Below, in pieces: positions 1-64,000 of a DNA stretch of 64,000 bases. The notes under the pieces are model-generated. The model searched no databases and was not told the DNA's origin. It saw only the letters and a list, made by a program, of their open reading frames with translations. Position 1 is the first letter of the stretch. The number at the start of each line of letters is the position of its first letter. A program made the position numbers and the translations under genes. The stretch comes from Pelosinus fermentans DSM 17108 (GTDB lineage Bacteria; Bacillota; Negativicutes; DSM-13327): positions 3,435,501 to 3,499,500 of the forward strand of contig NZ_AKVN02000001.1 in the NCBI RefSeq assembly GCF_000271485.2, given 5' to 3'.

Positions 1-492
1 AGCATTGATAATATCCATACATTGTTCTAGATTTCGGACACACCAACGGGAATTTCCGATAGGCTCAAACGCCAATTTCATTTCATACTGAGTGGCGATA
101 TCGGATAACTTTCGCAGTGCTTCAACACTATCGTCAAATATTTCCTTTTCCGTCTTTTGCATCATATCGTCACCCATTGTGGGGACAACAACAATATAAG
201 GATTGCCAATTTTTTGCCCCATCTCACAAGCGAAGGTAAATAGTGCAACTACTTCTTCCCATTGTCGCTCTGTGCGAAAATTAATATCTTCGATAGAATT
301 AAATGCATACGGTTTGACATGACTTGTTTTAAAAAAATTTTGCAATTCTTCGATTGAATGTCGCTGCAAATAATCTTTTAGCATATCCAGCCTAATTTCG
401 ATATAACTATAATGATACTTTTCACAAAGCAGTAAGTCTTTTTCCAATGTAGAATTTTCTTTGCAGGTAGCTTCATTTATACCGAGTTTCAT
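1..492 (-). CDS. iolI: IolI-like inosose isomerase / sugar phosphate isomerase-epimerase (3' end outside window)
   Basis: This is the first 164 codons of a TIM-barrel sugar isomerase/epimerase; the rest lies beyond the left edge. It starts at ATG 492 with GGAGGA about 8 bases upstream. The N terminus (MKLGINEAT, then LCEKYHYSYIEIR near residue 25) and the segments KPYAFNSIED, IVVVPTMGDD and KLAFEPIGN resemble Bacillus IolI, which interconverts keto-inositols. It is the last visible gene of the minus-strand inositol operon, just downstream of the IolT-like transporter. Family membership is clear. The inosose substrate is inferred from similarity and from the neighbours. No frame break is seen in the visible part. 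Confidence 0.72.
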   Translation of the reverse strand, partial: MKLGINEATCKENSTLEKDLLLCEKYHYSYIEIRLDMLKDYLQRHSIEELQNFFKTSHVKPYAFNSIEDINFRTERQWEEVVALFTFACEMGQKIGNPYIVVVPTMGDDMMQKTEKEIFDDSVEALRKLSDIATQYEMKLAFEPIGNSRWCVRNLEQCMDIINA

Positions 493-545
493 AGCTATTT
501 TCCTCCTCCTAACTGTATTAAAATTTGCTTTTTTACTCCAATTCT

Positions 546-2021
546 CTACAATAATTTTCTACAATCAATATTTTTGTAATCTCGGAAACATTGTTCCAAT
601 TGTTCAAGAGAACGTCCCTTTGTTTCGGGAAGCCATTTAGCAACAAATATGATAGCCATTAATCCGCCAAAGGCAAATGTAAAGAAGGTCTGTGACAAAC
701 CAATGCTACTCAATAAAACAGGAAAACCTAATCCGACAGTAAAATTAGCTATCCATGAAAAAAACACTACCGTACCCATTCCCAGCCCCCGTAGACGCAA
801 GGGAAATATTTCCGACATAATAAGCCAGGTAACAGGCGCGCTGCATCCTTGCTGAAAGGCCATAAAGGTAACTGTCATCGAAAGAATAAGATAAGGAAAA
901 TAAGATTGATCAGATAATGTCATTGAAAAAATGCCAATGAGACATTGTGTAATAGTCGTCATTGTAAGCCCTATGAGGAAAATTTTTCGTCGACCGAGTC
1001 TTCCCAATAACCACATACCCACTAAAGTCGCCGTTACTGAAATAGCACCATTTGCTGTATTGGCAATCAAAGCTGCCTGCATAGTAAAGCCAGCCTCTTT
1101 CAGAATTTGCGTTCCATAATAATTAATAGCATTTACACCCGTAATTTGTTGAACAATTCCAACTCCAATTCCAATAAATAAAAGCCGACGAATCCAAGGT
1201 GTTACAGCAAACTCCTTTGCACTTGCTTTTTCTAAATGCGCTTCAGCATCAGAAAGATCTTTAATCTCCTTTAATTCAACAACTGCACACGCTTCATCCC
1301 GTACGCGTTTTAATACATTTAAAGCCTCGCTGATCTTTCCTTTTGATACCAGCCAACGCGGACTCTCTGGCATTGCAAGCATACCCACCCACAAAATCAC
1401 AGCGGGTATCGTAGCAATAGACAACATATAGCGCCAAATATGACTGGTTGATCCAAAAAGATTCCCCAGAATCGCATTCATAAGAAAGGCTAAAAATTGT
1501 CCTGTTACGATCATCAATTCATTTTGTGTAACCACGCGACCACGATCTTCCGCTGGAGACATTTCTGCTAAGTATGTTGGCACTGTAACAGACGCACCAC
1601 CTACAGCCAAACCAAGTAAAAAACGAAACCCAATCATGACATCCGAATTTGGAGCTAACGCACAGCCGACTGTCGCAAAGAAAAATACGATAGCCAGATA
1701 AAGAATATTTTTTCTCCGACCATATTTATCGGATAGACGCCCCCCCATTACAGCTCCAATAGCCGCTCCAAAAAGAAGAGAGCTTGCCACAAGCCCTTCC
1801 ATAAAGGGATTAAGATTTAATTGATCCGGGCGTGCCATATATAGCAAAGCACCATTAACAACACCTGTATCATACCCAAAGAGCAATCCTCCGAATGTCG
1901 ATATAAGTGTTATAATCCTTAAATTTGATTTTGGTGTGGGTTTATTTTTATTTAATGTTTGATCTGTTGGTTGTAACGCTATCTCTTCTTTTGTATTTTG
2001 ATTATCCATGAGCTTTATCAT
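546..2021 (-). CDS. iolT: MFS sugar porter, IolT-like myo-inositol:H+ symporter
   Basis: A 12-segment inner-membrane sugar porter of the major facilitator superfamily. Family signatures are present: GGLLFGYDTGVVNGALLYM near residue 44, GGRLSDKYGRRK near 93, MPESPRWLVSKG near 217, QQITGVNAINYYG near 290 and LPETKGRSLEQLE near 465. The whole length matches my memory of Bacillus subtilis IolT closely, so inositol uptake is the best call. The start is ambiguous: an AAGGGG motif abuts ATG 2021, while a second in-frame ATG at 2009 lies 12 bases after it. It sits between the IolO-like and IolI-like genes in the same orientation, consistent with one catabolic operon. Confidence 0.88.
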   Translation of the reverse strand: MIKLMDNQNTKEEIALQPTDQTLNKNKPTPKSNLRIITLISTFGGLLFGYDTGVVNGALLYMARPDQLNLNPFMEGLVASSLLFGAAIGAVMGGRLSDKYGRRKNILYLAIVFFFATVGCALAPNSDVMIGFRFLLGLAVGGASVTVPTYLAEMSPAEDRGRVVTQNELMIVTGQFLAFLMNAILGNLFGSTSHIWRYMLSIATIPAVILWVGMLAMPESPRWLVSKGKISEALNVLKRVRDEACAVVELKEIKDLSDAEAHLEKASAKEFAVTPWIRRLLFIGIGVGIVQQITGVNAINYYGTQILKEAGFTMQAALIANTANGAISVTATLVGMWLLGRLGRRKIFLIGLTMTTITQCLIGIFSMTLSDQSYFPYLILSMTVTFMAFQQGCSAPVTWLIMSEIFPLRLRGLGMGTVVFFSWIANFTVGLGFPVLLSSIGLSQTFFTFAFGGLMAIIFVAKWLPETKGRSLEQLEQCFRDYKNIDCRKLL

Positions 2022-2138
2022 CCCCTTCTACTACTTGATAAAACTTGACCTAGCGGTCATTTTTTTTGCATTGTAATCAGCTATGTTGTCATCCTATTCT
2101 GAATATTTTAAATGATTTTTTTAAAAAATTATATAAAG

Positions 2139-2960
2139 TCATTCTTTAAATAATTTTTTTAAAAAAACAGAGGCTTTTTCTGCCGCAGTCTGCCCATCCG
2201 GCTCTGGCAGGCATTCTACGGATAAATACCCCTCATAACCGATTTCGTCTAATGTTTTTAAAATCCTCTGAAAATCAAACTGCCCACTTCCGGGATAACG
2301 CCGCGAATTATCAGCAAAATGCATATAACCGAGCTTTCCTTTACACCTTTGAATTGCAGTGACCGGATCACATTCGTCAATCCCCATATGGAAGGTATCC
2401 AAATGCACATAGCAGTTGTCTATTTTATAGTGTTCTAAAAAACCCATTGTTTCTTCAGCCGTTGTGAATACATTAACCTCATAGCGGTTAATGACTTCAA
2501 GATTTAATTTCACATTACGCTCTGCTCCATAATCCACAAGTTCCCTCAAATGCTTTGCCAATCTATCCATATATTTGTCACGTTTACCGCCAGGTGGAAT
2601 ATTACCTTTGACCCAGCCAACCACAAGATCAGCATGAAGTTTTTGTGCCATATCAATATACTGTTTCATACCTTCCATCGCAGCTTTGGTAATATAAGGA
2701 GCATCGTCAATCAAATTGCAGCGACCTTCCGTGTTCAGTCGCCCTGTAATAACCATACAAATTTTTGTGCCGCACTCCTTTACGGTTTGTGCAATTGCAG
2801 AATAATTTAAATCTGCGGTTTCTCTGGTATGTACTTCAATCGCATCATAGCCTAAACGAGCTGCCTCTCGTAGATTGTTGCAAATATCACCCTGTAGTAA
2901 AATCGGCGCAGTATTCGGTGCTTCGTCAGCAGAAGATACCGCAAGTTTCCACTGTTTCAA
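2139..2960 (-). CDS. iolO: IolO-like sugar epimerase (TIM barrel), probable 5-keto-L-gluconate epimerase
   Basis: A 273-residue xylose-isomerase-like TIM barrel. The best start is TTG 2960, preceded by a GGGGGG ribosome binding site 6 bases away; an upstream in-frame start at 3023 has no such site. Visible motifs are LREAARLGYDAIEVH near residue 30, VVGWVKGNIPPGG near 115, KLNLEVINRYEVN near 153, HLDTFHMGIDE near 186, MHFADNSRRYPGSGQFDF near 211 and LSVECLPEPDG near 245. The E, D, H and E metal/acid positions of this fold are in place. It resembles T. maritima TM0416 (IolO), which epimerises 5-keto-L-gluconate to D-tagaturonate. The function is inferred from that likeness and from the IolM/IolN-like neighbours. 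Confidence 0.7.
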   Translation of the reverse strand: MKQWKLAVSSADEAPNTAPILLQGDICNNLREAARLGYDAIEVHTRETADLNYSAIAQTVKECGTKICMVITGRLNTEGRCNLIDDAPYITKAAMEGMKQYIDMAQKLHADLVVGWVKGNIPPGGKRDKYMDRLAKHLRELVDYGAERNVKLNLEVINRYEVNVFTTAEETMGFLEHYKIDNCYVHLDTFHMGIDECDPVTAIQRCKGKLGYMHFADNSRRYPGSGQFDFQRILKTLDEIGYEGYLSVECLPEPDGQTAAEKASVFLKKLFKE

Positions 2961-3086
2961 CCTTATCCCCCCCTTCTTTAAACGTTGATTGCTTGAGTAG
3001 TCAGAAAGAGTGAAGCATAACACTCACCCTTTCCAATTTCATACTCAAATTTTGTATTTGTAGAAAATCAGGTAAAGTAGATACCT

Positions 3087-4160
3087 TTAATCTTTAAAGG
3101 TCAGCATAACTTTGCGGGCGATATCTTTATGGTGGCAGGCAAGATCCATAGCCTTATCCAGCTCAAAGAAATCATAGTGATGAGAATTCAAGGCGGCAAA
3201 ATCATATTTGTCTTTAATACGTGACATAAAGCGAATTGTTCTAGGGAACCATTTATTCGTACCGCCGGAACCAGAAAGACGGAGAGTTTTCCAGATGGTT
3301 TTGCCGATTTCTACGGGAACTTTGCGCCCAATAGAATGTCCTACTACACCAACGCGGGCAGAATGACCAGCGATATCGAACAATGAGGCAATACCGATGT
3401 CATTACCGGAACATTCAATAACTACGGAGGGACCGCGTCCATTGGTCAATTCTTTTAATTTTTCTTCTACATTGCAAGTAATCGGATCTACCACATGATT
3501 TGCGCCATAATTCAAGATATTCTGACGTCTTTTTTCCAAAGGATCAATGGCGATAACATTAGCACCAGAAGCCGCACAAACCATTGCCGCACACATACCA
3601 ATCGGTCCTGCACCGATGATGGCAATATCATCGGAAGCATCGGGACTGCAATCATTGCCCCATACACCCCAATAACCGACATTAAAAGTTTCCACCCAAG
3701 CTCCTAATTCATAACTCCAATCATCAGGAATTACATGGGTATATTGTTCTTCCAAAATCATATATTCACCCCAACCACCGGGGGAATCCGGACGAAAACC
3801 AAGTTCGCGCATATTCAGGCAGGCAGAAGGCATTTTGCCGTCTTTACAATTTGCACAATTGTTACAAGGCAGTACGCAGTCACCAACAACTTTATTGCCC
3901 ACCTCTACTGAAGTTACAGCGCTGCCGATTTCTACAGCTTGTCCTGCCCATTCATGACCAGGCACATATGGCGCTATATCGTAACGCCCTTCAGCGGATT
4001 CACCTTCATAGCATTCAACATCGGAACCACATATACCGCAAGCTTTAAGTTTTATCAGCACCTGATAAGGTTGCAGCGGCGGCAATTCCAATTCCTCAAT
4101 TCTTAAATCTTTAGGACCATACATAAACGCAGCTTTACATTTTGTTGGACGGTTTTTCAT
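3087..4160 (-). CDS. Zinc-dependent medium-chain alcohol dehydrogenase
   Basis: A 357-residue cytosolic Zn/NAD(P) dehydrogenase. The catalytic-zinc region CGICGSDVECYEG (near residue 41) and GHEWAG (near 69) is present. The structural-zinc cysteines follow as CNNCANCKDGKMPSAC (near 98), then a Rossmann motif IGAGPIG (near 180). The start has AAGGAG 8-9 bases upstream. It lies between the IolN-like and IolO-like genes in the inositol operon, so it probably oxidises or reduces an inositol-derived intermediate such as an inosose, 5-ketogluconate or tagaturonate. It is clearly a different paralogue from the dehydrogenase at the head of the operon. The exact substrate cannot be told from sequence. 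Confidence 0.8.
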   Translation of the reverse strand: MKNRPTKCKAAFMYGPKDLRIEELELPPLQPYQVLIKLKACGICGSDVECYEGESAEGRYDIAPYVPGHEWAGQAVEIGSAVTSVEVGNKVVGDCVLPCNNCANCKDGKMPSACLNMRELGFRPDSPGGWGEYMILEEQYTHVIPDDWSYELGAWVETFNVGYWGVWGNDCSPDASDDIAIIGAGPIGMCAAMVCAASGANVIAIDPLEKRRQNILNYGANHVVDPITCNVEEKLKELTNGRGPSVVIECSGNDIGIASLFDIAGHSARVGVVGHSIGRKVPVEIGKTIWKTLRLSGSGGTNKWFPRTIRFMSRIKDKYDFAALNSHHYDFFELDKAMDLACHHKDIARKVMLTFKD

Positions 4161-4245
4161 TCTTCCTATCTCCTTTTTTTATTCTTAATATAGAATGCTA
4201 TTGAGCGATTCTAACTACCTAACTACTAAACGGAAAAGCCAAGTG

Positions 4246-5205
4246 TCAATAGGTCAACGTATAAATATGGCGACCGCCGTTAGTCGGTCCTTTGATAACA
4301 GCTTCGATGTCTTCCCGGTTGCGTTGGGTCATTTTTTCAATAGGTGGAAGCTCACCAGCTGGATATTTTTCTATAATATCATTAACTAATTTCTCCAAAT
4401 AGTTTAATGTTCTTTCCACACCAACTCGTGCTTTTTCAGCATCTGCTAAGGTAGGATCACCGATTATCCCTTCTGGCGTGCAGATACACTCCATACCAAC
4501 CGAACCGAAAGCATTGTACCACTTGATCGGACCTACGCCGCGTTCGGCCGAGTTGTTGATATGTCCCGGCGGCAGCATGGGCGCTGCTTTGGTTGCAACA
4601 GCATATTCTTGTTTGCAAAGCTCAGGGAATAATGCCAAGGACCATGATTGTTCCACCTCATCAGCGTGGATAAACGGTGTATCGTAAGGGCCGCCGTTTT
4701 CTTTGATATCAAGTTGTTCTTTTGCACAATTCCAGAAATGAACATATAAAACAATGCCGGGAACTTGAAATTTCTTACCAAACTTATGGATTGCCAATGG
4801 AATTACATAATCCTGTCCATGCCCGTTGACAACAATCATCTTCCGAAAACCAGTATTCCAGAATCCAGCGAATACATAGCAAAGATAGTCTGCCAGTGTT
4901 TCTTCCGGTATCATGATAGTGCCAGGCATTCCCAAATGATGATAGGGATGCGAGCCGTACCAGATTGGCTGCGCTACCGTGCAGCCAGTTGCTTTTGCCA
5001 CTTGTTCACAAAGGCGAGTATCAAGATACGTGTCTTCACCGTAAGGGGAGTTCGGTCCATGATTTTCCGTGGAACCGACGGGAATTAAAATGACGTCATT
5101 CTTTTTGAGTCTCTCCGCCACCTCCCTGTTCGTCATATTCTGATAATAGATTCCGTTATCGGCTTCCATATTGCCGCCTTTTGCGGGAATTTGCCATTTT
5201 GACAT
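4246..5205 (-). CDS. iolN: IolN-like creatininase-family hydrolase (3-dehydro-scyllo-inosose hydrolase)
   Basis: A 319-residue metal-dependent hydrolase of the creatininase family. The metal-binding pattern is visible: VGSTENHGPNSPYGEDT near residue 42 (E, H, D ligands), VNGHGQD near 125 and the acidic HADEVEQSW segment near 180. The start follows AGGAGG by 9 bases. In T. maritima the family member IolN (TM0413) opens the ring of diketo-inositol to give 5-keto-L-gluconate. Adjacency to IolM-like and IolO-like genes supports the same role here. Other creatininase-family members act on creatinine or on peptide precursors, and nothing nearby fits those alternatives. Confidence 0.78.
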   Translation of the reverse strand: MSKWQIPAKGGNMEADNGIYYQNMTNREVAERLKKNDVILIPVGSTENHGPNSPYGEDTYLDTRLCEQVAKATGCTVAQPIWYGSHPYHHLGMPGTIMIPEETLADYLCYVFAGFWNTGFRKMIVVNGHGQDYVIPLAIHKFGKKFQVPGIVLYVHFWNCAKEQLDIKENGGPYDTPFIHADEVEQSWSLALFPELCKQEYAVATKAAPMLPPGHINNSAERGVGPIKWYNAFGSVGMECICTPEGIIGDPTLADAEKARVGVERTLNYLEKLVNDIIEKYPAGELPPIEKMTQRNREDIEAVIKGPTNGGRHIYTLTY

Positions 5206-5235
5206 TGTTACATTCCTCCTAAATTATAGTAATTT

Positions 5236-6408
5236 TCAGCTTCGTTTTTCATATGCTGTTGAAACCAGAACCTTTCCAGCAGTAATCTTCATTCCTTCTT
5301 CAATCTCTTCCAGCGGATAGCGTCCCGTGACCATTTTACGCATATCAATACGACCTGACGCCATTAATGCAATAACATCTGGATAAATCCCCTGACCGGA
5401 TTGTCCGTTAGAGCCGCTGATGCTAGCTGCATTCCATTGCCAGTTAAAAATATCAACTGGTGTAAGACCAATGGTATGCCCAATTTGAATGGTTTTGCCA
5501 CCGATGGCTAGTGACTTACCCATCACCGGATAGGTAAATTTCGTTGCGCCCGCACATTCGGCAAACAGCGAAATCCCAACTCCATTGGTAAGTTCCATGA
5601 GCATTTGTGCCTGATCGTCCGGCGATTTAAAATCTAGCGGATTGTAGACTGCGTCGGCACCACATTGTTTAGCCAATTCTACCCTTTCAGGAACGCTTTC
5701 AAAGCAAATCAATTTTGCCGCACCTGCTGTTTTCATCAGTGAAATTGCAGCAAGCCCAATTGGACCTGCACCAAACACCACCACATGCCCGCCAGGTCGA
5801 ACACCACCACCGCGTACAAACAAGCCATTATATGCGACGCCTGTTGGTTCAATCAGCGCCCCTAACTCTAACGCCGTCATTTTATCGCCATAATAATTGA
5901 CAATATCATTGAGCGGATAACAATATTTTGTTCTTACAGCAGCATACTCGGCAAACCCACCATCATAGGTAAGTCCTGGTTCCTCTAAATCCTTACATTG
6001 ATTGAACATCCCGCGGCGGCAAGCGTCGCATTCGCCACACCAATGCATGGATTCCACACCGACTAAATCGCCCACTTTTAATTTTTTGACCTTTTTACCA
6101 ACTTCAACGATTTCTCCCGAGAATTCATGTCCCGTGATAATCGGATACTTAGAATGTCCGTCATATTTGGAATAGCCGTTCTCATCCTGGCGCAGAAGAT
6201 GTGCATCCGTGCCACAGATACCTGCTGCTCCAACTTTAATTAATACTTGATCGTCGTCGTATTTGGGTATGGGACGGTTAACTACGGATCCTTTAATATT
6301 CTTCCAAATGGAATTGCCCCTCAGTGCCCGCTTAGTGCTCAGCTCACGCTCGGACAACTGGTATCCCTCCTTGGGAGCCCAGTCTGCTTCAACATAAAAA
6401 GCTCTCAT
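5236..6408 (-). CDS. iolM: IolM-like zinc dehydrogenase (scyllo-inosose 3-dehydrogenase)
   Basis: A 390-residue medium-chain zinc dehydrogenase and the first gene of the inositol operon. The chosen start is ATG 6408, because GGGGG lies 6-7 bases upstream; an earlier ATG at 6426 precedes that ribosome binding site. It carries CGTDAHLLRQDENGY near residue 66, GHEFSGEIVEVG near 91, structural-zinc cysteines CGECDACRRGMFNQC near 120 and the Rossmann motif FGAGPIG near 210. The long N-terminal extension before the GroES-like domain (about 50 residues, with ADWAPKEGY) is also found in T. maritima IolM (TM0412). That enzyme oxidises 2-keto-myo-inositol to the diketo compound cleaved by IolN. Confidence 0.75.
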   Translation of the reverse strand: MRAFYVEADWAPKEGYQLSERELSTKRALRGNSIWKNIKGSVVNRPIPKYDDDQVLIKVGAAGICGTDAHLLRQDENGYSKYDGHSKYPIITGHEFSGEIVEVGKKVKKLKVGDLVGVESMHWCGECDACRRGMFNQCKDLEEPGLTYDGGFAEYAAVRTKYCYPLNDIVNYYGDKMTALELGALIEPTGVAYNGLFVRGGGVRPGGHVVVFGAGPIGLAAISLMKTAGAAKLICFESVPERVELAKQCGADAVYNPLDFKSPDDQAQMLMELTNGVGISLFAECAGATKFTYPVMGKSLAIGGKTIQIGHTIGLTPVDIFNWQWNAASISGSNGQSGQGIYPDVIALMASGRIDMRKMVTGRYPLEEIEEGMKITAGKVLVSTAYEKRS

Positions 6409-6426
6409 TTTTGTCCCCCTTTTCAT

Positions 6427-6605
6427 ATCCGATTTACACCTTAATCATAAATTTATTCTGCATTTCTTTCTATATAATTCTTGTTTTTCTTATAATTCTT
6501 ACAATTCAGCTTTGTTTATAATATAGTAAAAAATTCAGTTAATTTATTGCTACAGTTTTTGTAATTTCTATACAATCTTGCTATTTATATTTTTATACTG
6601 TAAAC
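6427..6605 (-). promoter_or_regulatory. Leader region of the inositol operon, repeat copy A
   Basis: Copy A of a leader repeat. Its core at 6561-6604 contains the + strand blocks TTTCTATACAATCTTGC and TTTTTATACTGTAAA. The operon-proximal part at 6430-6500 closely matches the leader of the sugar ABC operon near 14637-14720, with shared blocks such as TTCTATATAATT and TTCTTATAATTCTT. A TATGAT -10-like hexamer is visible on the minus strand just upstream of the operon, without a good -35. That pattern suggests activator-dependent transcription. The regulator is not known; the AraC-type gene at 15033 is a candidate. Confidence 0.6.
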
Positions 6606-6665
6606 TGGTTGGCACAATCTGTTAACTCAAGGCAAATAGTAAAAAAGTTATTCTGTTTATATGAT

Positions 6666-6785
6666 TCTTGTTTTCCTATAACTCTTATTATACAAGTTTA
6701 TCTGAAATGCACTTGAAAATTCAGCCACTTTTGTTTCTACCGTTTCTACACAATCTTGCGATTTATATTTTATACTGTAAATTTT
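6666..6785 (-). repeat. Leader repeat copy B
   Basis: Second copy of the leader repeat, about 180 bp from copy A. The core at 6741-6781 reads GTTTCTACACAATCTTGC followed by a TTTATATTTTATACTGTAA-like stretch. The preceding half keeps the CTTGTTTTCCTATAA block seen in the other copies. Confidence 0.65.
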
Positions 6786-6844
6786 GCAATCATAATTCGT
6801 TTGTACAAGTCAAGCTGCAAAAAAATTTCCATCCTATCAATTAT

Positions 6845-6970
6845 TGTTTTTGTTATAATTGTTGTAATTCTTATAATTGGAATTTACTTGAAATATGCTA
6901 AATCTTTCAGCTACTTTTGCTTCTATAGTTTCTATATAATCTTGTGATTTATATTTTTACGCTGTAAAAT
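6845..6970 (-). repeat. Leader repeat copy C
   Basis: Third copy, about 187 bp from copy B. The core at 6928-6968 keeps GTTTCTATATAATCTTG and TTTTTACGCTGTAAA. The three copies together fill the AT-rich gap between the inositol operon and the chemoreceptor gene. No protein-coding gene is convincing in the gap. Confidence 0.65.
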
Positions 6971-7007
6971 TCGTAGTTAAAACCTAGTTATTCAAGCCAA
7001 TCAAGAG

Positions 7008-7044
7008 AGGCATTGCAAAACCCTAACTTGGTTTTGCAATGCCT
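7008..7044. terminator. Inverted repeat, probable terminator after chemoreceptor gene
   Basis: A 15-bp perfect inverted repeat (arms 7008-7022 and 7030-7044, 7-base loop) centred on GGCATTGCAAAACC. It lies just downstream of the minus-strand chemoreceptor and its remnant. A T-rich tail is clearer on the + side, so it may act in both directions. Confidence 0.7.
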
Positions 7045-7061
7045 TCTTTGTTTGACGCTCG

Positions 7062-7191
7062 CTATAATAATTCTACTCTACACCTAAACTTATGAGTTGA
7101 AAAATGTAATTCATCAGCCAATTTTGCCAGTTCATTGCTTGCTGACAACATTTCATCCATGGTAGATGCTTGTTCTTCACTAAAGAACTGA
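7062..7191 (-). pseudogene. Remnant of a second chemoreceptor C terminus
   Basis: Directly after the stop codon of the complete chemoreceptor, another frame reads SEEQASTMDEMLSASNELAK followed by LADELHFSTHKF and a stop at 7062. This mirrors the end of chemoreceptor signalling domains ([20 protein letters not shown] in the intact neighbour). It has no start and no signalling domain upstream. It therefore looks like the decayed tail of a duplicated or recombined chemoreceptor gene. Confidence 0.65.
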
Positions 7192-8913
7192 TCAAATGGA
7201 AAACTTTCTAATTGCCGCTTGAAGTTCCTCTGCCATTTTGGATAACGCTTGGCTAGATGAGGCGATTTCTTCTATAGCTGCCGATTGCTCTTCTGTCGCC
7301 GCTGATACAGTCTGTGCCTGCCCAGCACTATTCCGACTTTCCTTGTCAATTTCCTTCACAGCACTTACAACCTGTTGACTGCCATGATGTACCTCATTTA
7401 TGGTAGCAGATATTTGATGAATTTGTTCGGATATTTCTCGAATCATTTTGAGTATTTCGCGAAAACTTCTTCCAGCCACATCTACGACATCTGTACCTAT
7501 ATCAACTTCTTTTTTGCTCTCTTTCATAAAAGCAACCGCATTATTGGTTTTCTGTTGAACTTCACCAATTAAGTTAGCAATTTGTTTTGCTGCTCCATTT
7601 GATTGTTCAGCCAGTTCACGAACTTCATCTGCAACAACTGCAAACCCCCTTCCGATTTCTCCTGCTCTTGCCGCCTCAATTGCCGCATTTAATGCCAAAA
7701 GGTTTGTTTGCCCAGCAATATTCGATATAGCCCCAACAATCTGACCAATTTGTTTTGATTTTTCCTCTAATTCGCCGATTACATTAGCGGTGGCATTAGT
7801 TTTTTGCTCAATAACGCTCATTTGATTTATCACTTGCTCTACTGCTTGTCCACCGTCATTTGCCACCTTTTCTGTTCTTTTTGCTGAATCGGATACTGTC
7901 ATAGCACTTTCAGTAACTTGATTAATCTTATTAGACATTTGTCCGACAATTTCCGTTGTAGAATTCACCAGACTCTGCTGTTTTTCCGCTCCTTGTGCTA
8001 CTTCCGTAATCGAACCGGCAACTTGGTTGGCAACCTGAGCGGATTGTTCTGCACTTGCGGTAAGTTCTTCAGAAGAAGCAGATACCGTCTCTATCGATTG
8101 AGTGACTTGCCTTACTAATTCGCGTAAATTTTTAGCCATATCATTAAAAGCCTTACTTATTTGACCGATCTCATCTTTTGAAATTGCATTGAATTCCTTA
8201 ACTGCTAAATTACCGGCAGAGATTTTTTGTACCTCCAGAATCATAGCTTTAAGTGGATTAACAATTAACTTGGCAGTAAAACTCCCCAATACAGAAGCAA
8301 CCAAAACCGAAAATACTGTAATAATTAGCATGATATGATTGGCAAATTCACTGACCTCTTTAGCTTCTTCTTCATTATAGTAAACTAAATCAGATAGTAA
8401 AATATTTACCGCACTAATATGTGGCGAAGCATTTCTGATAGAAGTAATGTAAGCTTCATTCAGTTGCTGTTCAGATAGCAATTTTACTATTGTCTCCCAG
8501 TTGGTTTTATAAATTTGCAGTTCCTCTTTGGCCCTATTATATTTCTCAGCCTCATATTCACTCATATTCTTTTTTTCGTATTTTTCTAATAAGAGATCGG
8601 CATCATTTATTCTCTGCGTCATTTCTAACTGTAAATTAAAAGCACGAGCTTTACTTGTATTAGGATGGATAATCTCCATATTTAGTGCTTCCACCGCTCG
8701 CAAATCACTTCGCACTTCGTTTAGCCAGACTACTGGAAGCAATTGTTCTTGATATAGGTCATTCATACCGTAATAAGCTACACAACCAACCACCATCAGT
8801 AATAATACCATTACTGACACAAGCCCGATAATTTTAACCTTTGTTGGCAGATCTTGGAACCATTGTAAATTGGTGTTGACTACTTGTTTTACTTTGGAAC
8901 TATGTAAATGCAT
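7192..8913 (-). CDS. Methyl-accepting chemotaxis protein
   Basis: A 573-residue chemoreceptor. The layout is a short cytoplasmic N terminus, TM1 (about residues 27-48), a periplasmic four-helix-bundle-type sensor (about 50-190), TM2 (about 192-212), HAMP (about 213-265) and a long coiled-coil signalling domain. The conserved hairpin tip reads [19 protein letters not shown] and continues [13 protein letters not shown]. It probably couples ligand sensing to CheW/CheA, which are not in the window. It lies 76 bp downstream of a sugar-binding lipoprotein gene in the same orientation, so it may detect that protein in its loaded form. That link is inference. AAAGGAG precedes the ATG start. Confidence 0.93.
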
Positions 8914-8989
8914 CAGAGCAAACTCCTTTTTTTCCTATTGGATTATAAATAAATATGTATACATCTTAAATAGACAAAGGTACTAATGA

Positions 8990-10027
8990 TTAATTAGTAA
9001 CAATATCCTCTTTGTTTAGATATCCACTGTAAACTAACATCTGCATAATATTCGATTTATCTACAAAATCCGGTGGCAAGAGAATGGATGGAACATCCAT
9101 TTTGTTATTATTGACTTTGCCATTAGTAGTTGGAACTTGTCCTTTAGCGAGTTTAATAGCAGCAGAAAATGCAGTTTTACCCAGTTCTCTAGTATCCTTA
9201 AAAACGGTCATATTTTGCGTTCCGGCAATAATCCGTTTTACGGCCGCAGTTTCAGCATCTTGTCCGCTTATCGGCACCTTGCCTGCCATGCCATGAGCCG
9301 CCAAAATCCCTATAACTCCACCTGCAGTTTCATCGTTTGGAGCAAGTACTGCCTGGATATTGTTATTTTGGGCAGCTAATGCAACTACTATATGTTTTGC
9401 AGCCTCTTCATGTGAATAGTCTTTACATGCCTGATCGTATACGATTTGAATTCTCCCTTTGTCAACTAGTGGCTTAATAATTTTCATTGCACCTGCTTTA
9501 TACAATTTGGCATTATTGTCGTTAGGATCACCGGAGAGTATTACATAATTACCGCTAGGCGCCTTATCCACTAAGTATTGTGCTTGTAGCTCACCAACTT
9601 TTTCATTGTCAAAGGATAAATATAAATCCACATCGCTGTCTATGATTAGCCCGTCATACGCGATTACCCTTATGCCGGCGGCATGTGCTTTTGACACAAT
9701 TGCGGCACTTGCTTTAGCGTCACATGGCGCCAAAATAATAACCTTGACATTTTGTTTAATTAACTCATCACATTGCAATGCTTGTTTTACACTGTCATCA
9801 CCGGCGACCTGCACAAGCAACTCAATACCAAGTTTTTTTGCTTCGGCCTCAATAGCCTCTTTATCTTTGTTCCATCTTTCCACATCTTTTGGTAAAGATA
9901 CTCCAATTTTTACTTTATTATCATCGAAATGGCCGTTTATTGTCTTATTGCTTTTACAGCCGATAAACATAGATACTATTATACTAATCATTAAAATAAA
10001 GGTACAAATTTTTACTATCTTCTTCAT
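8990..10027 (-). CDS. Sugar ABC transporter substrate-binding lipoprotein (second, XylF-like)
   Basis: A 345-residue periplasmic-binding protein of the Peripla_BP_4 (ribose/xylose) type. A lipoprotein signal peptide is visible, with hydrophobic residues 7-22 and a lipobox ending FIGCKS (Cys about 24). Typical segments follow: KIGVSLPKDVERWNKD near residue 40, LAPCDAKASAAIVSKAHAAG near 100, LSGDPNDNNAKLYKAGA near 165, APNDETAGGVIGILAAHG near 225 and SGQDAETAAVKRIIAGTQN near 250. It is a paralogue of the binding protein at 13378 and sits at the distal end of the ABC operon, just before the chemoreceptor. It may serve transport, chemotaxis or both. AGGAGG lies 6 bases before the ATG. Confidence 0.88.
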   Translation of the reverse strand: MKKIVKICTFILMISIIVSMFIGCKSNKTINGHFDDNKVKIGVSLPKDVERWNKDKEAIEAEAKKLGIELLVQVAGDDSVKQALQCDELIKQNVKVIILAPCDAKASAAIVSKAHAAGIRVIAYDGLIIDSDVDLYLSFDNEKVGELQAQYLVDKAPSGNYVILSGDPNDNNAKLYKAGAMKIIKPLVDKGRIQIVYDQACKDYSHEEAAKHIVVALAAQNNNIQAVLAPNDETAGGVIGILAAHGMAGKVPISGQDAETAAVKRIIAGTQNMTVFKDTRELGKTAFSAAIKLAKGQVPTTNGKVNNNKMDVPSILLPPDFVDKSNIMQMLVYSGYLNKEDIVTN

Positions 10028-10442
10028 TACTTGCCTCCTAAAATAGCTCTAATTAATTGCAATGATGTCATTTAGCCTGGTGACTAATTTGGCCATTCAG
10101 TAACAGTAGCCAGCATGTAGTCCATTTTAAGTTATATTATTTACAACTGGTACAACCATGCCCACAGAAAGTTGTCCTGTTGTCTTTGAAGGTACCTGAT
10201 GGGAAATAAAGGCCTTCTTTGTTTGCATAACCTCTTCGCTTTCTTGTATATTTACTCATATTCAATGAAAATACAATTCCCCAGGCAGCCGGAGCATTCA
10301 CACTATCGCAAATACTGCCACCCCGCCTAGGGAATGATTTACTAAGAAACAACGAATAACTTCGATTGTAATACCATTTTATATTTCAGATGATTTCACA
10401 GAACGGCTTTCTTTCAAAGGCTTGTTGACAGCCATTGAAACT
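10028..10442 (-). other. 415-bp gap in the sugar ABC operon with a doubtful 71-codon reading frame
   Basis: The gap separates the permease gene from the second binding-protein gene. It holds one open frame on the minus strand (10137-10352, TTG start, no convincing ribosome binding site) whose product ends CGHGCTSCK, a cysteine pattern suggestive of metal binding or chance. I do not recognise the product. The gap is less AT-rich than other intergenic regions here, so it may be a decayed gene or a structured RNA. I could not match it to a known riboswitch class. Confidence 0.3.
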
Positions 10443-11699
10443 TTAGATCTTAGCCTTTCCTATACAGTTTGTCTCTGTAATGCCATTACTATTTGAGCTG
10501 TCTGTATCTACTTTGACTTTTGAACTACCTTTTTTGGTCTTAATATCAAACCAAACAGCAGCACCCAAAATTAAACCTTTCACTATATACTGCCAATATG
10601 CATCTAAGTTCATCATACTCATACCGTTGTCGATAGTAGCCATAATTAAAGCTCCTAAAATCGCACCAACTACTTTACCAACACCACCTGTCATACTCGT
10701 CCCGCCAATAACCGCCGCAGCTATCGCGTCCAATTCAAGGTTTAAACCCGCCTCTGGCGTTCCTGCATTGAGACGCGCTGCTAATATTAAACCAGCTACT
10801 GCGGCCAGCAATCCGTTTAGAGCATATACGAAGGCAATATTTCTTTCAACATTTATTCCAGAATATTTTGCCGCATCAATATTGCCGCCAATGGCGTAAA
10901 CCCTGCGCCCAAATGTTGTTTTCTCAGCGATAAATGTTACTATGATAACAAGCACTAACATGATTAGAACAGGAATAGGAATACCTCTATAACTGTTCAG
11001 TATTGCCACGGTAGCCACAACCAGTGCGCTGTAAACAATGCAACGCACTATCATCTTATTCAAAGGTTCATTTAAATTATTGTATTTTTCTTTAGTTTTG
11101 CGCCTTACAATTTCGCTGCCAACTAAAAACACTATAGCAACTACAGCAATAACAGGACTAATCACTTCACTTAAATACGATTGCCCAAAATAAACCATTG
11201 ACTTTTGCAACGGTGCGACGGTAGTGCCATGTGTAATACCAAGAACCCCACCTCTAAACACAAGCATGCCGCCAAGTGTTATGATAAAAGCTGGTACCCC
11301 TGTATAGGCTATCAGGCTACCTTCAAGAAGACCAATTAAAGCTCCAAGAGAAAGGCATATAAAAATTACCTCTGTCGTACTCATACCATGCCATACTTGA
11401 AGCGCGGCACCAATACAGCCAACAAAACCCATAACTGACCCTACTGAAAGGTCAATTCCCCCTGTAACGATTACCAATACCATACCTGTCCCCATTATTC
11501 CTACAATAGCCATCTGACGGACAAGATTTGATATATTTCTTGATGTGATAAAGGAACCGTCCATATCCGTAAAACCCTTGCTCGTTAAATACGTAAATCC
11601 AATCCACATAAGTATTAGCGCAGCGATCATTGTATAAGTTCTTATATCGAATTTTTCTGCGCTAAACAGCTTTTGCCCACTTGAAGCTTTTTTCAACAT
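10443..11699 (-). CDS. Sugar ABC transporter permease (XylH/MmsB-like)
   Basis: A 418-residue inner-membrane permease of the BPD_transp_2 family, with about ten hydrophobic segments. The signature GGIDLSVGSVMGFVG lies near residue 87, and the cytoplasmic coupling region AIGGNIDAAKYSGINVERN near 270. The loop AIAAAVIGGTSMTGGVGKV is near 335. The size (longer than RbsC) and the internal extension near 205-235 resemble xylose and multiple-monosaccharide permeases (XylH, GguB). It begins 2 bp after the ATPase stop codon and forms a transport unit with the ATPase and the binding protein upstream. The substrate is not determinable from sequence; a shared leader suggests inositol or a related polyol. 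Confidence 0.9.
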   Translation of the reverse strand: MLKKASSGQKLFSAEKFDIRTYTMIAALILMWIGFTYLTSKGFTDMDGSFITSRNISNLVRQMAIVGIMGTGMVLVIVTGGIDLSVGSVMGFVGCIGAALQVWHGMSTTEVIFICLSLGALIGLLEGSLIAYTGVPAFIITLGGMLVFRGGVLGITHGTTVAPLQKSMVYFGQSYLSEVISPVIAVVAIVFLVGSEIVRRKTKEKYNNLNEPLNKMIVRCIVYSALVVATVAILNSYRGIPIPVLIMLVLVIIVTFIAEKTTFGRRVYAIGGNIDAAKYSGINVERNIAFVYALNGLLAAVAGLILAARLNAGTPEAGLNLELDAIAAAVIGGTSMTGGVGKVVGAILGALIMATIDNGMSMMNLDAYWQYIVKGLILGAAVWFDIKTKKGSSKVKVDTDSSNSNGITETNCIGKAKI

Positions 11700-11701
11700 A
11701 A

Positions 11702-13240
11702 TTAACCCGCCCTTCCTGCCGACGCATGCATCAGTCTTTCCTGAGTAGCTTCACAAACATCAAATTCTCCAGTCACCATGCCATTACTCATCGTTATTAT
11801 CCGATCGCTCATACCTAATATTTCTTCCATCTCCGAAGAAATCATAATGATTGTCACACCTTCATCTACCAGCTGATTCATAATCTTGTAGATCTCATAT
11901 TTTGCGCCAACATCAATACCACGTGTGGGTTCATCCAGTATCATAACTTTAGGTCCCATCATCAAGCCCTTAGAAATAACAACTTTTTGCTGATTACCAC
12001 CGCTCAACGTATTGACTAAAGCCTCAACACTGGGAGTTTTGATTTTAAGATCTTGAATATATTTATTTGCCTCAGAGACTGCTTGATCGTTGTTTATCAC
12101 CCCAAGGCTGGATACTTTATCAAAGGAAGACAAAATAACATTTTCTTTAATACTCATAATAAGATTGAGCCCTAGCTTTTTCCTGTCTTCACTTAATAGA
12201 AACAGTCCGCTTTTTAAAGCATCTATGGGGCTTTTAATATCAACTTTCTTACCGTCAATGTAAACTTCACCTACGGCCGGTGCATTAAAAGCGCCATAAA
12301 TCGCTGTAAACAATTCCGTCCTTCCAGCTCCAACCAGACCGATAATGCCTAGTATTTCACCCCGATAAGCTTTAATATTTACACCCTTTAGTAACATCCT
12401 TCCAGGAATATCCGGATGATGTACGCTGTAATGTCTAATTTCAAAAGAAACGTCGCCTCTAGTATGTGGCACTCTTGGAAACATATTTTTAAGTTCACGA
12501 CCCACCATTAACGTTATCATGGTATCCTTGCTCATGTTTATTTTTTCACGGGTTTCTATCGTCTGACCATCTCTTAGGACCGTAATTGTATCACAAATTC
12601 TCATTACTTCATCAAGCTTATGAGATATATAAATACATGTAACACCTTTTTTTCTTAGACCATCAAGAATATTTAAAAGAATTTCAGCCTCAGCTTCTGA
12701 CAACGCAGCAGTAGGCTCATCTAAAATCAACAGTTGTGCATTCGTAGATAGAGCTTTCGCAATTTCAACAAGTTGTTTATGACCAATCCCAAGATTTTTG
12801 ATCTTATCATTGGGATTTACACAAACTCCTGAATCAGATTCTAAGCCTATTTCTTTAAGTAATTTTGCTGTCCTTTTGAACATCTCGTCAAAATTGACAA
12901 TGCCATATTTACTCGGTTTACTATTTAAAAAAATATTTTCGGAAATACTAAGTTCGGGCACTAGGTTTAACTCCTGATGAATGCAAGCAATACCAGCATC
13001 CTCAACAGTTTTAATGGAATGAAACTGCTTCTCCTCTCCATGTAAAATAATCTGGCCTCCATATGAACCATAAGGGTATACGCCGCATAAAATCTTTATT
13101 AGTGTAGATTTTCCTGCGCCATTTTCACCAACCAGAGCATGTATTTCTCCTTTTTTGACATTAAGGCTCACATTACTTAACGCTTTAACCCCTGGAAACT
13201 CTTTAGTTATATTTTTCATCTGTAATAAATATTCTTGCAC
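11702..13240 (-). CDS. Sugar ABC transporter ATP-binding protein (XylG/MmsA-like, two ATPase domains)
   Basis: A 512-residue tandem ABC ATPase. The first half has Walker A GENGAGKSTLIK near residue 39, the signature-like LGIGHKQLVEIAKAL near 150 and Walker B LLILDEPTAAL near 168. The second half has a degenerate Walker A (GLVGAGRTELF near 297), signature LSGGNQQKVVISKGL near 412 and Walker B VMILDEPTRGID. This asymmetry is usual in RbsA/XylG/MglA proteins. The start is GTG 13240 with AGGAGG 7 bases upstream. The segment CGVYPYGSYGGQI is typical of the XylG/GguA branch. It powers import through the permease encoded 2 bp downstream. Confidence 0.92.
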   Translation of the reverse strand: MQEYLLQMKNITKEFPGVKALSNVSLNVKKGEIHALVGENGAGKSTLIKILCGVYPYGSYGGQIILHGEEKQFHSIKTVEDAGIACIHQELNLVPELSISENIFLNSKPSKYGIVNFDEMFKRTAKLLKEIGLESDSGVCVNPNDKIKNLGIGHKQLVEIAKALSTNAQLLILDEPTAALSEAEAEILLNILDGLRKKGVTCIYISHKLDEVMRICDTITVLRDGQTIETREKINMSKDTMITLMVGRELKNMFPRVPHTRGDVSFEIRHYSVHHPDIPGRMLLKGVNIKAYRGEILGIIGLVGAGRTELFTAIYGAFNAPAVGEVYIDGKKVDIKSPIDALKSGLFLLSEDRKKLGLNLIMSIKENVILSSFDKVSSLGVINNDQAVSEANKYIQDLKIKTPSVEALVNTLSGGNQQKVVISKGLMMGPKVMILDEPTRGIDVGAKYEIYKIMNQLVDEGVTIIMISSEMEEILGMSDRIITMSNGMVTGEFDVCEATQERLMHASAGRAG

Positions 13241-13297
13241 CCTTACACCTCCTAATCAAAGACAACATAAAACAAATATGCTGATATTGGAAAGCAT

Positions 13298-13341
13298 ATT
13301 GATGGTGTATAGAAGAAAACTAAACTCTATACACCGTCAAT
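13298..13341 (-). repeat. Inverted repeat between binding-protein and ATPase genes
   Basis: Arms at 13298-13312 and 13327-13341 (ATTGATGGTGTATAG and its near complement, one mismatch) enclose a 14-base loop, right after the binding-protein stop codon. Such intercistronic hairpins often stabilise the abundant binding-protein transcript or attenuate the downstream genes. No strong T-run follows on the minus strand. Confidence 0.6.
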
Positions 13342-13377
13342 ATCTTAAGAAATTAATATTTGAAAAATCAGACTATT

Positions 13378-14490
13378 TTATATGCTAGGCCATTTATCTT
13401 TAGGAACATTTTTGTAGACTTCTTCTACTTTTTGGAATTTATCTTGTTTGATAAGAATCTCATCTATATTATTTTTATCAATGGCGATAACATCAACAGA
13501 AAAACTATCAACATCCTTAGTTTTATTATTCAGTTTTGTCCACTGACCCAGCTTCGAATCAACTGCAGTCTTAGCATCTTTGCCGGTAGCAAGAGCAACA
13601 GCAACATCCATAGCCACTTGATTCAGTTTGGCAATAGGCTTATAAACAGTTCCTGTCTGAATACCTTCAACAATTCTCTGACAGGCAGCAAGGTCAGCAT
13701 CCTGACCAGCGATTGGTACCTTTCCTGCAAGTCCTTGCGCAGCCATAGCCTGAATAGCTCCGCCAGCAGTACCATCATTCGATGCTATAATACCCTGAAC
13801 ATTATTTTGTGCTGCAGTAAGACCGTTTTCTACATGTTTGAGAGCCTCATTAGGATCCCATCCTTTACACCACTGTTCAAGAATTATCTTTATATCCCCC
13901 TTATCTATATAAGGTTGAAGTACATTCCTCTGGCCCTGTGCAACTAAGTGAGCATTATTATCTTCAGGACCGCCCTTCAACCAAATATAGTTGCCTTTTG
14001 GAGCCTTTTCCACAACGAATTTAGCTTCAACTTCACCAACTTTTACAGAATCAAAGGTAATATAATAATCAAGATCAGCGTTCATGATAAACCTGTCATA
14101 AGAAACAACCGGAATTTTAGCTTCATGAGCTGCGTTAACAATGGGAGCAGCAGCATCTGCATTAATGGACTGGATGACAAGAACATCAATACCCTGATTT
14201 ATAAGGTTTTCGCACTGGGAAACCTGTTTTTGGGCATCGTCCTCTGCCGACTGGACAAGCACCTGGAATCCCTTATCTTTTGCATAAGTCTTAAACATAT
14301 CAATTTCACGCTGCCAACGCTCCTGCTTAAGTGTACCAACTGAAACACCTATTTTAATATCCTTGATGTCTTTGGCTACTTTACTTCCTGAAGAGTTTGT
14401 GGAAGAACCGGTGTCTTTGCTACATCCAGCAGCAACAAAAACCATTACCAAAACTAGTAATAATGCCGAGATCTTTTTCATGATTTTCAA
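13378..14490 (-). CDS. Sugar ABC transporter substrate-binding lipoprotein (first, XylF-like)
   Basis: A 370-residue binding protein with a lipoprotein signal peptide (hydrophobic residues 7-20, lipobox VAAGCSKD, Cys about 23) followed by a Ser/Thr/Gly-rich linker. The binding-protein core shows GVSVGTLKQERWQREIDMF near residue 47, VIQSINADAAAPIVNAAHEA near 107, WLKGGPEDNNAHLVAQGQRN near 170, ASNDGTAGGAIQAMAAQG near 235 and AGQDADLAACQRIVEGIQTG near 258. This resembles XylF/ChvE-type proteins for monosaccharides. The first codon is TTG with GAGGGGG 7 bases upstream. It is the first gene of the ABC operon and is preceded by leader repeat copy D. Confidence 0.9.
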   Translation of the reverse strand: MKIMKKISALLLVLVMVFVAAGCSKDTGSSTNSSGSKVAKDIKDIKIGVSVGTLKQERWQREIDMFKTYAKDKGFQVLVQSAEDDAQKQVSQCENLINQGIDVLVIQSINADAAAPIVNAAHEAKIPVVSYDRFIMNADLDYYITFDSVKVGEVEAKFVVEKAPKGNYIWLKGGPEDNNAHLVAQGQRNVLQPYIDKGDIKIILEQWCKGWDPNEALKHVENGLTAAQNNVQGIIASNDGTAGGAIQAMAAQGLAGKVPIAGQDADLAACQRIVEGIQTGTVYKPIAKLNQVAMDVAVALATGKDAKTAVDSKLGQWTKLNNKTKDVDSFSVDVIAIDKNNIDEILIKQDKFQKVEEVYKNVPKDKWPSI

Positions 14491-14636
14491 TTAATAGCCC
14501 CCTCTAATTTTTTTATTATTCTATATCCGGCGTGACCGGATACAAAGAATAACCAAAATATTACCTTTTTAACTGACATTAAACTGACATTAAATTAAAT
14601 AAATTATCAGGGAGGGAAATTTCTTTACAGACTGTC

Positions 14637-14834
14637 TCCTTTTCATTTCCATTTATACCTTTATCATAGATTTATTTCGCATAATTTTCTATATAATTGT
14701 TGTTTTCTTATAATTCTTTTAATTCACTCAATTCTTTTAATTCACACATTATTTGATATACATTGAAAATTTATGTTAATTTTCTTTTTTATAGTTTCTA
14801 TACAATCTTGCGATTTATGTTTTTACGCTGTAAG
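14637..14834 (-). promoter_or_regulatory. Leader region of the sugar ABC operon, repeat copy D
   Basis: This stretch parallels the inositol operon leader in order and spacing of blocks. It starts with TCCTTTTCAT, then TTTATACCTTTATCAT, TTCTATATAATT, TTCTTATAATTCTT, and ends with TTTCTATACAATCTTGC (14798) and TTTTTACGCTGTAA (14820). It lies 147 bp upstream of the binding-protein start. The shared leader is the main sequence evidence that the ABC importer and the inositol operon respond to the same signal. Confidence 0.6.
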
Positions 14835-14931
14835 AATCTACCGTCAAATCTGTTATTCCAGTCAAGCAGCAAAGAAGATTGTACTATTCGTCGTAAGGAG
14901 CTATTCCTAAAAGCTTTCAACGTACAAAAGC

Positions 14932-14965
14932 CAAGAGACCAGTTCCAAAGAACCAGTCTCTTGGT
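14932..14965 (-). terminator. Terminator after the AraC-type regulator gene
   Basis: The inverted repeat CCAAGAGAC / GTCTCTTGG (14932-14940 and 14957-14965), with extra inner pairing, is followed on the minus strand by CTTTT. It separates the regulator gene from the ABC operon leader. Confidence 0.65.
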
Positions 14966-15032
14966 CTATATGCGCTTTAATGTCCATTGAAATTGTGGAA
15001 GATCGTCAGATAATACATCGTGAATCTTGCGA

Positions 15033-15905
15033 TTATTTTTTTTCTTTGGTATATGAATTACGATATTTGCTGGGAGGCATACCCACGTATTTCGTAAAGA
15101 GAATATTAAAATGATTTGGATTATCATAACCAACGATATTGGCAATTTGTGTAACGGAGTATCGTGTAGTAATCAGCAGAGTCTGTGATTCACCAATGCG
15201 GCGGCGCATAATGTACCTCATGGGAGAATAGCCGATTGTATCTTTAAATACATGAGCCAGATAATATGAATTGATATGCATTGCATCACTGATGGATTGC
15301 AGCGTAAGCGGTTCATCGTAATGAGTGTCAATATATTGCTTGATACGAATGCCAAGTAATTCATAGGTGCTTTTTTTCTTAGCCGGGTCTTCGATTTCAG
15401 TTTTGTGGATGATTTGCATTAACAGTGCTACTAAAGAAACAGCAAGGTGAGAGCAAGTTTCTTCCATTTGCTCTATGTCCGATGCCAGCAAGAAATAAAT
15501 CATACCCATCAAATTTTCCAACGTTTCAAACAATTCATTACTGTGAACAACCGGGCAAGCTGTTTTATGAATCAGACAGTTTTTATCAAATCCCGTGATC
15601 TCTACATTCGTCAATGTACAGCAATAAGTATTCAAATTTTTACTCTGTGTAGGGTCCTCATCATGCAGAACATTGCAATTACAAATGATGATATCGCCTT
15701 TTTGAATGGAGTAACGCTTTTCATCCACAATGTATACGCCACTGCCACTGCGTACTAACAGAATTTCCAGCATGTCTTCATGTTTATGCAAGATACGTGG
15801 ATACACACTGTAACTAGCATCTATCTTGCTGGCCGAAAATAAACGAGGCAAGCTCCCTTTTGACAAATAGGAAGTGTAATCTGTTTTCATAAAACATTGT
15901 ATCAT
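15033..15905 (-). CDS. AraC family transcriptional regulator with N-terminal cupin
   Basis: A 290-residue regulator. The start at ATG 15905 has GGAAGGTG 5 bases upstream; an earlier in-frame ATG at 15923 lacks one. The N-terminal half is a cupin-type sugar-sensing fold (HKHEDMLEILLVRSGSGVYI near residue 40). The C-terminal 100 residues contain two helix-turn-helix motifs (LQSISDAMHINSYYLAHVF and VTQIANIVGYDNPNHFNILF). It is transcribed immediately upstream of the sugar ABC operon, in the same direction but separated by a terminator. It is a natural candidate for binding the leader repeats that precede the ABC and inositol operons, but no direct evidence links it. Confidence 0.92.
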   Translation of the reverse strand: MIQCFMKTDYTSYLSKGSLPRLFSASKIDASYSVYPRILHKHEDMLEILLVRSGSGVYIVDEKRYSIQKGDIIICNCNVLHDEDPTQSKNLNTYCCTLTNVEITGFDKNCLIHKTACPVVHSNELFETLENLMGMIYFLLASDIEQMEETCSHLAVSLVALLMQIIHKTEIEDPAKKKSTYELLGIRIKQYIDTHYDEPLTLQSISDAMHINSYYLAHVFKDTIGYSPMRYIMRRRIGESQTLLITTRYSVTQIANIVGYDNPNHFNILFTKYVGMPPSKYRNSYTKEKK

Positions 15906-16045
15906 CGTAACACCTTCCAACACTTTAAAGATTCCTATAGATTTATTTTAGCTTTATATGCAATAAAAATATAGTTTTTTATTTTTATAATCTTAAAGTA
16001 TTAAAAAGTCTCCATGTCCTAAAAATCAGAATCGATCAACGGTTA

Positions 16046-16684
16046 TCAATATCCAGCACTTTCTCCTACAACGACTACCGTTATATCTGTCACCATCGGT
16101 TTTTTTCTCATTACCGAGTATACTCTGCAAATTCTAGTTTTAGCTTGACAATTCATACAGGAACCTGTTCTCGTACAGGGATTTGGCATGTCAAGCCTTT
16201 TATTATTCATGGGTGCAGCAATACTTTCTAATCTTTCAAAAGCAGCTTTTTCATCTCTGCATATTTTATCTGTGCTAACGACTATCACTACTTTTTTAGG
16301 ACCAAAAGTCATGGCACTTACCCGATTTCCCATTCCGTCTATATTGACCAGCAAACCATCTAAGGTAATTGCATTGCTGCTGCATAAGAATAAGTCACTT
16401 ACCAATTCTTCCCGTGCAGTAGCGATCTTCTCTTCCATAGTCAGGCCTGCTGCACCATGATCGATCACCTTTCCGCCAGCAGCCTTTATCTGCTCTTGAA
16501 TTGCCATGCTGTCGATTGTCATTGATCCGCCAAACCCCACCGTAGTCCCTGGTTTTACATGTTCCATAATAAAAGCTGCTGCCTCTTTTATCGTTGCAAA
16601 ATATACGGCGTCGAACTCATTTTTCAGTAAAGCATCCACCGCTTTTTTCCCGATTGCTTCGTTATGCCAACTTTTTACTGCCAA
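16046..16684 (-). CDS. LUD domain protein (LutC/YkgG family)
   Basis: A 212-residue LUD (DUF162) protein. Typical segments are KPGTTVGFGGSMTIDSM near residue 44, LFLCSSNAITLDGLLVNID near 97, NRVSAMTFGPKKVVIVVS near 120 and a C-terminal cysteine group (PCTRTGSCMNCQAKTRIC near 167). The TTG start has GGGGGA about 8 bases upstream. Relatives take part in lactate oxidation (LutABC), but no lutA or lutB lies nearby, so this is one of the standalone, cysteine-containing LUD proteins common in anaerobic Firmicutes. The precise role is unknown. The cysteine cluster could bind iron or zinc. Confidence 0.85.
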   Translation of the reverse strand: MAVKSWHNEAIGKKAVDALLKNEFDAVYFATIKEAAAFIMEHVKPGTTVGFGGSMTIDSMAIQEQIKAAGGKVIDHGAAGLTMEEKIATAREELVSDLFLCSSNAITLDGLLVNIDGMGNRVSAMTFGPKKVVIVVSTDKICRDEKAAFERLESIAAPMNNKRLDMPNPCTRTGSCMNCQAKTRICRVYSVMRKKPMVTDITVVVVGESAGY

Positions 16685-16847
16685 TTCCGATTCCCCCTAA
16701 AATTAATTTATTGCTGAGTGATTTTATTTTTCTCTTTAAATATACTCTTACATTTATAATAATAGATACTAAAGTTTAAATCAGCAAGTAGGCACTTAAT
16801 TGTTTTATAGTATCCAATTTTATACTAAACTACTTCCCCACAGTCCG

Positions 16848-16979
16848 TTATAACCGTTGACATGGAGCCGTTGGCGGCCTCTCTTCAGCCAGAACATGCA
16901 AGGATAATCCCATTGTAAACAGGGATAAGAATAGACACAACGTAAAACAAATATATCGTTTCTTCAAGTGAAGCACCAT
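16848..16979 (-). CDS. Possible small exported peptide (43 residues)
   Basis: An open frame on the minus strand just downstream of the DHA2 transporter gene. It encodes a clear signal-peptide-like N terminus (basic LKKRY, then a hydrophobic run of about 20 residues ending HVLAEE) and only about 13 residues after the likely cleavage site, including PPTAPC. The start is ATG 16979, or TTG 16964 with a GGATGGTG motif in front. It could be a genuine small secreted protein or the truncated 5' end of an exported efflux component. The rest of the gap (16685-16994) shows nothing else. Confidence 0.35.
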   Translation of the reverse strand: MVLHLKKRYICFTLCLFLSLFTMGLSLHVLAEERPPTAPCQRL

Positions 16980-16994
16980 CCTTTCATTCTTGTA

Positions 16995-18440
16995 TTAGGT
17001 ACAAATCGTATTTTTTCGCACAAACAATGCCAATATCAAACCGATAACAGACAAAATCAGAAAAACCATGAAATTCTGCTGGGTTCCAAAGGCAATCGAC
17101 TGAGCGATACCATCTGTCGTCATATTGGAAAATCCTTGGGAATATTTTACACTGTTCATCGTTAAAATACTTGAGGCAAGTGCGGTTCCCACAGCGCCGG
17201 CCACTTGCTGCAATGTGCCCATAATGGCAGCTCCATCTGCATAGTATTCCTGGGAAAGCTGATTGAGACTATTGGTTTGCGCCGGCATTGCCAGCATAGA
17301 AGCACCAAACATGAAAACAGTATAGATAATGGTTAATTCGACGAATGTAATCGACACAAATGAAAAAAGAAGCAGGGTAATACTTAGCAGCAAGAAGCCT
17401 GTGGAAAGTAAAAGTCTGGGACCATGTGTATCGTAAAACTTGCCGGTAAGCGGAGACATGATCCCATTTACGGCCGCACCGGGCAGCATTGCCAAAGCTG
17501 CTGCAATGCTGGAATATCCTAATGATTTTTGTATATACAATGGCAGCACAAAGCCTGCCGCCAAGACACTCATCATGCTGATCATGACAATACATGCACC
17601 TATGGTAAACATGGAATTGGAAAATACACGCACCTGAATCAACGGCTTAGTCAATCGTAGCTGCCTATACGCGAATGCAGCCAGACTAAGCCCTCCCATC
17701 ATAATATAGCCAAATACGGCAGGACTGCTCCAGCCTACGTCAGCGGATATACTCACTCCATAGACAATCCCCACAAAAGCAATAGTGGACAAAAGAACAG
17801 AGAGATAATCAACCGTTATTTTGTCTTTCGAATGAATGTCAGGAATATAGCTGCTGCCCATCATGAAGGAGACCACAAGTATTGGCAGCATACTGATAAA
17901 AATCCAGTGCCAGTTTATCCATTCAATAATAAACCCGCCAAAAGTAGGACCCAATGCAGGTGCAAAACTAGTGACAAGTCCAACGATTCCCATACATTTG
18001 CCTCGCTTAGCAATCGGAATTTTTTCTAAAATGATGTTCATCATTAATGGAAAGGAAATACTGGTTCCTATTGCCTGAACAATTCTTCCGAGGAACAGCA
18101 TTTCAAAATTCAGTGTAAAGGCGCAAAGAAGTGTTCCAAAGGTAAAAATGGTGACTGCTGCCTGAAATAATCCTTTTGTCCGAAAATGCTTCACAAATAG
18201 TGGTGAAAGCGGCAGCAGGATGGATAACGTCAACAGATACCCTGTAGTCAGCCATTGAATGACAACTGCTGATACGCCAAATTCATTCATTAATAAAGCA
18301 TAGGCAATATTTAATGCTGTTTCTGAGAGAATGCCGATAAAGGTAACAATCGCAATGGATACAACAGCGATCATTATATTACGCTCAGGCACGTGAGATT
18401 CTGTTGTCATTTCCATACCTTTACTCTTAGAATCCATCAC
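16995..18440 (-). CDS. DHA2 family multidrug MFS transporter (14 TM)
   Basis: A 481-residue drug/proton antiporter of the EmrB/QacA type, with about 14 membrane segments. Family motifs are LTTGYLLTLSILLPLSPLF near residue 64, FLGRIVQAIGTSISFPLMM near 121 and GLVTSFAPALGPTFGGFIIE near 154 (motif C of drug exporters). The start is GTG 18440 or ATG 18437, both served by GGAG. It overlaps the MarR gene by 14 bp, so the two are translated together, and MarR probably represses its own operon. The substrate is unknown. Other DHA2 members use a HlyD partner, but none is adjacent in this cassette. Confidence 0.9.
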   Translation of the reverse strand: MMDSKSKGMEMTTESHVPERNIMIAVVSIAIVTFIGILSETALNIAYALLMNEFGVSAVVIQWLTTGYLLTLSILLPLSPLFVKHFRTKGLFQAAVTIFTFGTLLCAFTLNFEMLFLGRIVQAIGTSISFPLMMNIILEKIPIAKRGKCMGIVGLVTSFAPALGPTFGGFIIEWINWHWIFISMLPILVVSFMMGSSYIPDIHSKDKITVDYLSVLLSTIAFVGIVYGVSISADVGWSSPAVFGYIMMGGLSLAAFAYRQLRLTKPLIQVRVFSNSMFTIGACIVMISMMSVLAAGFVLPLYIQKSLGYSSIAAALAMLPGAAVNGIMSPLTGKFYDTHGPRLLLSTGFLLLSITLLLFSFVSITFVELTIIYTVFMFGASMLAMPAQTNSLNQLSQEYYADGAAIMGTLQQVAGAVGTALASSILTMNSVKYSQGFSNMTTDGIAQSIAFGTQQNFMVFLILSVIGLILALFVRKNTICT

Positions 18441-18888
18441 TTTTTTTCTCCGATACCTCTTTCATCGATTGATAAATAAATTCTACCGTCTCTATCATGG
18501 AGAGGTATTTTCCCTGATCAAATTCAGAAAAATAATCCGCCAGCTTTGCATGATAATCTAAAACATACTTTTGTACACATTCTTTGCCAAAGGAGGTAGG
18601 TTCCACCAGTACAATTCTTTTATCATCATCAGCCATTGTTTTTTTTACCGTTCCTATATCAACTAGTTCGTTTATCAGCTTTGTAATGCTAGGCTTGGTA
18701 ATCTGCATAGCCATACTTACATCAGTGACCCGAACGCTCCCGTTTTGATTGTACTTTTTATAAATCACATCCAGTACACGAATATGACTAGGTTTCATAT
18801 CCTTAGGTAGTTCCGGCATACACTCTAGTGCTTTTTTCGCAAGCCACAACGCCTCTAATATTGGAATGACCATATCATCCTTAGCCAT
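18427..18888 (-). CDS. MarR family transcriptional regulator
   Basis: A 153-residue winged-helix repressor. The DNA-binding core runs from VRVTDVSMAMQITKPSITKL near residue 53 into the wing MADDDKRIVLVEPTSFGKEC near 85. The ends are helical and form the dimer interface. It overlaps the start of the DHA2 efflux gene and heads that two-gene cassette, the standard arrangement for a drug-responsive autorepressor. A palindromic operator candidate lies about 30 bp upstream of the start. Confidence 0.92.
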   Translation of the reverse strand: MAKDDMVIPILEALWLAKKALECMPELPKDMKPSHIRVLDVIYKKYNQNGSVRVTDVSMAMQITKPSITKLINELVDIGTVKKTMADDDKRIVLVEPTSFGKECVQKYVLDYHAKLADYFSEFDQGKYLSMIETVEFIYQSMKEVSEKKSDGF

Positions 18889-18916
18889 GCTATCCCTCTT
18901 TTCCTAATATTATAAA

Positions 18917-18948
18917 TAGTTACCTATAGTAATTATTATATATAACTA
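18917..18948 (-). promoter_or_regulatory. Candidate MarR operator upstream of the efflux cassette
   Basis: Upstream of the marR start, TAGTTACCTATAGTAATTA (18917-18935) is an imperfect palindrome, and TAGTTA recurs inverted as TAACTA at 18943-18948. The position, 29-60 bp before the start codon, fits an autoregulatory site overlapping the promoter. Confidence 0.4.
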
Positions 18949-19019
18949 AGTGTAATTTATCAAGTACTTATTAGGTATCAGGTCTTTGCGGAGACTGACT
19001 GCTGCAGCTACTAGAAAAT

Positions 19020-19058
19020 AAAAGGCTCCATAGAGACTTACTCTCTACGGAGCCTTTT
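19020..19058 (-). terminator. Terminator after the flavin reductase gene
   Basis: AAAAGGCTCC plus TAGAGA (19020-19036) pairs with TCTCTA plus GGAGCCTTTT (19042-19058). It ends the padR-emrA-emrB-reductase group on the minus strand. Confidence 0.85.
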
Positions 19059-19076
19059 ATCTTGTTTAGCATCTGC

Positions 19077-19643
19077 TCAAGACTTCTTCGATGTATGAGT
19101 CACAATCCAAACTGTAAAAGCATCTATAAACTTTTGCAAGAATTCCTGAGTTCTCTCATCTCTTAAAGTGCCCTTTTCATCAAGGAGTGTTGCGACATTT
19201 GCAATATAGGACTCGGGCATCGGCATAACGGGAACATTCAGAACGACAAGCGCTTGTCTCAAGTGATGATTTGCGCCAAAGCCGCCTAATCCGCCTGGGG
19301 ATACACTGACCACTGCACCGGGTTTACCATTCCATACATTTTCACTATAGGGCCGCGATCCTATATCAATGGCATTCTTTATTACTGCAGGAACTGACCG
19401 ATTATACTCGGGCGTTACAAAAAGAACCGCATCGTATTTTTTCATGCTGTCACGAAAAGCTGTCCAAGATGCAGGAGGAGTGCCTTCATCATCAAAATCT
19501 TGATTATACATGGAAAGTTCGTCGATCTCGACCTCCTCCATCTCAAAAGATGAAGGCAGCATCCTTGTCAATGCCTTGGCTATCTTCCTGCTAAATGAGT
19601 CCTTGCGAAGACTCCCTATAATGACCCCTATTTTCTTCGTCAC
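19077..19643 (-). CDS. NADPH-dependent FMN reductase family protein
   Basis: A 188-residue flavodoxin-fold oxidoreductase. The FMN phosphate-binding loop GSLRKDSFSRKIA lies near residue 10. The loop VTPEYNRSVPAVIKNAID near 77 and the glycine-rich PGGLGGFGANHHLRQAL near 115 are family hallmarks. It reduces flavins, quinones or similar acceptors with NAD(P)H. The GTG start has AGGGAGG 8 bases upstream. It is the last gene of a group starting with padR at 22856, so it may help detoxify a compound that the efflux pump exports. Confidence 0.9.
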   Translation of the reverse strand: MTKKIGVIIGSLRKDSFSRKIAKALTRMLPSSFEMEEVEIDELSMYNQDFDDEGTPPASWTAFRDSMKKYDAVLFVTPEYNRSVPAVIKNAIDIGSRPYSENVWNGKPGAVVSVSPGGLGGFGANHHLRQALVVLNVPVMPMPESYIANVATLLDEKGTLRDERTQEFLQKFIDAFTVWIVTHTSKKS

Positions 19644-19724
19644 GGTGTAAACCTCCCTTAAATTAAGTGTTGCTTATAGTAATACTTGATTTGATAAGAT
19701 ATTCCTTTATTAATAGGCTTGATT

Positions 19725-21302
19725 TCATTCCGGTGAATTAGAATGGGAAACAACTGTTTTCTTTTGAATGAACAGTGCTATGATGCCGCCGCATAAGCAC
19801 AAGAATGCGATAGTATGAAAAACGTCCTGAAAGGACAGGATTGTCGCTTGTTTAGCCACCATTTGACTTAAGATTGCTTTTAGCATGACATATTGCTGAG
19901 GCAATAGTCCTTGCCCCGTTAGCCATCCATGAGCGGCTTCAGATAACATCGTACTATCCATTCCTTGATTTCCCCACAATCCACGCAGCAATTTAAATAG
20001 TTCTTGCGAGGAATGAGTCGCCGCATTTAAGTATTCTTTTAATATTGCGGTATGATAAATTTCCCGTCGAGTCAGCAGTGTCTCTGCAAAGACCACACCA
20101 ATACTGCCGCCAATAATTTTCGCCAGATTAAATATTCCGGAACCAACCCCTATTTTGTCTCTCGGCAGCGATCCAATGGCACAGTTACTCAATGGTGACA
20201 TGGTAAAACCAAGCCCCATGCCAAACAATGTAAGCCTAAAAAAGAAATCACGTGCCGAATAATCAGGACTGATTGTGTCAAGTGAATATAACGCACCCGA
20301 AATCATTAAAATTCCGACGAAGGCCGGGAGACGAGAGCCAAAACAGTCGGCTAACCGTCCTCCAATCGGAGCAAAAATAACCATGGTTGCCGTCATCGGG
20401 AGCATTACTAATCCTGCAGTAGTAGAACTATAATCCAGAATCGACTTCAGAAAAAACGGCATTAAAAACATGCCGCCATAAAATGCCACGAAGGAAATAA
20501 AGCCTACCAGATTGGCAATCGTAAAATTGATATTACGGAATAAATCAACCTCAATCATCGGATTTGCGACTTTTAGTTCAAAAGCAACAAATAAGACAGC
20601 AGAAGCAAAACTCAAGTAAAACAACAGCACGATATAAAGAGAATCCCAACCTTCTTTTTGTCCTTGATTTAGAGCAATCAAAAGGGAGCTGATGCTGCTA
20701 ATTAAGAGAGCTGCGCCAAAATAATCAATTTTTGTTGCCAAATTGCGCTTTGATTTCGGTATAACGGCAAGGGCATAGCCGATGCTAATGATACAAAAAG
20801 GTATCACCGAAAAAAAGATGGATCGCCAATCAAAATTTTCGATTAAATACCCACCGATTGTCGGCCCCATTGCGCTCCCTGCGGCAGCCATTGCACTCCA
20901 TATTCCTAAAGCAGCCCCCCGCTCGTGAGCATCGAAAGTCGCTGCAACAATCGCCATGGCATTAGGCAGCAGCATACCCGCTCCCACTCCCTGTACAATG
21001 CGAAAAAAGAGCATGCCCACTGAATTGGTTGCAATGCCACACAAAAAAGACGCAATTGTGAATATAATAAGTCCAATAATATAGACCTTCTTTGCCCCAA
21101 ACTGATCTCCTAACTTACCAGTTAAAGGAAGTGTTGAACCATACGGCAGCATGTATGCTAATGAAACCCATACAACAGAATCCATGTTGAAATTCAATGC
21201 TGCCATTATATTCGGCAGCGCAATGTTCACACAGCTGCTCACATAAGCACTCAATATAGTTCCCAAGCAAACTGCACATAGAATAGCATATTTCTTAAAC
21301 AT
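19725..21302 (-). CDS. emrB: EmrB-like DHA2 multidrug efflux transporter
   Basis: A 525-residue inner-membrane exporter with 14 predicted segments. ATG 21302 is the likely start because AAGGAAGG lies 10 bases upstream; an in-frame start at 21347 would add 15 unlikely residues. Drug-exporter motifs include VSLAYMLPYGSTLPLTGKLG, FRIVQGVGAGMLLPNAMAI and AAAGSAMGPTIGGYLIENFD. The long loop before the last segment is usual for EmrB. It lies 97 bp downstream of an emrA-like adaptor gene, implying a two-part pump. An outer-membrane TolC partner is not encoded here. Confidence 0.9.
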   Translation of the reverse strand: MFKKYAILCAVCLGTILSAYVSSCVNIALPNIMAALNFNMDSVVWVSLAYMLPYGSTLPLTGKLGDQFGAKKVYIIGLIIFTIASFLCGIATNSVGMLFFRIVQGVGAGMLLPNAMAIVAATFDAHERGAALGIWSAMAAAGSAMGPTIGGYLIENFDWRSIFFSVIPFCIISIGYALAVIPKSKRNLATKIDYFGAALLISSISSLLIALNQGQKEGWDSLYIVLLFYLSFASAVLFVAFELKVANPMIEVDLFRNINFTIANLVGFISFVAFYGGMFLMPFFLKSILDYSSTTAGLVMLPMTATMVIFAPIGGRLADCFGSRLPAFVGILMISGALYSLDTISPDYSARDFFFRLTLFGMGLGFTMSPLSNCAIGSLPRDKIGVGSGIFNLAKIIGGSIGVVFAETLLTRREIYHTAILKEYLNAATHSSQELFKLLRGLWGNQGMDSTMLSEAAHGWLTGQGLLPQQYVMLKAILSQMVAKQATILSFQDVFHTIAFLCLCGGIIALFIQKKTVVSHSNSPE

Positions 21303-21398
21303 CGAGCAACTACCTTCCTTTTTGAAAAAACAAAAACGCATCTGCATAAAGAAGACCTAATTTACATTTAGAGCTTAACCGTATAAGAGCACTTTTAT

Positions 21399-22418
21399 TT
21401 ACTTTGTACTAATGCTTATTACCGCAGACATCCCCGGTTTAAGAATATATTCGGATTCGTCAGCTTGTATTTTAATAGGCAGCCGCTGTGTAACTTTAGT
21501 GAAATTACTGGAACTATTTTCAGTTGACAATAGGGCGAATTGAGATCCTGTCGCTGAACCAACCTCTATTACATGACCGATAAACTTCTTGCCAGGAAAA
21601 GCGTCTATCGTAAATTCTACTGGTTGATCGACTTTGATTCGGCCAATATAGGTTTCTTCTATGTTAGCATTAATCCAAACATCTGCAAGGTTCGTTATAC
21701 TAAAGAGCTGCTGTCCAGCAGAAACAACTTCACCATCTTCTACAGATTTTAAAGCCACAACTCCCGAGACAGGTGCCTTTACCGTTGCATTTGCCAATTG
21801 AATTTCAAGATTGGTTAGTGCCGCCTGAGCCTGACGGACTTGAGCCTGTGCTACTTGAATATCCTCTGGTCGTGAGCCTTCAGCAGACAAACTGTACTGC
21901 TCTTTGGCAGCAGCATACTGTGCCTGGGCAACATCTAAAGCAGTTTTAGCAGTTTCAAGCTGCTGGATTGATATAGCGCCTTGATGATACAGAGCCTCAG
22001 CCCGTTCATAGTTTTTCTGGGCATTATAAAGATTTGCCGCTGCTTGGCTAGCAGCAGCATTCGCTGCCGCAACCTCTTGGTGCCGATTACCTGCAATTAC
22101 AGCTGCCAATTTTGCCTTTGTCATCTCCAAATTCGCATTGGCCTGCTCAACCTGAGCTTCAAATTCTTCCTTCTCTAATGTTGCTATGACCTGTCCGGTT
22201 TGGATACTATCTCCTTCTTTAACCAAAACTTTTTCCACTCTGCCAGATACTTTTGCGCTTACCGCGACAATAGTTCCCTTTACTCTGGCATCATCCGTAG
22301 AAACAATCCGCCCAGAACGAATCCACCACCATACTCCACCAACTACTAAGATCCCCACAAGCACACTTACAATGATCATCATGCTGCGATTACTTAGCCT
22401 TGAATTTGCTTGAGTCAT
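21399..22418 (-). CDS. emrA: EmrA/HlyD-like membrane fusion protein
   Basis: A 339-residue periplasmic adaptor. It has one N-terminal membrane segment (about residues 12-32), a lipoyl/biotinyl-like half (VKGTIVAVSAKVSGRVEKV), a long coiled-coil hairpin rich in Ala, Gln and Glu (about 85-190), the second lipoyl half (VKAPVSGVVALKSVEDGE) and a beta-barrel domain (VWINANIEETYIGRIK). ATG 22418 has GAGGTG 7 bases upstream. It links the EmrB-like pump to the outer layer of the envelope. It lies directly upstream of emrB and downstream of padR. Such adaptors fit a cell with an outer membrane. Confidence 0.9.
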   Translation of the reverse strand: MTQANSRLSNRSMMIIVSVLVGILVVGGVWWWIRSGRIVSTDDARVKGTIVAVSAKVSGRVEKVLVKEGDSIQTGQVIATLEKEEFEAQVEQANANLEMTKAKLAAVIAGNRHQEVAAANAAASQAAANLYNAQKNYERAEALYHQGAISIQQLETAKTALDVAQAQYAAAKEQYSLSAEGSRPEDIQVAQAQVRQAQAALTNLEIQLANATVKAPVSGVVALKSVEDGEVVSAGQQLFSITNLADVWINANIEETYIGRIKVDQPVEFTIDAFPGKKFIGHVIEVGSATGSQFALLSTENSSSNFTKVTQRLPIKIQADESEYILKPGMSAVISISTK

Positions 22419-22496
22419 CAACTTTCACCTCATTAAACTATCGAAATCAATATGTATTCTTTTTACTGTATCCACTATGCAAGCATCTACTGGATA

Positions 22497-22856
22497 TTAT
22501 TGTCTAAGCAAATCCGTCCGCAATATTCTCATCCTTCGTTCCACCTCAGTAATCCGTTCTTGCAGCATTATTTCCAATGCAGGTACGCGAGCAATACCAA
22601 CATCTGTAATGGTGAAGATTCGTTTGCCGCGAGTCATAGGGCTATCCCATTCGCCGACGATATATCCCCTTTCTTCCATCTTCCGAAGAAGCGGATACAG
22701 AGCATTTGTATTTGGAGTATAGGAATCTTGAGTACGCCGCTTAATCTCCGCAGCTAACTTATTTCCATATGCAGGTTCCTGTTGAAGTATTTTCAGTATG
22801 TATAAACCAATAATAAGATTCATTAGTGTCTCATAATTGCTTTTTTTCTTTGGCAT
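22497..22856 (-). CDS. PadR family transcriptional regulator
   Basis: A 119-residue winged-helix repressor. ATG 22856 is chosen because AAGGAGG lies 5 bases upstream. The core motif YGNKLAAEIKRRTQDSYTPN leads into LYPLLRKMEERGYIVGEWDS, the PadR recognition helix and wing, followed by a C-terminal dimerisation helix. It heads the emrA-emrB-reductase group and probably represses it until a toxic ligand binds. Other PadR proteins control phenolic acid or multidrug responses. Confidence 0.92.
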   Translation of the reverse strand: MPKKKSNYETLMNLIIGLYILKILQQEPAYGNKLAAEIKRRTQDSYTPNTNALYPLLRKMEERGYIVGEWDSPMTRGKRIFTITDVGIARVPALEIMLQERITEVERRMRILRTDLLRQ

Positions 22857-22974
22857 GTAATCCTCCTTATTTATATTAAAAATATCTTTATTAATTTTAT
22901 CAAGAATAATTAAGAGTGTCAATTAACAATTGCGATTATAGATTCATAATCCGAACCATAGAATTCATTAAAAA

Positions 22975-23006
22975 AGGCTGTACTCCAAAATCATGGAATA
23001 CAGCCT
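22975..23006 (-). terminator. Terminator after the GNAT gene
   Basis: The inverted repeat AGGCTGTACTCCA / TGGAATACAGCCT (22975-22987, 22994-23006) is followed on the minus strand by TTTTTT. It is a good intrinsic terminator for the minus-strand acetyltransferase gene. Confidence 0.8.
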
Positions 23007-23010
23007 CTAG

Positions 23011-23038
23011 AATTAACTAGTCAGTTGATTAGTTAATT
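23011..23038. repeat. Palindrome between GNAT gene and its terminator
   Basis: AATTAACTA (23011-23019) and TAGTTAATT (23030-23038) form a perfect 9-bp inverted repeat with a 10-base spacer. It is only a few bases from the terminator. Its role is unknown; it could be an operator or part of a larger RNA structure. Confidence 0.45.
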
Positions 23039-23121
23039 CTATTATATTTTTATAATTCTTGTCAAAGGTTATCTTAACAATAAGACCTTCAGTAAGGGGA
23101 AGGCATCTGTATAACATCTAT

Positions 23122-23610
23122 TTAAAGCCTCGTCTTATAAAATCTTGTATCCACTTTCATAATCGGAAATGCATCTGGCAATACCTCTTTTGCTATTTGA
23201 ACAAAATTATTTTTTTCATAAAAACGATGTGCAGCTACAAATTTCTCGGTGGTCCCCAGGTAAATTTCACGTATGTTATGCTCACTAGCCCATGACGTTA
23301 ACTGTAATAGCAGCAGCTTGGCTATATTATGCCCTTTTCCTCGATAATCCGCTTTCACAAACATTTTTCTTAATGCGCCTTGCTGATTTCCAATAGCGAT
23401 CAGCGCAATCGTTCCTACAATCTGCTGCTCATAAATAGCAATCCAAAAATTCCCCCCTCCAGACTGATAGAAGTTAGGTATGTCACTTAAATCCGGCTGA
23501 TCTTCTTTGCTGATCGGAATGTTAAACTCACTTCGCTGAATGGTGAGAATTAAGTCAATCACTTCATCTTGATATTCTTTAGAATATTTCTCTACAATAA
23601 CAGTTTCCAA
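23122..23610 (-). CDS. GNAT family N-acetyltransferase
   Basis: A 162-residue acetyl-CoA-dependent acetyltransferase. The acetyl-CoA binding segment (motif A) reads LRKMFVKADYRGKGHNIAKL near residue 82. It is followed by IREIYLGTTEKFVAAHRFYEK near 115 (motif B and the C-terminal helix). The TTG start has GAGGTG upstream. It stands alone between two hairpin-rich regions. The acceptor substrate is unknown; relatives acetylate small amines or antibiotics. Confidence 0.88.
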   Translation of the reverse strand: METVIVEKYSKEYQDEVIDLILTIQRSEFNIPISKEDQPDLSDIPNFYQSGGGNFWIAIYEQQIVGTIALIAIGNQQGALRKMFVKADYRGKGHNIAKLLLLQLTSWASEHNIREIYLGTTEKFVAAHRFYEKNNFVQIAKEVLPDAFPIMKVDTRFYKTRL

Positions 23611-23747
23611 TTTTTATTCACCTCTTTATAAAATGACCTCTTTGCAGTATAAATTCCCGTACTTCTTGCTACGAATCAACTCCAATAGTAAGTATGCTCA
23701 CTTCTCAAAGAGTTCGATATTTAATTTTGCCATGCAAAAGGATCCAT

Positions 23748-23820
23748 TTAAGTAGTTGACATTTCAACTACTTAAATTCTAATACCAACTAGTTGAAATG
23801 TCAACCAGTTGGTATTAGAA
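23748..23820. repeat. Two interlocking palindromes sharing a GTTGACATTTCAAC core
   Basis: The first palindrome (23748-23775) pairs TTAAGTAGTTGAC with its complement around ATTTC. The second (23777-23820) pairs TTCTAATACCAAC with GTTGGTATTAGAA and contains the reverse complement core GTTGAAATGTCAAC. The pair lies after the PuuD-like gene and 140 bp before the GNAT start. It could be a terminator, twin operators, or both. Confidence 0.6.
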
Positions 23821-23839
23821 TATTTTTTATAAAATAATC

Positions 23840-24601
23840 TTATTTCTCGAAGCTAGATACAACAACTGTTTTCTTTGCCGCTTCGACGAAAGCTCTGAAA
23901 AGAGGCAACATATCAGGAGACTGGGTAATCATCATTTCCGGATGCCACTGAACCCCTACAATAAAGCTTCCTTCCCTTTTCTCAATTCCTTCAACTATAC
24001 CATCTTTTGCTCTGGCATTCACAATAAATCCCGGTGCGATTTCCTTAACAGACTGATGATGAAAGCTGTTTGTCACAATGGAATCTTTCGGAAAAATTTG
24101 AGACAATACCGTATTTTGAGTCAATTCTACCGTATGAGTAGGCACATGTCTTTCTCCCTTTTGAAAATGCTTTAAACACTTGCTGGAACATTGAGCTGCT
24201 ATATCTTGATACAATGTGCCGCCAAAAGCTACGTTGAGAACTTGTAAACCGCGGCAAATTCCTAATATGGGCTTTCCCAATGCAGCTGCAATGTTAGCAC
24301 TTCGTATATGGTGATCATCCATCTCCGGAAAGATTGTATCTAATTCTCGCAATGGTTCTTCACCATATAGCAACGGATTGATGTCGTATCCACCTGATAA
24401 TAATAAGCCATCTACCTGCTTTAACTGCGCTTTAATACTTTCTTCATCATCAATAGCTGGCAATAGAAGCGGTACTCCTCCAGCCGATACAATTGCCTGT
24501 ACATAATCATGACTCACTGCTGCTTTCTTCATTCCTGAAAACAAACCATCCTCAAGAAAAAGTATAGAAACCAGTATACCTATAATGGGTTTCTTAATCA
24601 C
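23840..24601 (-). CDS. Gamma-glutamyl-GABA hydrolase-like class I glutamine amidotransferase (PuuD family, C26)
   Basis: A 253-residue cytosolic hydrolase. The start is GTG 24601, because the GGGAGGAG ribosome binding site is inside the longer frame that begins at 24616. The family layout is LLLSGGYDINPLLYGE near residue 85, the nucleophile elbow GICRGLQVLNVAFGG (Cys about 118), SFHHQSVKEIAPGF near 175 and the catalytic VQWHPEMM near 218. PuuD hydrolyses gamma-glutamyl-GABA in putrescine breakdown. No other putrescine genes lie nearby, so the substrate may be another gamma-glutamyl compound. Confidence 0.87.
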   Translation of the reverse strand: MIKKPIIGILVSILFLEDGLFSGMKKAAVSHDYVQAIVSAGGVPLLLPAIDDEESIKAQLKQVDGLLLSGGYDINPLLYGEEPLRELDTIFPEMDDHHIRSANIAAALGKPILGICRGLQVLNVAFGGTLYQDIAAQCSSKCLKHFQKGERHVPTHTVELTQNTVLSQIFPKDSIVTNSFHHQSVKEIAPGFIVNARAKDGIVEGIEKREGSFIVGVQWHPEMMITQSPDMLPLFRAFVEAAKKTVVVSSFEK

Positions 24602-24624
24602 AATCTCCTCCCTCATAATAGATT

Positions 24625-24668
24625 AAAGGTCAAAAAAAGTGTCTATAATTCCACTTCTTTTGACCTTT
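24625..24668 (-). terminator. Hairpin downstream of the small AAA ATPase gene
   Basis: AAAGGTCAAAA and AAGTG pair with CACTT and TTTTGACCTTT (24625-24668). It lies between the ATPase stop and the start of the PuuD-like gene, so it is a probable terminator of the ATPase gene. Confidence 0.6.
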
Positions 24669-24800
24669 AGTTTCAATCAGCTGTTTATGGTGATAGCTTA
24701 AACACAATATCTTGGTAAGATAATAACACCCCTAATCAGCATTGTCAATGAACTAAGAAAGCAGTAATAACAACAAATGAATGCTACGCAATTACTTCAA

Positions 24801-25532
24801 TCATTCCATCAATACGTCTAACATTTTCTTACGATTATTTATAAATTCTTTCATTATGATATAATGCTCTGTTTCTTCATATGCAATCGCTTCAATCTTA
24901 TTATTTGTTATTTGTAAAATCGTTGCACCCGGATACCCCATTATGATAGGCGAATGAGTTGCAATAATAAATTGGGATTGTTGATCCGCCAAGTCATGCA
25001 TTCTTAAAATCATAGCCATTTGCCTCATGGGAGATAAGGCAGCTTCTGGCTCATCCAATAGGTATAGTCCTTTACCTTTAAATTTATTCATGAAAGTCGC
25101 AAAGAAAGCTTCCCCATGAGATTGTTCATGCAATGACTTTCCTCCGTAGAAATGACTCACTTGAAGCTCATCAATTTGCGTTGCCAGATTATAAAAGGTT
25201 TCGGCACGTAAGAAAAATTCATTCTTAGGTTTTCTTATACCTCGAATTAAACGAATGCATTCATGTAACTGAGAATGGGAATTTCTCGTAGAAAAATTAA
25301 AGTTGCGAGTTCCGCCCTCAGGATTAAACCCCCAGGCAATCGCAATTGCCTCTAGCAGTGTAGATTTTCCCGTACCGTTTTCCCCCACAATAAATGTCAC
25401 TTGTGGATGAAATTTCAACTCATCTAAATCACGGAAAATTGGCAAGGAAAAGGGATATTGATCGAAGCTTTCAACTTGATCTCGCAATAATTTTATGGAA
25501 CGCAAATAATGTTCTGTGCTTAATTTATCCAT
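24801..25532 (-). CDS. Small AAA ATPase, ABC-like (AAA_21/AAA_23 type)
   Basis: A 243-residue soluble P-loop ATPase. Walker A is VGENGTGKSTLLEAIAIAWG near residue 49. A signature-like region GGKSLHEQSHGEAFF lies near 130, Walker B LYLLDEPEAALSPMRQMAM near 155 and the switch IIATHSPIIMGYPGA near 190. No membrane segment is present. Similar short proteins are widespread in Firmicutes; some resemble RecF/SMC heads or the ATPase half of OLD-like systems, but there is no nuclease gene beside it. The function is unknown. Confidence 0.85.
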   Translation of the reverse strand: MDKLSTEHYLRSIKLLRDQVESFDQYPFSLPIFRDLDELKFHPQVTFIVGENGTGKSTLLEAIAIAWGFNPEGGTRNFNFSTRNSHSQLHECIRLIRGIRKPKNEFFLRAETFYNLATQIDELQVSHFYGGKSLHEQSHGEAFFATFMNKFKGKGLYLLDEPEAALSPMRQMAMILRMHDLADQQSQFIIATHSPIIMGYPGATILQITNNKIEAIAYEETEHYIIMKEFINNRKKMLDVLME

Positions 25533-25639
25533 ACGATTCTCCTACTCATTACCCATTCATTAATTACTTAACTACTATATTACTGCAGCAAGCTGTCATA
25601 ATACAACTACATTTACTAGCAAACATACGAGTGATGATG

Positions 25640-26275
25640 TTATCGAATCATCACCGGTGTACCGACTCTGACCATTGCAAATAATTCTTCAGCATGATGG
25701 TTATGCATACGAACACAGCCTAGAGAGACCAATTGACCGATTGACCAGGGAGCACGGTTGCCATGTATGCCATAATTAGGATCAAAATTCAGTCCCATCC
25801 AACGTGTCCCCAACATACCTCCAGGATTTAAAATCTTAGTAGCAATCGCATAATCTCCTTCCGGTGTAGGTGTTGACGGTTTGCCGATAGCCACCGGATA
25901 GCTGCGTAATTGATTATTTCCGTTAAACAAGGTAAGCTGACGAGTTGGTTTGTGAATTAAAATCCGACCTCGTGCCAAGGTCAGGTCGGCTCTGTAGCGA
26001 TTATCTTTTATTGGGTTTATTTCTACAATATCAGCACCATATAAACGACAATAAGTGATTGGATCTAAACTGCCTGTTGGGACCAACTTCTCTGATTTTT
26101 GAAACTGCAAAATGGCCCCGCCTATTTCATCAGTGTAGGTATTTTGCTCAATACCTTGATAGAAGCCCTTTATTTTGAGAAGGTGCTGAATCTGCCCTAG
26201 TATAGGCTGTCTGATTCCCCTTGAAAGATTCATTTCGGCCAATGAATATGGTAAATACATTTTTCTAATATTCAT
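25640..26275 (-). CDS. L,D-transpeptidase (YkuD) with N-terminal peptidoglycan-binding region
   Basis: A 211-residue cell-wall enzyme. ATG 26275 is chosen, with GGAGG 8 bases upstream. The N-terminal third (about residues 20-75) looks like a PG_binding_1 repeat (IGGAILQFQKSEKLVPTGSL). The YkuD domain follows (RGRILIHKPTRQLTLFNGNN). The active-site motif is HGNRAPWSIGQ then VSLGCVRMHNHHAEEL, with catalytic Cys near 189. It cross-links or anchors peptidoglycan by 3-3 links. No clear signal peptide is visible, which is unusual but seen in spore-associated members. Confidence 0.88.
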   Translation of the reverse strand: MNIRKMYLPYSLAEMNLSRGIRQPILGQIQHLLKIKGFYQGIEQNTYTDEIGGAILQFQKSEKLVPTGSLDPITYCRLYGADIVEINPIKDNRYRADLTLARGRILIHKPTRQLTLFNGNNQLRSYPVAIGKPSTPTPEGDYAIATKILNPGGMLGTRWMGLNFDPNYGIHGNRAPWSIGQLVSLGCVRMHNHHAEELFAMVRVGTPVMIR

Positions 26276-26512
26276 ATAGTCGTCCTCCATATAACAATTC
26301 TGATCATGAACCATTATATGCTTGGACAAGTATTTCTGGTGTTTTTAAGAATGATCGTTCTTGATACTTTTGGCACTATTTTCTCGAAGACGATCTACTA
26401 TTAATAGGAGTGATAGCATTAAAAATGGCTATAATAGTAGTAGATGATATCATCTTCGAATCATGTTGTTGGTGACAAAATAATAGGAATAATAATAGGG
26501 GTGAAGAAAACT

Positions 26513-26824
26513 ATGCAGGCAATGAACCGTGTTATCTGTCCAAGCTGTAACGATGACCATCTTATATTAAAATATGTGGCTACATATGAATATTCATATA
26601 TTCTGGATTCAGATGCTCCCGGGCTTAAAAATACGAATGAGCTTCTTCCCCATATGTACGATAAACGCGAACAAAAAGATACGCAGCAGTATATAGAATG
26701 CAGAACCTGTGGAATCAGCTATCCCTGCTATTTTGACAGATGGACTGAGAGAATGAATAAGAAAGCGCTGCAAGACGCTGTCAATTCCGCCTACTTGGCA
26801 AAACAGCATCTTGATAATACCTAG
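26513..26824 (+). CDS. Hypothetical zinc-ribbon-like protein
   Basis: A 103-residue protein I do not recognise by name. Two CxxC pairs (VICPSCNDD near residue 7 and CRTCGISYPC near 63) suggest a zinc ribbon. The middle is polar and charged. ATG 26513 is the likely start, with GGGGTG about 11 bases upstream. It reads on the plus strand, isolated between the minus-strand L,D-transpeptidase and LysR genes. The function is unknown. Confidence 0.65.
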   Translation: MQAMNRVICPSCNDDHLILKYVATYEYSYILDSDAPGLKNTNELLPHMYDKREQKDTQQYIECRTCGISYPCYFDRWTERMNKKALQDAVNSAYLAKQHLDNT

Positions 26825-26868
26825 TTGATTTTAGGTTTTGCTTGCATAAGCCAAGCCTCCTTATATCA

Positions 26869-27756
26869 TTAAAAATCTAACAGCCCTTGCCGACCTAACC
26901 AGGATTTGATACAAGTTAAAAATTTTCTTGCAGCAGGGGAAGCATTCTTAATAGAGTTAAGAGCAATACCAATGGTTCGATATGCAGGTTTTTCGAGATT
27001 TGCAATATGTACATCATGCAAATTGCGATATAGCACCATCTCAGGAAGAATGCTTATACCTAGACCATTTTGCACCATTGCAATAATAGCCTGATCTTCT
27101 ATCACTTCATATTTGATTCTCGTTTTCAGATTATTTTCAAGTAAAATACGCCGTACGTCTCCAGTATTACCCCATTTAGGCATGATAAATGCCTCTTTTT
27201 TTATTTGTTCAAAAGAAATTTCATTTTGCTGCCCTAAAGGATGCTCCGTTGGCAGAATACAGAGCATTTTATCCTTTTTTAATGGTATAAATTCAAATGA
27301 CTGAATTACGGGTAAAGACACAAATCCAAAATCAACAGCGCCATTCAATATCCACCGATGAATATCATCATAATACCCTTCATTTAATTTAATTTCAATG
27401 GCCGGATGCTGCTTATGAAATTCTTTTATAATACCAGGAAGCCATTGGGAAGACACGCTGGTAAAGGTGCCAATTCGTACGGTTCCAATTTCCAGTCCCT
27501 TAATTTCAGCTACTTTCTGTCTTAAGCGCTCATTGCACTGCAAGGTTTCCCGAACGTATTTCAATATCATTTCACCATTACTCGTTAAGGTTACACCTGC
27601 CCTGTCACGGGTAAGCAGTAAAAATCCCAATTCTGCTTCCAGACTGGCAATGGCATGACTAACACCCGATTGTGTCAGATTCAAACTTTCTGCCGCTTTT
27701 GTCAAACTCCCTAATTCAACCACTCCATGAAAAATCTCATATTTAGAAATCGTCAT
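26869..27756 (-). CDS. LysR family transcriptional regulator
   Basis: A 295-residue regulator. The N-terminal helix-turn-helix reads GSLTKAAESLNLTQSGVSHA near residue 17, with the recognition helix into LEAELGFLLLTRDRAGVTLT. The C-terminal periplasmic-binding-like effector domain spans residues 90-290 (VRIGTFTSVSSQWLPGIIKE). It is divergent from the EamA transporter gene at 27902, so it probably controls that gene and itself. The effector is unknown. Confidence 0.93.
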   Translation of the reverse strand: MTISKYEIFHGVVELGSLTKAAESLNLTQSGVSHAIASLEAELGFLLLTRDRAGVTLTSNGEMILKYVRETLQCNERLRQKVAEIKGLEIGTVRIGTFTSVSSQWLPGIIKEFHKQHPAIEIKLNEGYYDDIHRWILNGAVDFGFVSLPVIQSFEFIPLKKDKMLCILPTEHPLGQQNEISFEQIKKEAFIMPKWGNTGDVRRILLENNLKTRIKYEVIEDQAIIAMVQNGLGISILPEMVLYRNLHDVHIANLEKPAYRTIGIALNSIKNASPAARKFLTCIKSWLGRQGLLDF

Positions 27757-27777
27757 ACTAATTATCTTCTCCTCTTA

Positions 27778-27794
27778 CATGAGTAACTCTCATG
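27778..27794. promoter_or_regulatory. Candidate LysR operator between lysR and the EamA gene
   Basis: CATGAG TAACT CTCATG is a perfect 6-bp inverted repeat 21 bp before the lysR start. It has the size and place of a LysR-type recognition site in a divergent promoter region. Confidence 0.4.
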
Positions 27795-27901
27795 AATCCC
27801 ATTAAAAACATTCTCTTTTCTAATGGTAATTATATATTTATACTAATGATTAAACAATCTAAATCTTAAAAAACAGGATTTTGTTAAGTGGGGGATTCAA
27901 T

Positions 27902-28843
27902 ATGAAAACAAGGTGCACGGCAAATACAATGCTGCTGATAGTGACAATCTTCTGGGGCTTTTCCTATTTGTTTATGAAAATGGGCTTGAATTCGTTGCAG
28001 GAATATAATCTAATTGCATTACGCTTTGGTATCGCATTTTTCTTAGCAGCTGCTATCTTTCCAATGCGCTTACTAAAAGCAAATATAAAAACAATTCGTT
28101 ATGCTTTTGTCTTAGGTTCGATTTTATTTTTAGTTTTTACTTGTATAACTTTCGGGATAAAATTTACTTCAACCTCCAATGCAGCGTTTCTCGTAAGTCT
28201 CACAGTTATTTTCGTTCCAATATTGACCGCCCTTATTGTTAAAAAGGTTCCTGAGACCAACGTCATCGTTGGAGTGATCTTTGCACTGCTAGGAGTAGGT
28301 CTGTTAACACTAAATAGTCGTCTCATGATTAACTTCGGTGATTTATTATGCGTTGCTGGTGCACTCTTTTATGCAACGCATATCATTGTTACCGAAAGGC
28401 TGACAAAAACGGTAGATTCGATTACGCTTGGGGTCATGCAGCTCGGATTTGCAGGAGCCTTAGGATTTATTTTCTCCTTACTTTTTGAAGCCCCCATATT
28501 CCCCATTACTGCTGGTGAGTGGCTGCCGATCTTAGTCTTGAGCATATTGTGCAGTGCCATAGGCTTTATCGTACAAACAGTTGCGCAGCAGCATACCACT
28601 TCTACGAATACAGGTCTCATTTTTTCCTTAGAGCCTGTCTTTGCAGCAATATTTGGCTTTCTGTTTTTAGACGAAATTCTTTCTGTTCAAGGTTGGATCG
28701 GTGCATTATTTGTATTATTCGGCGTAATCCACTCACAAGTGAATTGGGGAGCTATTTTCACACAAGACTTGCATTACACTCGTCTGATTCACTATCTGCA
28801 CCAGATCAATAAAACCACATTTTCTACTAACAAAACGAAATAA
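27902..28843 (+). CDS. EamA/DMT family transporter
   Basis: A 313-residue inner-membrane exporter or importer with ten hydrophobic segments arranged as two EamA repeats (WGFSYLFMKMGLNSLQEYNL near residue 20; FSLEPVFAAIFGFLFLDE near 248). ATG 27902 has GGGGGA 6 bases upstream; an earlier frame start at 27881 lacks a site. The divergent LysR gene suggests metabolite-induced expression. Substrates in this family range from amino acids to nucleosides and cannot be told here. Confidence 0.9.
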   Translation: MKTRCTANTMLLIVTIFWGFSYLFMKMGLNSLQEYNLIALRFGIAFFLAAAIFPMRLLKANIKTIRYAFVLGSILFLVFTCITFGIKFTSTSNAAFLVSLTVIFVPILTALIVKKVPETNVIVGVIFALLGVGLLTLNSRLMINFGDLLCVAGALFYATHIIVTERLTKTVDSITLGVMQLGFAGALGFIFSLLFEAPIFPITAGEWLPILVLSILCSAIGFIVQTVAQQHTTSTNTGLIFSLEPVFAAIFGFLFLDEILSVQGWIGALFVLFGVIHSQVNWGAIFTQDLHYTRLIHYLHQINKTTFSTNKTK

Positions 28844-28945
28844 GATTACCTCTAAACTTACGACCTCCATAAAGGAAATAATGAGGCACCTGCTGTAGAC
28901 TCTGTTACTCCCATTATACGTTTCGTTACTGAAATGAACAGAGAA

Positions 28946-28994
28946 AAGAAGAGTCACGACTCATCAATCCAAATGATAAGTCGTGACTCTTCTT
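28946..28994 (+). terminator. Terminator after the EamA gene
   Basis: AAGAAGAGTCACGACT (28946-28961) pairs perfectly with 28979-28994. It is 103 bp after the plus-strand EamA stop and also close to the minus-strand remnant at 29010. Confidence 0.8.
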
Positions 28995-29009
28995 ATGTTA
29001 TAAAACCAG

Positions 29010-29168
29010 CTAGCGATCTACAACCGGGTATTTACGGAGAAAATCATCGAGTTCTTCAATACCTCCTAGGGGTACACCAATGACATCAACCCAAAATAGT
29101 ATCGCAGCAATCCAGTTTTTAAGATGCTCAACCCTCGGCCAGTTACCAAATAGCCAGGTTAAATACAC
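29010..29168 (-). pseudogene. Short unrecognised coding remnant (52 codons)
   Basis: A minus-strand frame opens at GTG 29168, directly after a TAG codon. It reads WLFGNWPRVEHLKNWIAAI and ends GGIEELDDFLRKYPVVDR. Composition and hydrophobic pattern look protein-like, but there is no ribosome binding site and no family I can name. It is probably the tail of a lost gene. Confidence 0.3.
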
Positions 29169-29188
29169 CTACATGGTGTAAACCAAAA

Positions 29189-29842
29189 TTAATACTCCAT
29201 TACTACTTTTGAAAATCCTTTAGCCCGTTCTGTAAATGTTTCAAACTCTCCTGTGGTGATAAGTTTTCGATCTGTAAGCCTTCCACCTATCCCGGCACCT
29301 GCAAAACCAAGTTTTAAATACTCTGGGAGTATTTCTTCCGTAACTCCTCCTGTAGCAATAAGCTTCACATGGCTGATAGGAGCCATAATGTTTTTTATGT
29401 AATCAAATCCAAGGTTTCCTGCTGGAAACAGTTTTACAAAATCAGCTCCGTTGTTATGCGCTGTTAAGATTTCTGATGGTGTCATTGCTCCAGGAATTGA
29501 AACAAGTCCTAATTCCTTTGTGTATTTTATAATCTCCACATCAACATTTGGAGAAATAATATAACTTCCTCCTGCATCTTTTGTCGCTCTTACCTGCTCT
29601 TTTGTAAGAACCGTTCCTGCACCGATTTTCATAGAGCTTCCGAAATTTTCAACTAACATACGGATCGCCTCAGCAGTCTTGTTAATGCAGTCCGGATCAC
29701 TTTGGTCAAAGGTCACTTCGACCATGTTCATTCCACCTTGATGCAATGCCCTGACTAAATTAAGCAAATCCTGTCCATAAAGTCTACGACATATCGTAAT
29801 TACCTTATGTTTTTGAATAAAATCTGCAATTTCTATACTCAT
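29189..29842 (-). CDS. KDPG/KHG aldolase-like protein (Eda family)
   Basis: A 217-residue class I aldolase of the Eda family. Typical segments are KIGAGTVLTKEQVRATKDAG near residue 72, IISPNVDVEIIKYTKELG near 95, PGAMTPSEILTAHNNGADFV near 117, KLFPAGNLGFDYIKNIMAP near 137 (Schiff-base Lys) and IATGGVTEEI near 162. It splits 2-keto-3-deoxy-phospho sugar acids into pyruvate and an aldehyde. It stands alone, without dehydratase or kinase genes nearby, so the exact sugar acid is unknown. A second paralogue is in the PTS operon at 60825. Confidence 0.88.
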   Translation of the reverse strand: MSIEIADFIQKHKVITICRRLYGQDLLNLVRALHQGGMNMVEVTFDQSDPDCINKTAEAIRMLVENFGSSMKIGAGTVLTKEQVRATKDAGGSYIISPNVDVEIIKYTKELGLVSIPGAMTPSEILTAHNNGADFVKLFPAGNLGFDYIKNIMAPISHVKLIATGGVTEEILPEYLKLGFAGAGIGGRLTDRKLITTGEFETFTERAKGFSKVVMEY

Positions 29843-30018
29843 TTCCGATTCCCCCTCATATTTATATTAACTTTTTTTGTTGTGCCCTTATGAATTATAT
29901 CTAACGTTTTACTAAATGCAATATATCATTCCCATTCCATAAATTCAATCCTTTTTGTAATTTCATTCTATTTGATAAATCCATTCTTTTCAGCGAAATG
30001 TCGCAGCAATCATAAAAA

Positions 30019-30036
30019 AAGAGCCCTCAGGCTCTT
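30019..30036 (-). terminator. Terminator after small cysteine-rich gene
   Basis: AAGAGCC CTCA GGCTCTT, with an A/T-rich flank, 11 bp downstream of the minus-strand stop codon at 30047. Confidence 0.75.
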
Positions 30037-30046
30037 ATTGATCGAT

Positions 30047-30250
30047 TTAGTATTTTCCAAGTGCTCCACGAACAAAATGTAAGACAGAGCATTTCGAAGT
30101 ATTTTTATTTTCAGTAGGATGCTCAGAACCTCTTATTACAAGACCACATTGAGGACAGCGGGTAAAAAATTTTTTATCCATCATTCCAACGGGCGTAATA
30201 TCCACCTTCTCAAACATAGTACTACCACAATAGCACTTGTTCTTGCCCAA
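30047..30250 (-). CDS. Small cysteine-rich (zinc-ribbon-like) protein
   Basis: A 67-residue protein with NKCYCGSTMF near residue 4 and RCPQCGLVIRG near 31, two cysteine pairs fitting a zinc ribbon. The TTG start has GAAGGTGG a few bases upstream. It is a single gene with its own terminator. I do not recognise a function. Confidence 0.6.
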   Translation of the reverse strand: MGKNKCYCGSTMFEKVDITPVGMMDKKFFTRCPQCGLVIRGSEHPTENKNTSKCSVLHFVRGALGKY

Positions 30251-30433
30251 TTTACCACCTTCTTTATCTTTTTTTCATAGTATCATGACCCCAGCCTTCA
30301 TTGCAAATCCTTATTGCTCCAAAATACACCGTGACAATCAACTATAGCTTATCCTATCTGCTTTTCCCTCGTTTTATGTCTAATATTAGCAGTATATGCA
30401 TTCTATTCCTTTCATACTCCTTTTCCTTCTCTT

Positions 30434-31927
30434 TTATTTTTCTTTATCAAAGAGAAGCAGCCTCTGGTAAAGAACTTGAATTCTCTTCAGCAGCGGCTCT
30501 ATTTTTTTTTCCTCTTGCAGTAACTCTTCCACTAACCCATGCATACGGTGCAAATCATCACACTTTACGATAGAAAGTCGCCCTTCACTTTGAAAGATTA
30601 CCTGTATCTTCGGCCATATGCTTTTTATGACAACGAAGGTTAACGTTAAGCTTCCTATGGCGTATAAAAAACCGCCAAATGCCCTAATAAAAAGATAGGG
30701 TCTAATGAATTCATTTGTTTCTCCAATACTGAGCCCAATCACGCGCCAGAAATAAACTTGTAGTCCGCCAGCGATTAATAACCCAAGCCCCATCGTTAAT
30801 AATCCGGCATTTAAAGAAATGATTGCACCCCAACACCAGCGATACATTTTCTTGCCAAGCATGATTTCTGTAAATAGGATGTGAAAGCAAACTGCTAACA
30901 CTAAAAAACCAAATACACCAAATAATGCAAGGTGGGAATGAGCAGACGTAATATAGGTCCCATGTACATATCGGTTTAATGGTGGATAAGCCATGAGAAA
31001 CCCTAAAAATCCAGCACCGAATATATGGTAGAACATACTGGAGCCGATGAGAAACATCGTTATTTTATCCCGATAGGACAAATCAAAAATACCCTTGAAT
31101 GTTATCGATTTTACCGTCGTATACAATAGTACAATCGCGGGCAGTACTTGCATTGCGCTAAAAGTGCCGCCCAGCCAAAGCCAATATGATGGTACCCCGA
31201 TCCAATAATAATGATGTCCTGTTGCTATAATCCCAGCTAAGACCGCGAATGTAATGTCTAAATATATAGCTGTTTCTACAGCCTGTCGCTTAACCTTTGT
31301 CACCTGAATCAGCAAGGCAGCCAATACCCCCGTGCCGATAAGCTCCAAAGACATTTCTTCCCATATATGTACCACCATAAATTTAGCGATTTCATCAACT
31401 GTCGGGTGAGCATAGGATACGATATTCGGCACGTAAAAAATGATTAATGTGACACTTCCTGTTACCATGCTAATTAATGTTGCCCTACTCCTAGGCATAT
31501 CGGAAGCCAGATAGGTCGTAAGCAAATTAAAGCACAGCAGAATCGTACAAGCTGCCGTTGCTAGTTTCAAGGGCCAGATTGCCTCTAGATATTCTCTCCC
31601 TTCATTGAAACCAAGCAATAACGATCCTAATATTAGGCCTAGCGTGCCAGCCAGCATCCAAAAGTTAATGGTAATTAGTTTCAAACTGTAAAATTCCCGC
31701 TCCGCTTCTTGGCAAAAAAAGAAATACATGGCGCCAATCATTCCAATCAACGGCCAATAGATACTCACATTCAAATGAAAAGCTCTTCCGGATGCAAAGG
31801 GAATCGGATTGCCAAGATCAGGAAAGAGAAGATCAATTGCTCCGCCCGATGCTACCAACCCTTGAAGACCAAAGAGGAAGTAGGCAAATAAAGCATATTT
31901 ATAACTCAGGTGCTGAGATCGAAACAA
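30434..31927 (-). CDS. norB: NorB-like nitric oxide reductase large subunit
   Basis: A 497-residue haem-copper-superfamily membrane protein with about 12 segments. The low-spin haem ligands are His51 (AFHLNVSIYWPLIG) and His332; the high-spin haem ligand is His330 (HSHLALFG). The non-haem iron ligands are His187 and Glu191 (VVHIWEEMSLELIG) plus His238 and His239 (TGHHYYWIG). These match NorB rather than oxidases, which carry copper and a Tyr-His link. The position equal to NorB Glu280 is Gln260. The TTG start lies 20 bp after the NorC-like gene. It would reduce NO to N2O, drawing electrons from that cytochrome. A divergent NOR subtype is possible. Confidence 0.82.
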   Translation of the reverse strand: MFRSQHLSYKYALFAYFLFGLQGLVASGGAIDLLFPDLGNPIPFASGRAFHLNVSIYWPLIGMIGAMYFFFCQEAEREFYSLKLITINFWMLAGTLGLILGSLLLGFNEGREYLEAIWPLKLATAACTILLCFNLLTTYLASDMPRSRATLISMVTGSVTLIIFYVPNIVSYAHPTVDEIAKFMVVHIWEEMSLELIGTGVLAALLIQVTKVKRQAVETAIYLDITFAVLAGIIATGHHYYWIGVPSYWLWLGGTFSAMQVLPAIVLLYTTVKSITFKGIFDLSYRDKITMFLIGSSMFYHIFGAGFLGFLMAYPPLNRYVHGTYITSAHSHLALFGVFGFLVLAVCFHILFTEIMLGKKMYRWCWGAIISLNAGLLTMGLGLLIAGGLQVYFWRVIGLSIGETNEFIRPYLFIRAFGGFLYAIGSLTLTFVVIKSIWPKIQVIFQSEGRLSIVKCDDLHRMHGLVEELLQEEKKIEPLLKRIQVLYQRLLLFDKEK

Positions 31928-31946
31928 CTTTTCTAACCCCTTTTCA

Positions 31947-32366
31947 TTACTTTACTCCAGGTTCCTCTTTTTTATCATATACAGGTCTTGGCGGCCAATC
32001 CATATTAGGAATTGACTGCAGGAAACGAAAATATGCAGTAATTTCCTCTGCTTCTTCATTACTCAAGTAAATATGCCGTTTTTTCTTTGCTCCACTAAGC
32101 AATGGAGGCTGGGTTAAATATTCTCTTAATCCATTGCTTCCAAACTTTTCATATGCCTTAGTAAGATCGCCTCCGTAATATCCCCCGTTACCAAATACGG
32201 TATGACATTCAATACAAGCTCTTTTCTGAAATACCATTTTACCTTTGACTGCCTCAGAAGGTACATTTTGCAAATTATTACCTGCCATCGAGTCATATAT
32301 AACAAAAAAGAATAACGCCAGGGAAAGAACTACGGTTGCTAAAAAGATTTTCAAGGGAAGCTGCAT
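31947..32366 (-). CDS. norC: NorC-like membrane-anchored cytochrome c
   Basis: A 139-residue protein with one N-terminal membrane anchor (about residues 7-24), a single haem c motif (CIECH, 51-55) in the NorC-like context CHTVFGNGGYYGGDLTKA, and a C-terminal NMDWPPRP. ATG 32366 has AAGGAG 6 bases upstream. Canonical NorC has an axial Met in a QMPRFDLTDEE-like segment. Here the aligned stretch is KKRHIYLSNEE, with Lys in the Met position and His98 close by, so the sixth haem ligand must differ. It is the electron entry subunit for the NorB-like protein. Confidence 0.82.
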   Translation of the reverse strand: MQLPLKIFLATVVLSLALFFFVIYDSMAGNNLQNVPSEAVKGKMVFQKRACIECHTVFGNGGYYGGDLTKAYEKFGSNGLREYLTQPPLLSGAKKKRHIYLSNEEAEEITAYFRFLQSIPNMDWPPRPVYDKKEEPGVK

Positions 32367-32469
32367 CGCCGACTCCTTACTAAACATTTCTTCTTATTAT
32401 CAATTATGTTGAATGTTTCTATACATGTTCTACTAATAAAATCCAGAAAGCAACATAATGAGTTTGCTT

Positions 32470-32517
32470 AAAAGTTAGAGGTGGGAGGGAGTATGCTCCC
32501 TTCCACCTCTAGCTTTT
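32470..32517 (-). terminator. Strong hairpin terminator after the NimA-like gene
   Basis: A long stem (AAAAGTTAGAGGTGG pairing with CCACCTCTAGCTTTT, extended by GGGAG/CTCCC) immediately after the stop codon at 32523. Confidence 0.85.
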
Positions 32518-32522
32518 CTCTG

Positions 32523-32984
32523 TTATCTTCGCTTCTTACCTGTAATATGTTCTACATCAATACGTATCACTGAACATTTATCTTTAAAAGCATCAATTAC
32601 TTTCAACCCTTTATCATAATATTCAGGACTAAATTTTCTCACTAATGCCTTTAACATATTGATTTTTTCCGTTCCTTCTACCAAAGTCCCTTTTCCAAAA
32701 ACGATAACACTTTCATAGTTTGCAGTAAAGGAACTAGGCAGCACTTGTGTATATCCAACAACAGTAAAGCACACTTTATCATTGTAAGAAAGATTGTCCA
32801 GTATATGCCCTTCCAAGTCACAATGCAGATAAATAGCATCATCTAACATAATATAATGTAATGGCAATCCATAAGGATATCCATCTTTATTCATTGTGGA
32901 GAGCACTCCATATTCGCCTTGTCCCAGCATCTCCATCGCCTCATCATGAGTGATCTGTTTGTTAATATCCCGAATACTTCTCAT
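32523..32984 (-). CDS. Pyridoxamine 5'-phosphate oxidase-family flavoprotein (NimA-like)
   Basis: A 153-residue split-barrel FMN-binding protein. Characteristic segments are YGVLSTMNKDGYPYGLPLHY near residue 25, IYLHCDLEGHILDNLSYND near 52, VCFTVVGYTQVLPSSFTANY near 72 and ESVIVFGKGTLVEG near 92. NimA-type members reduce nitroimidazoles or bind flavins or haem. It is divergent from an HxlR regulator at 33237, which probably controls it. The physiological substrate is not known. Confidence 0.87.
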   Translation of the reverse strand: MRSIRDINKQITHDEAMEMLGQGEYGVLSTMNKDGYPYGLPLHYIMLDDAIYLHCDLEGHILDNLSYNDKVCFTVVGYTQVLPSSFTANYESVIVFGKGTLVEGTEKINMLKALVRKFSPEYYDKGLKVIDAFKDKCSVIRIDVEHITGKKRR

Positions 32985-33236
32985 CGTTTTGCCTCCTATA
33001 AGATGAACGTTACATCATTTGCTATATTACTTAAAAGATTTTAACCTGTAATTTTCGCGATCCCTCGCTTAATAATCGGGGGAATAAATGTTGCATAATG
33101 TAATTGGCACTACGTATTGCCTACAAGTACATTTGTTACTATAATAAGAGCGAAAGTTACTTTTTGCAATAAGGCACTATTTCGTTCAATACAAACGGGA
33201 TGGTAAGTATTATTGAATTTACTGGAGGCTGACACT
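32985..33236. promoter_or_regulatory. Divergent control region of nimA-like and hxlR genes
   Basis: A 252-bp AT-rich intergenic region between divergent genes. It contains short direct repeats such as GTTACT (33136 and 33155) and two related blocks around TTGCATAATG and TTGCAATAAGG. A regulator binding site is expected here. No clear palindrome is seen. Confidence 0.35.
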
Positions 33237-33581
33237 TTGAATATTAAAGTCTGTCCTATCGAAGAAGCAATCAATTTAATAGGACATAAATGGAAAGTCC
33301 TTATTATAAGAAACTTACTAACTACAGATCATCAACGCTTTGGCTGCCTTCAGAAAGGAATAAACGGAATCAGTCAAAAAATGCTTACACAGCAGCTTCG
33401 GCAGCTAGAAAACGATGAGCTGATTTCCCGCAAGGTCTTTGCTGAAGTTCCCCCCAAAGTTGAATATTCTTTGACCGATCTTGGAAGAAGTCTTCAGCCA
33501 ATCTTAGAATCCATAAGTACTTGGGGAAAAGGATATTTAGAAACCAAAGGAACGGATTCGAAAGATTTTATTGATGACTAA
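33237..33581 (+). CDS. HxlR family transcriptional regulator
   Basis: A 114-residue winged-helix regulator. TTG 33237 is chosen because GGAGG lies 8 bases upstream; the frame extends eight codons further without a site. The family pattern is CPIEEAINLIGHKWKVLIIR near residue 5, then RFGCLQKGINGISQKMLTQQ near 35, LRQLENDELISRKVFAEVPP near 56 and YSLTDLGRSLQPIL near 78. The N-terminal Cys is often the redox or electrophile sensor in this family. It likely regulates the divergent flavoprotein gene. Confidence 0.9.
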   Translation: MNIKVCPIEEAINLIGHKWKVLIIRNLLTTDHQRFGCLQKGINGISQKMLTQQLRQLENDELISRKVFAEVPPKVEYSLTDLGRSLQPILESISTWGKGYLETKGTDSKDFIDD

Positions 33582-33666
33582 ATTATTATTCCTTCCAGCT
33601 ATTTAATCACTAGAAGAGACATATAACAATCTTTATTAACGTCTTTAAAGCATTTAGAACGGATCG

Positions 33667-33733
33667 AACCACAAAGACGCAAAGTACACAAAGGGATTAT
33701 ATTTTTGTGTTCTCCTTTGTGATTCATAAAATC
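33667..33733. repeat. ACCACAAAGACGCAAAG-type intergenic repeat
   Basis: The stretch starting AACCACAAAGACGCAAAG followed by TACACAAAGG, with a partial inverted copy (CCTTTGTG at 33714-33721), resembles the tandem-like ACCACGAAG intergenic repeats seen across many bacterial genomes. It lies between convergent genes and has no coding content. Confidence 0.4.
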
Positions 33734-33770
33734 TTATATACCTACAAAACTTATAGCTTCTAGTATTAGT

Positions 33771-33806
33771 AAAAAAGTATCAGCGTAATCATGCTGATAC
33801 TTTTTT
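33771..33806. terminator. Bidirectional terminator
   Basis: AAAAAAGTATCAGC (33771-33784) pairs with GCTGATACTTTTTT (33793-33806). It lies between the convergent hxlR and cysteine desulfidase-like genes and carries T-runs on both strands. Confidence 0.9.
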
Positions 33807-33816
33807 ATGATGTATT

Positions 33817-35130
33817 TTATTGTTTATTCAGCATGATTTGCAAAATTTGTCCGTCGGTCTGAACCATTCCCTGGCAGGCTAATTGTCCCAAGTTGGCAAT
33901 GGATTGATCCACATCTTCCGCGACAATCCCTTCATTTTCTGTAACACGAATTCCTTCAAGAGCCATTAACACAGCTTTATACCCAGACATCACCGACGTA
34001 GACACCTTCATGGCACAGCTATTGGATGCTCCATCACAAATAAGTCCTGCCACATCACCAATCATGTTGGAAATAGCCATGCTAACCGTCTTAAAATCTC
34101 CTTTCAGCAGCCAGGCCATTCCTGCTGCTGATCCCATTGAAGCGGTGGTAACAGCACATAATGCTGATAACTTGGGAAGTTTATCATGGATGTAGATTGC
34201 CATCATATGAGATAGCATTAATGCTCTTGTAAGAGTTTCTTCATTTGCCTTTACATGCTCGGCTACCACTACAACAGGCATCGTTGCCGATATACCCTGA
34301 TTGCCGGAGCCAGAATTAGTCATGGCAGGCAATGCTGCCCCACCCATTCGTGCATCAGAAGCTGCCGTTGTACGCATCAGTATCTGGGTCAAAAGGCCAT
34401 CGGATAAGAGTCCCTGATTTCTATGATGCTCCATCGTGGCGCCAATGCGCAGCCCATAATTCCCGTTCATCCCTTCCTGGGATAATGAACTATTTAGGAT
34501 AGCCGCTTCGCGGATAAAATCAATCATCTCTAACGGTGCTTGAGTAGCAAAATCGAATACATCCCGTGCCTTTACTCCAGCTATCGAATATTCATCTTCC
34601 TTATCATCAGCGTTACAAACCTCAGGTTCTATTTGAAATACTACTTTGCCACATTCTTCAATTCGTATCACTTGTGTGTGGCTGTCGGCAATAGAAACCG
34701 TCACCCATTCTTCTCCGTGTATAACCTTTGCTTCCGAATACAAAATCTGAGGGACATCCGCGATCGTAATCTGAACCCGTCCCTGAGCAATCATCAGCTT
34801 ACTCTCTTCAACCTGGGCTGCTGTCAGATGTTTTAGTACCTCCAGCTTTCCTTCCGGATCACCACCAATGGCACCTACAGCCGCCGCAATGAAAAGTCCA
34901 GTAGTACAAGTTCCTGGCACAGTAACCCCCATACCATTTTTCATCAAATTAGCCGATACTTTCGCTTTAATTTTCTCAACCGGTTTCCCTAGTCTCTGGG
35001 CTGCAATAGCAGCTGCCAATGCTAAAGAAATCGGCTCCGTACAGCCTAAAGCAGGTACTACTTCTTTTTTTACAATGTTGATGAATCTCAGCCACAAGGG
35101 GTTCACCGATTTCAAAGATGCATTCTTCAT
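33817..35130 (-). CDS. L-cysteine desulfidase family protein (UPF0597/CyuA-like)
   Basis: A 437-residue enzyme of the UPF0597 family, related to the iron-sulfur serine dehydratase alpha fold. Characteristic segments are VVPALGCTEPISLALAAAIA near residue 20, KNGMGVTVPGTCTTGLFIAA near 64, MTNSGSGNQGISATMPVVVV near 270 and LICDGASNSCAMKVST near 360. The cysteines in GCTEP, CDGASNSC and elsewhere could ligate a [4Fe-4S] cluster. E. coli CyuA (YhaM) breaks cysteine to pyruvate, ammonia and sulfide. It is a single-gene unit. The alternative is a serine or other amino acid deaminase. Confidence 0.85.
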   Translation of the reverse strand: MKNASLKSVNPLWLRFINIVKKEVVPALGCTEPISLALAAAIAAQRLGKPVEKIKAKVSANLMKNGMGVTVPGTCTTGLFIAAAVGAIGGDPEGKLEVLKHLTAAQVEESKLMIAQGRVQITIADVPQILYSEAKVIHGEEWVTVSIADSHTQVIRIEECGKVVFQIEPEVCNADDKEDEYSIAGVKARDVFDFATQAPLEMIDFIREAAILNSSLSQEGMNGNYGLRIGATMEHHRNQGLLSDGLLTQILMRTTAASDARMGGAALPAMTNSGSGNQGISATMPVVVVAEHVKANEETLTRALMLSHMMAIYIHDKLPKLSALCAVTTASMGSAAGMAWLLKGDFKTVSMAISNMIGDVAGLICDGASNSCAMKVSTSVMSGYKAVLMALEGIRVTENEGIVAEDVDQSIANLGQLACQGMVQTDGQILQIMLNKQ

Positions 35131-35582
35131 ATTGAAACATTCCTTTCTGCCATATTCACTGGCGAAAACCGACTACTATACAATGAATCTCTGCTGCCTC
35201 AGATGATCCGTCAAATTCTCTTGATCCTTAGTATACACCAAAATTGCTGCCCATTGCGGTAAAAGATTTTGATTGAATCTGAATCTTTTGGTAATTTACT
35301 GCCAACTGCAGAGGGCGAGACAATCATGATCAGCAGATAATTGCATATGCAATAATGGAAAGGGTTTGCCCGTACCATTATTGTAGGACCTCAGGATATC
35401 TTCTTTTTCAGAAAACATGATCCATTCTATAATTTTAGTATTTACCGTTGAAATGTAAAACTCCTGCAGTATTATGAGAAAGCAGTTCTTGCCCTCTTGA
35501 GGTTTCAATCCGGTCTTCATAGACATAATATTTGCGTTATATATACATTTCAGATTTTTTCTATAAGCTTATAAAAAATCTA
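35131..35582. other. Intergenic region with structured inverted repeats
   Basis: About 450 bp between the desulfidase promoter and the PTS operon terminator. It contains the palindrome TTGCATATGCAA (35341-35352) and the hairpin CAATAATGG / CCATTATTG (35350-35358, 35375-35383) with an inner GGG-TTTG-CCC stem. A 76-codon minus-strand frame (35296-35526) crosses it but lacks a ribosome binding site and family likeness, so I do not call it a gene. Confidence 0.35.
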
Positions 35583-35611
35583 ACAGCAGTAGTCATGAAA
35601 ACTACTGCTGT
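35583..35611 (-). terminator. Terminator of PTS operon 1
   Basis: ACAGCAGTAGT (35583-35593) pairs with ACTACTGCTGT (35601-35611). On the minus strand a T-rich run follows. It lies just after the IID stop codon. Confidence 0.88.
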
Positions 35612-35628
35612 CAATATGAACAATCTGT

Positions 35629-36462
35629 TTAGAAAATTCCTAACGCTGCACCTATACCTGAAATACCAGCAATTATGCATAATACTGTTGTTGACTTCAT
35701 TTTCCTGTTCAATAAGTGAAGCGTAAATAATGTCATTACCAGTGGTAATAAGCCTAATAGCAATTTATCCAAAACATCCGCCTGCAGTTTCAATACAGAT
35801 TCACCTAAGTGAAAGGAAACAGGAGAAGACAATGTAACAAAGCTTGCTGTAAGGCCGCCTAATACGATCCCCCCCATCGTTTGCGCTACTGTCATTACTT
35901 TTTGAATCATATTTCCTGCCATGAGTTTTTGCAGACCTTCACGCCCGAGGAAATACCCTTTCATCCATAAGTTATATGCAATCGTGAACATGATCAACGG
36001 CATTAGAATCATATATAAACCTACGCCTATCAAATTTCCCTGAGCAGAGATACTCAAGGCAAAGGACAAGAGAATCGGTGTCAATGTACCCTGCCATAAC
36101 GTATCTCCGATACCGGCAAGAGGTCCCATTAAACCTGTTTTTAAACCATTGATCATCTGATCGCTAATGGGCTTACCTTTCGCTCGTTGTTCTTCCAGTG
36201 CAATCGTCATACCACCGATGATGCTGCCAAAATGTGGTTCTGTATTAAAAAATGCCAAGTGACGCTGCAATGCTGCTTTCATCTCTTCTTTGTCATGTCC
36301 ATACAATTTTTTTAAAACTGGCGATAATGCATGAACAAAGCCATTTGCCATCAATCGTTCATAGTTGTAATTGGAAACGTAGAAAAACATCCAGAGCCAA
36401 AAGGATTTTACTACATCACTCTTCTTAAGCAAATTTTGTTCCATTTTTTCTTGCTCAGACAT
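35629..36462 (-). CDS. PTS mannose-family IID component (operon 1)
   Basis: A 277-residue membrane subunit of a mannose-type (EII-Man) sugar phosphotransferase. Signatures are NYERLMANGFVHALSPVLKK near residue 33, the phosphate-transfer-linked FNTEPHFGSIIGGMTIALEE near 71 and GLMGPLAGIGDTLWQGTLTP near 110. The C-terminal part spans the membrane. Its ATG follows the IIC stop directly, and its stop is 18 bp before the operon terminator. With IIC it forms the translocation channel; IIA and IIB supply phosphate. The transported sugar is unknown. Confidence 0.92.
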   Translation of the reverse strand: MSEQEKMEQNLLKKSDVVKSFWLWMFFYVSNYNYERLMANGFVHALSPVLKKLYGHDKEEMKAALQRHLAFFNTEPHFGSIIGGMTIALEEQRAKGKPISDQMINGLKTGLMGPLAGIGDTLWQGTLTPILLSFALSISAQGNLIGVGLYMILMPLIMFTIAYNLWMKGYFLGREGLQKLMAGNMIQKVMTVAQTMGGIVLGGLTASFVTLSSPVSFHLGESVLKLQADVLDKLLLGLLPLVMTLFTLHLLNRKMKSTTVLCIIAGISGIGAALGIF

Positions 36463-37224
36463 TTATCTCGCCCCCTGATCTTTCATTGAAAGTTCTGTAT
36501 AAAGTATTGCAATGATAAATCCAATAATGGAAATCGTAATAATTGGAACATGGAAATATACCTGTAAGATGAAACCAATCAGAAAGAATAAGATGATGTA
36601 CTTATTGACGATTGCTCTTAGGTTCATTGCAATCCCCAATGCTGGCAATACACCGCCAATAACAGTGAGTACGTGGAGCGGTGTTCCGCTGAGTGATTGA
36701 ATAATCATCGTCATGATATCGGCGCCATAATATACACCTAGTGTTACAGGCACAATCGTTATAAATGCCAGGAATAATTGCGATGGTACAACATTAAAGA
36801 AGTTAACTTTCTTGTAATTACCTTCTGCTGCAGCCTTGTCTGCCATATGAACAAATGCGATATCTACCGTCATTCTCAACGTAAATAGCATCGTCCCTAA
36901 TAATCCGATTGGTACTGCCAGTGATACAGCTACCTGAGGTGTTGCTCCCGCTGCCATGGCCAGCGCCGTTCCCATCGTTCCAGCTAGACCCGGATCCATC
37001 GGAACAGTACCTCCTGCAGAAATATAAGCCAGATAAGGTAAGTTAATAGCCGCACCAATAATGCATCCGGTAACTGGATCTCCGAGAATAAATCCGACTA
37101 AGGTCCCGGCAATTAAAGGTCTGTTTGCAATGGTTGCCCCTAAATTGGTCAACCATGGAGTTCCGTTAAAACCCAAATAGTATACCACGCCAATTAATAT
37201 GGCCTGAAAAATATCTATGGACAT
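36463..37224 (-). CDS. PTS mannose/sorbose-family IIC component (operon 1)
   Basis: A 253-residue membrane subunit with the IIC-Man/Sor signature: GTLVGFILGDPVTGCIIGAA near residue 38 and GTVPMDPGLAGTMGTALAMA near 72. AGAGGGGG precedes the ATG. It forms a pair with the IID gene, which starts at the next base. It is placed after an SDR dehydrogenase gene, so the phosphorylated product may be a sugar alcohol or hydroxy-sugar that the dehydrogenase acts on. Confidence 0.92.
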   Translation of the reverse strand: MSIDIFQAILIGVVYYLGFNGTPWLTNLGATIANRPLIAGTLVGFILGDPVTGCIIGAAINLPYLAYISAGGTVPMDPGLAGTMGTALAMAAGATPQVAVSLAVPIGLLGTMLFTLRMTVDIAFVHMADKAAAEGNYKKVNFFNVVPSQLFLAFITIVPVTLGVYYGADIMTMIIQSLSGTPLHVLTVIGGVLPALGIAMNLRAIVNKYIILFFLIGFILQVYFHVPIITISIIGFIIAILYTELSMKDQGAR

Positions 37225-37282
37225 TGAGCATCCCCCTCTTTTTTCATGTGGTGTGGATAGTTTGCTTTATACGCTTACGTTA

Positions 37283-38059
37283 TTAATGCATTAAGCTGCC
37301 ACCTGTTAGATTTAGCGCTTGGCCTGTCATGTATTCCGATTTATCACTAGCAAGGAAAATTGCCATATCGGTAAAGTTTTTATAACTGCAAACGCGTCCC
37401 ATTGGAATGGTCTTGCAGAAATATGGCATAACGTCTTCTGGTTTCAAATTACGTTTACGCGCATAATCGGCAATCTGCTTATCCCACATTGGCGTTTGTA
37501 CAACGCCTGGGCAGATAGAATTTGCACGTATTCCTTGTTGAGCGTATTCTAATGCAATGGACTGTGTAAGTCCGATCACACCGAATTTACTGGCGCAATA
37601 TGCCTGATACTGTGCGCCTGCTTTTTTACCCGATTGGGATGACATGTTAATGATGACGCCACCGTTATTTTTGAGCATATGCGTTACTGCACTCTGGCAG
37701 CAGAAGAACATGCCTTTGAGATTGACATTAAGCGTCAGATCCCAGATTTCTTCTGTACAATCGAGAAATGGTAATATTTTCGATACTCCTGCGCAGTTCA
37801 TCCAAACATCAATGCCGCCAAATGTATCAGCTGCTGCTTCGCCAGCTCCAAAAACCGAACCTTTATCTGCTACATTTACTTTTTGATACATTGCTTCGCC
37901 GCCTTCTGCGATGATTTTATCTGCTGTGCATTTGGCTGCTGCTTCATCAAGATCTAGCACTGTAATTTTGGCGCCTTCCTTTGAAAAAGCTATTGCTGCT
38001 GATCTGCCAAGGCCGCTGCCTGCACCCGTAACAACAATAGATTTTCCTCTCAATAACAT
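37283..38059 (-). CDS. SDR family oxidoreductase embedded in PTS operon 1
   Basis: A 258-residue short-chain dehydrogenase. The N-terminal NAD(P) motif is TGAGSGLGRSAAIAFSKEGA near residue 12. The catalytic residues are Ser in NMSSQSGKK (near 140) and Tyr/Lys in AYCASKFGV (near 153-158). It ends TGQALNLTGGSLMH. ATG 38059 is chosen since GAGGAG lies 9 bases upstream; the ATG at 38068 abuts the site. It sits between IIB and IIC, as sorbitol-6-phosphate-type dehydrogenases do in PTS operons for polyols. It probably oxidises the imported phospho-polyol or reduces a phospho-ketose. Confidence 0.87.
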   Translation of the reverse strand: MLLRGKSIVVTGAGSGLGRSAAIAFSKEGAKITVLDLDEAAAKCTADKIIAEGGEAMYQKVNVADKGSVFGAGEAAADTFGGIDVWMNCAGVSKILPFLDCTEEIWDLTLNVNLKGMFFCCQSAVTHMLKNNGGVIINMSSQSGKKAGAQYQAYCASKFGVIGLTQSIALEYAQQGIRANSICPGVVQTPMWDKQIADYARKRNLKPEDVMPYFCKTIPMGRVCSYKNFTDMAIFLASDKSEYMTGQALNLTGGSLMH

Positions 38060-38091
38060 TGAATACATCTCCTCTCTTTTGACTTGTAGGC

Positions 38092-38568
38092 TTATTTTAA
38101 ATATTCTTCCACGCCAACAGCTTGCTGGTCAGGAATAATATGAATTACTAATTTTGTACCGTGAGCCGTGATCTTCTTAAAGGATTCTCTTTCTGTATCG
38201 GAAGCTGAAATATTCTTATAGAATTTCGTGCGTTTTGTATTTGCCCCCATGCCGCCGATAATGATCTTTTCAAGGGGAAGTCCTGTTTCGATTACAGTTA
38301 AGAAACTTTCCGGAACTTTTGCTAGGATCATGAGTTTTTCATCATCACTCATTTTTTTAATCTCTGCTGCTGCTTCCTCGCAATGGTAAATATGCAGCTT
38401 AATTTCTCTTGGAACAGCCATTTCAATAATGGATTTTAGAAAGTCATCGGATGCTGTTTCATCATCGATGATTACGATGTGATTTGCTCCTACATATTGC
38501 AGCCAAGCTGTCATTACCTGTCCATGAATTAATCTGTCATCAATACGTGCTAGCACAACTGTCGCCAT
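38092..38568 (-). CDS. PTS mannose-family IIB component (operon 1)
   Basis: A 158-residue cytosolic phosphotransfer protein. The phosphorylated His lies in RIDDRLIHGQVMTAWL (His about 15). The rest shows typical IIB-Man segments: IVIIDDETASDDFLKSIIEM near residue 31 and GANTKRTKFYKNISA near 108. AGGAG lies upstream of the ATG. It accepts phosphate from IIA and passes it to the sugar at the IIC/IID channel. Confidence 0.92.
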   Translation of the reverse strand: MATVVLARIDDRLIHGQVMTAWLQYVGANHIVIIDDETASDDFLKSIIEMAVPREIKLHIYHCEEAAAEIKKMSDDEKLMILAKVPESFLTVIETGLPLEKIIIGGMGANTKRTKFYKNISASDTERESFKKITAHGTKLVIHIIPDQQAVGVEEYLK

Positions 38569-38592
38569 TGTAACTCTTCTCCTTATAGCCTA

Positions 38593-39012
38593 TTAGGCTT
38601 TCTTTTTGTTCAACTCGCCAATTAAATCTTTAATTCCATATTTTCCGGATTCTATAAGAGCATCTACCATGCTATCCAGATCTTCTTGTGCCATTCTTTT
38701 TCCAATTGCTTCTAGCAGCATCGGAAGGTTGACACCAGTAATTGCTTTGAATTTGTATTCTCTTAACAGAGGATAATTTAATGCTACCTGATTCGCCGGG
38801 CTTGCCGAAAACAAATCCGTAAATACCAAAACCCCATCACCATCATCCAATTCACCAACCTCCTTACAAATTAATTTTCCAAATGCTGTGATATCATCTC
38901 CATGATATAATCCTAATACTTTGCATTTTTCCTGCTTTCCTATAATCAGTTCAGCTGCATTTAAAAGCCCTGCTGCCAATTCTCCATGTGTTGCAATCAA
39001 TATACCGACCAT
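38593..39012 (-). CDS. PTS mannose-family IIA component (operon 1)
   Basis: A 139-residue cytosolic protein beginning VGILIATHGELAAGLLNAAE, with the phosphoacceptor His at about residue 9. The second motif LVFTDLFSASPANQVALNY lies near 61. It is the first gene of the operon; GGAGG lies just before the ATG. Expression is expected to depend on the -24/-12 promoter 75 bp upstream. Confidence 0.92.
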   Translation of the reverse strand: MVGILIATHGELAAGLLNAAELIIGKQEKCKVLGLYHGDDITAFGKLICKEVGELDDGDGVLVFTDLFSASPANQVALNYPLLREYKFKAITGVNLPMLLEAIGKRMAQEDLDSMVDALIESGKYGIKDLIGELNKKKA

Positions 39013-39087
39013 TCTTTCGCCTCCAAAATTTATAACAGCAACGATATCTACATATCCTCATTACATTGCTTCTCTGCTTTATATACT

Positions 39088-39105
39088 TGCAAGTACTGTG
39101 CCAAT
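39088..39105 (-). promoter_or_regulatory. Sigma-54 (-24/-12) promoter of PTS operon 1
   Basis: On the minus strand the sequence TTGGCACAGTACTTGCAA carries the invariant GG and GC pairs with correct spacing (TGGCAC N5 TTGC). It lies 76-93 bp upstream of the IIA start. The divergent activator encoded at 39345 has a sigma-54-interacting AAA+ domain, as required. Confidence 0.88.
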
Positions 39106-39185
39106 TCAAATAAACGTCTATGTGTGTTATAAAAACATAATTAATTTGATAAAAAACTGCATATTTTTCATTATAAAAATTCACG

Positions 39186-39283
39186 TGTGTCAAAAAGTCT
39201 GGTATTTCAAAATTAAGTATTTGTTTTCCCCATCTGTGTCAACAATATTATTATTTTATAGTCTGTGTCATTTTACTGTGTCA
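39186..39283. promoter_or_regulatory. Repeated TGTGTCA motifs, candidate upstream activator sites
   Basis: Four copies of TGTGTCA lie at 39186, 39235, 39264 and 39277, all in the same orientation. The last three begin CTGTGTCA. They are 80-180 bp from the -24/-12 promoter, the normal place for LevR-type enhancer sites, and next to the activator gene. Confidence 0.55.
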
Positions 39284-39344
39284 CAAATATGGCGTTTCAG
39301 TTATAATGAAAAGTGAACTGTGTTGAAATGAAAGGGTGAAAAGT

Positions 39345-42020
39345 TTGCACTATGAGAAGAATTTAAAGCGAAAAGACCGAATTTATCAATTATTGAATAA
39401 AAATCTTGAAAAGCAAGAAATCCAAGAGACGGCACAGATCTTTAATTATGGTCTGCATGCCGGCAAAATTTCTACTGAGCTGCATATTGACCGCTCCAAT
39501 GTCAGCAGAGAATTAAATCAACTGGTAAAAGAAACTTCTGTGATTAAAATCTCTGGCAAGCCAGTATTATATTTTTCAAGGAAAGTCATCGAGTGTCTTT
39601 TTCACGTAAAAATTTCACAATATGTATTTTATAGCAAAACCCTTTTTTTACAAATTCTAGATCCCCATGTTGATATAGTTACTTTGTCTGAGACAAAACA
39701 AAACAGATATTCCATGCCATCACTTCCAAAAAAAGATAAAATCGCAACAGAATCTTTTAAAAAGATTTTTGACACCCTTATCGGTACAGATTCCAGCTTA
39801 AAGAATCAAATCAAACAGGCTATCGCTGCCATCATCTACCCGCCTAACGGCCTGCATACTTTTTTGATGGGACCTACCGGTGTAGGTAAAACAACTTTTG
39901 CTGAGCTCATGTACCGTTATGCCGTCGCAATAGAAAAACTAAGATCAGATGCGCCTTATATCATCTTCAACTGCGCTGATTATGCAGGAAATTCTCAATT
40001 GCTTTTGTCTTATCTGTTCGGCCATGTCAAAGGTGCCTTTACCGGTGCTGACAAAGAAAAGCCAGGTTTAATCGACGCTGCTGATGGAGGCATTTTATTC
40101 TTAGATGAAGTTCACCGTCTTTCACCAGAAGGACAGGAGATGTTGTTTTCCTTGATGGATCGGGGAATTTTTCGCAGACTAGGTGAATCTGACAATCTTC
40201 ATAAAGCCAATGTTCGCTTAATTTTAGCCACAACAGAAAATCCAGAAAAAGCGGTGTTAACAACCTTCTTGCGCAGAATTCCCTGTGTAATCAAAATCCC
40301 TAGTCTTTCCGAACGACCAATGAAGGAACGGATGCAACTCATTTGTGCCTTCTTCATCGAAGAATCAAAAAAAATAAAACTTCCAGTCACAGTATCAACA
40401 GAAGTTCTAAAGTTATTTTTATTATATGACTGTAAGGGAAACATCGGACAGTTGAGAAATGATATTCAAATTACCTGTGCTAATGCTTTTGTCGATTATC
40501 TCACCGAAAACAAAGATACAATCTATATCAAGCTCTCTCAGATGGCAAACCGATTCACAGAAGGTCTTTTTATAATGGATCAAAAACGTGAAGAGCTAGT
40601 TCAAAGTTTTGATTTGAATTCTATCGTTGACCTTACATTCAGTGCAGAAACGATAGAAGATGAAGACCCTTTAAAAAAAATCATATTTCACGATGATTAT
40701 AAAACAGAAGAAGATTTTTATGAAAGCATCTTACACAATTCCAGAAAATATTTCGATGAAGGAAAATCTATTGCAGAAATTAAGAATAACATTAATTTAC
40801 AGGTAGTAGAATATTTCAATAAATTTCCTCCACAAAAAATAAACAAAACGAATAACGAACATGATTCCATGTTATATAAAATTATCCAGGAAGAAGTAAT
40901 AAATGTCGTCAGAGAAATTCTAGCTGAAGTTGCAGCAGATCTTAATATTTGTATTGATTCCAGGATTATTTACAGTTTGGCACTACATATAGAGACATTA
41001 ATGGAACGGCTCAAAACTGGAGTTCATGTATATAATTCAAGTTTGCTAATGAATCAGACTCACCTAACGGATGAATATGAAATGTCATTAAGAATTAAAA
41101 ACAAACTTGAAAAGAAACTTCATATAAAGATTCCAAATGAGGAAGCGGATTTCATTGCTATGTTCCTTTATGCCCTGAAGAATAGTGAACATCAGAATTA
41201 TATCAGCGTCATTGTAATGACTCATGGAAATTCAACGGCAAGCAGCATGGCAAGCGTCGCAAATGAACTGCTCCAAACGGATCATATTAAAGCAATCGAT
41301 ATGCCCTTAAAAAAAACAGTAAATGATACCTTACAAAATGCTATTGAATTGGTACGGGACATCAGCCCTCAAAAAGGTGTATTACTCTTAGTAGATATGG
41401 GCTCTTTAGCGACCTTTTCCGAGTCAATTACGAAAGAAACAGGAATTTTAACAGATACGATAAAAATGGTAAGTACACCTATGGTGATTGAAGCGGCAAG
41501 AAAATCTATGATGCCAAACATGACATTGGAACTTCTAGTTGAAGAAGTAGAGAAAACCAGCATTTTCATTGGACAAAGTATGAGTATTTCGGCTAACAAA
41601 AGAAACAGCGGGATCGGCGCCAATAAAAATATTGCAACATCAGCCACTGAATTGGATTATTTTGACCATGACCATGATAAAATGATGACGCTGTTAGGTC
41701 GAGTACTTACTTTTTTAAATCCAGTGAAAGCTTATGATTTGCTCAATCAGGTATATACTGCTCTTTTGAAACAGTTAGAGATTGCACCTGACAGAGGACT
41801 AAAAATCAAATTTATGTTTCACAATATGGGTATGATTGAACGGCTTATATCAAAAGAAATATTTGAATATACAAAATTAAAAGATTTGAAAAAAAGGAAA
41901 AAATCGATTTTTATTACGATAAAAACCGAATATAAAATTATCGAAAATGCATTCGGCATCCATATTCCCGATAGCGAATTTGCCTATATTATAGAAATGC
42001 TGAGTCCCTATTATGAATAA
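39345..42020 (+). CDS. LevR-type sigma-54-dependent activator with PTS regulatory domains (operon 1)
   Basis: About 891 residues. TTG 39345 has AAAGGG 8 bases upstream; a GTG at 39336 is too close to it. Order: N-terminal HTH (about 1-70), AAA+ domain with Walker [15 protein letters not shown] near 175, sigma-54 loop [12 protein letters not shown] near 230 and Walker [12 protein letters not shown]. Then come PRD1 ([16 protein letters not shown], near 545), an EIIA-Man-like domain ([14 protein letters not shown], His near 625) and PRD2 ([12 protein letters not shown]). Phosphorylation of these histidines by HPr and EIIB sets activity. It is divergent from the PTS operon it should switch on. 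Confidence 0.93.
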
Positions 42021-42140
42021 ACACAGGATACTGCCTTTAACCCAGCATAAAGCATCAGGCGGGATCGATCCATATTATGATCCTTTTTAATAAAGATAGT
42101 TCGCCTATCCGTTTTAGTATCATCAGAATTTTGTACAAAA

Positions 42141-42182
42141 AAAGGCTCTACAAGCAGGAAAATGCTGCAATGTTGAGCCTTT
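42141..42182. terminator. Terminator between convergent genes
   Basis: AAAGGCTC / GAGCCTTT closes a long stem with further internal pairing (42141-42182). It lies between the plus-strand activator gene and the minus-strand ABC permease gene. Confidence 0.75.
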
Positions 42183-42202
42183 CTCTCTATCTATGGCAGA
42201 TA

Positions 42203-43426
42203 TCACAAATATTTTGCAACATCCATCTTATAGGTAAGTACTGCAGGAATCAGTCCAGCCAGGATACCAAATAAAGTACCGCCAATGATGATGTATATTT
42301 CTTCCAGAGTAACTCCTGATGTCAAAACAATTGCTGTTTTACTTTCCATAACCTTCACCAATCCTAAATAGATTCCATGTCCTGTTAGTATGCCAATCAC
42401 GACGCCAAGAATCGTCAAAAGAGCACTTTCAGCCAGAATGACAGTAAAAATATCCCTGGCACTGGCTCCTAATGCCCGTAGGATAGACCGGTCCCGGGCA
42501 CGTCCAAGAGCCGACCAATACACAGAAAGCGCCATAATCATTAATCCCATCACAATAATTACATAGGCGATACTCCTTAGCATCTGCTCCCCCTGCCCTA
42601 AGATACTAAATAGCTGAACAATAACCTGAGCAGGAAAAATCATCTGGGCTCCCTTTTCCTGCTGAAACTGCTGGTACAGGCGCATCGCTTCACTGTAGCC
42701 CTTGGGTTTTACCAGAATGGCAGTAACTTCATGTTCATGCTCGTGTTCATGTTCATGACTATCTTCAACAGCCTCTCCCTCATCCTTAGATTCATGCTTC
42801 TCATGTGCCAGCCAGATACTTTCAATCGGAACTAAAACAGCCTGATCATAGGGACCATTCACTGGCTGAAGTATACCCACAACCTGATACGCTTGGTCAT
42901 GTGTATGGCCCCCAGGTATAAAACCATGAGCTGATTTAAACTCATCTCCTAGCTTTAGCCCCAGCTCCTGAGCAGCTTTTGCTCCGACAACAGCCTCAAA
43001 TGGCACAGAAAAGGGACGTCCTGCCGCTAATTGCAGCCATTCTCCCTGACCAACCTTGGGTTCATGGGAAAAGATACCACTCCCGCTGCCTACTATGGTA
43101 TATCCTTTATAGTTATCACCAAAGGCCAGTGGAATAGCCGAAGCCACTAGTGGATTCTCTGACAATTTTTCATAAATCTCATGACTCACATTGCCAATAG
43201 GCACATCCTTTAAAAAAACCGTATTTAAGACAAGCTGATTTGGGCTGCCTTTGGCCCCGACAATGAGGTCAAAAGGTTCTGTAGCTCTAACCAAGCCAGC
43301 ATGAGTACCAGCGGATAGCAAGGTCACCACTGCCAGCATGGCGATGGTAGCAGCTACGATAAGTACGGTCAAGCCACTTTGAACCGGCTTTGCCAGCAAA
43401 TTACGCCAGGCGATTAGAAGTCGCAC
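42203..43426 (-). CDS. FtsX-like ABC transporter permease with His-rich loop
   Basis: A 407-residue permease of the MacB/LolCE type: one N-terminal segment, a large extracytoplasmic domain, then three C-terminal segments (FtsX domain). GTG 43426 is preferred (GGAGG 9 bases upstream); TTG 43432 is possible. The external domain carries a histidine-rich stretch EDSHEHEHEHEHE near residue 226 and a second one, GGHTHDQ, near 172, both suited to metal binding. It is paired with the ATPase gene, which it overlaps. Such pairs export lipids, peptides or metals or drive envelope processes, and the histidines hint at zinc or copper. Confidence 0.87.
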   Translation of the reverse strand: MRLLIAWRNLLAKPVQSGLTVLIVAATIAMLAVVTLLSAGTHAGLVRATEPFDLIVGAKGSPNQLVLNTVFLKDVPIGNVSHEIYEKLSENPLVASAIPLAFGDNYKGYTIVGSGSGIFSHEPKVGQGEWLQLAAGRPFSVPFEAVVGAKAAQELGLKLGDEFKSAHGFIPGGHTHDQAYQVVGILQPVNGPYDQAVLVPIESIWLAHEKHESKDEGEAVEDSHEHEHEHEHEVTAILVKPKGYSEAMRLYQQFQQEKGAQMIFPAQVIVQLFSILGQGEQMLRSIAYVIIVMGLMIMALSVYWSALGRARDRSILRALGASARDIFTVILAESALLTILGVVIGILTGHGIYLGLVKVMESKTAIVLTSGVTLEEIYIIIGGTLFGILAGLIPAVLTYKMDVAKYL

Positions 43427-44099
43427 TTCCAATCACCTCCTCTGGCTGTTTCCTTAGGGAACAAATTCGTTCAAATTGATTTATGATTTGTCTGTCATGA
43501 GTAGATACCACTAAGGTGCTGCCTGATTCTTTGGCAAACTGCCGCAGCATATCAAGTACCAGCAACCCATTATCCTGATCTAAACTGGCAGTTGGTTCGT
43601 CAGCCAAAATCAGGCTGGGCTTATTAATGACGGCTCTGGCAGCAGCCACTCGCTGTTGCTCTCCCATGCTGAGCTGGTGAGGAAACTTACCAAGTTTGTC
43701 GGATACCCCCACCTGGTCTAGCAATTGAATCGCCCATTGTCGCTGATCTTTCTTTGGAATCACATTTGCAAAACTCATAGCAACTAATAAATTATCCAAA
43801 ACAGTTAGGCTGGAAAGAAGATTTAATTTCTGAAAAACGTAACCGACTGCCTTGGCCCGCCATGTATCCCGCCAAGTCTCCGGCATAGATGAAAGAACAA
43901 TATCATTGAATTTTATCTCACCAGCAGTCGGTGTTAAGAGTCCTGAGATGAGATGTAACAGCGTAGTTTTTCCCGAACCGCTTGGACCAACCAATGCTAT
44001 CTGCTCGCCAGTCTGTATCATAAGATGATCAACAGCAACAGCCGTTATTGTCTGCAAAACATCACGGTATTCTTTTCTAACCTGATTGAGTTCTAACAT
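43401..44099 (-). CDS. ABC transporter ATP-binding protein (MacB/LolD family)
   Basis: A 232-residue ATPase. Walker A is LVGPSGSGKTTLLHLISGLL near residue 33, the signature LSMGEQQRVAAARAVIN near 138 and Walker B LILADEPTASLDQDNG near 158. ATG 44099 is favoured (GGAG 8 bases upstream, and family proteins begin here); ATG 44117 overlaps the previous stop as TAATG. The ATPase end overlaps the permease start. Together with the exported protein upstream it forms a three-gene unit. Confidence 0.9.
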   Translation of the reverse strand: MLELNQVRKEYRDVLQTITAVAVDHLMIQTGEQIALVGPSGSGKTTLLHLISGLLTPTAGEIKFNDIVLSSMPETWRDTWRAKAVGYVFQKLNLLSSLTVLDNLLVAMSFANVIPKKDQRQWAIQLLDQVGVSDKLGKFPHQLSMGEQQRVAAARAVINKPSLILADEPTASLDQDNGLLVLDMLRQFAKESGSTLVVSTHDRQIINQFERICSLRKQPEEVIGSATSNRLA

Positions 44100-44116
44100 C
44101 TTCTCATCTCCATCCA

Positions 44117-44653
44117 TTAATTAGCCTCTTCGATGTTATCGGCAACGATGCGCACCAAACTGACAAAACCAGTTTCCTCATCCATCTGATAACCTAATTC
44201 TAATTGCCCTGTCACGGTAATAGGTCGATCAAAAGGCAGTGCAGTGACCGCTTTTGAAAGCTTGATCAACACAATATCATCCGGCCAGTCAGCATCAGTT
44301 GAACAAAAAGGACAGATCGCCATAGGCACTTTTGTCAAAACAAAAAAGTTTAGCGTTGGTTTAAGAGGCGGTGCCATAAAGCCGCTTATTCGTACCTTTT
44401 TTCCTTTCAGACCTTCTAATTTCGGTGATAGCTCCAACCCCAGCGCCGAAGCACCACTATAAAATTCACTAAATTCAAGAGGGGCAGCTTCCTCACCAAA
44501 CCATGGCAGCCATGCCGGGGCCGCTTGAGCACGAGTGCAGAACAGGGACGATTCATTCCGAATCGTCCCATTCTGCCCTAACCAGTTTAGTGGCACCCAG
44601 ATTAACATCATAGCAATAATGACTCTGCTGATTCGTCTAGTTAATTTGTCCAT
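44117..44653 (-). CDS. DUF3299-like exported protein
   Basis: A 178-residue protein with an N-terminal signal or anchor segment (about residues 10-27) and a cleavable-looking region ending ARAQAAP. The core contains GKKVRISGFMAPPLKPTLNF near 85, VLTKVPMAICPFCSTDADWP near 105 and ITVTGQLELGYQMDEETGF near 142, which recall DUF3299 proteins. The CPFC motif could be redox- or metal-active. It is the first gene of the unit with the ABC ATPase and permease, so it may hand a metal or substrate to them. The function is not established. Confidence 0.7.
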   Translation of the reverse strand: MDKLTRRISRVIIAMMLIWVPLNWLGQNGTIRNESSLFCTRAQAAPAWLPWFGEEAAPLEFSEFYSGASALGLELSPKLEGLKGKKVRISGFMAPPLKPTLNFFVLTKVPMAICPFCSTDADWPDDIVLIKLSKAVTALPFDRPITVTGQLELGYQMDEETGFVSLVRIVADNIEEAN

Positions 44654-44687
44654 ATATTGCCTCCGGGTTATTTATTCATTTTTTTCG

Positions 44688-46502
44688 TTATTTCTTTTCT
44701 TTGCGACCGTCAAGTCCCAGGGCACGTACAATACCGTGAAACACTTCCGTATTATCCATAATACCCTTAAAGTAATCTGCCCCAGGACCTTCAGCTGTTA
44801 AGGGTACATCATCAGCGGAATGGACTTCTGACGGATCAGAAGCAGGAATATTACCCACTTTCAAATCCCCGCCTTGGGGAGCCCGTTTCGGATTGGCAAT
44901 CGCTTTACCATCAGCCATAATAGCCGGTGAAGTAGGAACGTCCTGGAACTTTTCGTTCTCATAATAATCGGGATGATTGGCGAACTGAACTGCCAATGTT
45001 ACATCCGGATTGGGATCGTCAGGAAAACCATCTCCGTCGGCATCAGCAAAAGTAGGCCAGCCAGCATTAGCATAAATGCGAACTGCTTCGCGGCCAGTTT
45101 TACCGTCTTTTTCATGGTAAGTGCCGGTAATGCTGGCGCCATGAGCATGATCCGCTACGACAATAATCAGCGTATCGCCATTCTTTTTGGCAAACTCTTT
45201 AGCAATGCCTACCGCTTTATCCATTTCGATCGTATCATAGGTAGCTCGCTGCCAGTCCATGGCATGAAGTTGTTTGTCAATCGAAGCGCCTTCTACCATG
45301 AGGAAAAAGCCCTTCTGATTCTTACTTAATACGTTAATGGCAGTCTTCGTCATGTCCATAAGAGTCGGCTGATCCGTGAATTTGCCGAGAACGGCGGGAT
45401 TTTTGGTTACCTCACGGTCAATATATACATCCATGTTATCCAGCTGGAAAAGGCCAAGTAGTTTATCCGGTGTGCCAGCCTGTTTTAATTGCGTCTTATT
45501 CGTTGCGATAGGATATCCCTGCTCTTTAAATTCTTCTATTATATTGCGTTCATCGCTCCGTTTGGAACCTGGTACACTTTTCGGTAAAAAGTGACGAGAA
45601 CCGCCTCCTAAAATAACATCCGGCCGATGCAATGGATTCAGCATTTCCTGCGCAATGAAATTCTGTTCACTTCGTTTGCGGGTATGAGCTAACATAGCTG
45701 CCGGAGTTGCATCCGTTATATTGGCAGTCGAGACAATACCAGTCGACATACCGCGAGTGCGTTTTACCAATTCAATAATATTTTCTACTTTGGGATCATC
45801 AAAAGGATCTTTGGTGCTGTCCGCATATACTCCCATAGCATTTACAGTACTTTTATGACCAGTAGCATAGGCTGAAGCACTGTTGGCGGAATCCGTTACC
45901 AATGAATCATTACCTGATGTTGTGATTAAAGCCAAATTTGACATTTTTTCCATTTCAAGAAGGTCATTATATTTGCCTTCGGTAATACCTTTAGAAAGAA
46001 TACGGGCCATTTGCCTTGCCTGCAGACTCATTCCATCTCCTACAAAAAGGATGACATTTTTCGCAGGTTTTTTAATCTTATCAGCAGGAACCTCGTAGTT
46101 TACGGTACGTTTTTCGGTACCTTTTTCGGTTTTCACGGTCACTGTCACAGTTACTTTTCCCGTTTGCGGAAAAGCAACTTCGTTAATGCGGTACGTACTC
46201 ATGTTGTCAAACTTAACAACTGCTTGCTTGCCAAAGAACGTTTCAGCTTCTTTACCATTTACCAGAACTTCAATAGCCCTGGCAGGAGCATCTGTTTTTG
46301 CTTCAATGGCAAAATCAAATTTTTGACCGACAAGAAATTTTGCCCGGTCAATGGGCATAATGTTGATGTTTGGTACTTTTGGCGCACTGTAAGCAGCATA
46401 GGATACTGTTACGCCAGACATAAGAGATGTTGCTACCAGCAGTGCCACTAACAATCGAAAACACCGTGACAGGCATAAAACAGACATTTTAGGATTATAC
46501 AC
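44688..46502 (-). CDS. Alkaline phosphatase (PhoA superfamily), exported
   Basis: A 604-residue exported phosphatase. GTG 46502 is the best start (GGAGG 6 bases upstream); an in-frame start 17 codons further up lacks one. A signal peptide (LLVALLVATSLMSGVTVSYA) is followed by an extra beta-type domain of about 110 residues, then the phosphatase domain: VGDGMSLQARQMAR near 155, nucleophile region VTDSANSASAYATGHKS near 203, VEGASIDKQLHAMDWQ near 400 and VVADHAHGASITGTYHE near 450, with the metal ligands D, D, H and H. It releases phosphate from organic esters outside the membrane. No pho box was found. It is separated from its neighbours by 34 bp and a terminator. Confidence 0.9.
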   Translation of the reverse strand: MYNPKMSVLCLSRCFRLLVALLVATSLMSGVTVSYAAYSAPKVPNINIMPIDRAKFLVGQKFDFAIEAKTDAPARAIEVLVNGKEAETFFGKQAVVKFDNMSTYRINEVAFPQTGKVTVTVTVKTEKGTEKRTVNYEVPADKIKKPAKNVILFVGDGMSLQARQMARILSKGITEGKYNDLLEMEKMSNLALITTSGNDSLVTDSANSASAYATGHKSTVNAMGVYADSTKDPFDDPKVENIIELVKRTRGMSTGIVSTANITDATPAAMLAHTRKRSEQNFIAQEMLNPLHRPDVILGGGSRHFLPKSVPGSKRSDERNIIEEFKEQGYPIATNKTQLKQAGTPDKLLGLFQLDNMDVYIDREVTKNPAVLGKFTDQPTLMDMTKTAINVLSKNQKGFFLMVEGASIDKQLHAMDWQRATYDTIEMDKAVGIAKEFAKKNGDTLIIVVADHAHGASITGTYHEKDGKTGREAVRIYANAGWPTFADADGDGFPDDPNPDVTLAVQFANHPDYYENEKFQDVPTSPAIMADGKAIANPKRAPQGGDLKVGNIPASDPSEVHSADDVPLTAEGPGADYFKGIMDNTEVFHGIVRALGLDGRKEKK

Positions 46503-46642
46503 AAGACACCTCCAACATATTTTATATTTGACAGGCTCGGTCCTTGCTCTCATTATGGCACTAAATTAGGTACAAAGGATTAATAATTTGTTAACGTTGT
46601 GTTAAAGTATTCCATTTACATTTTTCCAGATTTGCGTACTTA

Positions 46643-46676
46643 AAAGGACTGCTCTTTACAGAACAGCCCTTTTTCT
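46643..46676. terminator. Terminator between nad operon and phosphatase gene
   Basis: AAAGGACTG, CTCTTTACAGAA loop and CAGCCCTTTTT form a short stem-loop with T-runs in both directions. It ends the nadABC transcript on the minus strand. Confidence 0.65.
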
Positions 46677-46741
46677 TATATTTTCAGATTTATTTGTCAT
46701 CTATTAAGAAATTGATTAAATCACCTTCCAGTTTCTATATT

Positions 46742-47572
46742 TTACGATAATCTCATGCTAATGTCAGCTGTCTTTACCGAATGAGTCAGCTCACCGCTTG
46801 AAATAATATCCACTCCAGCAGCAGCCAGCTCTGCTATTCTTTCTAAAACCACATTTCCTGAAACTTCAACCAAAGCTTTCCCATCGACCATCTTTACAGC
46901 CTGCTCGATCATCCGAATGTGCATATTATCCAGCATAATAATGTCTGCACCCACTGACAAAGCTTCTTCTACCTGCTGCAAATCTTCAACTTCTACTTCT
47001 ATTTTTCTAAAAAATGCACCTTGACTGCGCACACGTTGTACTGCAATAGCAATACCTCCTGCAGCCTGAATATGATTATCTTTTATTAGTACCATAGAGT
47101 CCAATCCATAGCGGTGATTTTTCCCACCGCCAACCGTTACAGCATATTTCTCCAACATACGTAAGCCAGGCGTAGTTTTACGTGTATCCACGATAACTGC
47201 AGGAAAATCCTTTACAGCTTCGACATAACGCCTAGTATGAGTTGCGATTCCCGACATTCGCTGCAGCAAATTAAGAGCAACTCGTTCTCCCGCTAATAAG
47301 GAACGAGTATTTCCTGCCAGACTTGCTATTTTCTCTCCTGCTGGAATTGCAGTACCGTCGGCATGACAGGGATTAATCTGGATCTGAGAATCCAGTAAGG
47401 CAAAAACTTGAGCAAATACCTGCATTCCTGCTAAAATGAGATTTTGCTTCGCCAGAAGAAACCCTTGGGATATATGGTCCTCAGGGAAAATCGCTTCACT
47501 GGTAATATCACCAAAGCCAATATCTTCCAATAAAGACCTGCGCAGCAGATCATCTAATGCTAACTTGTTCAT
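46742..47572 (-). CDS. nadC: Nicotinate-nucleotide pyrophosphorylase (quinolinate phosphoribosyltransferase)
   Basis: A 276-residue enzyme converting quinolinate plus PRPP to nicotinate mononucleotide. ATG 47572 is chosen (AAGGGAG 8 bases upstream), rather than an in-frame codon 102 bases further up. Signatures: LLEDIGFGDITSEAIF near residue 12, AGERVALNLLQRMSGIATHT near 88, VDTRKTTPGLRMLEKYAV near 125, GGGKNHRYGLDSMVLIKDNH near 144 and VEVEDLQQVEEALSVGADI near 188. It overlaps the nadB end by 23 bp and closes the NAD operon. Confidence 0.96.
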   Translation of the reverse strand: MNKLALDDLLRRSLLEDIGFGDITSEAIFPEDHISQGFLLAKQNLILAGMQVFAQVFALLDSQIQINPCHADGTAIPAGEKIASLAGNTRSLLAGERVALNLLQRMSGIATHTRRYVEAVKDFPAVIVDTRKTTPGLRMLEKYAVTVGGGKNHRYGLDSMVLIKDNHIQAAGGIAIAVQRVRSQGAFFRKIEVEVEDLQQVEEALSVGADIIMLDNMHIRMIEQAVKMVDGKALVEVSGNVVLERIAELAAAGVDIISSGELTHSVKTADISMRLS

Positions 47573-49163
47573 GTAAAACACTCCCTTTTCCCCATTGCTG
47601 GACCACATGCTTAGAAAAATCTGCATCTTTTTTTTCAGGGTAATCCTCGCGGTAATGCGTCCCTCTGCTCTCACACCGCAGCAACGCTGCTTTTAGTACT
47701 AATTCCGCCAACTGACAAGCATTATACCCATGATACTCCTGAATACTAGTAACATAAGAACTATCTCTATTTTCTTCTTGCTGTAACACCTTCAGCGCTG
47801 AACACATAGACTCACCTTTGCGTACTACTCCTGCTACTTTATCTAAAGTGATTCCTAACTTCTTAGTATCACACCAATGACGCAATATTGTGCCGTCAAT
47901 CATGGCTTTCCTGCGAATTAGGGAATGGATGGCAGGAAATCCTTGATTTATAGCCTGAGCCACTCTCCGTCCAAAGACAACGCCCTCCAGCAGTGAATTG
48001 CTGGCAAGCCGGTTTGCACCATGCAAACCTGTAGCTGCCACTTCCCCACAGGCAAACAAACATGGCAATGTCGTCTGCCCCCAAAGATTCGTAGCGATAC
48101 CGCCAATGGTATAATGAGCTGCTGGTGCTATGGGTATTAAATCTTTTTCCATATAATAACCATTTCCCAGCAATTCCCCATAGACCTGCCGAAAGCGATC
48201 TATTAAAAATTCTTTTCCAAGATGCCGGGCATCTAGGAATACAACCTCTTGCTTAACAGACTGCAACTCGGTAACAATGGCGCGAGAAACTTCATCCCGG
48301 GGAGCCAGTTCACCGTCCCCATGATAAGAAAACATAAATCGTTCCCCTGCTGCATTACGCAGTATGGCCCCTTCCCCTCGAAGCGCTTCTGTTAATAAAA
48401 ATATATCCCCTGATAATGTGGCAAAGGACGTCGGATGAAACTGGACAAATTCCATATCCGCAATGGCAGCTCCGGCTCGATATGCCGCAGCAATTCCATC
48501 ACCATTTGCCGTGATGCTATTGGTAGAACGGGCAAATAAGCCGCTATAACCACCAGTAGCCATTACGACAGCATAGGCACGAAGTGTAACTAATTTTTCA
48601 GAATGTAGAACAATACAACCATAACACTGATCATTCTGCGTTAAAAGATCGACTACAAAACAATGATCAAGCATCTCTATATTTTCCTGCATTTGAATTT
48701 GTTTTGCCATCGTCTCTGCAATATGCCGCCCTGTTGAATCATAGTAATGTACAATTCGGTGGTGAGAATGCCCTGCTTCTTTACCCAAATACAGCCCGTC
48801 TTCCCCCCGGTTAAAATCAGCACCTAAAGACTGCAAGAAATCCAGTGAATTCGGCGCTTCTCTTATTGTGGTCTCCACTGCTGGTTCATGGCACAAACCT
48901 CTGCCTACCCGCAGTGTATCAGCAATGTGCTCTTCTAAGCTGTCATCAGCCCCTAAAGAAATCGCCATCCCTCCTTGGGCTTTATAAGTGCTGCTTTCCT
49001 CAAGATGTTCCTTACTAACAAGGGCTACCTTAAGCTTCGGATCTAAAGACAGGGCAACTGTCATGCCTGCAATTCCTGCACCAATAATGATAACATCATA
49101 ATTTATGTCATCCAACTCAGCAATATTTATCTCAGGTGATACAATATAGCTTCGTTCTGCCAT
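47550..49163 (-). CDS. nadB: L-aspartate oxidase
   Basis: A 537-residue FAD enzyme that oxidises aspartate to iminoaspartate. The FAD motif VIIIGAGIAGMTVALSL lies near residue 25, with AQGGMAISLGADDS near 64, HHRIVHYYDSTGRHIAETM near 133, EFVQFHPTSFA near 243 and HYTIGGIATNLWGQT near 350. It is translated from an ATG overlapping the nadA stop (TAATG). Fumarate can replace oxygen as acceptor in anaerobes. Confidence 0.96.
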   Translation of the reverse strand: MAERSYIVSPEINIAELDDINYDVIIIGAGIAGMTVALSLDPKLKVALVSKEHLEESSTYKAQGGMAISLGADDSLEEHIADTLRVGRGLCHEPAVETTIREAPNSLDFLQSLGADFNRGEDGLYLGKEAGHSHHRIVHYYDSTGRHIAETMAKQIQMQENIEMLDHCFVVDLLTQNDQCYGCIVLHSEKLVTLRAYAVVMATGGYSGLFARSTNSITANGDGIAAAYRAGAAIADMEFVQFHPTSFATLSGDIFLLTEALRGEGAILRNAAGERFMFSYHGDGELAPRDEVSRAIVTELQSVKQEVVFLDARHLGKEFLIDRFRQVYGELLGNGYYMEKDLIPIAPAAHYTIGGIATNLWGQTTLPCLFACGEVAATGLHGANRLASNSLLEGVVFGRRVAQAINQGFPAIHSLIRRKAMIDGTILRHWCDTKKLGITLDKVAGVVRKGESMCSALKVLQQEENRDSSYVTSIQEYHGYNACQLAELVLKAALLRCESRGTHYREDYPEKKDADFSKHVVQQWGKGSVLHEQVSIR

Positions 49164-50068
49164 TACACTACCTCCAGCATTTTTTGCAATGTGATCTGTG
49201 CCCGTAAAGCATATTCCGACTCCACATGAATTTCATATTGCTGATCATTTAATGCTCGATAGATACTTTCCAGTCTAGTCTTTTTCATATTAGGACATAT
49301 CAACCCCGGATGCAGTAAGAAAAAATGCTTGCTAGGCAAAGTCTCTTTGAGGGTACATACAACTCCCATTTCTGTGCCAATCACAAATGTGCTTTCCTCA
49401 GAGAGTTGTGCATAACGAATAATCTCGGATGTACTGCCAACAAAGTCAGCTAAAGCAGCTACTGCCGGATTGCACTCCGGATGAATTAAAATTTTTGCTG
49501 TAGGATATAATTCTCGAACCTGATGTACATCTTTAGGTTGTACTTTAGCATGGGTAACACAGTGACCTTTCCAAAGAATTAACTCCTTGTCCGGCACTTG
49601 TTTGGCAACATAATCGCCCAAATTCTCATCGGGAACGAAAATAACCTTACGATCAGGCAGAGAGGCAACAATTTTAACTGCATTAGCCGAAGTGCAGCAT
49701 ATATCACTCTCGGCCTTTACCTCTGCCGATGAATTAATATAGCAGACGACCGGTACACCAGGATGCTCAGATTTTAAAATACGTAAGCCTTCTGCTGTAA
49801 TCATTTCTGCTAATGGACAGCCAGCATCCTTTTCTGGTAATAATACAGTTTTTGTTGGCGATACGATTTTGGCTGTTTCCGCCATAAAGCGAACACCACA
49901 AAACACAATTACATCCTGTTGGCTGTTAGCTGCCAATTTACTTAAATAAAAAGAATCTCCGACATAGTCTGCAACCTTTTGCACCTCTTCTAATTGATAA
50001 TTATGTGCTAAAATCACCGCATTGCGTTCTTGTTTCAAACGCTGAATCTCCCTTGTTAACTCCAGCAA
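49163..50068 (-). CDS. nadA: Quinolinate synthase A
   Basis: A 301-residue iron-sulfur enzyme condensing iminoaspartate with dihydroxyacetone phosphate. TTG 50068 is preferred (AAGGAG 8 bases upstream); GTG 50077 is nearly touching that site. Signatures: ILAHNYQLEEVQKVADYVGD near residue 19, VFCGVRFMAETAKI near 55, CYINSSAEVKAESDICCTSA near 108, LIHPECNPAVAALADFVGST near 193 and HPGLICPNMKKTRLESIYRA near 252. The three cluster cysteines are in FCGV, CCTSAN and ICPN. It is the first gene of nadABC. Confidence 0.96.
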   Translation of the reverse strand: MLELTREIQRLKQERNAVILAHNYQLEEVQKVADYVGDSFYLSKLAANSQQDVIVFCGVRFMAETAKIVSPTKTVLLPEKDAGCPLAEMITAEGLRILKSEHPGVPVVCYINSSAEVKAESDICCTSANAVKIVASLPDRKVIFVPDENLGDYVAKQVPDKELILWKGHCVTHAKVQPKDVHQVRELYPTAKILIHPECNPAVAALADFVGSTSEIIRYAQLSEESTFVIGTEMGVVCTLKETLPSKHFFLLHPGLICPNMKKTRLESIYRALNDQQYEIHVESEYALRAQITLQKMLEVV

Positions 50069-50215
50069 TATTTTCACTCCTTATTCCCTAATTTATAATC
50101 TTCCTCTGTACTTCTTTCCATTTTAAAAACTAGATTCATTCTTACTATACCTACGATTTACTCAGTGACTAATTTCAAAGTCAGCCATTCGTCCAGATTA
50201 AGTCTTCTTCAACTC

Positions 50216-50264
50216 ATTGTAAGCTATCGTCTTCACTTATGTCAATGCAGGTGTAAAGACACCA
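50216..50264 (-). promoter_or_regulatory. nadABC promoter with NiaR-like operator
   Basis: On the minus strand TTGACA (50241-50246) and TACAAT (50216-50221), 19 bases apart, form a sigma-A-type promoter. Adjacent to the -35 lies the palindrome GGTGTAAAGACACC (50251-50264). It resembles the operator of NiaR (YrxA), the niacin-responsive repressor of NAD synthesis in Firmicutes. niaR itself is not in the window. Confidence 0.65.
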
Positions 50265-50293
50265 CTGCCAAAAAAAAATATCTTGATACTCGA

Positions 50294-50350
50294 AAAAAGC
50301 CCCATACATCTAGAATCGTTTCTAATCGATTTTAAATGTATGGGGTCTTT
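50294..50350 (-). terminator. Terminator after the AAA-RyR gene
   Basis: CCCCATACAT and ATGTATGGGG form the outer stem, with A/T flanks, 55 bp after the gene's stop codon on the minus strand. Confidence 0.75.
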
Positions 50351-50404
50351 TGATTGATAAGCAATTTGTCTATACAGTGTAATATACTATTTATTCTTAA
50401 CAGA

Positions 50405-52987
50405 TTACATTTCCGTCTCACAATCGCATAAAAATTTAAGTCGTTCCATCTTAAAATTTGCATTTGCCAGAATTTCCGGCCAAATCGTCACCATTTGGTA
50501 AATTTTATATTGGTTCTCCTTAGGCAGACTATTCCACTTGACAAGGGTTGGATCTGTTTTTTTCGTCTTGTCTTTTACATTCCCCTTTTTCCAGCCAGCC
50601 CCTTTACGATAGCGGCACCAGTGAGTATGTTCATATGCAGCAAGCATATCCAATTCTCTTTGTGTAAACTCTACAATAGGTGGAGTTTCCTTAACAGAAA
50701 TAACATCATAGTTAATTGTCAGCAAAGCATTGGGAATATTTCTTGCCTGATTACGAGCAGATTCTTTAAGATCTTCATCAAGATCTTCCCATTTTTTTAG
50801 TAATTCAGAATCTACATTTGTATGATGATGATTGAGTTCTCTATATTTCTCATGAATGGCAATCGCCAGACTTTCAATTTTCTCACTAAAAAAAGTATCA
50901 TGCATCAAGTGGCGCAGGAATTCCTCTTCATCAACATGTAATCTCAGCTGCTCTTGGGACGGCAAGTATGATTGTTCCCATTTTTTTGCATTGGTGAGCA
51001 GACTCATTTCCAGTATGGCTTCCATTGATCTTGATTCATGCTTATACCTTGGAATTTTAAGCATTGCCCGCAATACTCCATTATCAATTTGGGCTTCGCC
51101 TTTATCTTTAATAAGGTGAGGCACCTTTCTCTCTAACAGGGCACGCAGCAGCATCGCCCGGCGAATAATAAACAATTGATCGTTGTGCTGATTGGTCTGA
51201 TTGGGACCCAATATATTGACATAGCCTCTTAAGCGGCTTAAGAAATCCGGCCCCTTTGCCCCTTTGAAATCTAGTAAAAATCGTTTACGTTCCTCTTCAT
51301 CTTCAATATCTTCACCACAAAAGTCTTGGAGAGTACTGCTTGTGCCGCCAGCAAATACAAAGATCGCTTTACCAATCGAATGAAGAGAGTCCCCTTCCCT
51401 AAATACACCATCCTGCATAGGTGCTAAAAAGTATTTTAGCCAGCCCAGTTTTTCTCCAAAAGGAGAATCAAATTCATCAAAAAATACGAGGGGAAGCTTA
51501 CCTTCCAAACACACATCCCTTACCTTGTGAAAGGCATTGATTAACTCTAAGGGAGTGCTTAGCTGGGATAGATTAAAATTCAGTTTCTTAATGAGCCTGG
51601 GTGCAATACTGGAGGCGATTTCTGTTACGCCAAAGGACTTTCCTGACCCGGGAGTTCCAAAGACTGCCATACATAGCGGACGAGGTGCATTATTCGTAGA
51701 AATATACTCCGTCATTAGGTTCTTAATACTTCTGTAACTTTCAATTTCTCCCCTATCCACAGTTTGTAAATTTCCAAACTGGGCAATCGGTATAAATTTA
51801 AGCGCATGTTGTACACCATTTTTGACAATGTTATATGCAATTTCTGCCAAGTTGGTTGAGCTGTTATCTTTGAGTATATACCAGCAAGATTGGCAGCTGA
51901 CATTGTCTGCAAGCCGTATGACTACATCTTGTACATGTTCTTTATATATAAAGTCATCTTCGCCTTCTAAGAAGATGTCAGGATTAGGAAAGGGAGCAAC
52001 TCCCATATTTTTACCGAACCCTTCGATAAAGTATTTCTGCGCAGCAACAATTCCTTCCCGTATTCCTTCACCTATTGACGCCGCCAACTCTTCGTTATTC
52101 TCATGCCCCATCACAATGCTGCGTGCAATTCCAGACACAAAGCATGAAGTAAAACCAGACATTTTTCCTTGACTATCTGTAATAAATTCTCCTTCAAACT
52201 CGTAAGGCAAAAAATACAAACACGATTCAGGCACACTCTCATTTTTATAATAAATGGCACCTTCCAGACCAAAAAGAACAACAAGGTGACGGCATTGCGT
52301 CAAAAAAGCAAGATTCGGACTATTGTTAATCTGCCACACGAAATCCTGTGCAGTCCTTTCCCATGAAAGACTTCTGCTAATGTTAACCCCTTTTGAACGT
52401 AAATCATCACTATTGATAATAACGATCGTTCTATCCATATGATTCTTCTCGAGATTTTTCCAAAGAAGAGTTGTATTGATTGGGTTACTCATTTTATATA
52501 AAATAGTTGGTGACTTATCAGGCATTTTTAAGGCTAGGGGCCAAAACTCTTCATTCGAATGATATCCGTTATTTTCATCATCAATAATAACCATCTCAGC
52601 ATTTGCGTCATCATTGGCAATTGGCAGCAATTTAGGTACGCCAGAAGCCGGTCCTGCAAACCCCAGTAGACGTTTCACTCTGTACACTTTATCATTATTC
52701 TTTTTATTACCAAACACAGGAAACAGTTCTACTTCTGCCATTGCTCTTAGATATTCCTTTGATGCAATCGATTCAAGGTCATGTATGTGAGGAGAGAGTA
52801 CACAAGACCCTGTTGCTAACGTTACTAGCTTCGCTAATAACAGTGCTTCACCGGGCATTAAAACACTATGTATGTTTAAACTGTTTTGCCAATTCAGCCC
52901 TTTACTATTTTGAGGATCTGTAGTCCAATATAGAGAGTTTATGCATATATCTCCAGAAATAACAATTTTTAAATTATTACATTGCAT
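50405..52987 (-). CDS. Large fusion protein: degenerate PfkB-like domain, AAA+ ATPase and tandem RyR-like domains
   Basis: An 860-residue protein I cannot assign to a characterised system. ATG 52987 is chosen (AAGGAG 8 bases upstream). Residues 1-320 resemble a PfkB/ribokinase fold (HLVVLFGLEGAIYY near 234; then SGFTSCFVSGIA near 277). The catalytic GAGD of active kinases is replaced by GFTS, so it is probably a pseudokinase or ligand sensor. Residues 430-620 are AAA+, with Walker A FGTPGSGKSFG (near 443) and Walker B LPLVFFDEFDS. The C terminus has two RyR-like repeats, IHEKYRELNHHHTNVDSELL (near 710) and YEHTHWCRYRKGAGWKKGNV (near 785). It is a single-gene unit with its own terminator. Confidence 0.75.
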   Translation of the reverse strand: MQCNNLKIVISGDICINSLYWTTDPQNSKGLNWQNSLNIHSVLMPGEALLLAKLVTLATGSCVLSPHIHDLESIASKEYLRAMAEVELFPVFGNKKNNDKVYRVKRLLGFAGPASGVPKLLPIANDDANAEMVIIDDENNGYHSNEEFWPLALKMPDKSPTILYKMSNPINTTLLWKNLEKNHMDRTIVIINSDDLRSKGVNISRSLSWERTAQDFVWQINNSPNLAFLTQCRHLVVLFGLEGAIYYKNESVPESCLYFLPYEFEGEFITDSQGKMSGFTSCFVSGIARSIVMGHENNEELAASIGEGIREGIVAAQKYFIEGFGKNMGVAPFPNPDIFLEGEDDFIYKEHVQDVVIRLADNVSCQSCWYILKDNSSTNLAEIAYNIVKNGVQHALKFIPIAQFGNLQTVDRGEIESYRSIKNLMTEYISTNNAPRPLCMAVFGTPGSGKSFGVTEIASSIAPRLIKKLNFNLSQLSTPLELINAFHKVRDVCLEGKLPLVFFDEFDSPFGEKLGWLKYFLAPMQDGVFREGDSLHSIGKAIFVFAGGTSSTLQDFCGEDIEDEEERKRFLLDFKGAKGPDFLSRLRGYVNILGPNQTNQHNDQLFIIRRAMLLRALLERKVPHLIKDKGEAQIDNGVLRAMLKIPRYKHESRSMEAILEMSLLTNAKKWEQSYLPSQEQLRLHVDEEEFLRHLMHDTFFSEKIESLAIAIHEKYRELNHHHTNVDSELLKKWEDLDEDLKESARNQARNIPNALLTINYDVISVKETPPIVEFTQRELDMLAAYEHTHWCRYRKGAGWKKGNVKDKTKKTDPTLVKWNSLPKENQYKIYQMVTIWPEILANANFKMERLKFLCDCETEM

Positions 52988-53117
52988 AGTCATTGCTCCT
53001 TGCAAGGTTATTTTTCTGCCCTTAGCTGGGCACAAATAGTCTATAGAAGGACTTATGTATCCGATAAATACATTATATGTTAATTATTATAGAGTATCCA
53101 CTTATTTCGCATACATG

Positions 53118-53154
53118 AAAGACACTATTTGCATAATCAGCAAATAGTGTCTTT
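53118..53154 (-). terminator. Terminator after HAD gene
   Basis: AAAGACACTATTTGC (53118-53132) pairs perfectly with 53140-53154 around a 7-base loop. It ends the transcript of PTS operon 2 and the HAD gene. Confidence 0.85.
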
Positions 53155-53239
53155 TATCGTATACGATATAATTCATTTAACCTTGCTAAAGGTTTGTTTT
53201 CCCTCTTACTGGTATTGAACAATCTCGAATTCACATCCA

Positions 53240-54061
53240 TTAACCTTTACCAAGAATGTACTGGTGAATCGCATAGGCAACACCATCTTCATTATTAGAC
53301 AGCGTCACATACTTCGCAGCCTGCTTCACTTGTTCTTCCGCATTGGCTACCGCTATTGGATAACCTGCCAGTTCCATCATGCTGATATCGTTATAATTAT
53401 CACCAAATACCACTGTTTTAGCAAGATCAATGTCATATTTTTCAGTAAAAACCCGCAGCGCCTCTCCTTTGGAAGTACATTGCGCCATTATATCCAGACC
53501 ATTTTTCTCAGATGAAACAATGGTAAGTCCTCCATCCGGGTTATGAAGCTGTACAAATTCATCGATCTGACTTGCATTAAGTTTCCATATAAATAATTTC
53601 AATAACTTTCCCAGAGGCATAGCATCAGGTTGAGTCATCTCTTTTAACGGTACCCGCAAGGCGGGCTGTACCTTTGCATTATATTGGTGAAACACAGCAA
53701 CTCGTTCACTATTTTTCTGATGATAAATACAATCATAACTACTGACAGTAAAATCATAACCCTTTGCCATGCAATATTCAATGATTTTACGGTCAGTTGG
53801 TGAAGGAAGATGCTTACTATAAAGGACCTCTCCCGTATCTTGCCAGCGTACCAAGCCACCATTACAAGAAATAATCGGCGTGGATATCCCCAATTGACGG
53901 GCTATGTCTTTAACATAAAGATCATTTCGTCCAGTAGCCAACACCACAATAACCCCACGTTCCTGTAATATGCGTATGGCACTGATGTTTGCATCGCTAA
54001 GCGTCATCGATGAATGGAGAAGTGTGCCATCCAAATCACATACGCAGCATTCAACATTCAT
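53240..54061 (-). CDS. HAD superfamily (Cof-type) sugar phosphatase
   Basis: A 273-residue Cof/YbjI-type HAD hydrolase. Motif I is CDLDGTLLHSS near residue 8, motif II VVLATGRND near 37, the Lys of motif III in the C-terminal TSKGEALRVF near 190 and motif IV VVFGDNYNDISMMELAG near 210. A C2 cap lies between. AAGGAG is 7 bases before the ATG. It lies 54 bp after the frameshifted end of the levR-type gene in the same orientation. It may dephosphorylate excess sugar phosphate made by the PTS. Confidence 0.9.
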   Translation of the reverse strand: MNVECCVCDLDGTLLHSSMTLSDANISAIRILQERGVIVVLATGRNDLYVKDIARQLGISTPIISCNGGLVRWQDTGEVLYSKHLPSPTDRKIIEYCMAKGYDFTVSSYDCIYHQKNSERVAVFHQYNAKVQPALRVPLKEMTQPDAMPLGKLLKLFIWKLNASQIDEFVQLHNPDGGLTIVSSEKNGLDIMAQCTSKGEALRVFTEKYDIDLAKTVVFGDNYNDISMMELAGYPIAVANAEEQVKQAAKYVTLSNNEDGVAYAIHQYILGKG

Positions 54062-54114
54062 ATCATTTCTCCTTCAAATAGGTTTCAGGTTTTACGTCTT
54101 CTGCGCTTATAATG

Positions 54115-56921
54115 TCATTTATTTATAACAGGAAGTGTACTTAGAAAATAGCAGGTTTCAGAATCAGGAACCTCTACCCTCAGAGTAATCGCAGCATAAT
54201 CTACAATATTTTTTAATTGCTGAAAATCGATCTGTCTCTCGCTTTTAATCTGTTCACTCCAATCCGGAGGCTGCAATGCTTCACCAGCATGAATACGGTC
54301 AAACAGGCAGCATGCAAATAAATGCGAACGATGGCATCTTGTGATATTTTCCCATTGAAAAAATAATGTTCAATTTTTTCAACTAACTCTTCACAACAAG
54401 CTTTAACTTGATTTACCGATAATGTCTTTACAAATTTATTAAGTTGCCCAGCGACTAATGCATATGCCTCGCCCTTTGCATATTCATCCAGACTTATCTG
54501 ATTTTCTTCTATTAAGTCCAACTTTAGCAAGGCACAAATACGATTAATGCCATCTTGTGAAAATAATTCGCTGACATGAACAAAAGGTATCCCTTCTAAC
54601 TTTGGATCAATACTGCCAATAGCAATTCGCAAATTCTCTCCAACCTCTGCAGCCATCCCTTGTATGTCGCTCATGGCCCCCGCCGTAATAAAGTTCATAT
54701 TGTGAGTTTCCGGAATATTGTCAAGCAATATTTCTTTAATTTTTTTAGCTACCCCTTCCCCGCTGGAGCAAGTCACTAAAATAATTCCTTTACCGTCTTT
54801 ACCATCAACCTTAGACTGTCTTTTCTGCCTTAAGGTCAACGTATATTCATCATATGAGGTGTAAATATTAGTTACTGCCTGTTCTAGATTATCATCGGTT
54901 GTTAATACTCGTCTTCCTGCTTCCAAGACCAATGCAGTAGTAACATTAGGAATAATTTTTAGGGGAACACGAGTCGCCTTGGCAAGCATATTCTCCATTG
55001 TAACTAAGAAACCCATGTCAACCAGAATAATAACTCCGCGACCTTCATTGGCCTTTAATACAACCTCTTGTAATTCTTCCACCGTTTTTGAATTACTTTT
55101 ATTTAAGGGAATATCATAGGATTTCACATGATCTGTACCTAATAAGTTATTAGCTACTTCCGCCATATTTTGCGCAGTTCCCCGACCATGAGCCACAATA
55201 ATCAAACCGATTCTGGATGTGGCGATATCATCAGAGCCATGAATTAAAAACATGGCGATAAAACCAATCTCATCAGGAGACATCGTGATACCGAGCTTTC
55301 TTGTTAAAACTGCAACATTATCCTGTACTATGCTGTATGCCTGCCCATGCTCCGCTTTGATGGCTTTAAGATTGGGATTATAAACCACACGCCCTGACGC
55401 GACCCGTTCCTTAAATTGCTGCAAGTGCAGTGCTAAGGCCACTAATGTCTTTCGTCCATATTTCCGATTCAGCTTACCTGCTGCATCATTTAAAAGCAAA
55501 TTTGCAGCTTCCCAGAAATTTTGCTGAATAATACTGATTGGCATATCGGAATGTTCAGGCTTGAAAAATGCCTGGACAACTGATTCAAAATATTTTTCTA
55601 AATCTTTTCCAACCTGATGTTCAACGTCTTCATCCGACATTTGCATCTGCCGGTGACTGGCAATTTTCTTATCAATAAAGCTGTAAAGGTCAATGGGCAA
55701 ATCATAATTATTGGATAAATTTTGCGTTAAAGGCTGCCCTCCAGGTTCAACAGCAAGACCATCTTTAAAGAGTTTATTAATGGAAGCATCAATCACCTCT
55801 TGATGTCTGACCATTGAAAATATCCGTTGTGGTATCACATTCGTATCAATGGTTAGCTTATCCACTGCTGACGCCAAATAGGATAAATAGCTTCTTGCAC
55901 AACATAATTGCAAATCATTGCGCAATTCACCAATATTGGCCGGGCAATTATAATATGTAAAGGTACGTAAAGCTTCCCCTGAAATCCAGATTGGCAAATC
56001 TAAACGTATGGCTTCTTGTTTTACAAACAGAACAATTAAAGCAATTCTTTCTTTTACCGGCCTTTCGCTAATTCTGGGCAAGGTAATTTGTACTGGTATA
56101 CGACGCCGAAATGTCATCAACAATGAACTGGAAATATCCTCTGAAGTTGCGCAGATCAGCATTACTTGTGCTTTTCGCTCTTCTCGGCTCTCACCAAGTC
56201 TCCGATAGATTCCCTTGTCCACTAACGTAAAGAGCAGTTCCTGCCCCGCTGGAGGAAGCCTATGTATCTCATCTAAAAACAGGATGCCACCGCTTGCACG
56301 ATCCACCAGCCCCTCGTGCTCTTCATTAGCACCTGTAAAAGCACCTTTGACATACCCAAAGAGTTGGGAAAGCAACAGTTGGGAATTATCCGCATAATCA
56401 GCACAACTAAAGGTAACAAAAGGAACCTTTGCATTCTCCTGTCCTCTTTGCGACCATATTTGAGCTGCATACCGCCACATTGCTTCCGCCATTAAGCTTT
56501 TGCCAACACCACTTTCACCGCAAATCAAAGTATGCAGACCATTAGGCGGATATACTACAGCGGCTTTCGCCAGCTCAATTTGAGCCTTGATACTGCCTTT
56601 ACTTCCAATGATATTCGAAAAAGGAATCTCATGGTTTGCATTGTTATCCTTATTTTCTGAATTTTTCATACCTGAGGCTTGCGATTCTTTAGCCTGATTT
56701 TTTCTATTCCTAATTGAAACGTACATGACTGGCCGTGTACCATTTTTTTCAACATAACCTAATTTACATAATTTATTAAGATCTGCCGAGGCATCGCTGC
56801 GTTGAATTTCTAACTCCGCGGCAACGGCAGCAGCACTTACACCTGCTGTTTTGTCCTTTTCGCTACCTTCTTTTGTGATACGTTCCACATATTCCAGTAC
56901 CCTATCCATTCTAGCAGCCAT
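54115..56921 (-). pseudogene. LevR-type sigma-54-dependent activator (operon 2), C-terminal frameshift
   Basis: About 902 residues in the open frame that ends at 54213; ATG 56921 has AGGAG 8 bases upstream. Order: HTH (about 1-65), AAA+ with Walker A ICGESGVGKSLMAE near 133, sigma-54 loop GAFTGANEEHEG near 190 and FLDEIHRLPPAGQELL. Then PRD1 (ALALHLQQFKERV), an EIIA-Man-like domain (IVAHGRGTAQNMAE) and an EIIB-like segment (VTCSSGEGVAKKI). PRD2 begins, with its His in IYLHAACL, but the frame then runs into an unrelated tail. Another frame resumes FDRIHAGEALQPPDW and ends at 54115. One base appears lost at the AAA of 54301-54303. It may still be active, or decayed. Confidence 0.8.
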
Positions 56922-57080
56922 TACTTTCACTCCTTACCTAAAAGACGCAAATTACGATACTGCTCTTTTTCCTTTGGCCCGGATGATCGATCTCTTTGCA
57001 ATTTCTCTTCTAATACTATAATAATGGCTGCCAACAATCAATGCTAACATCAACCATTGGCAACCATTCATACGTGCAGC

Positions 57081-58136
57081 CTATGCTCCAACCAAAGGCA
57101 CTCCATACTCATGAGCAATGTCCTTTAATTCCGCAAGTAATTTGTTAGGAATTTCAATTCCTTTTACTAATAAACTTTTTTCTAAAATCTGCTCTCGTTC
57201 TCCCGGCAAATATATTTCACCAACACCAGCAGCTTTTTCGACAGCCTTGATTTCCTCACAAAATTTTTCAGTACGTTCATAATAGTCGGCCATGCTGATA
57301 AACCCATCGATTTTTATCACAATAATAAGATGTCCAACGTCAGCCTGATTATGTGTACCGCTATAGGATGCAACATCTTTGCCAAAAGCAGCTCCAGTCA
57401 GTACGCCGCTTAAATGATCAACAGCAAGTGCTAATGCGTAGCCTTTAGGTCCAGCCATTGGCAAAATCATCCCCAGCAGTGCTTCTTCCGCATTCGTGGT
57501 CGGACGCCCTTCTTTATCCAGTGCCCAGCCTTCTGGAATCGATAGCCCCTGTTTTGCAGCTGTAATAATTTTTCCTCTTGCAACAATACTAGTGGCTAAA
57601 TCAATTATAACTGGATTTTTTGCTAACCGGGGAAACCCTATAGCAATAGGATTTGTACCTAGATAAGCTTCCTTGCCGCCCCAAGGGGGAATTGCCGATA
57701 ACGCATTTGTGAAAACAATGGCAAGGTAATTACGCTTAGCTGCCAAATCACAATAAAATCCTGCCGTGCCAAAATGATTGCTTCCTCTGACGCCCACAGC
57801 ACACAAGCCAAAGCTGTCTGCTGCTTTTATTGCCGCTTCCATCGCCTTGACCGCAACCACCGAACCGAGCCCATTATCACCATCCACGGCAAGTAGTGCA
57901 GGCCAAAGTTTGTTAATGGTAATAGCAGGCCGAGAATTGATCGATCCATCCTTTATTCTCATAAGATATCGGGGAAAACGGCTGATCCCATGTGTTCCAA
58001 CACCCCACAAATCAGCTTTTAAAAGATTGTCAGCAACAATTTCACTGTCTGCAATAGGCACACCAGCTTTCACCAGTACCTGTACAACAAATTGATGCAG
58101 TGAACTAACAGAAAATATATTTTGCTCGCTGCTCAT
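57081..58136 (-). CDS. Ldh/malate dehydrogenase family oxidoreductase (YlbC/AllD-like)
   Basis: A 351-residue NAD(P) oxidoreductase of the Ldh_2 family (malate, sulfolactate, ureidoglycolate and 2,3-diketogulonate reductases). Signatures: ADLWGVGTHGISRFPRYLMR near residue 49, VDGDNGLGSVVAVKAMEAA near 80, GVRGSNHFGTAGFYCDLAAK near 110, LGTNPIAIGFPRLAK near 155 and GPKGYALALAVDHLSGVLTG near 225. GGGGAG precedes the ATG. It follows the IID gene of PTS operon 2. It probably reduces or oxidises the 2-keto/2-hydroxy group of a phospho-sugar acid. The exact substrate is unknown. Confidence 0.87.
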   Translation of the reverse strand: MSSEQNIFSVSSLHQFVVQVLVKAGVPIADSEIVADNLLKADLWGVGTHGISRFPRYLMRIKDGSINSRPAITINKLWPALLAVDGDNGLGSVVAVKAMEAAIKAADSFGLCAVGVRGSNHFGTAGFYCDLAAKRNYLAIVFTNALSAIPPWGGKEAYLGTNPIAIGFPRLAKNPVIIDLATSIVARGKIITAAKQGLSIPEGWALDKEGRPTTNAEEALLGMILPMAGPKGYALALAVDHLSGVLTGAAFGKDVASYSGTHNQADVGHLIIVIKIDGFISMADYYERTEKFCEEIKAVEKAAGVGEIYLPGEREQILEKSLLVKGIEIPNKLLAELKDIAHEYGVPLVGA

Positions 58137-58187
58137 ACAATAATCTCCCCTTAACTCTACTCAATTATGAATCCGCATGGTAGCAGT

Positions 58188-59018
58188 TTATTTAATAATG
58201 CCTAATGCCCCGCCAATCAATGCAAAAGCAAACAGGCATAAGAGTACGTTAATAACACGATACCCTTTCATAATCGCTCGCCAGCTAACAATAGTTAGGG
58301 CTAAAGGCAATGCTTTGGGCACAATCTGGTCAAATAATTCTTTAAAGACAATTTTCTTACCCGCTACCACCGTCTGCAAAGCAACATCAACGGTTATAAA
58401 CTTACAAACCATGATCCCCAATACAAACAGACCCATGATGGAGAAGAAAGTTGTTAATTTTTTGAATAATCCGCCTTCCAGTATGGTTGTTACTGCAGTT
58501 GTACCCAGTTGGTAACCTTTTCGGATGCTTAAGCGAGTAATCGTGTAATCATACCCCAGCATACCAATTGCAAAAACCAATGGTCCTAGAAAACTGCCAG
58601 TCGATGCCCAGCCAAGGCAGATACCTAGTAATACGGGCTTATAAAGTGCCCCCGATATCGTATCGCCAATTCCCGCCAGAGGTCCCATCAAAGAACTTTT
58701 TAAATCTATAATCGTTTCTTCTGAGATATCCTCCCCCTTGGCTTTTTGTTCTTCCAATGCAATGGTTATGCCATGAATAACAGCTCCCCAGCGAGGTTCC
58801 GTATTGAAAAACATCATATGCCTTTTTAAGCCAGCAATTACTTCCTCTGGTTTATCAGGATATAATTTTTGCATGATTGGACCGATCATAGATGCAAAGC
58901 CTCCAGCCTGCATTCTTTGATAGTTATAGGATAAATGACTCATCAACCACCAACGCAATGTAGCCATTTCAATATCTTTTGGGGTTAAGGCGACTCCTGT
59001 CTCTACTTTCTCTGCCAT
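58188..59018 (-). CDS. PTS mannose-family IID component (operon 2)
   Basis: A 276-residue membrane subunit. Signatures are NYQRMQAGGFASMIGPIMQK near residue 34, FFNTEPRWGAVIHGITIALE near 70 and SSLMGPLAGIGDTISGALYK near 108. It starts with an ATG overlapping the IIC stop by one base (TAATG), which implies coupled translation. It is the paralogue of the operon 1 IID, but the sugar is probably different, since the associated enzymes are those of sugar acid breakdown. Confidence 0.92.
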   Translation of the reverse strand: MAEKVETGVALTPKDIEMATLRWWLMSHLSYNYQRMQAGGFASMIGPIMQKLYPDKPEEVIAGLKRHMMFFNTEPRWGAVIHGITIALEEQKAKGEDISEETIIDLKSSLMGPLAGIGDTISGALYKPVLLGICLGWASTGSFLGPLVFAIGMLGYDYTITRLSIRKGYQLGTTAVTTILEGGLFKKLTTFFSIMGLFVLGIMVCKFITVDVALQTVVAGKKIVFKELFDQIVPKALPLALTIVSWRAIMKGYRVINVLLCLFAFALIGGALGIIK

Positions 59019-59779
59019 TATATTTCATCCTCCTCTCTTGCATTAACGGTTACTTCTTTTGGCTGCAATGAAATGTAAATATACCCCATAGCAGCACCAA
59101 TAAATGCCCCAAATAATAAATTATTCATACCCATATAAGCACTTACTGCAAAACCAAGACCGAAAAACACCAGTAAATCATTACGTGCCATATATTTTAA
59201 CAACATGGCAACCCCCACAGCCGGCAACACTTTACCTACTGTGTTAAACCCAGCTATCCCCCAGGCTGGTACTGCAGCCAATAATCCGTCAATAACAGTT
59301 GGTCCATAAAAAGCCGCCAAAAAGGCAGGAACTCCTCTTACGAGTATTACGACAGCCTGAGAAGGTATAGCCTGAATCAGCATAATACCTCGAACATCGC
59401 CTTTTTCTGCATACTTATCCTGTATAGAAGGCAGCATTGAATTGATGGACATAAATAAAATCCAAGCATAATTGCCAATAACTCCAATGGAGACTGCCAC
59501 TACAACGGCCTGCTCCGTACTCATATTACTTTGTATGGCCACTGCCGTACCCAGTAATCCTGCTGAATAAAGATCCGAGGGGTTGGCCCCCCCAGTACTG
59601 TTCCAACCTAAAAAGGCTACATTAATTGCCGCGCCGATAATCAGTCCTTCAACTGGTTTCCCATAGATCAGTCCTACCCAGAATCCCGCCATCAGCGGTT
59701 CTCTAATTAACCACCACCCCAAAGGGTTTGATGAAGATTGCGCCCAAGCCAGCAATCCTACTAAAACAGCTTGAATCAT
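59018..59779 (-). CDS. PTS mannose/sorbose-family IIC component (operon 2)
   Basis: A 253-residue channel subunit. WWLIREPLMAGFWVGLIYGK near residue 22, IIGAAINVAFLGWNSTGGAN near 47 and DLYSAGLLGTAVAIQSNMST near 68 fit the IIC-Man/Sor family. AAGGAGG lies before the ATG. It sits between the IIB and IID genes, with which it forms the membrane complex. Confidence 0.92.
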   Translation of the reverse strand: MIQAVLVGLLAWAQSSSNPLGWWLIREPLMAGFWVGLIYGKPVEGLIIGAAINVAFLGWNSTGGANPSDLYSAGLLGTAVAIQSNMSTEQAVVVAVSIGVIGNYAWILFMSINSMLPSIQDKYAEKGDVRGIMLIQAIPSQAVVILVRGVPAFLAAFYGPTVIDGLLAAVPAWGIAGFNTVGKVLPAVGVAMLLKYMARNDLLVFFGLGFAVSAYMGMNNLLFGAFIGAAMGYIYISLQPKEVTVNAREEDEI

Positions 59780-59803
59780 AATTTCTCCTCCTTATTTACG
59801 ACT

Positions 59804-60295
59804 TTAAAAACTTACGCTTTCCATTACTTTTTCGTATTCCATCTGCTTGTCTTCAGGAGTCGCCTGGAAAAATACATTTACGCCTCCGCTGCTCATCTCC
59901 GTTAGCATAGCAGCGTCCTCTGGATTTAATGTCATATTGAGATAAACTGCTTTTCTCCCCGGTCCTGCACCCAGTCCGCCGATTTGCAGTTGTTCAATAG
60001 GAAAGCCTTTTTTCCAAACTTCAAGTGTGGTGTGAACATCTTTAAATAAAACCAATGCATTCCCTTCGCCCAGCTGATTTTTGTTCCATGCTGCTATGAA
60101 CGTATCAATACCCACTACACTGCATTTCACATCAGCCGGTGTAGCCATTTTATAAATATTACTCATTACTGGGTCCTTCGCCAACGTATTATTGACAACA
60201 ATGATCTTAGTGGCTTGAATTGTTTTTAGCCACTTCGCCACTACTTGTCCATGGATCAGGCGAAAGTCGATTCTGATTAAAGAAAGTTTAGCCAT
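59804..60295 (-). CDS. PTS mannose-family IIB component (operon 2)
   Basis: A 163-residue cytosolic phosphocarrier with the phosphorylation motif RIDFRLIHGQVVAKWL (His about 15) and GAGPGRKAVYLNMTL near 113. It is 62 bp from the IIA gene and 25 bp from IIC. It passes phosphate from IIA to the incoming substrate. Confidence 0.92.
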   Translation of the reverse strand: MAKLSLIRIDFRLIHGQVVAKWLKTIQATKIIVVNNTLAKDPVMSNIYKMATPADVKCSVVGIDTFIAAWNKNQLGEGNALVLFKDVHTTLEVWKKGFPIEQLQIGGLGAGPGRKAVYLNMTLNPEDAAMLTEMSSGGVNVFFQATPEDKQMEYEKVMESVSF

Positions 60296-60357
60296 ATATT
60301 TTCATCCTTCCTAACGGTTTTTATATTTTAACAACTGGGATGCTCCGATGATTGATC

Positions 60358-60795
60358 TCACAAACTATCTAATTCCTGCACTTCAACCAGGATGTTTTGA
60401 CATCCTTCGCGTCCTGCCTGAATCACGGCCTTTGCCAATGCTTCCCCTCGCAGCCCCATCCGGGCCGTTACTGCTTCAATAACCATACCAAGACTTAAGC
60501 CAGCAACCGCACTCACTTTTCTGGTGGTTGAAATAGCTGCTGAAACATTAGCTGGAGTACCGCCAAATAAATCGCTGATCAGCAAAGATCCATCAGCCAT
60601 GGGCTCTAATACCCGATTAATCTCAGCCATAAAATCAGCCGGTTCCATGCCTGGCATCAGAGATAATGCTCTCACACTTTCCATTGGCCCCATGATCATT
60701 TCAGCACTTTTTACTAATTCTTCGCCAAATTTTCCATGAGTCACAATAACGATACCTGGGATACGCTCTTCCAATTCGTTATTGGAATCTGCCAC
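60358..60795 (-). CDS. PTS mannose-family IIA component (operon 2)
   Basis: A 145-residue protein with a short N-terminal extension before IVIVTHGKFGEELVKSAEMI (phosphoacceptor His about 20). The second motif is LISDLFGGTPANVSAAIS near 77. GTG 60795 has GGAGG 7-8 bases upstream. It lies directly after the aldolase gene, unlike operon 1, where IIA is first. Confidence 0.92.
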   Translation of the reverse strand: MADSNNELEERIPGIVIVTHGKFGEELVKSAEMIMGPMESVRALSLMPGMEPADFMAEINRVLEPMADGSLLISDLFGGTPANVSAAISTTRKVSAVAGLSLGMVIEAVTARMGLRGEALAKAVIQAGREGCQNILVEVQELDSL

Positions 60796-60824
60796 TATAA
60801 TCGCCTCCTTATCGTACTATTTGC

Positions 60825-61481
60825 TTACTTACCTTGTTGACGCGCCTTTTGAATTGCCTCAACAAACTCTCTGGCAGCTAGTGTAACTTTGTTGTAGTCA
60901 CCATCTTTTTTATGAGCTTTCGTCACGTAACTGCCTACGCCGATCGCATCGCAGCCTGCGTGAATCCACTCATGTACATTTTGCGGCGTTGCTCCGCCGG
61001 TAGGCACAATGGATGCTTGGGGAATCGGTGCTTTGATGGTTTTTACATACTGAACACCTAAGAAATCTGCAGGGAATAGCTTCACCATATCAGCACCAGC
61101 TTCCAGGGTTTCAATGACTTCTTTAGGAGTCATCGCACCAACGATGGAAATAGCCTGATAGCGGTTGCTTACTTTCACCATATCAACATTTAAATGAGGA
61201 CTCACTAAAAGCTCAGCTCCAGCTAAAATCGCTGCTCTTGCTGTTTCTGCATCTAAAATAGTTCCGGCACCGATAACAACTTCACCATTTTTATAGGTTT
61301 GGGATAAAGATTCAATAATTTTTAATGCGCCAGGCACACTCATCGTAACTTCTACTGCCCCAACCCCGCCTTTAATGCAGGCTTCAGCAATTTTTTGCGC
61401 TTCCTCAGTATTATCGCTGCGAATAATAACTACAATACCACCATCAATTATTTTACGTAAATTTTCAAACTTTTTACTCAT
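60825..61481 (-). CDS. KDPG-type aldolase (DgaF/Eda family)
   Basis: A 218-residue aldolase. Segments are VVIIRSDNTEEAQKIAEACI near residue 16, VEVTMSVPGALKIIESL near 43, VVIGAGTILDAETARAAILA near 69, SPHLNVDMVKVSNRY near 93, VGAMTPKEVIETLEAGADMV near 113, KLFPADFLGVQYVKTIKAPI near 133 (Schiff-base Lys) and PTGGATPQNVHEWI. It cleaves a 2-keto-3-deoxy-6-phospho sugar acid to pyruvate and glyceraldehyde 3-phosphate. With the PTS this recalls the D-glucosaminate (dga) system, but the ammonia-lyase DgaE is absent here and two dehydrogenases are present instead. Confidence 0.88.
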   Translation of the reverse strand: MSKKFENLRKIIDGGIVVIIRSDNTEEAQKIAEACIKGGVGAVEVTMSVPGALKIIESLSQTYKNGEVVIGAGTILDAETARAAILAGAELLVSPHLNVDMVKVSNRYQAISIVGAMTPKEVIETLEAGADMVKLFPADFLGVQYVKTIKAPIPQASIVPTGGATPQNVHEWIHAGCDAIGVGSYVTKAHKKDGDYNKVTLAAREFVEAIQKARQQGK

Positions 61482-61505
61482 CGTTAATTCCTCCTAATTT
61501 TTATA

Positions 61506-62465
61506 TTATAATTTGACAACTGAATATTTAGGCTCAGAGCCGGATAAAACTCGTACTACTTCTTCCGCTGCCATGACGCCAGCACCCACAATTGCCTCAT
61601 TGGTATACGCACCAGCATGAGAGGTAAAGACTACGTTTTTCAGTTCCATCAAAGGAGAATCTTTGGGCGGTTCCTGAGCAAATACATCCAAAGCAGCGCC
61701 GGCAATTAATCCCTGAGTTAGTGCTTTATACAAATCATCTTCGACAATGAGTTCTCCTCTAGCCGTATTAATAATATAGGAGGTCTTTTTCATCTTGGAA
61801 AGCCGCTCTATATTAACCATGCCAACAGTTTGTGCCATTGCAGGTGCATGCAGGGAGACAAAATCCGCCTTTGCAAATACCTCATCCAGAGGTAAATAGG
61901 TTACACCATAATTGTCAATAAATTCTTGTCTGGGGTATACATCATAGGCAAGAATTTTCATACCAAAACCATAAGCACGTTTGGCTACTTCCCCACCGAT
62001 ATTGCCCATTCCAATGATGCCCAGAACTTCCCCCCCCAGCTCAACACCAGTATGACGATACCAGCCTCCATTTCGTATGGAAAGATCCATCTGGGGAATT
62101 TGTCGAGCTGCTGCCATGATCAACCCCATTGCCAAATCAGCCACTGACTTACTGTTGGCACCTGGTGTAATTGTAACCGCCACACCATGTTCTTTAGCAG
62201 CATCCACATTGATCGTGTTATATCCCACGCCTTGTTTAGCAATGACCTTAAGTGTCGGAGCCCCTGCAGCAATTACCGCTGCTGTGACTTTTTCACTTCC
62301 TGCAATCATCCCCTCGACTCCCTTAATCATTTCGAGGAGCTCGTCCTCTGTTAATGCACGATCATAAGGGTTTAATACTAGTTCATAACCTTGTGCATTC
62401 AAAATTCTCATAGCCTCTAGTGAGCGGGAACGCTCTCTTGATCCTATCAGGACTTTTTTCTTCAT
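61506..62465 (-). CDS. D-isomer-specific 2-hydroxyacid dehydrogenase (first gene of PTS operon 2)
   Basis: A 319-residue NAD(P) enzyme of the phosphoglycerate dehydrogenase/2-ketogluconate reductase type. The dinucleotide motif is GEVLGIIGMGNIGGEVAKRA near residue 144. The catalytic Arg is in IINTARGELIVEDD near 232, Glu in DVFAQEPPKD near 262 and His in VVFTSHAGAYTNEA near 280. AAGGAG precedes the ATG. As the first gene after the -24/-12 promoter it should act on the phosphorylated product of the PTS, perhaps a 2-keto or 2-hydroxy sugar acid. Confidence 0.9.
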   Translation of the reverse strand: MKKKVLIGSRERSRSLEAMRILNAQGYELVLNPYDRALTEDELLEMIKGVEGMIAGSEKVTAAVIAAGAPTLKVIAKQGVGYNTINVDAAKEHGVAVTITPGANSKSVADLAMGLIMAAARQIPQMDLSIRNGGWYRHTGVELGGEVLGIIGMGNIGGEVAKRAYGFGMKILAYDVYPRQEFIDNYGVTYLPLDEVFAKADFVSLHAPAMAQTVGMVNIERLSKMKKTSYIINTARGELIVEDDLYKALTQGLIAGAALDVFAQEPPKDSPLMELKNVVFTSHAGAYTNEAIVGAGVMAAEEVVRVLSGSEPKYSVVKL

Positions 62466-62543
62466 GCAAGCAACTCCTTTTTAGAAATATCTAACCTCTT
62501 GAGAAGTGTATTTCCCTACAATTAGAATTCAGCTATATTATTA

Positions 62544-62560
62544 TGCAAGATCCATGCCAC
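62544..62560 (-). promoter_or_regulatory. Sigma-54 (-24/-12) promoter of PTS operon 2
   Basis: The minus strand reads TGGCATGGATCTTGC, with the invariant GG and GC in correct spacing (TGGCAT N5 TTGC). It is 79-95 bp before the first gene. The operon encodes its own LevR-type activator, as expected. Confidence 0.83.
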
Positions 62561-62609
62561 TACACTTCACTCCGGAATCCGCTCTCTGCTTTACATCATT
62601 CACTACAGA

Positions 62610-62655
62610 AAAGTAGAAAGTAGTGTAGCACTGCCACTACACTACTTTCTACTTT
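62610..62655. promoter_or_regulatory. 19-bp-arm palindrome, candidate enhancer site for the LevR-type activator
   Basis: The arm AAAGTAGAAAGTAGTGTAG (62610-62628) is perfectly inverted at 62637-62655 across an 8-base spacer. It lies 50-110 bp upstream of the -24/-12 promoter, in the divergent region before the beta-lactamase-like gene. GTAGTG also recurs next to the promoter. It could instead be a hairpin, but no gene ends here. Confidence 0.6.
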
Positions 62656-62793
62656 CCTGTATCTGGCTTATCAAATGTCACCATTAACAACCATTGCCAG
62701 TATATTTTTCACTTTAACGGAGGATACTCCCCTATAGTAGTACTCTTTAAGTTCTTAAATAAAAGAAATATTTACATTTTAGGAGATGACAAA

Positions 62794-63639
62794 ATGAACA
62801 AGGCTATATTCATACTTTTTTCCATGGTATTACTATTTTTGCTCAGTGCTTGTGGTGCTTTAAATGCTCCTCAGGAAAAACCAGAGATAGAAACACCACC
62901 GCCGATTGCCAGTCAGCCATTGCCTGATCAAGAATCTTCTTTGCAGCTTATTAACGAATTGAAACAATTTAATGGCGAAATCGGCCTATATGCACGAAAC
63001 CTTAAAACTAATCAAACGCTTCAATATAACGAAAATATGATCTTTCCCACAGCATCCACCCATAAATTAGTCGTTGCAATTGCGATCTATAAATATCTAT
63101 ATCCCAATGCCTCGACTAGCGAAAAGCAGCTCTATGATGAGAATATCAAACAAATGATGATCGTTAGCGATAATCCTGCTTTTTATGAACTTTTGGATAT
63201 TATCGAAGCAAAGCAGCCGGATGCCCTTACTCGTGTGCTAAGCGACCTAAATCTTGTCAATACTAGAATCCATAGCCGTGAGGCCTTCAAGGAATATGGA
63301 TATCACAGTGTTACAACCCCTTATGAGATGTCCCTAGTTTTTGAAACAATCTATAATGAGACCTATCTTGGAAAAGACTTTTCATCCATTTTAAAAGAAG
63401 AATTGAGCAATACCATATTTCAAGAAGAAATTCCCCGATTCCTGCAAGGCAAAAAAGTGCTGCACAAAGTTGGAGAGCTTCCGGGAGTCCAATGTGATGT
63501 GGGTATTATTGATGACGGACAGAACGTGATTCTAATCAGTCTGTATACTACAACTCAGCAGCCGCCACCCTATGCCAGTAATTTTATTGCAGATATTTCG
63601 GCTAAAACTTATAATGCACTCAAGCCCTCAACTCCTTAG
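62794..63639 (+). CDS. Class A beta-lactamase-related serine hydrolase, lipoprotein
   Basis: A 281-residue protein with a lipoprotein signal (hydrophobic residues 5-18, lipobox LLSACGAL, Cys about 20), a Pro/Glu-rich linker and a penicillin-binding fold. The nucleophile motif is STHK (Ser88, Lys91), the second motif SDN (125-127) and the third K-V-G (225-227) in place of K-T-G. A typical class A Glu166 element is not obvious. TTTAGGAG lies just before the ATG. It could be a beta-lactamase or a cell-wall carboxypeptidase-like protein. It is divergent from PTS operon 2 and probably unrelated to it. Confidence 0.85.
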   Translation: MNKAIFILFSMVLLFLLSACGALNAPQEKPEIETPPPIASQPLPDQESSLQLINELKQFNGEIGLYARNLKTNQTLQYNENMIFPTASTHKLVVAIAIYKYLYPNASTSEKQLYDENIKQMMIVSDNPAFYELLDIIEAKQPDALTRVLSDLNLVNTRIHSREAFKEYGYHSVTTPYEMSLVFETIYNETYLGKDFSSILKEELSNTIFQEEIPRFLQGKKVLHKVGELPGVQCDVGIIDDGQNVILISLYTTTQQPPPYASNFIADISAKTYNALKPSTP

Positions 63640-63700
63640 GATTCTCTTTGGACAGTCCAGCAGCATGCTTGGTCATGGCACTTGGCTCCACTAGATACTA

Positions 63701-64000
63701 TTACGACCCAGTAATAGTTCCACCATTGACATGCAATACCTGCCCAGAAACATAATATGAATCTTGGGAGGCTAGATATACATAGGTTGGTGCTAATTCA
63801 AAGGGCTGGCCTGCTCTTTTCATTGGAGTCTCCGTGCCAAAGGTCATAATATAATCTGCCGGCCAGCTTGATGGCTGCAGCGGAGTCCATATAGGACCTG
63901 GGGCCACTGCATTTACACGAATTCCACAGGATTGCAGTGAAAGAGATAATGAGCGAGTGAAGCTTACGATAGCACCTTTCGTGGCAGAGTAATCGAGAAG
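63701..64000 (-). CDS. SDR family oxidoreductase (5' end outside window)
   Basis: The last 99 codons of a short-chain dehydrogenase; the start lies beyond the right edge. The catalytic [15 protein letters not shown], then [20 protein letters not shown], and the terminal [14 protein letters not shown] are seen. The segment [12 protein letters not shown] and [19 protein letters not shown] place it with the general-stress SDR branch (YhdF/YhxC-type). It is convergent with the beta-lactamase-like gene. Confidence 0.88.

What the first reader, a model, noticed from the sequence alone, without database searches (positions are those of the whole stretch)
50405..52987. Orphan PfkB-like/AAA+/double RyR protein: candidate new sensing or defence system
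One protein combines a kinase fold whose catalytic GAGD is replaced by GFTS, an intact AAA+ motor and two C-terminal RyR-like repeats. RyR domains in bacteria occur in potassium channel and conflict-type proteins and are poorly understood. The pseudokinase could sense a nucleoside or sugar ligand and gate the AAA+ motor. The gene is isolated with its own terminator and no obvious partner, so it may act alone as an effector or remodeller.
Basis: partly seen in the sequence, partly recalled or inferred. Interest (0 to 1): 0.8.

Follow-up and report, generated by a model that had tools for sequence, protein, structure and literature searches.

The report
AAA+ ATPase with swappable nucleotide-sensor tail
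This bacterial gene encodes an ATP-driven machine whose tail is related to domains that bind the NAD-derived signals of bacterial immunity; relatives carry either of two signal-binding tails, and one sits beside an enzyme family that makes such signals, so it is probably a signal-controlled molecular switch, although the copy here stands alone and its binding pocket has changed.

Summary
The observation largely holds. Window 50405-52987 (-) is one intact 860-aa gene under strong purifying selection (dN/dS 0.05-0.07). Its AAA+ motor is complete and its RyR tail is real (Pfam E=1.9e-10). The PfkB claim is unproven: no Pfam or PDB hit, only weak collinear profile matches, and two poor AlphaFold models. 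'Double RyR' means one full repeat plus a degenerate one.

The gene belongs to an unnamed, patchily distributed family (about 45 members found) in Bacillota, a Methylobacterium plasmid, a Streptomyces plasmid and a plasmid-like contig. N-domain and AAA+ are constant; the tail is RyR, SLOG-like or absent. Both tail types are known from NAD/ADP-ribose immune signalling.

I mapped the RyDEP cADPR-glycosidase tetrad (H75, W78, H100, D117) without gaps. Members next to a TIR gene and an RyR membrane protein, or next to a SIR2 protein, keep all four. The window copy keeps H and W but has D812 and I829. It has no linked partner, and its genome has no TIR above cut-off.

Best reading (0.4): a ligand-gated AAA+ switch of NAD-signal ancestry; here an orphan with a remodelled pocket, more likely binder than hydrolase. 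A general defence role is not supported: 33 of 36 neighbourhoods showed no TIR, SIR2, RyR or SLOG gene.

The parts
50405..52987 (-). 860-aa protein: N-domain / AAA+ / RyR tail
   Evidence: 97% identical in four other Pelosinus genomes; dN/dS 0.05-0.07
51968..52987 (-). N-terminal domain, residues 1-340; unassigned, possibly a very divergent ribokinase (PfkB) fold; conserved D13, R103, D137, R197, S208, W209, E210, E265
52145..52156 (-).
   Evidence: alignment of 33 relatives
50903..51907 (-). AAA+ domain and flanks, residues 361-695
51635..51658 (-). Walker A, GTPGSGKS (444-451)
51467..51487 (-). Walker B, VFFDEFD (501-507)
51233..51235 (-). predicted arginine finger R585 (PDFLSRLR)
51029..51031 (-). 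predicted sensor-2 arginine R653
50702..50905 (-). degenerate first RyR-like repeat (15.5 bits, below cut-off)
50486..50653 (-). RyR repeat (PF02026, 37 bits in the genome scan)
50618..50629 (-). H787..W790, equivalent to RyDEP H75 and W78 (ribose and adenine contacts)
   Evidence: PMC13232231
50552..50554 (-). D812, equivalent to RyDEP H100 (phosphate contact): changed
50501..50503 (-). I829, equivalent to RyDEP catalytic D117: lost
50294..50351 (-). transcription terminator hairpin with U run, between this gene and nadA
53072..53100 (-). candidate promoter TGGATA-17-TATAAT (consensus match only, no more frequent than in shuffles)

Best explanation
It is a ligand-gated AAA+ ATPase switch. Shown: a constant core (N-domain plus complete AAA+) carries an exchangeable C-terminal module that is RyR or SLOG-like. 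Both tail types are known elsewhere to bind or process NAD-derived nucleotides (RyR: 2'/3'cADPR in phage RyDEP; SLOG: cADPR isomers in Thoeris ThsA). Inferred: ligand on the tail changes the ATPase or assembly state of the AAA+ part, which acts on a partner held by the N-domain. In relatives linked to TIR and RyR-membrane genes the ligand is probably a TIR-made ADP-ribose nucleotide. The window copy is a stand-alone derivative with a remodelled RyR pocket (H787 and W790 kept; H100 to D812; catalytic D117 to I829), so it more likely binds a related adenine nucleotide without hydrolysing it.
For: Tail swap on a constant core: RyR clade and SLOG-like clade are each one side of a branch, 100% support, once four long rows are left out. 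RyR by Pfam and PDB. SLOG-like tail by BLASTP to a SLOG-like N-terminal domain (E=8e-14), with weak YpsA and DprA Pfam hits. Tetrad aligned to the GenBank RyDEP sequence, whose numbering matches the paper (PMC13232231). Full tetrad in G133 (membrane-RyR, TIR, this gene on one strand), in G460 (RyR ORF overlapping upstream, DUF4062-STAND-TPR protein downstream) and in Methylobacterium (SIR2-TPR protein with a ThsA-like stretch). AAA+ motifs intact in nearly all 37 members. Purifying selection.
Against: No binding or ATPase data. Genomes with window-clade copies show no TIR gene above cut-off, so the signal is unknown there. The window lacks two of four RyDEP pocket residues, and one subclade has lost the RyR pocket altogether yet keeps the gene, so the tail cannot be essential to every member. 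The SLOG assignment is by similarity to one protein whose own SLOG identity I inferred from its motifs; Pfam gave no SLOG hit for it.
Confidence: 0.4

Rival explanations
1. A metabolic or cell-envelope regulator with no link to NAD signals: the N-domain senses a sugar or nucleoside, the AAA+ part remodels an enzyme, and the RyR tail is a structural relic.
For: Stand-alone housekeeping neighbourhoods; TIR-poor genomes; pocket decay within the RyR clade and its loss in L105, L124, L128, L129, some of which follow a conserved ORF with a glycosyltransferase-like sequence 45-55 bp upstream; N-domain keeps invariant charged residues.
Against: The tail is under purifying selection in Pelosinus; tails are exchanged between two nucleotide-binding folds; distribution is patchy.
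Confidence: 0.25
2. An anti-phage defence protein acting alone.
For: Patchy distribution, presence on plasmids, TIR or SIR2 neighbours in a few members.
Against: No PADLOC match for the family beyond a weak JetB hit; in 33 of 36 neighbourhoods no TIR, SIR2, RyR or SLOG gene was found, though PADLOC gave generic hits I could not place.
Confidence: 0.12
3. A signal sponge or hydrolase that limits NAD-derived immune signals, like phage RyDEP.
For: Intact tetrad in the TIR-linked and SIR2-linked members.
Against: The window lost the H100 and D117 equivalents; absent from 50,697 phage records and found on only one IMG/VR contig, with plasmid-like genes; a sponge would not need a conserved AAA+ motor. 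RyDEP homologues lacking hydrolysis show the tetrad is not sufficient (PMC13232231).
Confidence: 0.1
4. The N-domain is an active enzyme of a new type, with AAA+ and tail as regulators.
For: D13, R103, D137, R197, S208, W209, E210 and E265 are invariant or nearly so in relatives with only about 20% identity in this domain, as expected of an active site.
Against: No assigned fold and no GAGD-type base; structure models failed.
Confidence: 0.13

Closest known systems
RyDEP (Mycobacterium phage DyoEdafos gp78, PDB 35TM; PMC13232231)
   Same: RyR domain; H75 and W78 equivalents in the window, all four pocket residues in the TIR-linked and SIR2-linked relatives, with identical spacing (+3, +22, +17)
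   Different: RyDEP is a 138-aa stand-alone cADPR glycosidase without AAA+ or N-domain; the window lacks the H100 and D117 equivalents
Thoeris (ThsB TIR signal maker, ThsA SIR2-SLOG or other effector)
   Same: G133 has a TIR gene next to an RyR protein; a SLOG-like tail occurs in nearly half the family; the Methylobacterium copy is near a SIR2 protein with a ThsA-like stretch
   Different: No ThsA; effector would be an AAA+ protein; the window has no TIR partner
Bacterial TrkA/membrane-RyR proteins and other RyR proteins beside TIR, SLOG or DUF4062 genes (e.g. L036, L038, L040)
   Same: Homologous RyR tail (hits to the window's tail; Pfam)
   Different: Different N-terminal parts; no AAA+ core of this family
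Classical AAA ATPases (Mpa/ARC, p97, Torsin, rubisco activase)
   Same: P-loop AAA+ motifs; weak profile matches
   Different: E-values of 6e-4 or weaker over about 120 residues; own N-domain and tail; the window is below cut-off for every named Pfam AAA family
PfkB / ribokinase family
   Same: Weak collinear local matches (IxVxGDxxVD at the start; VxxGxxGAxxx near 237-247)
   Different: No Pfam, PDB or significant profile match; no GAGD Asp

Membership tests
RyR domain (PF02026) | score above Pfam gathering cut-off | tested here: met
   41.3 bits against 27.4
RyR domain (PF02026) | two full repeats as in animal R12 | tested here: inconclusive
   second repeat 37 bits, first 15.5 bits
RyDEP-type cADPR glycosidase | catalytic dyad H75 and D117 plus W78, H100 | tested here: not met
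   window H787, W790, D812, I829; met in L031, L106, L046
AAA+ ATPase | Walker A, Walker B DE, arginine finger, sensor 2 | tested here: met
   Pfam AAA only 17.6 bits for the window but up to 27-28 bits for relatives
PfkB / ribokinase | profile match to PF00294 or a solved structure | tested here: not met
   hhalign best probability 24%, 2.8% after trimming
PfkB / ribokinase | ribokinase fold | tested here: inconclusive
   AlphaFold pLDDT 37-39 with 7-8 sequences
Thoeris | TIR (ThsB) plus cADPR-responsive effector in one operon | tested here: not met
   no TIR in the window neighbourhood; none above cut-off in genome G000
Known anti-phage system (PADLOC) | match to a PADLOC model | tested here: not met
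   only JetB, 15.4 bits over 53 residues
Known anti-phage system (PADLOC) | protects from phage | not testable with these tools
   needs phage challenge

The most novel reading that the evidence does not exclude
A new class of nucleotide-signal-gated AAA+ machine in bacterial NAD/ADP-ribose signalling: a conserved core that swaps RyR and SLOG sensors, is coupled to TIR and RyR-membrane proteins in some bacteria, and occurs elsewhere as a lone gene with a retuned ligand pocket.
Probability: 0.25. Interest if true: 0.8.

Novelty: new variant of a known kind. Interest (0 to 1): 0.55.

Why it matters
RyR domains were only recently shown, in phages, to bind or cut cADPR immune signals (PMC13232231). 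A bacterial AAA+ family whose RyR tail ranges from a full RyDEP-type pocket (beside TIR or SIR2 genes) to an altered pocket (lone genes) to none gives a ready series for testing what bacterial RyR domains read and what they control. The SLOG swap gives an independent handle on the same question. The N-domain is an unassigned conserved domain with near-invariant charged residues.

Tried and rejected
PfkB by Pfam, PDB profile and HMM-HMM: at best suggestive. The untrimmed alignment gave 24% probability, the trimmed one 2.8%, so I rely only on the fact that the trimmed best score (25.4) exceeded 100 column shuffles (maximum 22.5) and that three local hits are collinear. AlphaFold on the full protein and on the N-domain was too poor to search by fold; only a few sequences were admissible for that tool, so I ran no fold search. 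Phage origin: no hit in phage records. Link to the adjacent nadABC operon: rejected as a general association, because other genera carry the gene elsewhere and two Pelosinus species that lack it keep nadABC in another context; a terminator separates them. Defence island: a PADLOC screen of 122 neighbours gave mostly generic families, which I could not assign per locus. Rfam: nothing. Papers: no description of this architecture in the held library; the 2015 Burroughs/Aravind survey of nucleotide-centric systems, which I recall as treating RyR and SLOG, was not held.

Full report
What is there. The ORF at 50405-52987 (minus strand) is intact and encodes 860 aa. It is preceded by a hairpin between it and the upstream HAD gene (53115-53157) and followed by a strong terminator hairpin (50294-50351, z=-5.2), so it is probably transcribed alone. 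It is 97% identical in four other Pelosinus genomes and absent from three of eight sampled, one of which is only 89% complete. dN/dS against Pelosinus copies is 0.05-0.07 overall and 0.06-0.14 for the RyR tail, so each part is under purifying selection.

Domains. Pfam finds RyR at E=1.9e-10 and AAA only weakly, but the AAA+ motifs Walker A, Walker B, arginine finger and sensor 2 are conserved in nearly all of 37 relatives, and two of the relatives I scanned score above the AAA cut-off by 6-7 bits. The first RyR-like repeat is below cut-off. The N-domain has no match in Pfam or the PDB, alone or as a profile of 33 relatives. Against 12 PfkB proteins of the same genome, hhalign gives weak hits that are collinear with ribokinase (start of the fold, and the VxxGxxGA strand pair) and score above 100 column shuffles. 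This is suggestive, not proof. Both AlphaFold models are unusable.

Family. Searches with the protein and with alignments found about 45 relatives: 18 of 380 genomes in the window's class, 17 of 63 (one of these a tail-only match) and 11 of 83 in two other classes of the phylum, Clostridium pascui, a Methylobacterium plasmid and a Streptomyces plasmid, and one contig of IMG/VR with conjugation-type and ParB-like genes. None was found in phage records. The N-domain and AAA+ are constant; the tail is tandem RyR, SLOG-like, or absent. The SLOG-like tail matches a 'GVTGHRP' N-terminal domain of a protein that lies beside TIR and TrkA-RyR genes (BLASTP E=8e-14); it has weak Pfam hits to YpsA and DprA. 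In a tree of the AAA+ part, SLOG-like members form one group (100/100) and the window's RyR group another (99/99); with the four long rows left out the two tail types separate completely. Clostridium pascui and members of two other classes nest inside the window's group, which points to horizontal transfer.

Ligand pocket. [quoted passage not shown] I took its sequence from GenBank MN234187, checked that residues 75, 78, 100 and 117 are H, W, H, D and aligned it. The RyR tails of G133 (L031), G460 (L106) and the Methylobacterium plasmid (L046) keep all four at the same spacing (+3, +22, +17). Four members (L101, L125-L127) keep H, W, H only. The window and its nearest relatives have H, W, D and a hydrophobic residue (one, L133, has lost W). 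The group L105, L124, L128, L129 has lost the pocket (one search shows three of them; the fourth). The window's tail is therefore predicted not to be a RyDEP-type hydrolase; it may still bind an adenine nucleotide. A Ruegeria phage RyR protein (L156; the paper reports a Ruegeria phage homologue as sponge type) keeps the tetrad, so the tetrad alone does not predict cleavage.

Context. In G133 the gene is the third of three on one strand: a membrane protein with a C-terminal RyR (full tetrad), a TIR protein 41 bp upstream with PADLOC matches to ThsB and SAVED-TIR, then the AAA+ gene. In G460 an RyR ORF overlaps the start of the gene at the contig edge, and a DUF4062-STAND-TPR protein lies downstream. 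On the Methylobacterium plasmid a SIR2-TPR protein with a ThsA-like stretch lies 1.3 kb away on the other strand, past transposase-like genes. A local screen with TIR, RyR, SLOG and SIR2 models found no such gene in the other 33 neighbourhoods of the family (L132, the other TIR hit, is not a family member). So all three full-tetrad members, and none of the others, have such neighbours; this is only about two independent lineages. The genomes with window-type copies that I checked have no TIR gene above cut-off; G000 has one sub-threshold match.

Reading. The simplest account is a nucleotide-gated AAA+ switch, used with TIR and RyR-membrane genes in some bacteria and kept as a lone gene with an altered tail in others. 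Which state is ancestral is not known, since the tree is unrooted. The ligand, the client, the N-domain fold and the biological output are all inferred or unknown. The claim of a general defence system is not supported, and the pseudokinase label should be dropped until the fold is shown.

Limits. Taxonomic reach was restricted to Bacillota plus plasmid, phage and viral collections; the single genome-wide scan used only the window sequence. Neighbour annotation used mechanical ORFs. The held library of papers is partial.

Noticed in passing
window 46742-50077: nadA, nadB, nadC (NAD de novo synthesis) lie directly downstream on the same strand, behind a terminator and a good candidate promoter (50245-50216). 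Two Pelosinus species lacking the gene have nadABC next to an efflux pump instead.
   Followed up: yes
L031:8812-14066: Three genes on one strand in G133: membrane protein with C-terminal RyR, TIR protein, and the N-domain/AAA+/RyR protein; a candidate TIR-RyR signalling operon.
   Followed up: partly
L037:7814-10408: One protein with RelA/SpoT synthetase region, LSDAT-type SLOG and RyR, near a TIR protein; joins alarmone synthesis to ADP-ribose-type sensing.
   Followed up: no
L036:5497-14411 and L038:7486-14517: Clusters of TrkA-RyR channel-like protein, SLOG-like membrane protein, and TIR or DUF4062-like proteins.
   Followed up: no
L040:7477-11102, L041:8019-11647: RyR protein whose N-terminal part shows an HD-like LFHDVGYP motif, next to a TIR-LRR protein.
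   Followed up: no
L128:3607-4794, L129:11429-12778: In the subclade that lost the RyR pocket, a conserved ORF with a glycosyltransferase-like FFDDDEYP motif lies 45-55 bp upstream; no Pfam match.
   Followed up: partly
L115, L117, L119 upstream of the SLOG-type gene: A conserved amino-acid-kinase-family gene (resembles molybdenum storage protein) lies upstream in one genus.
   Followed up: partly
G000:C1:1900076-1900306: Sub-threshold TIR_2 match (22.2 bits, cut-off 28) in the window's own genome.
   Followed up: no
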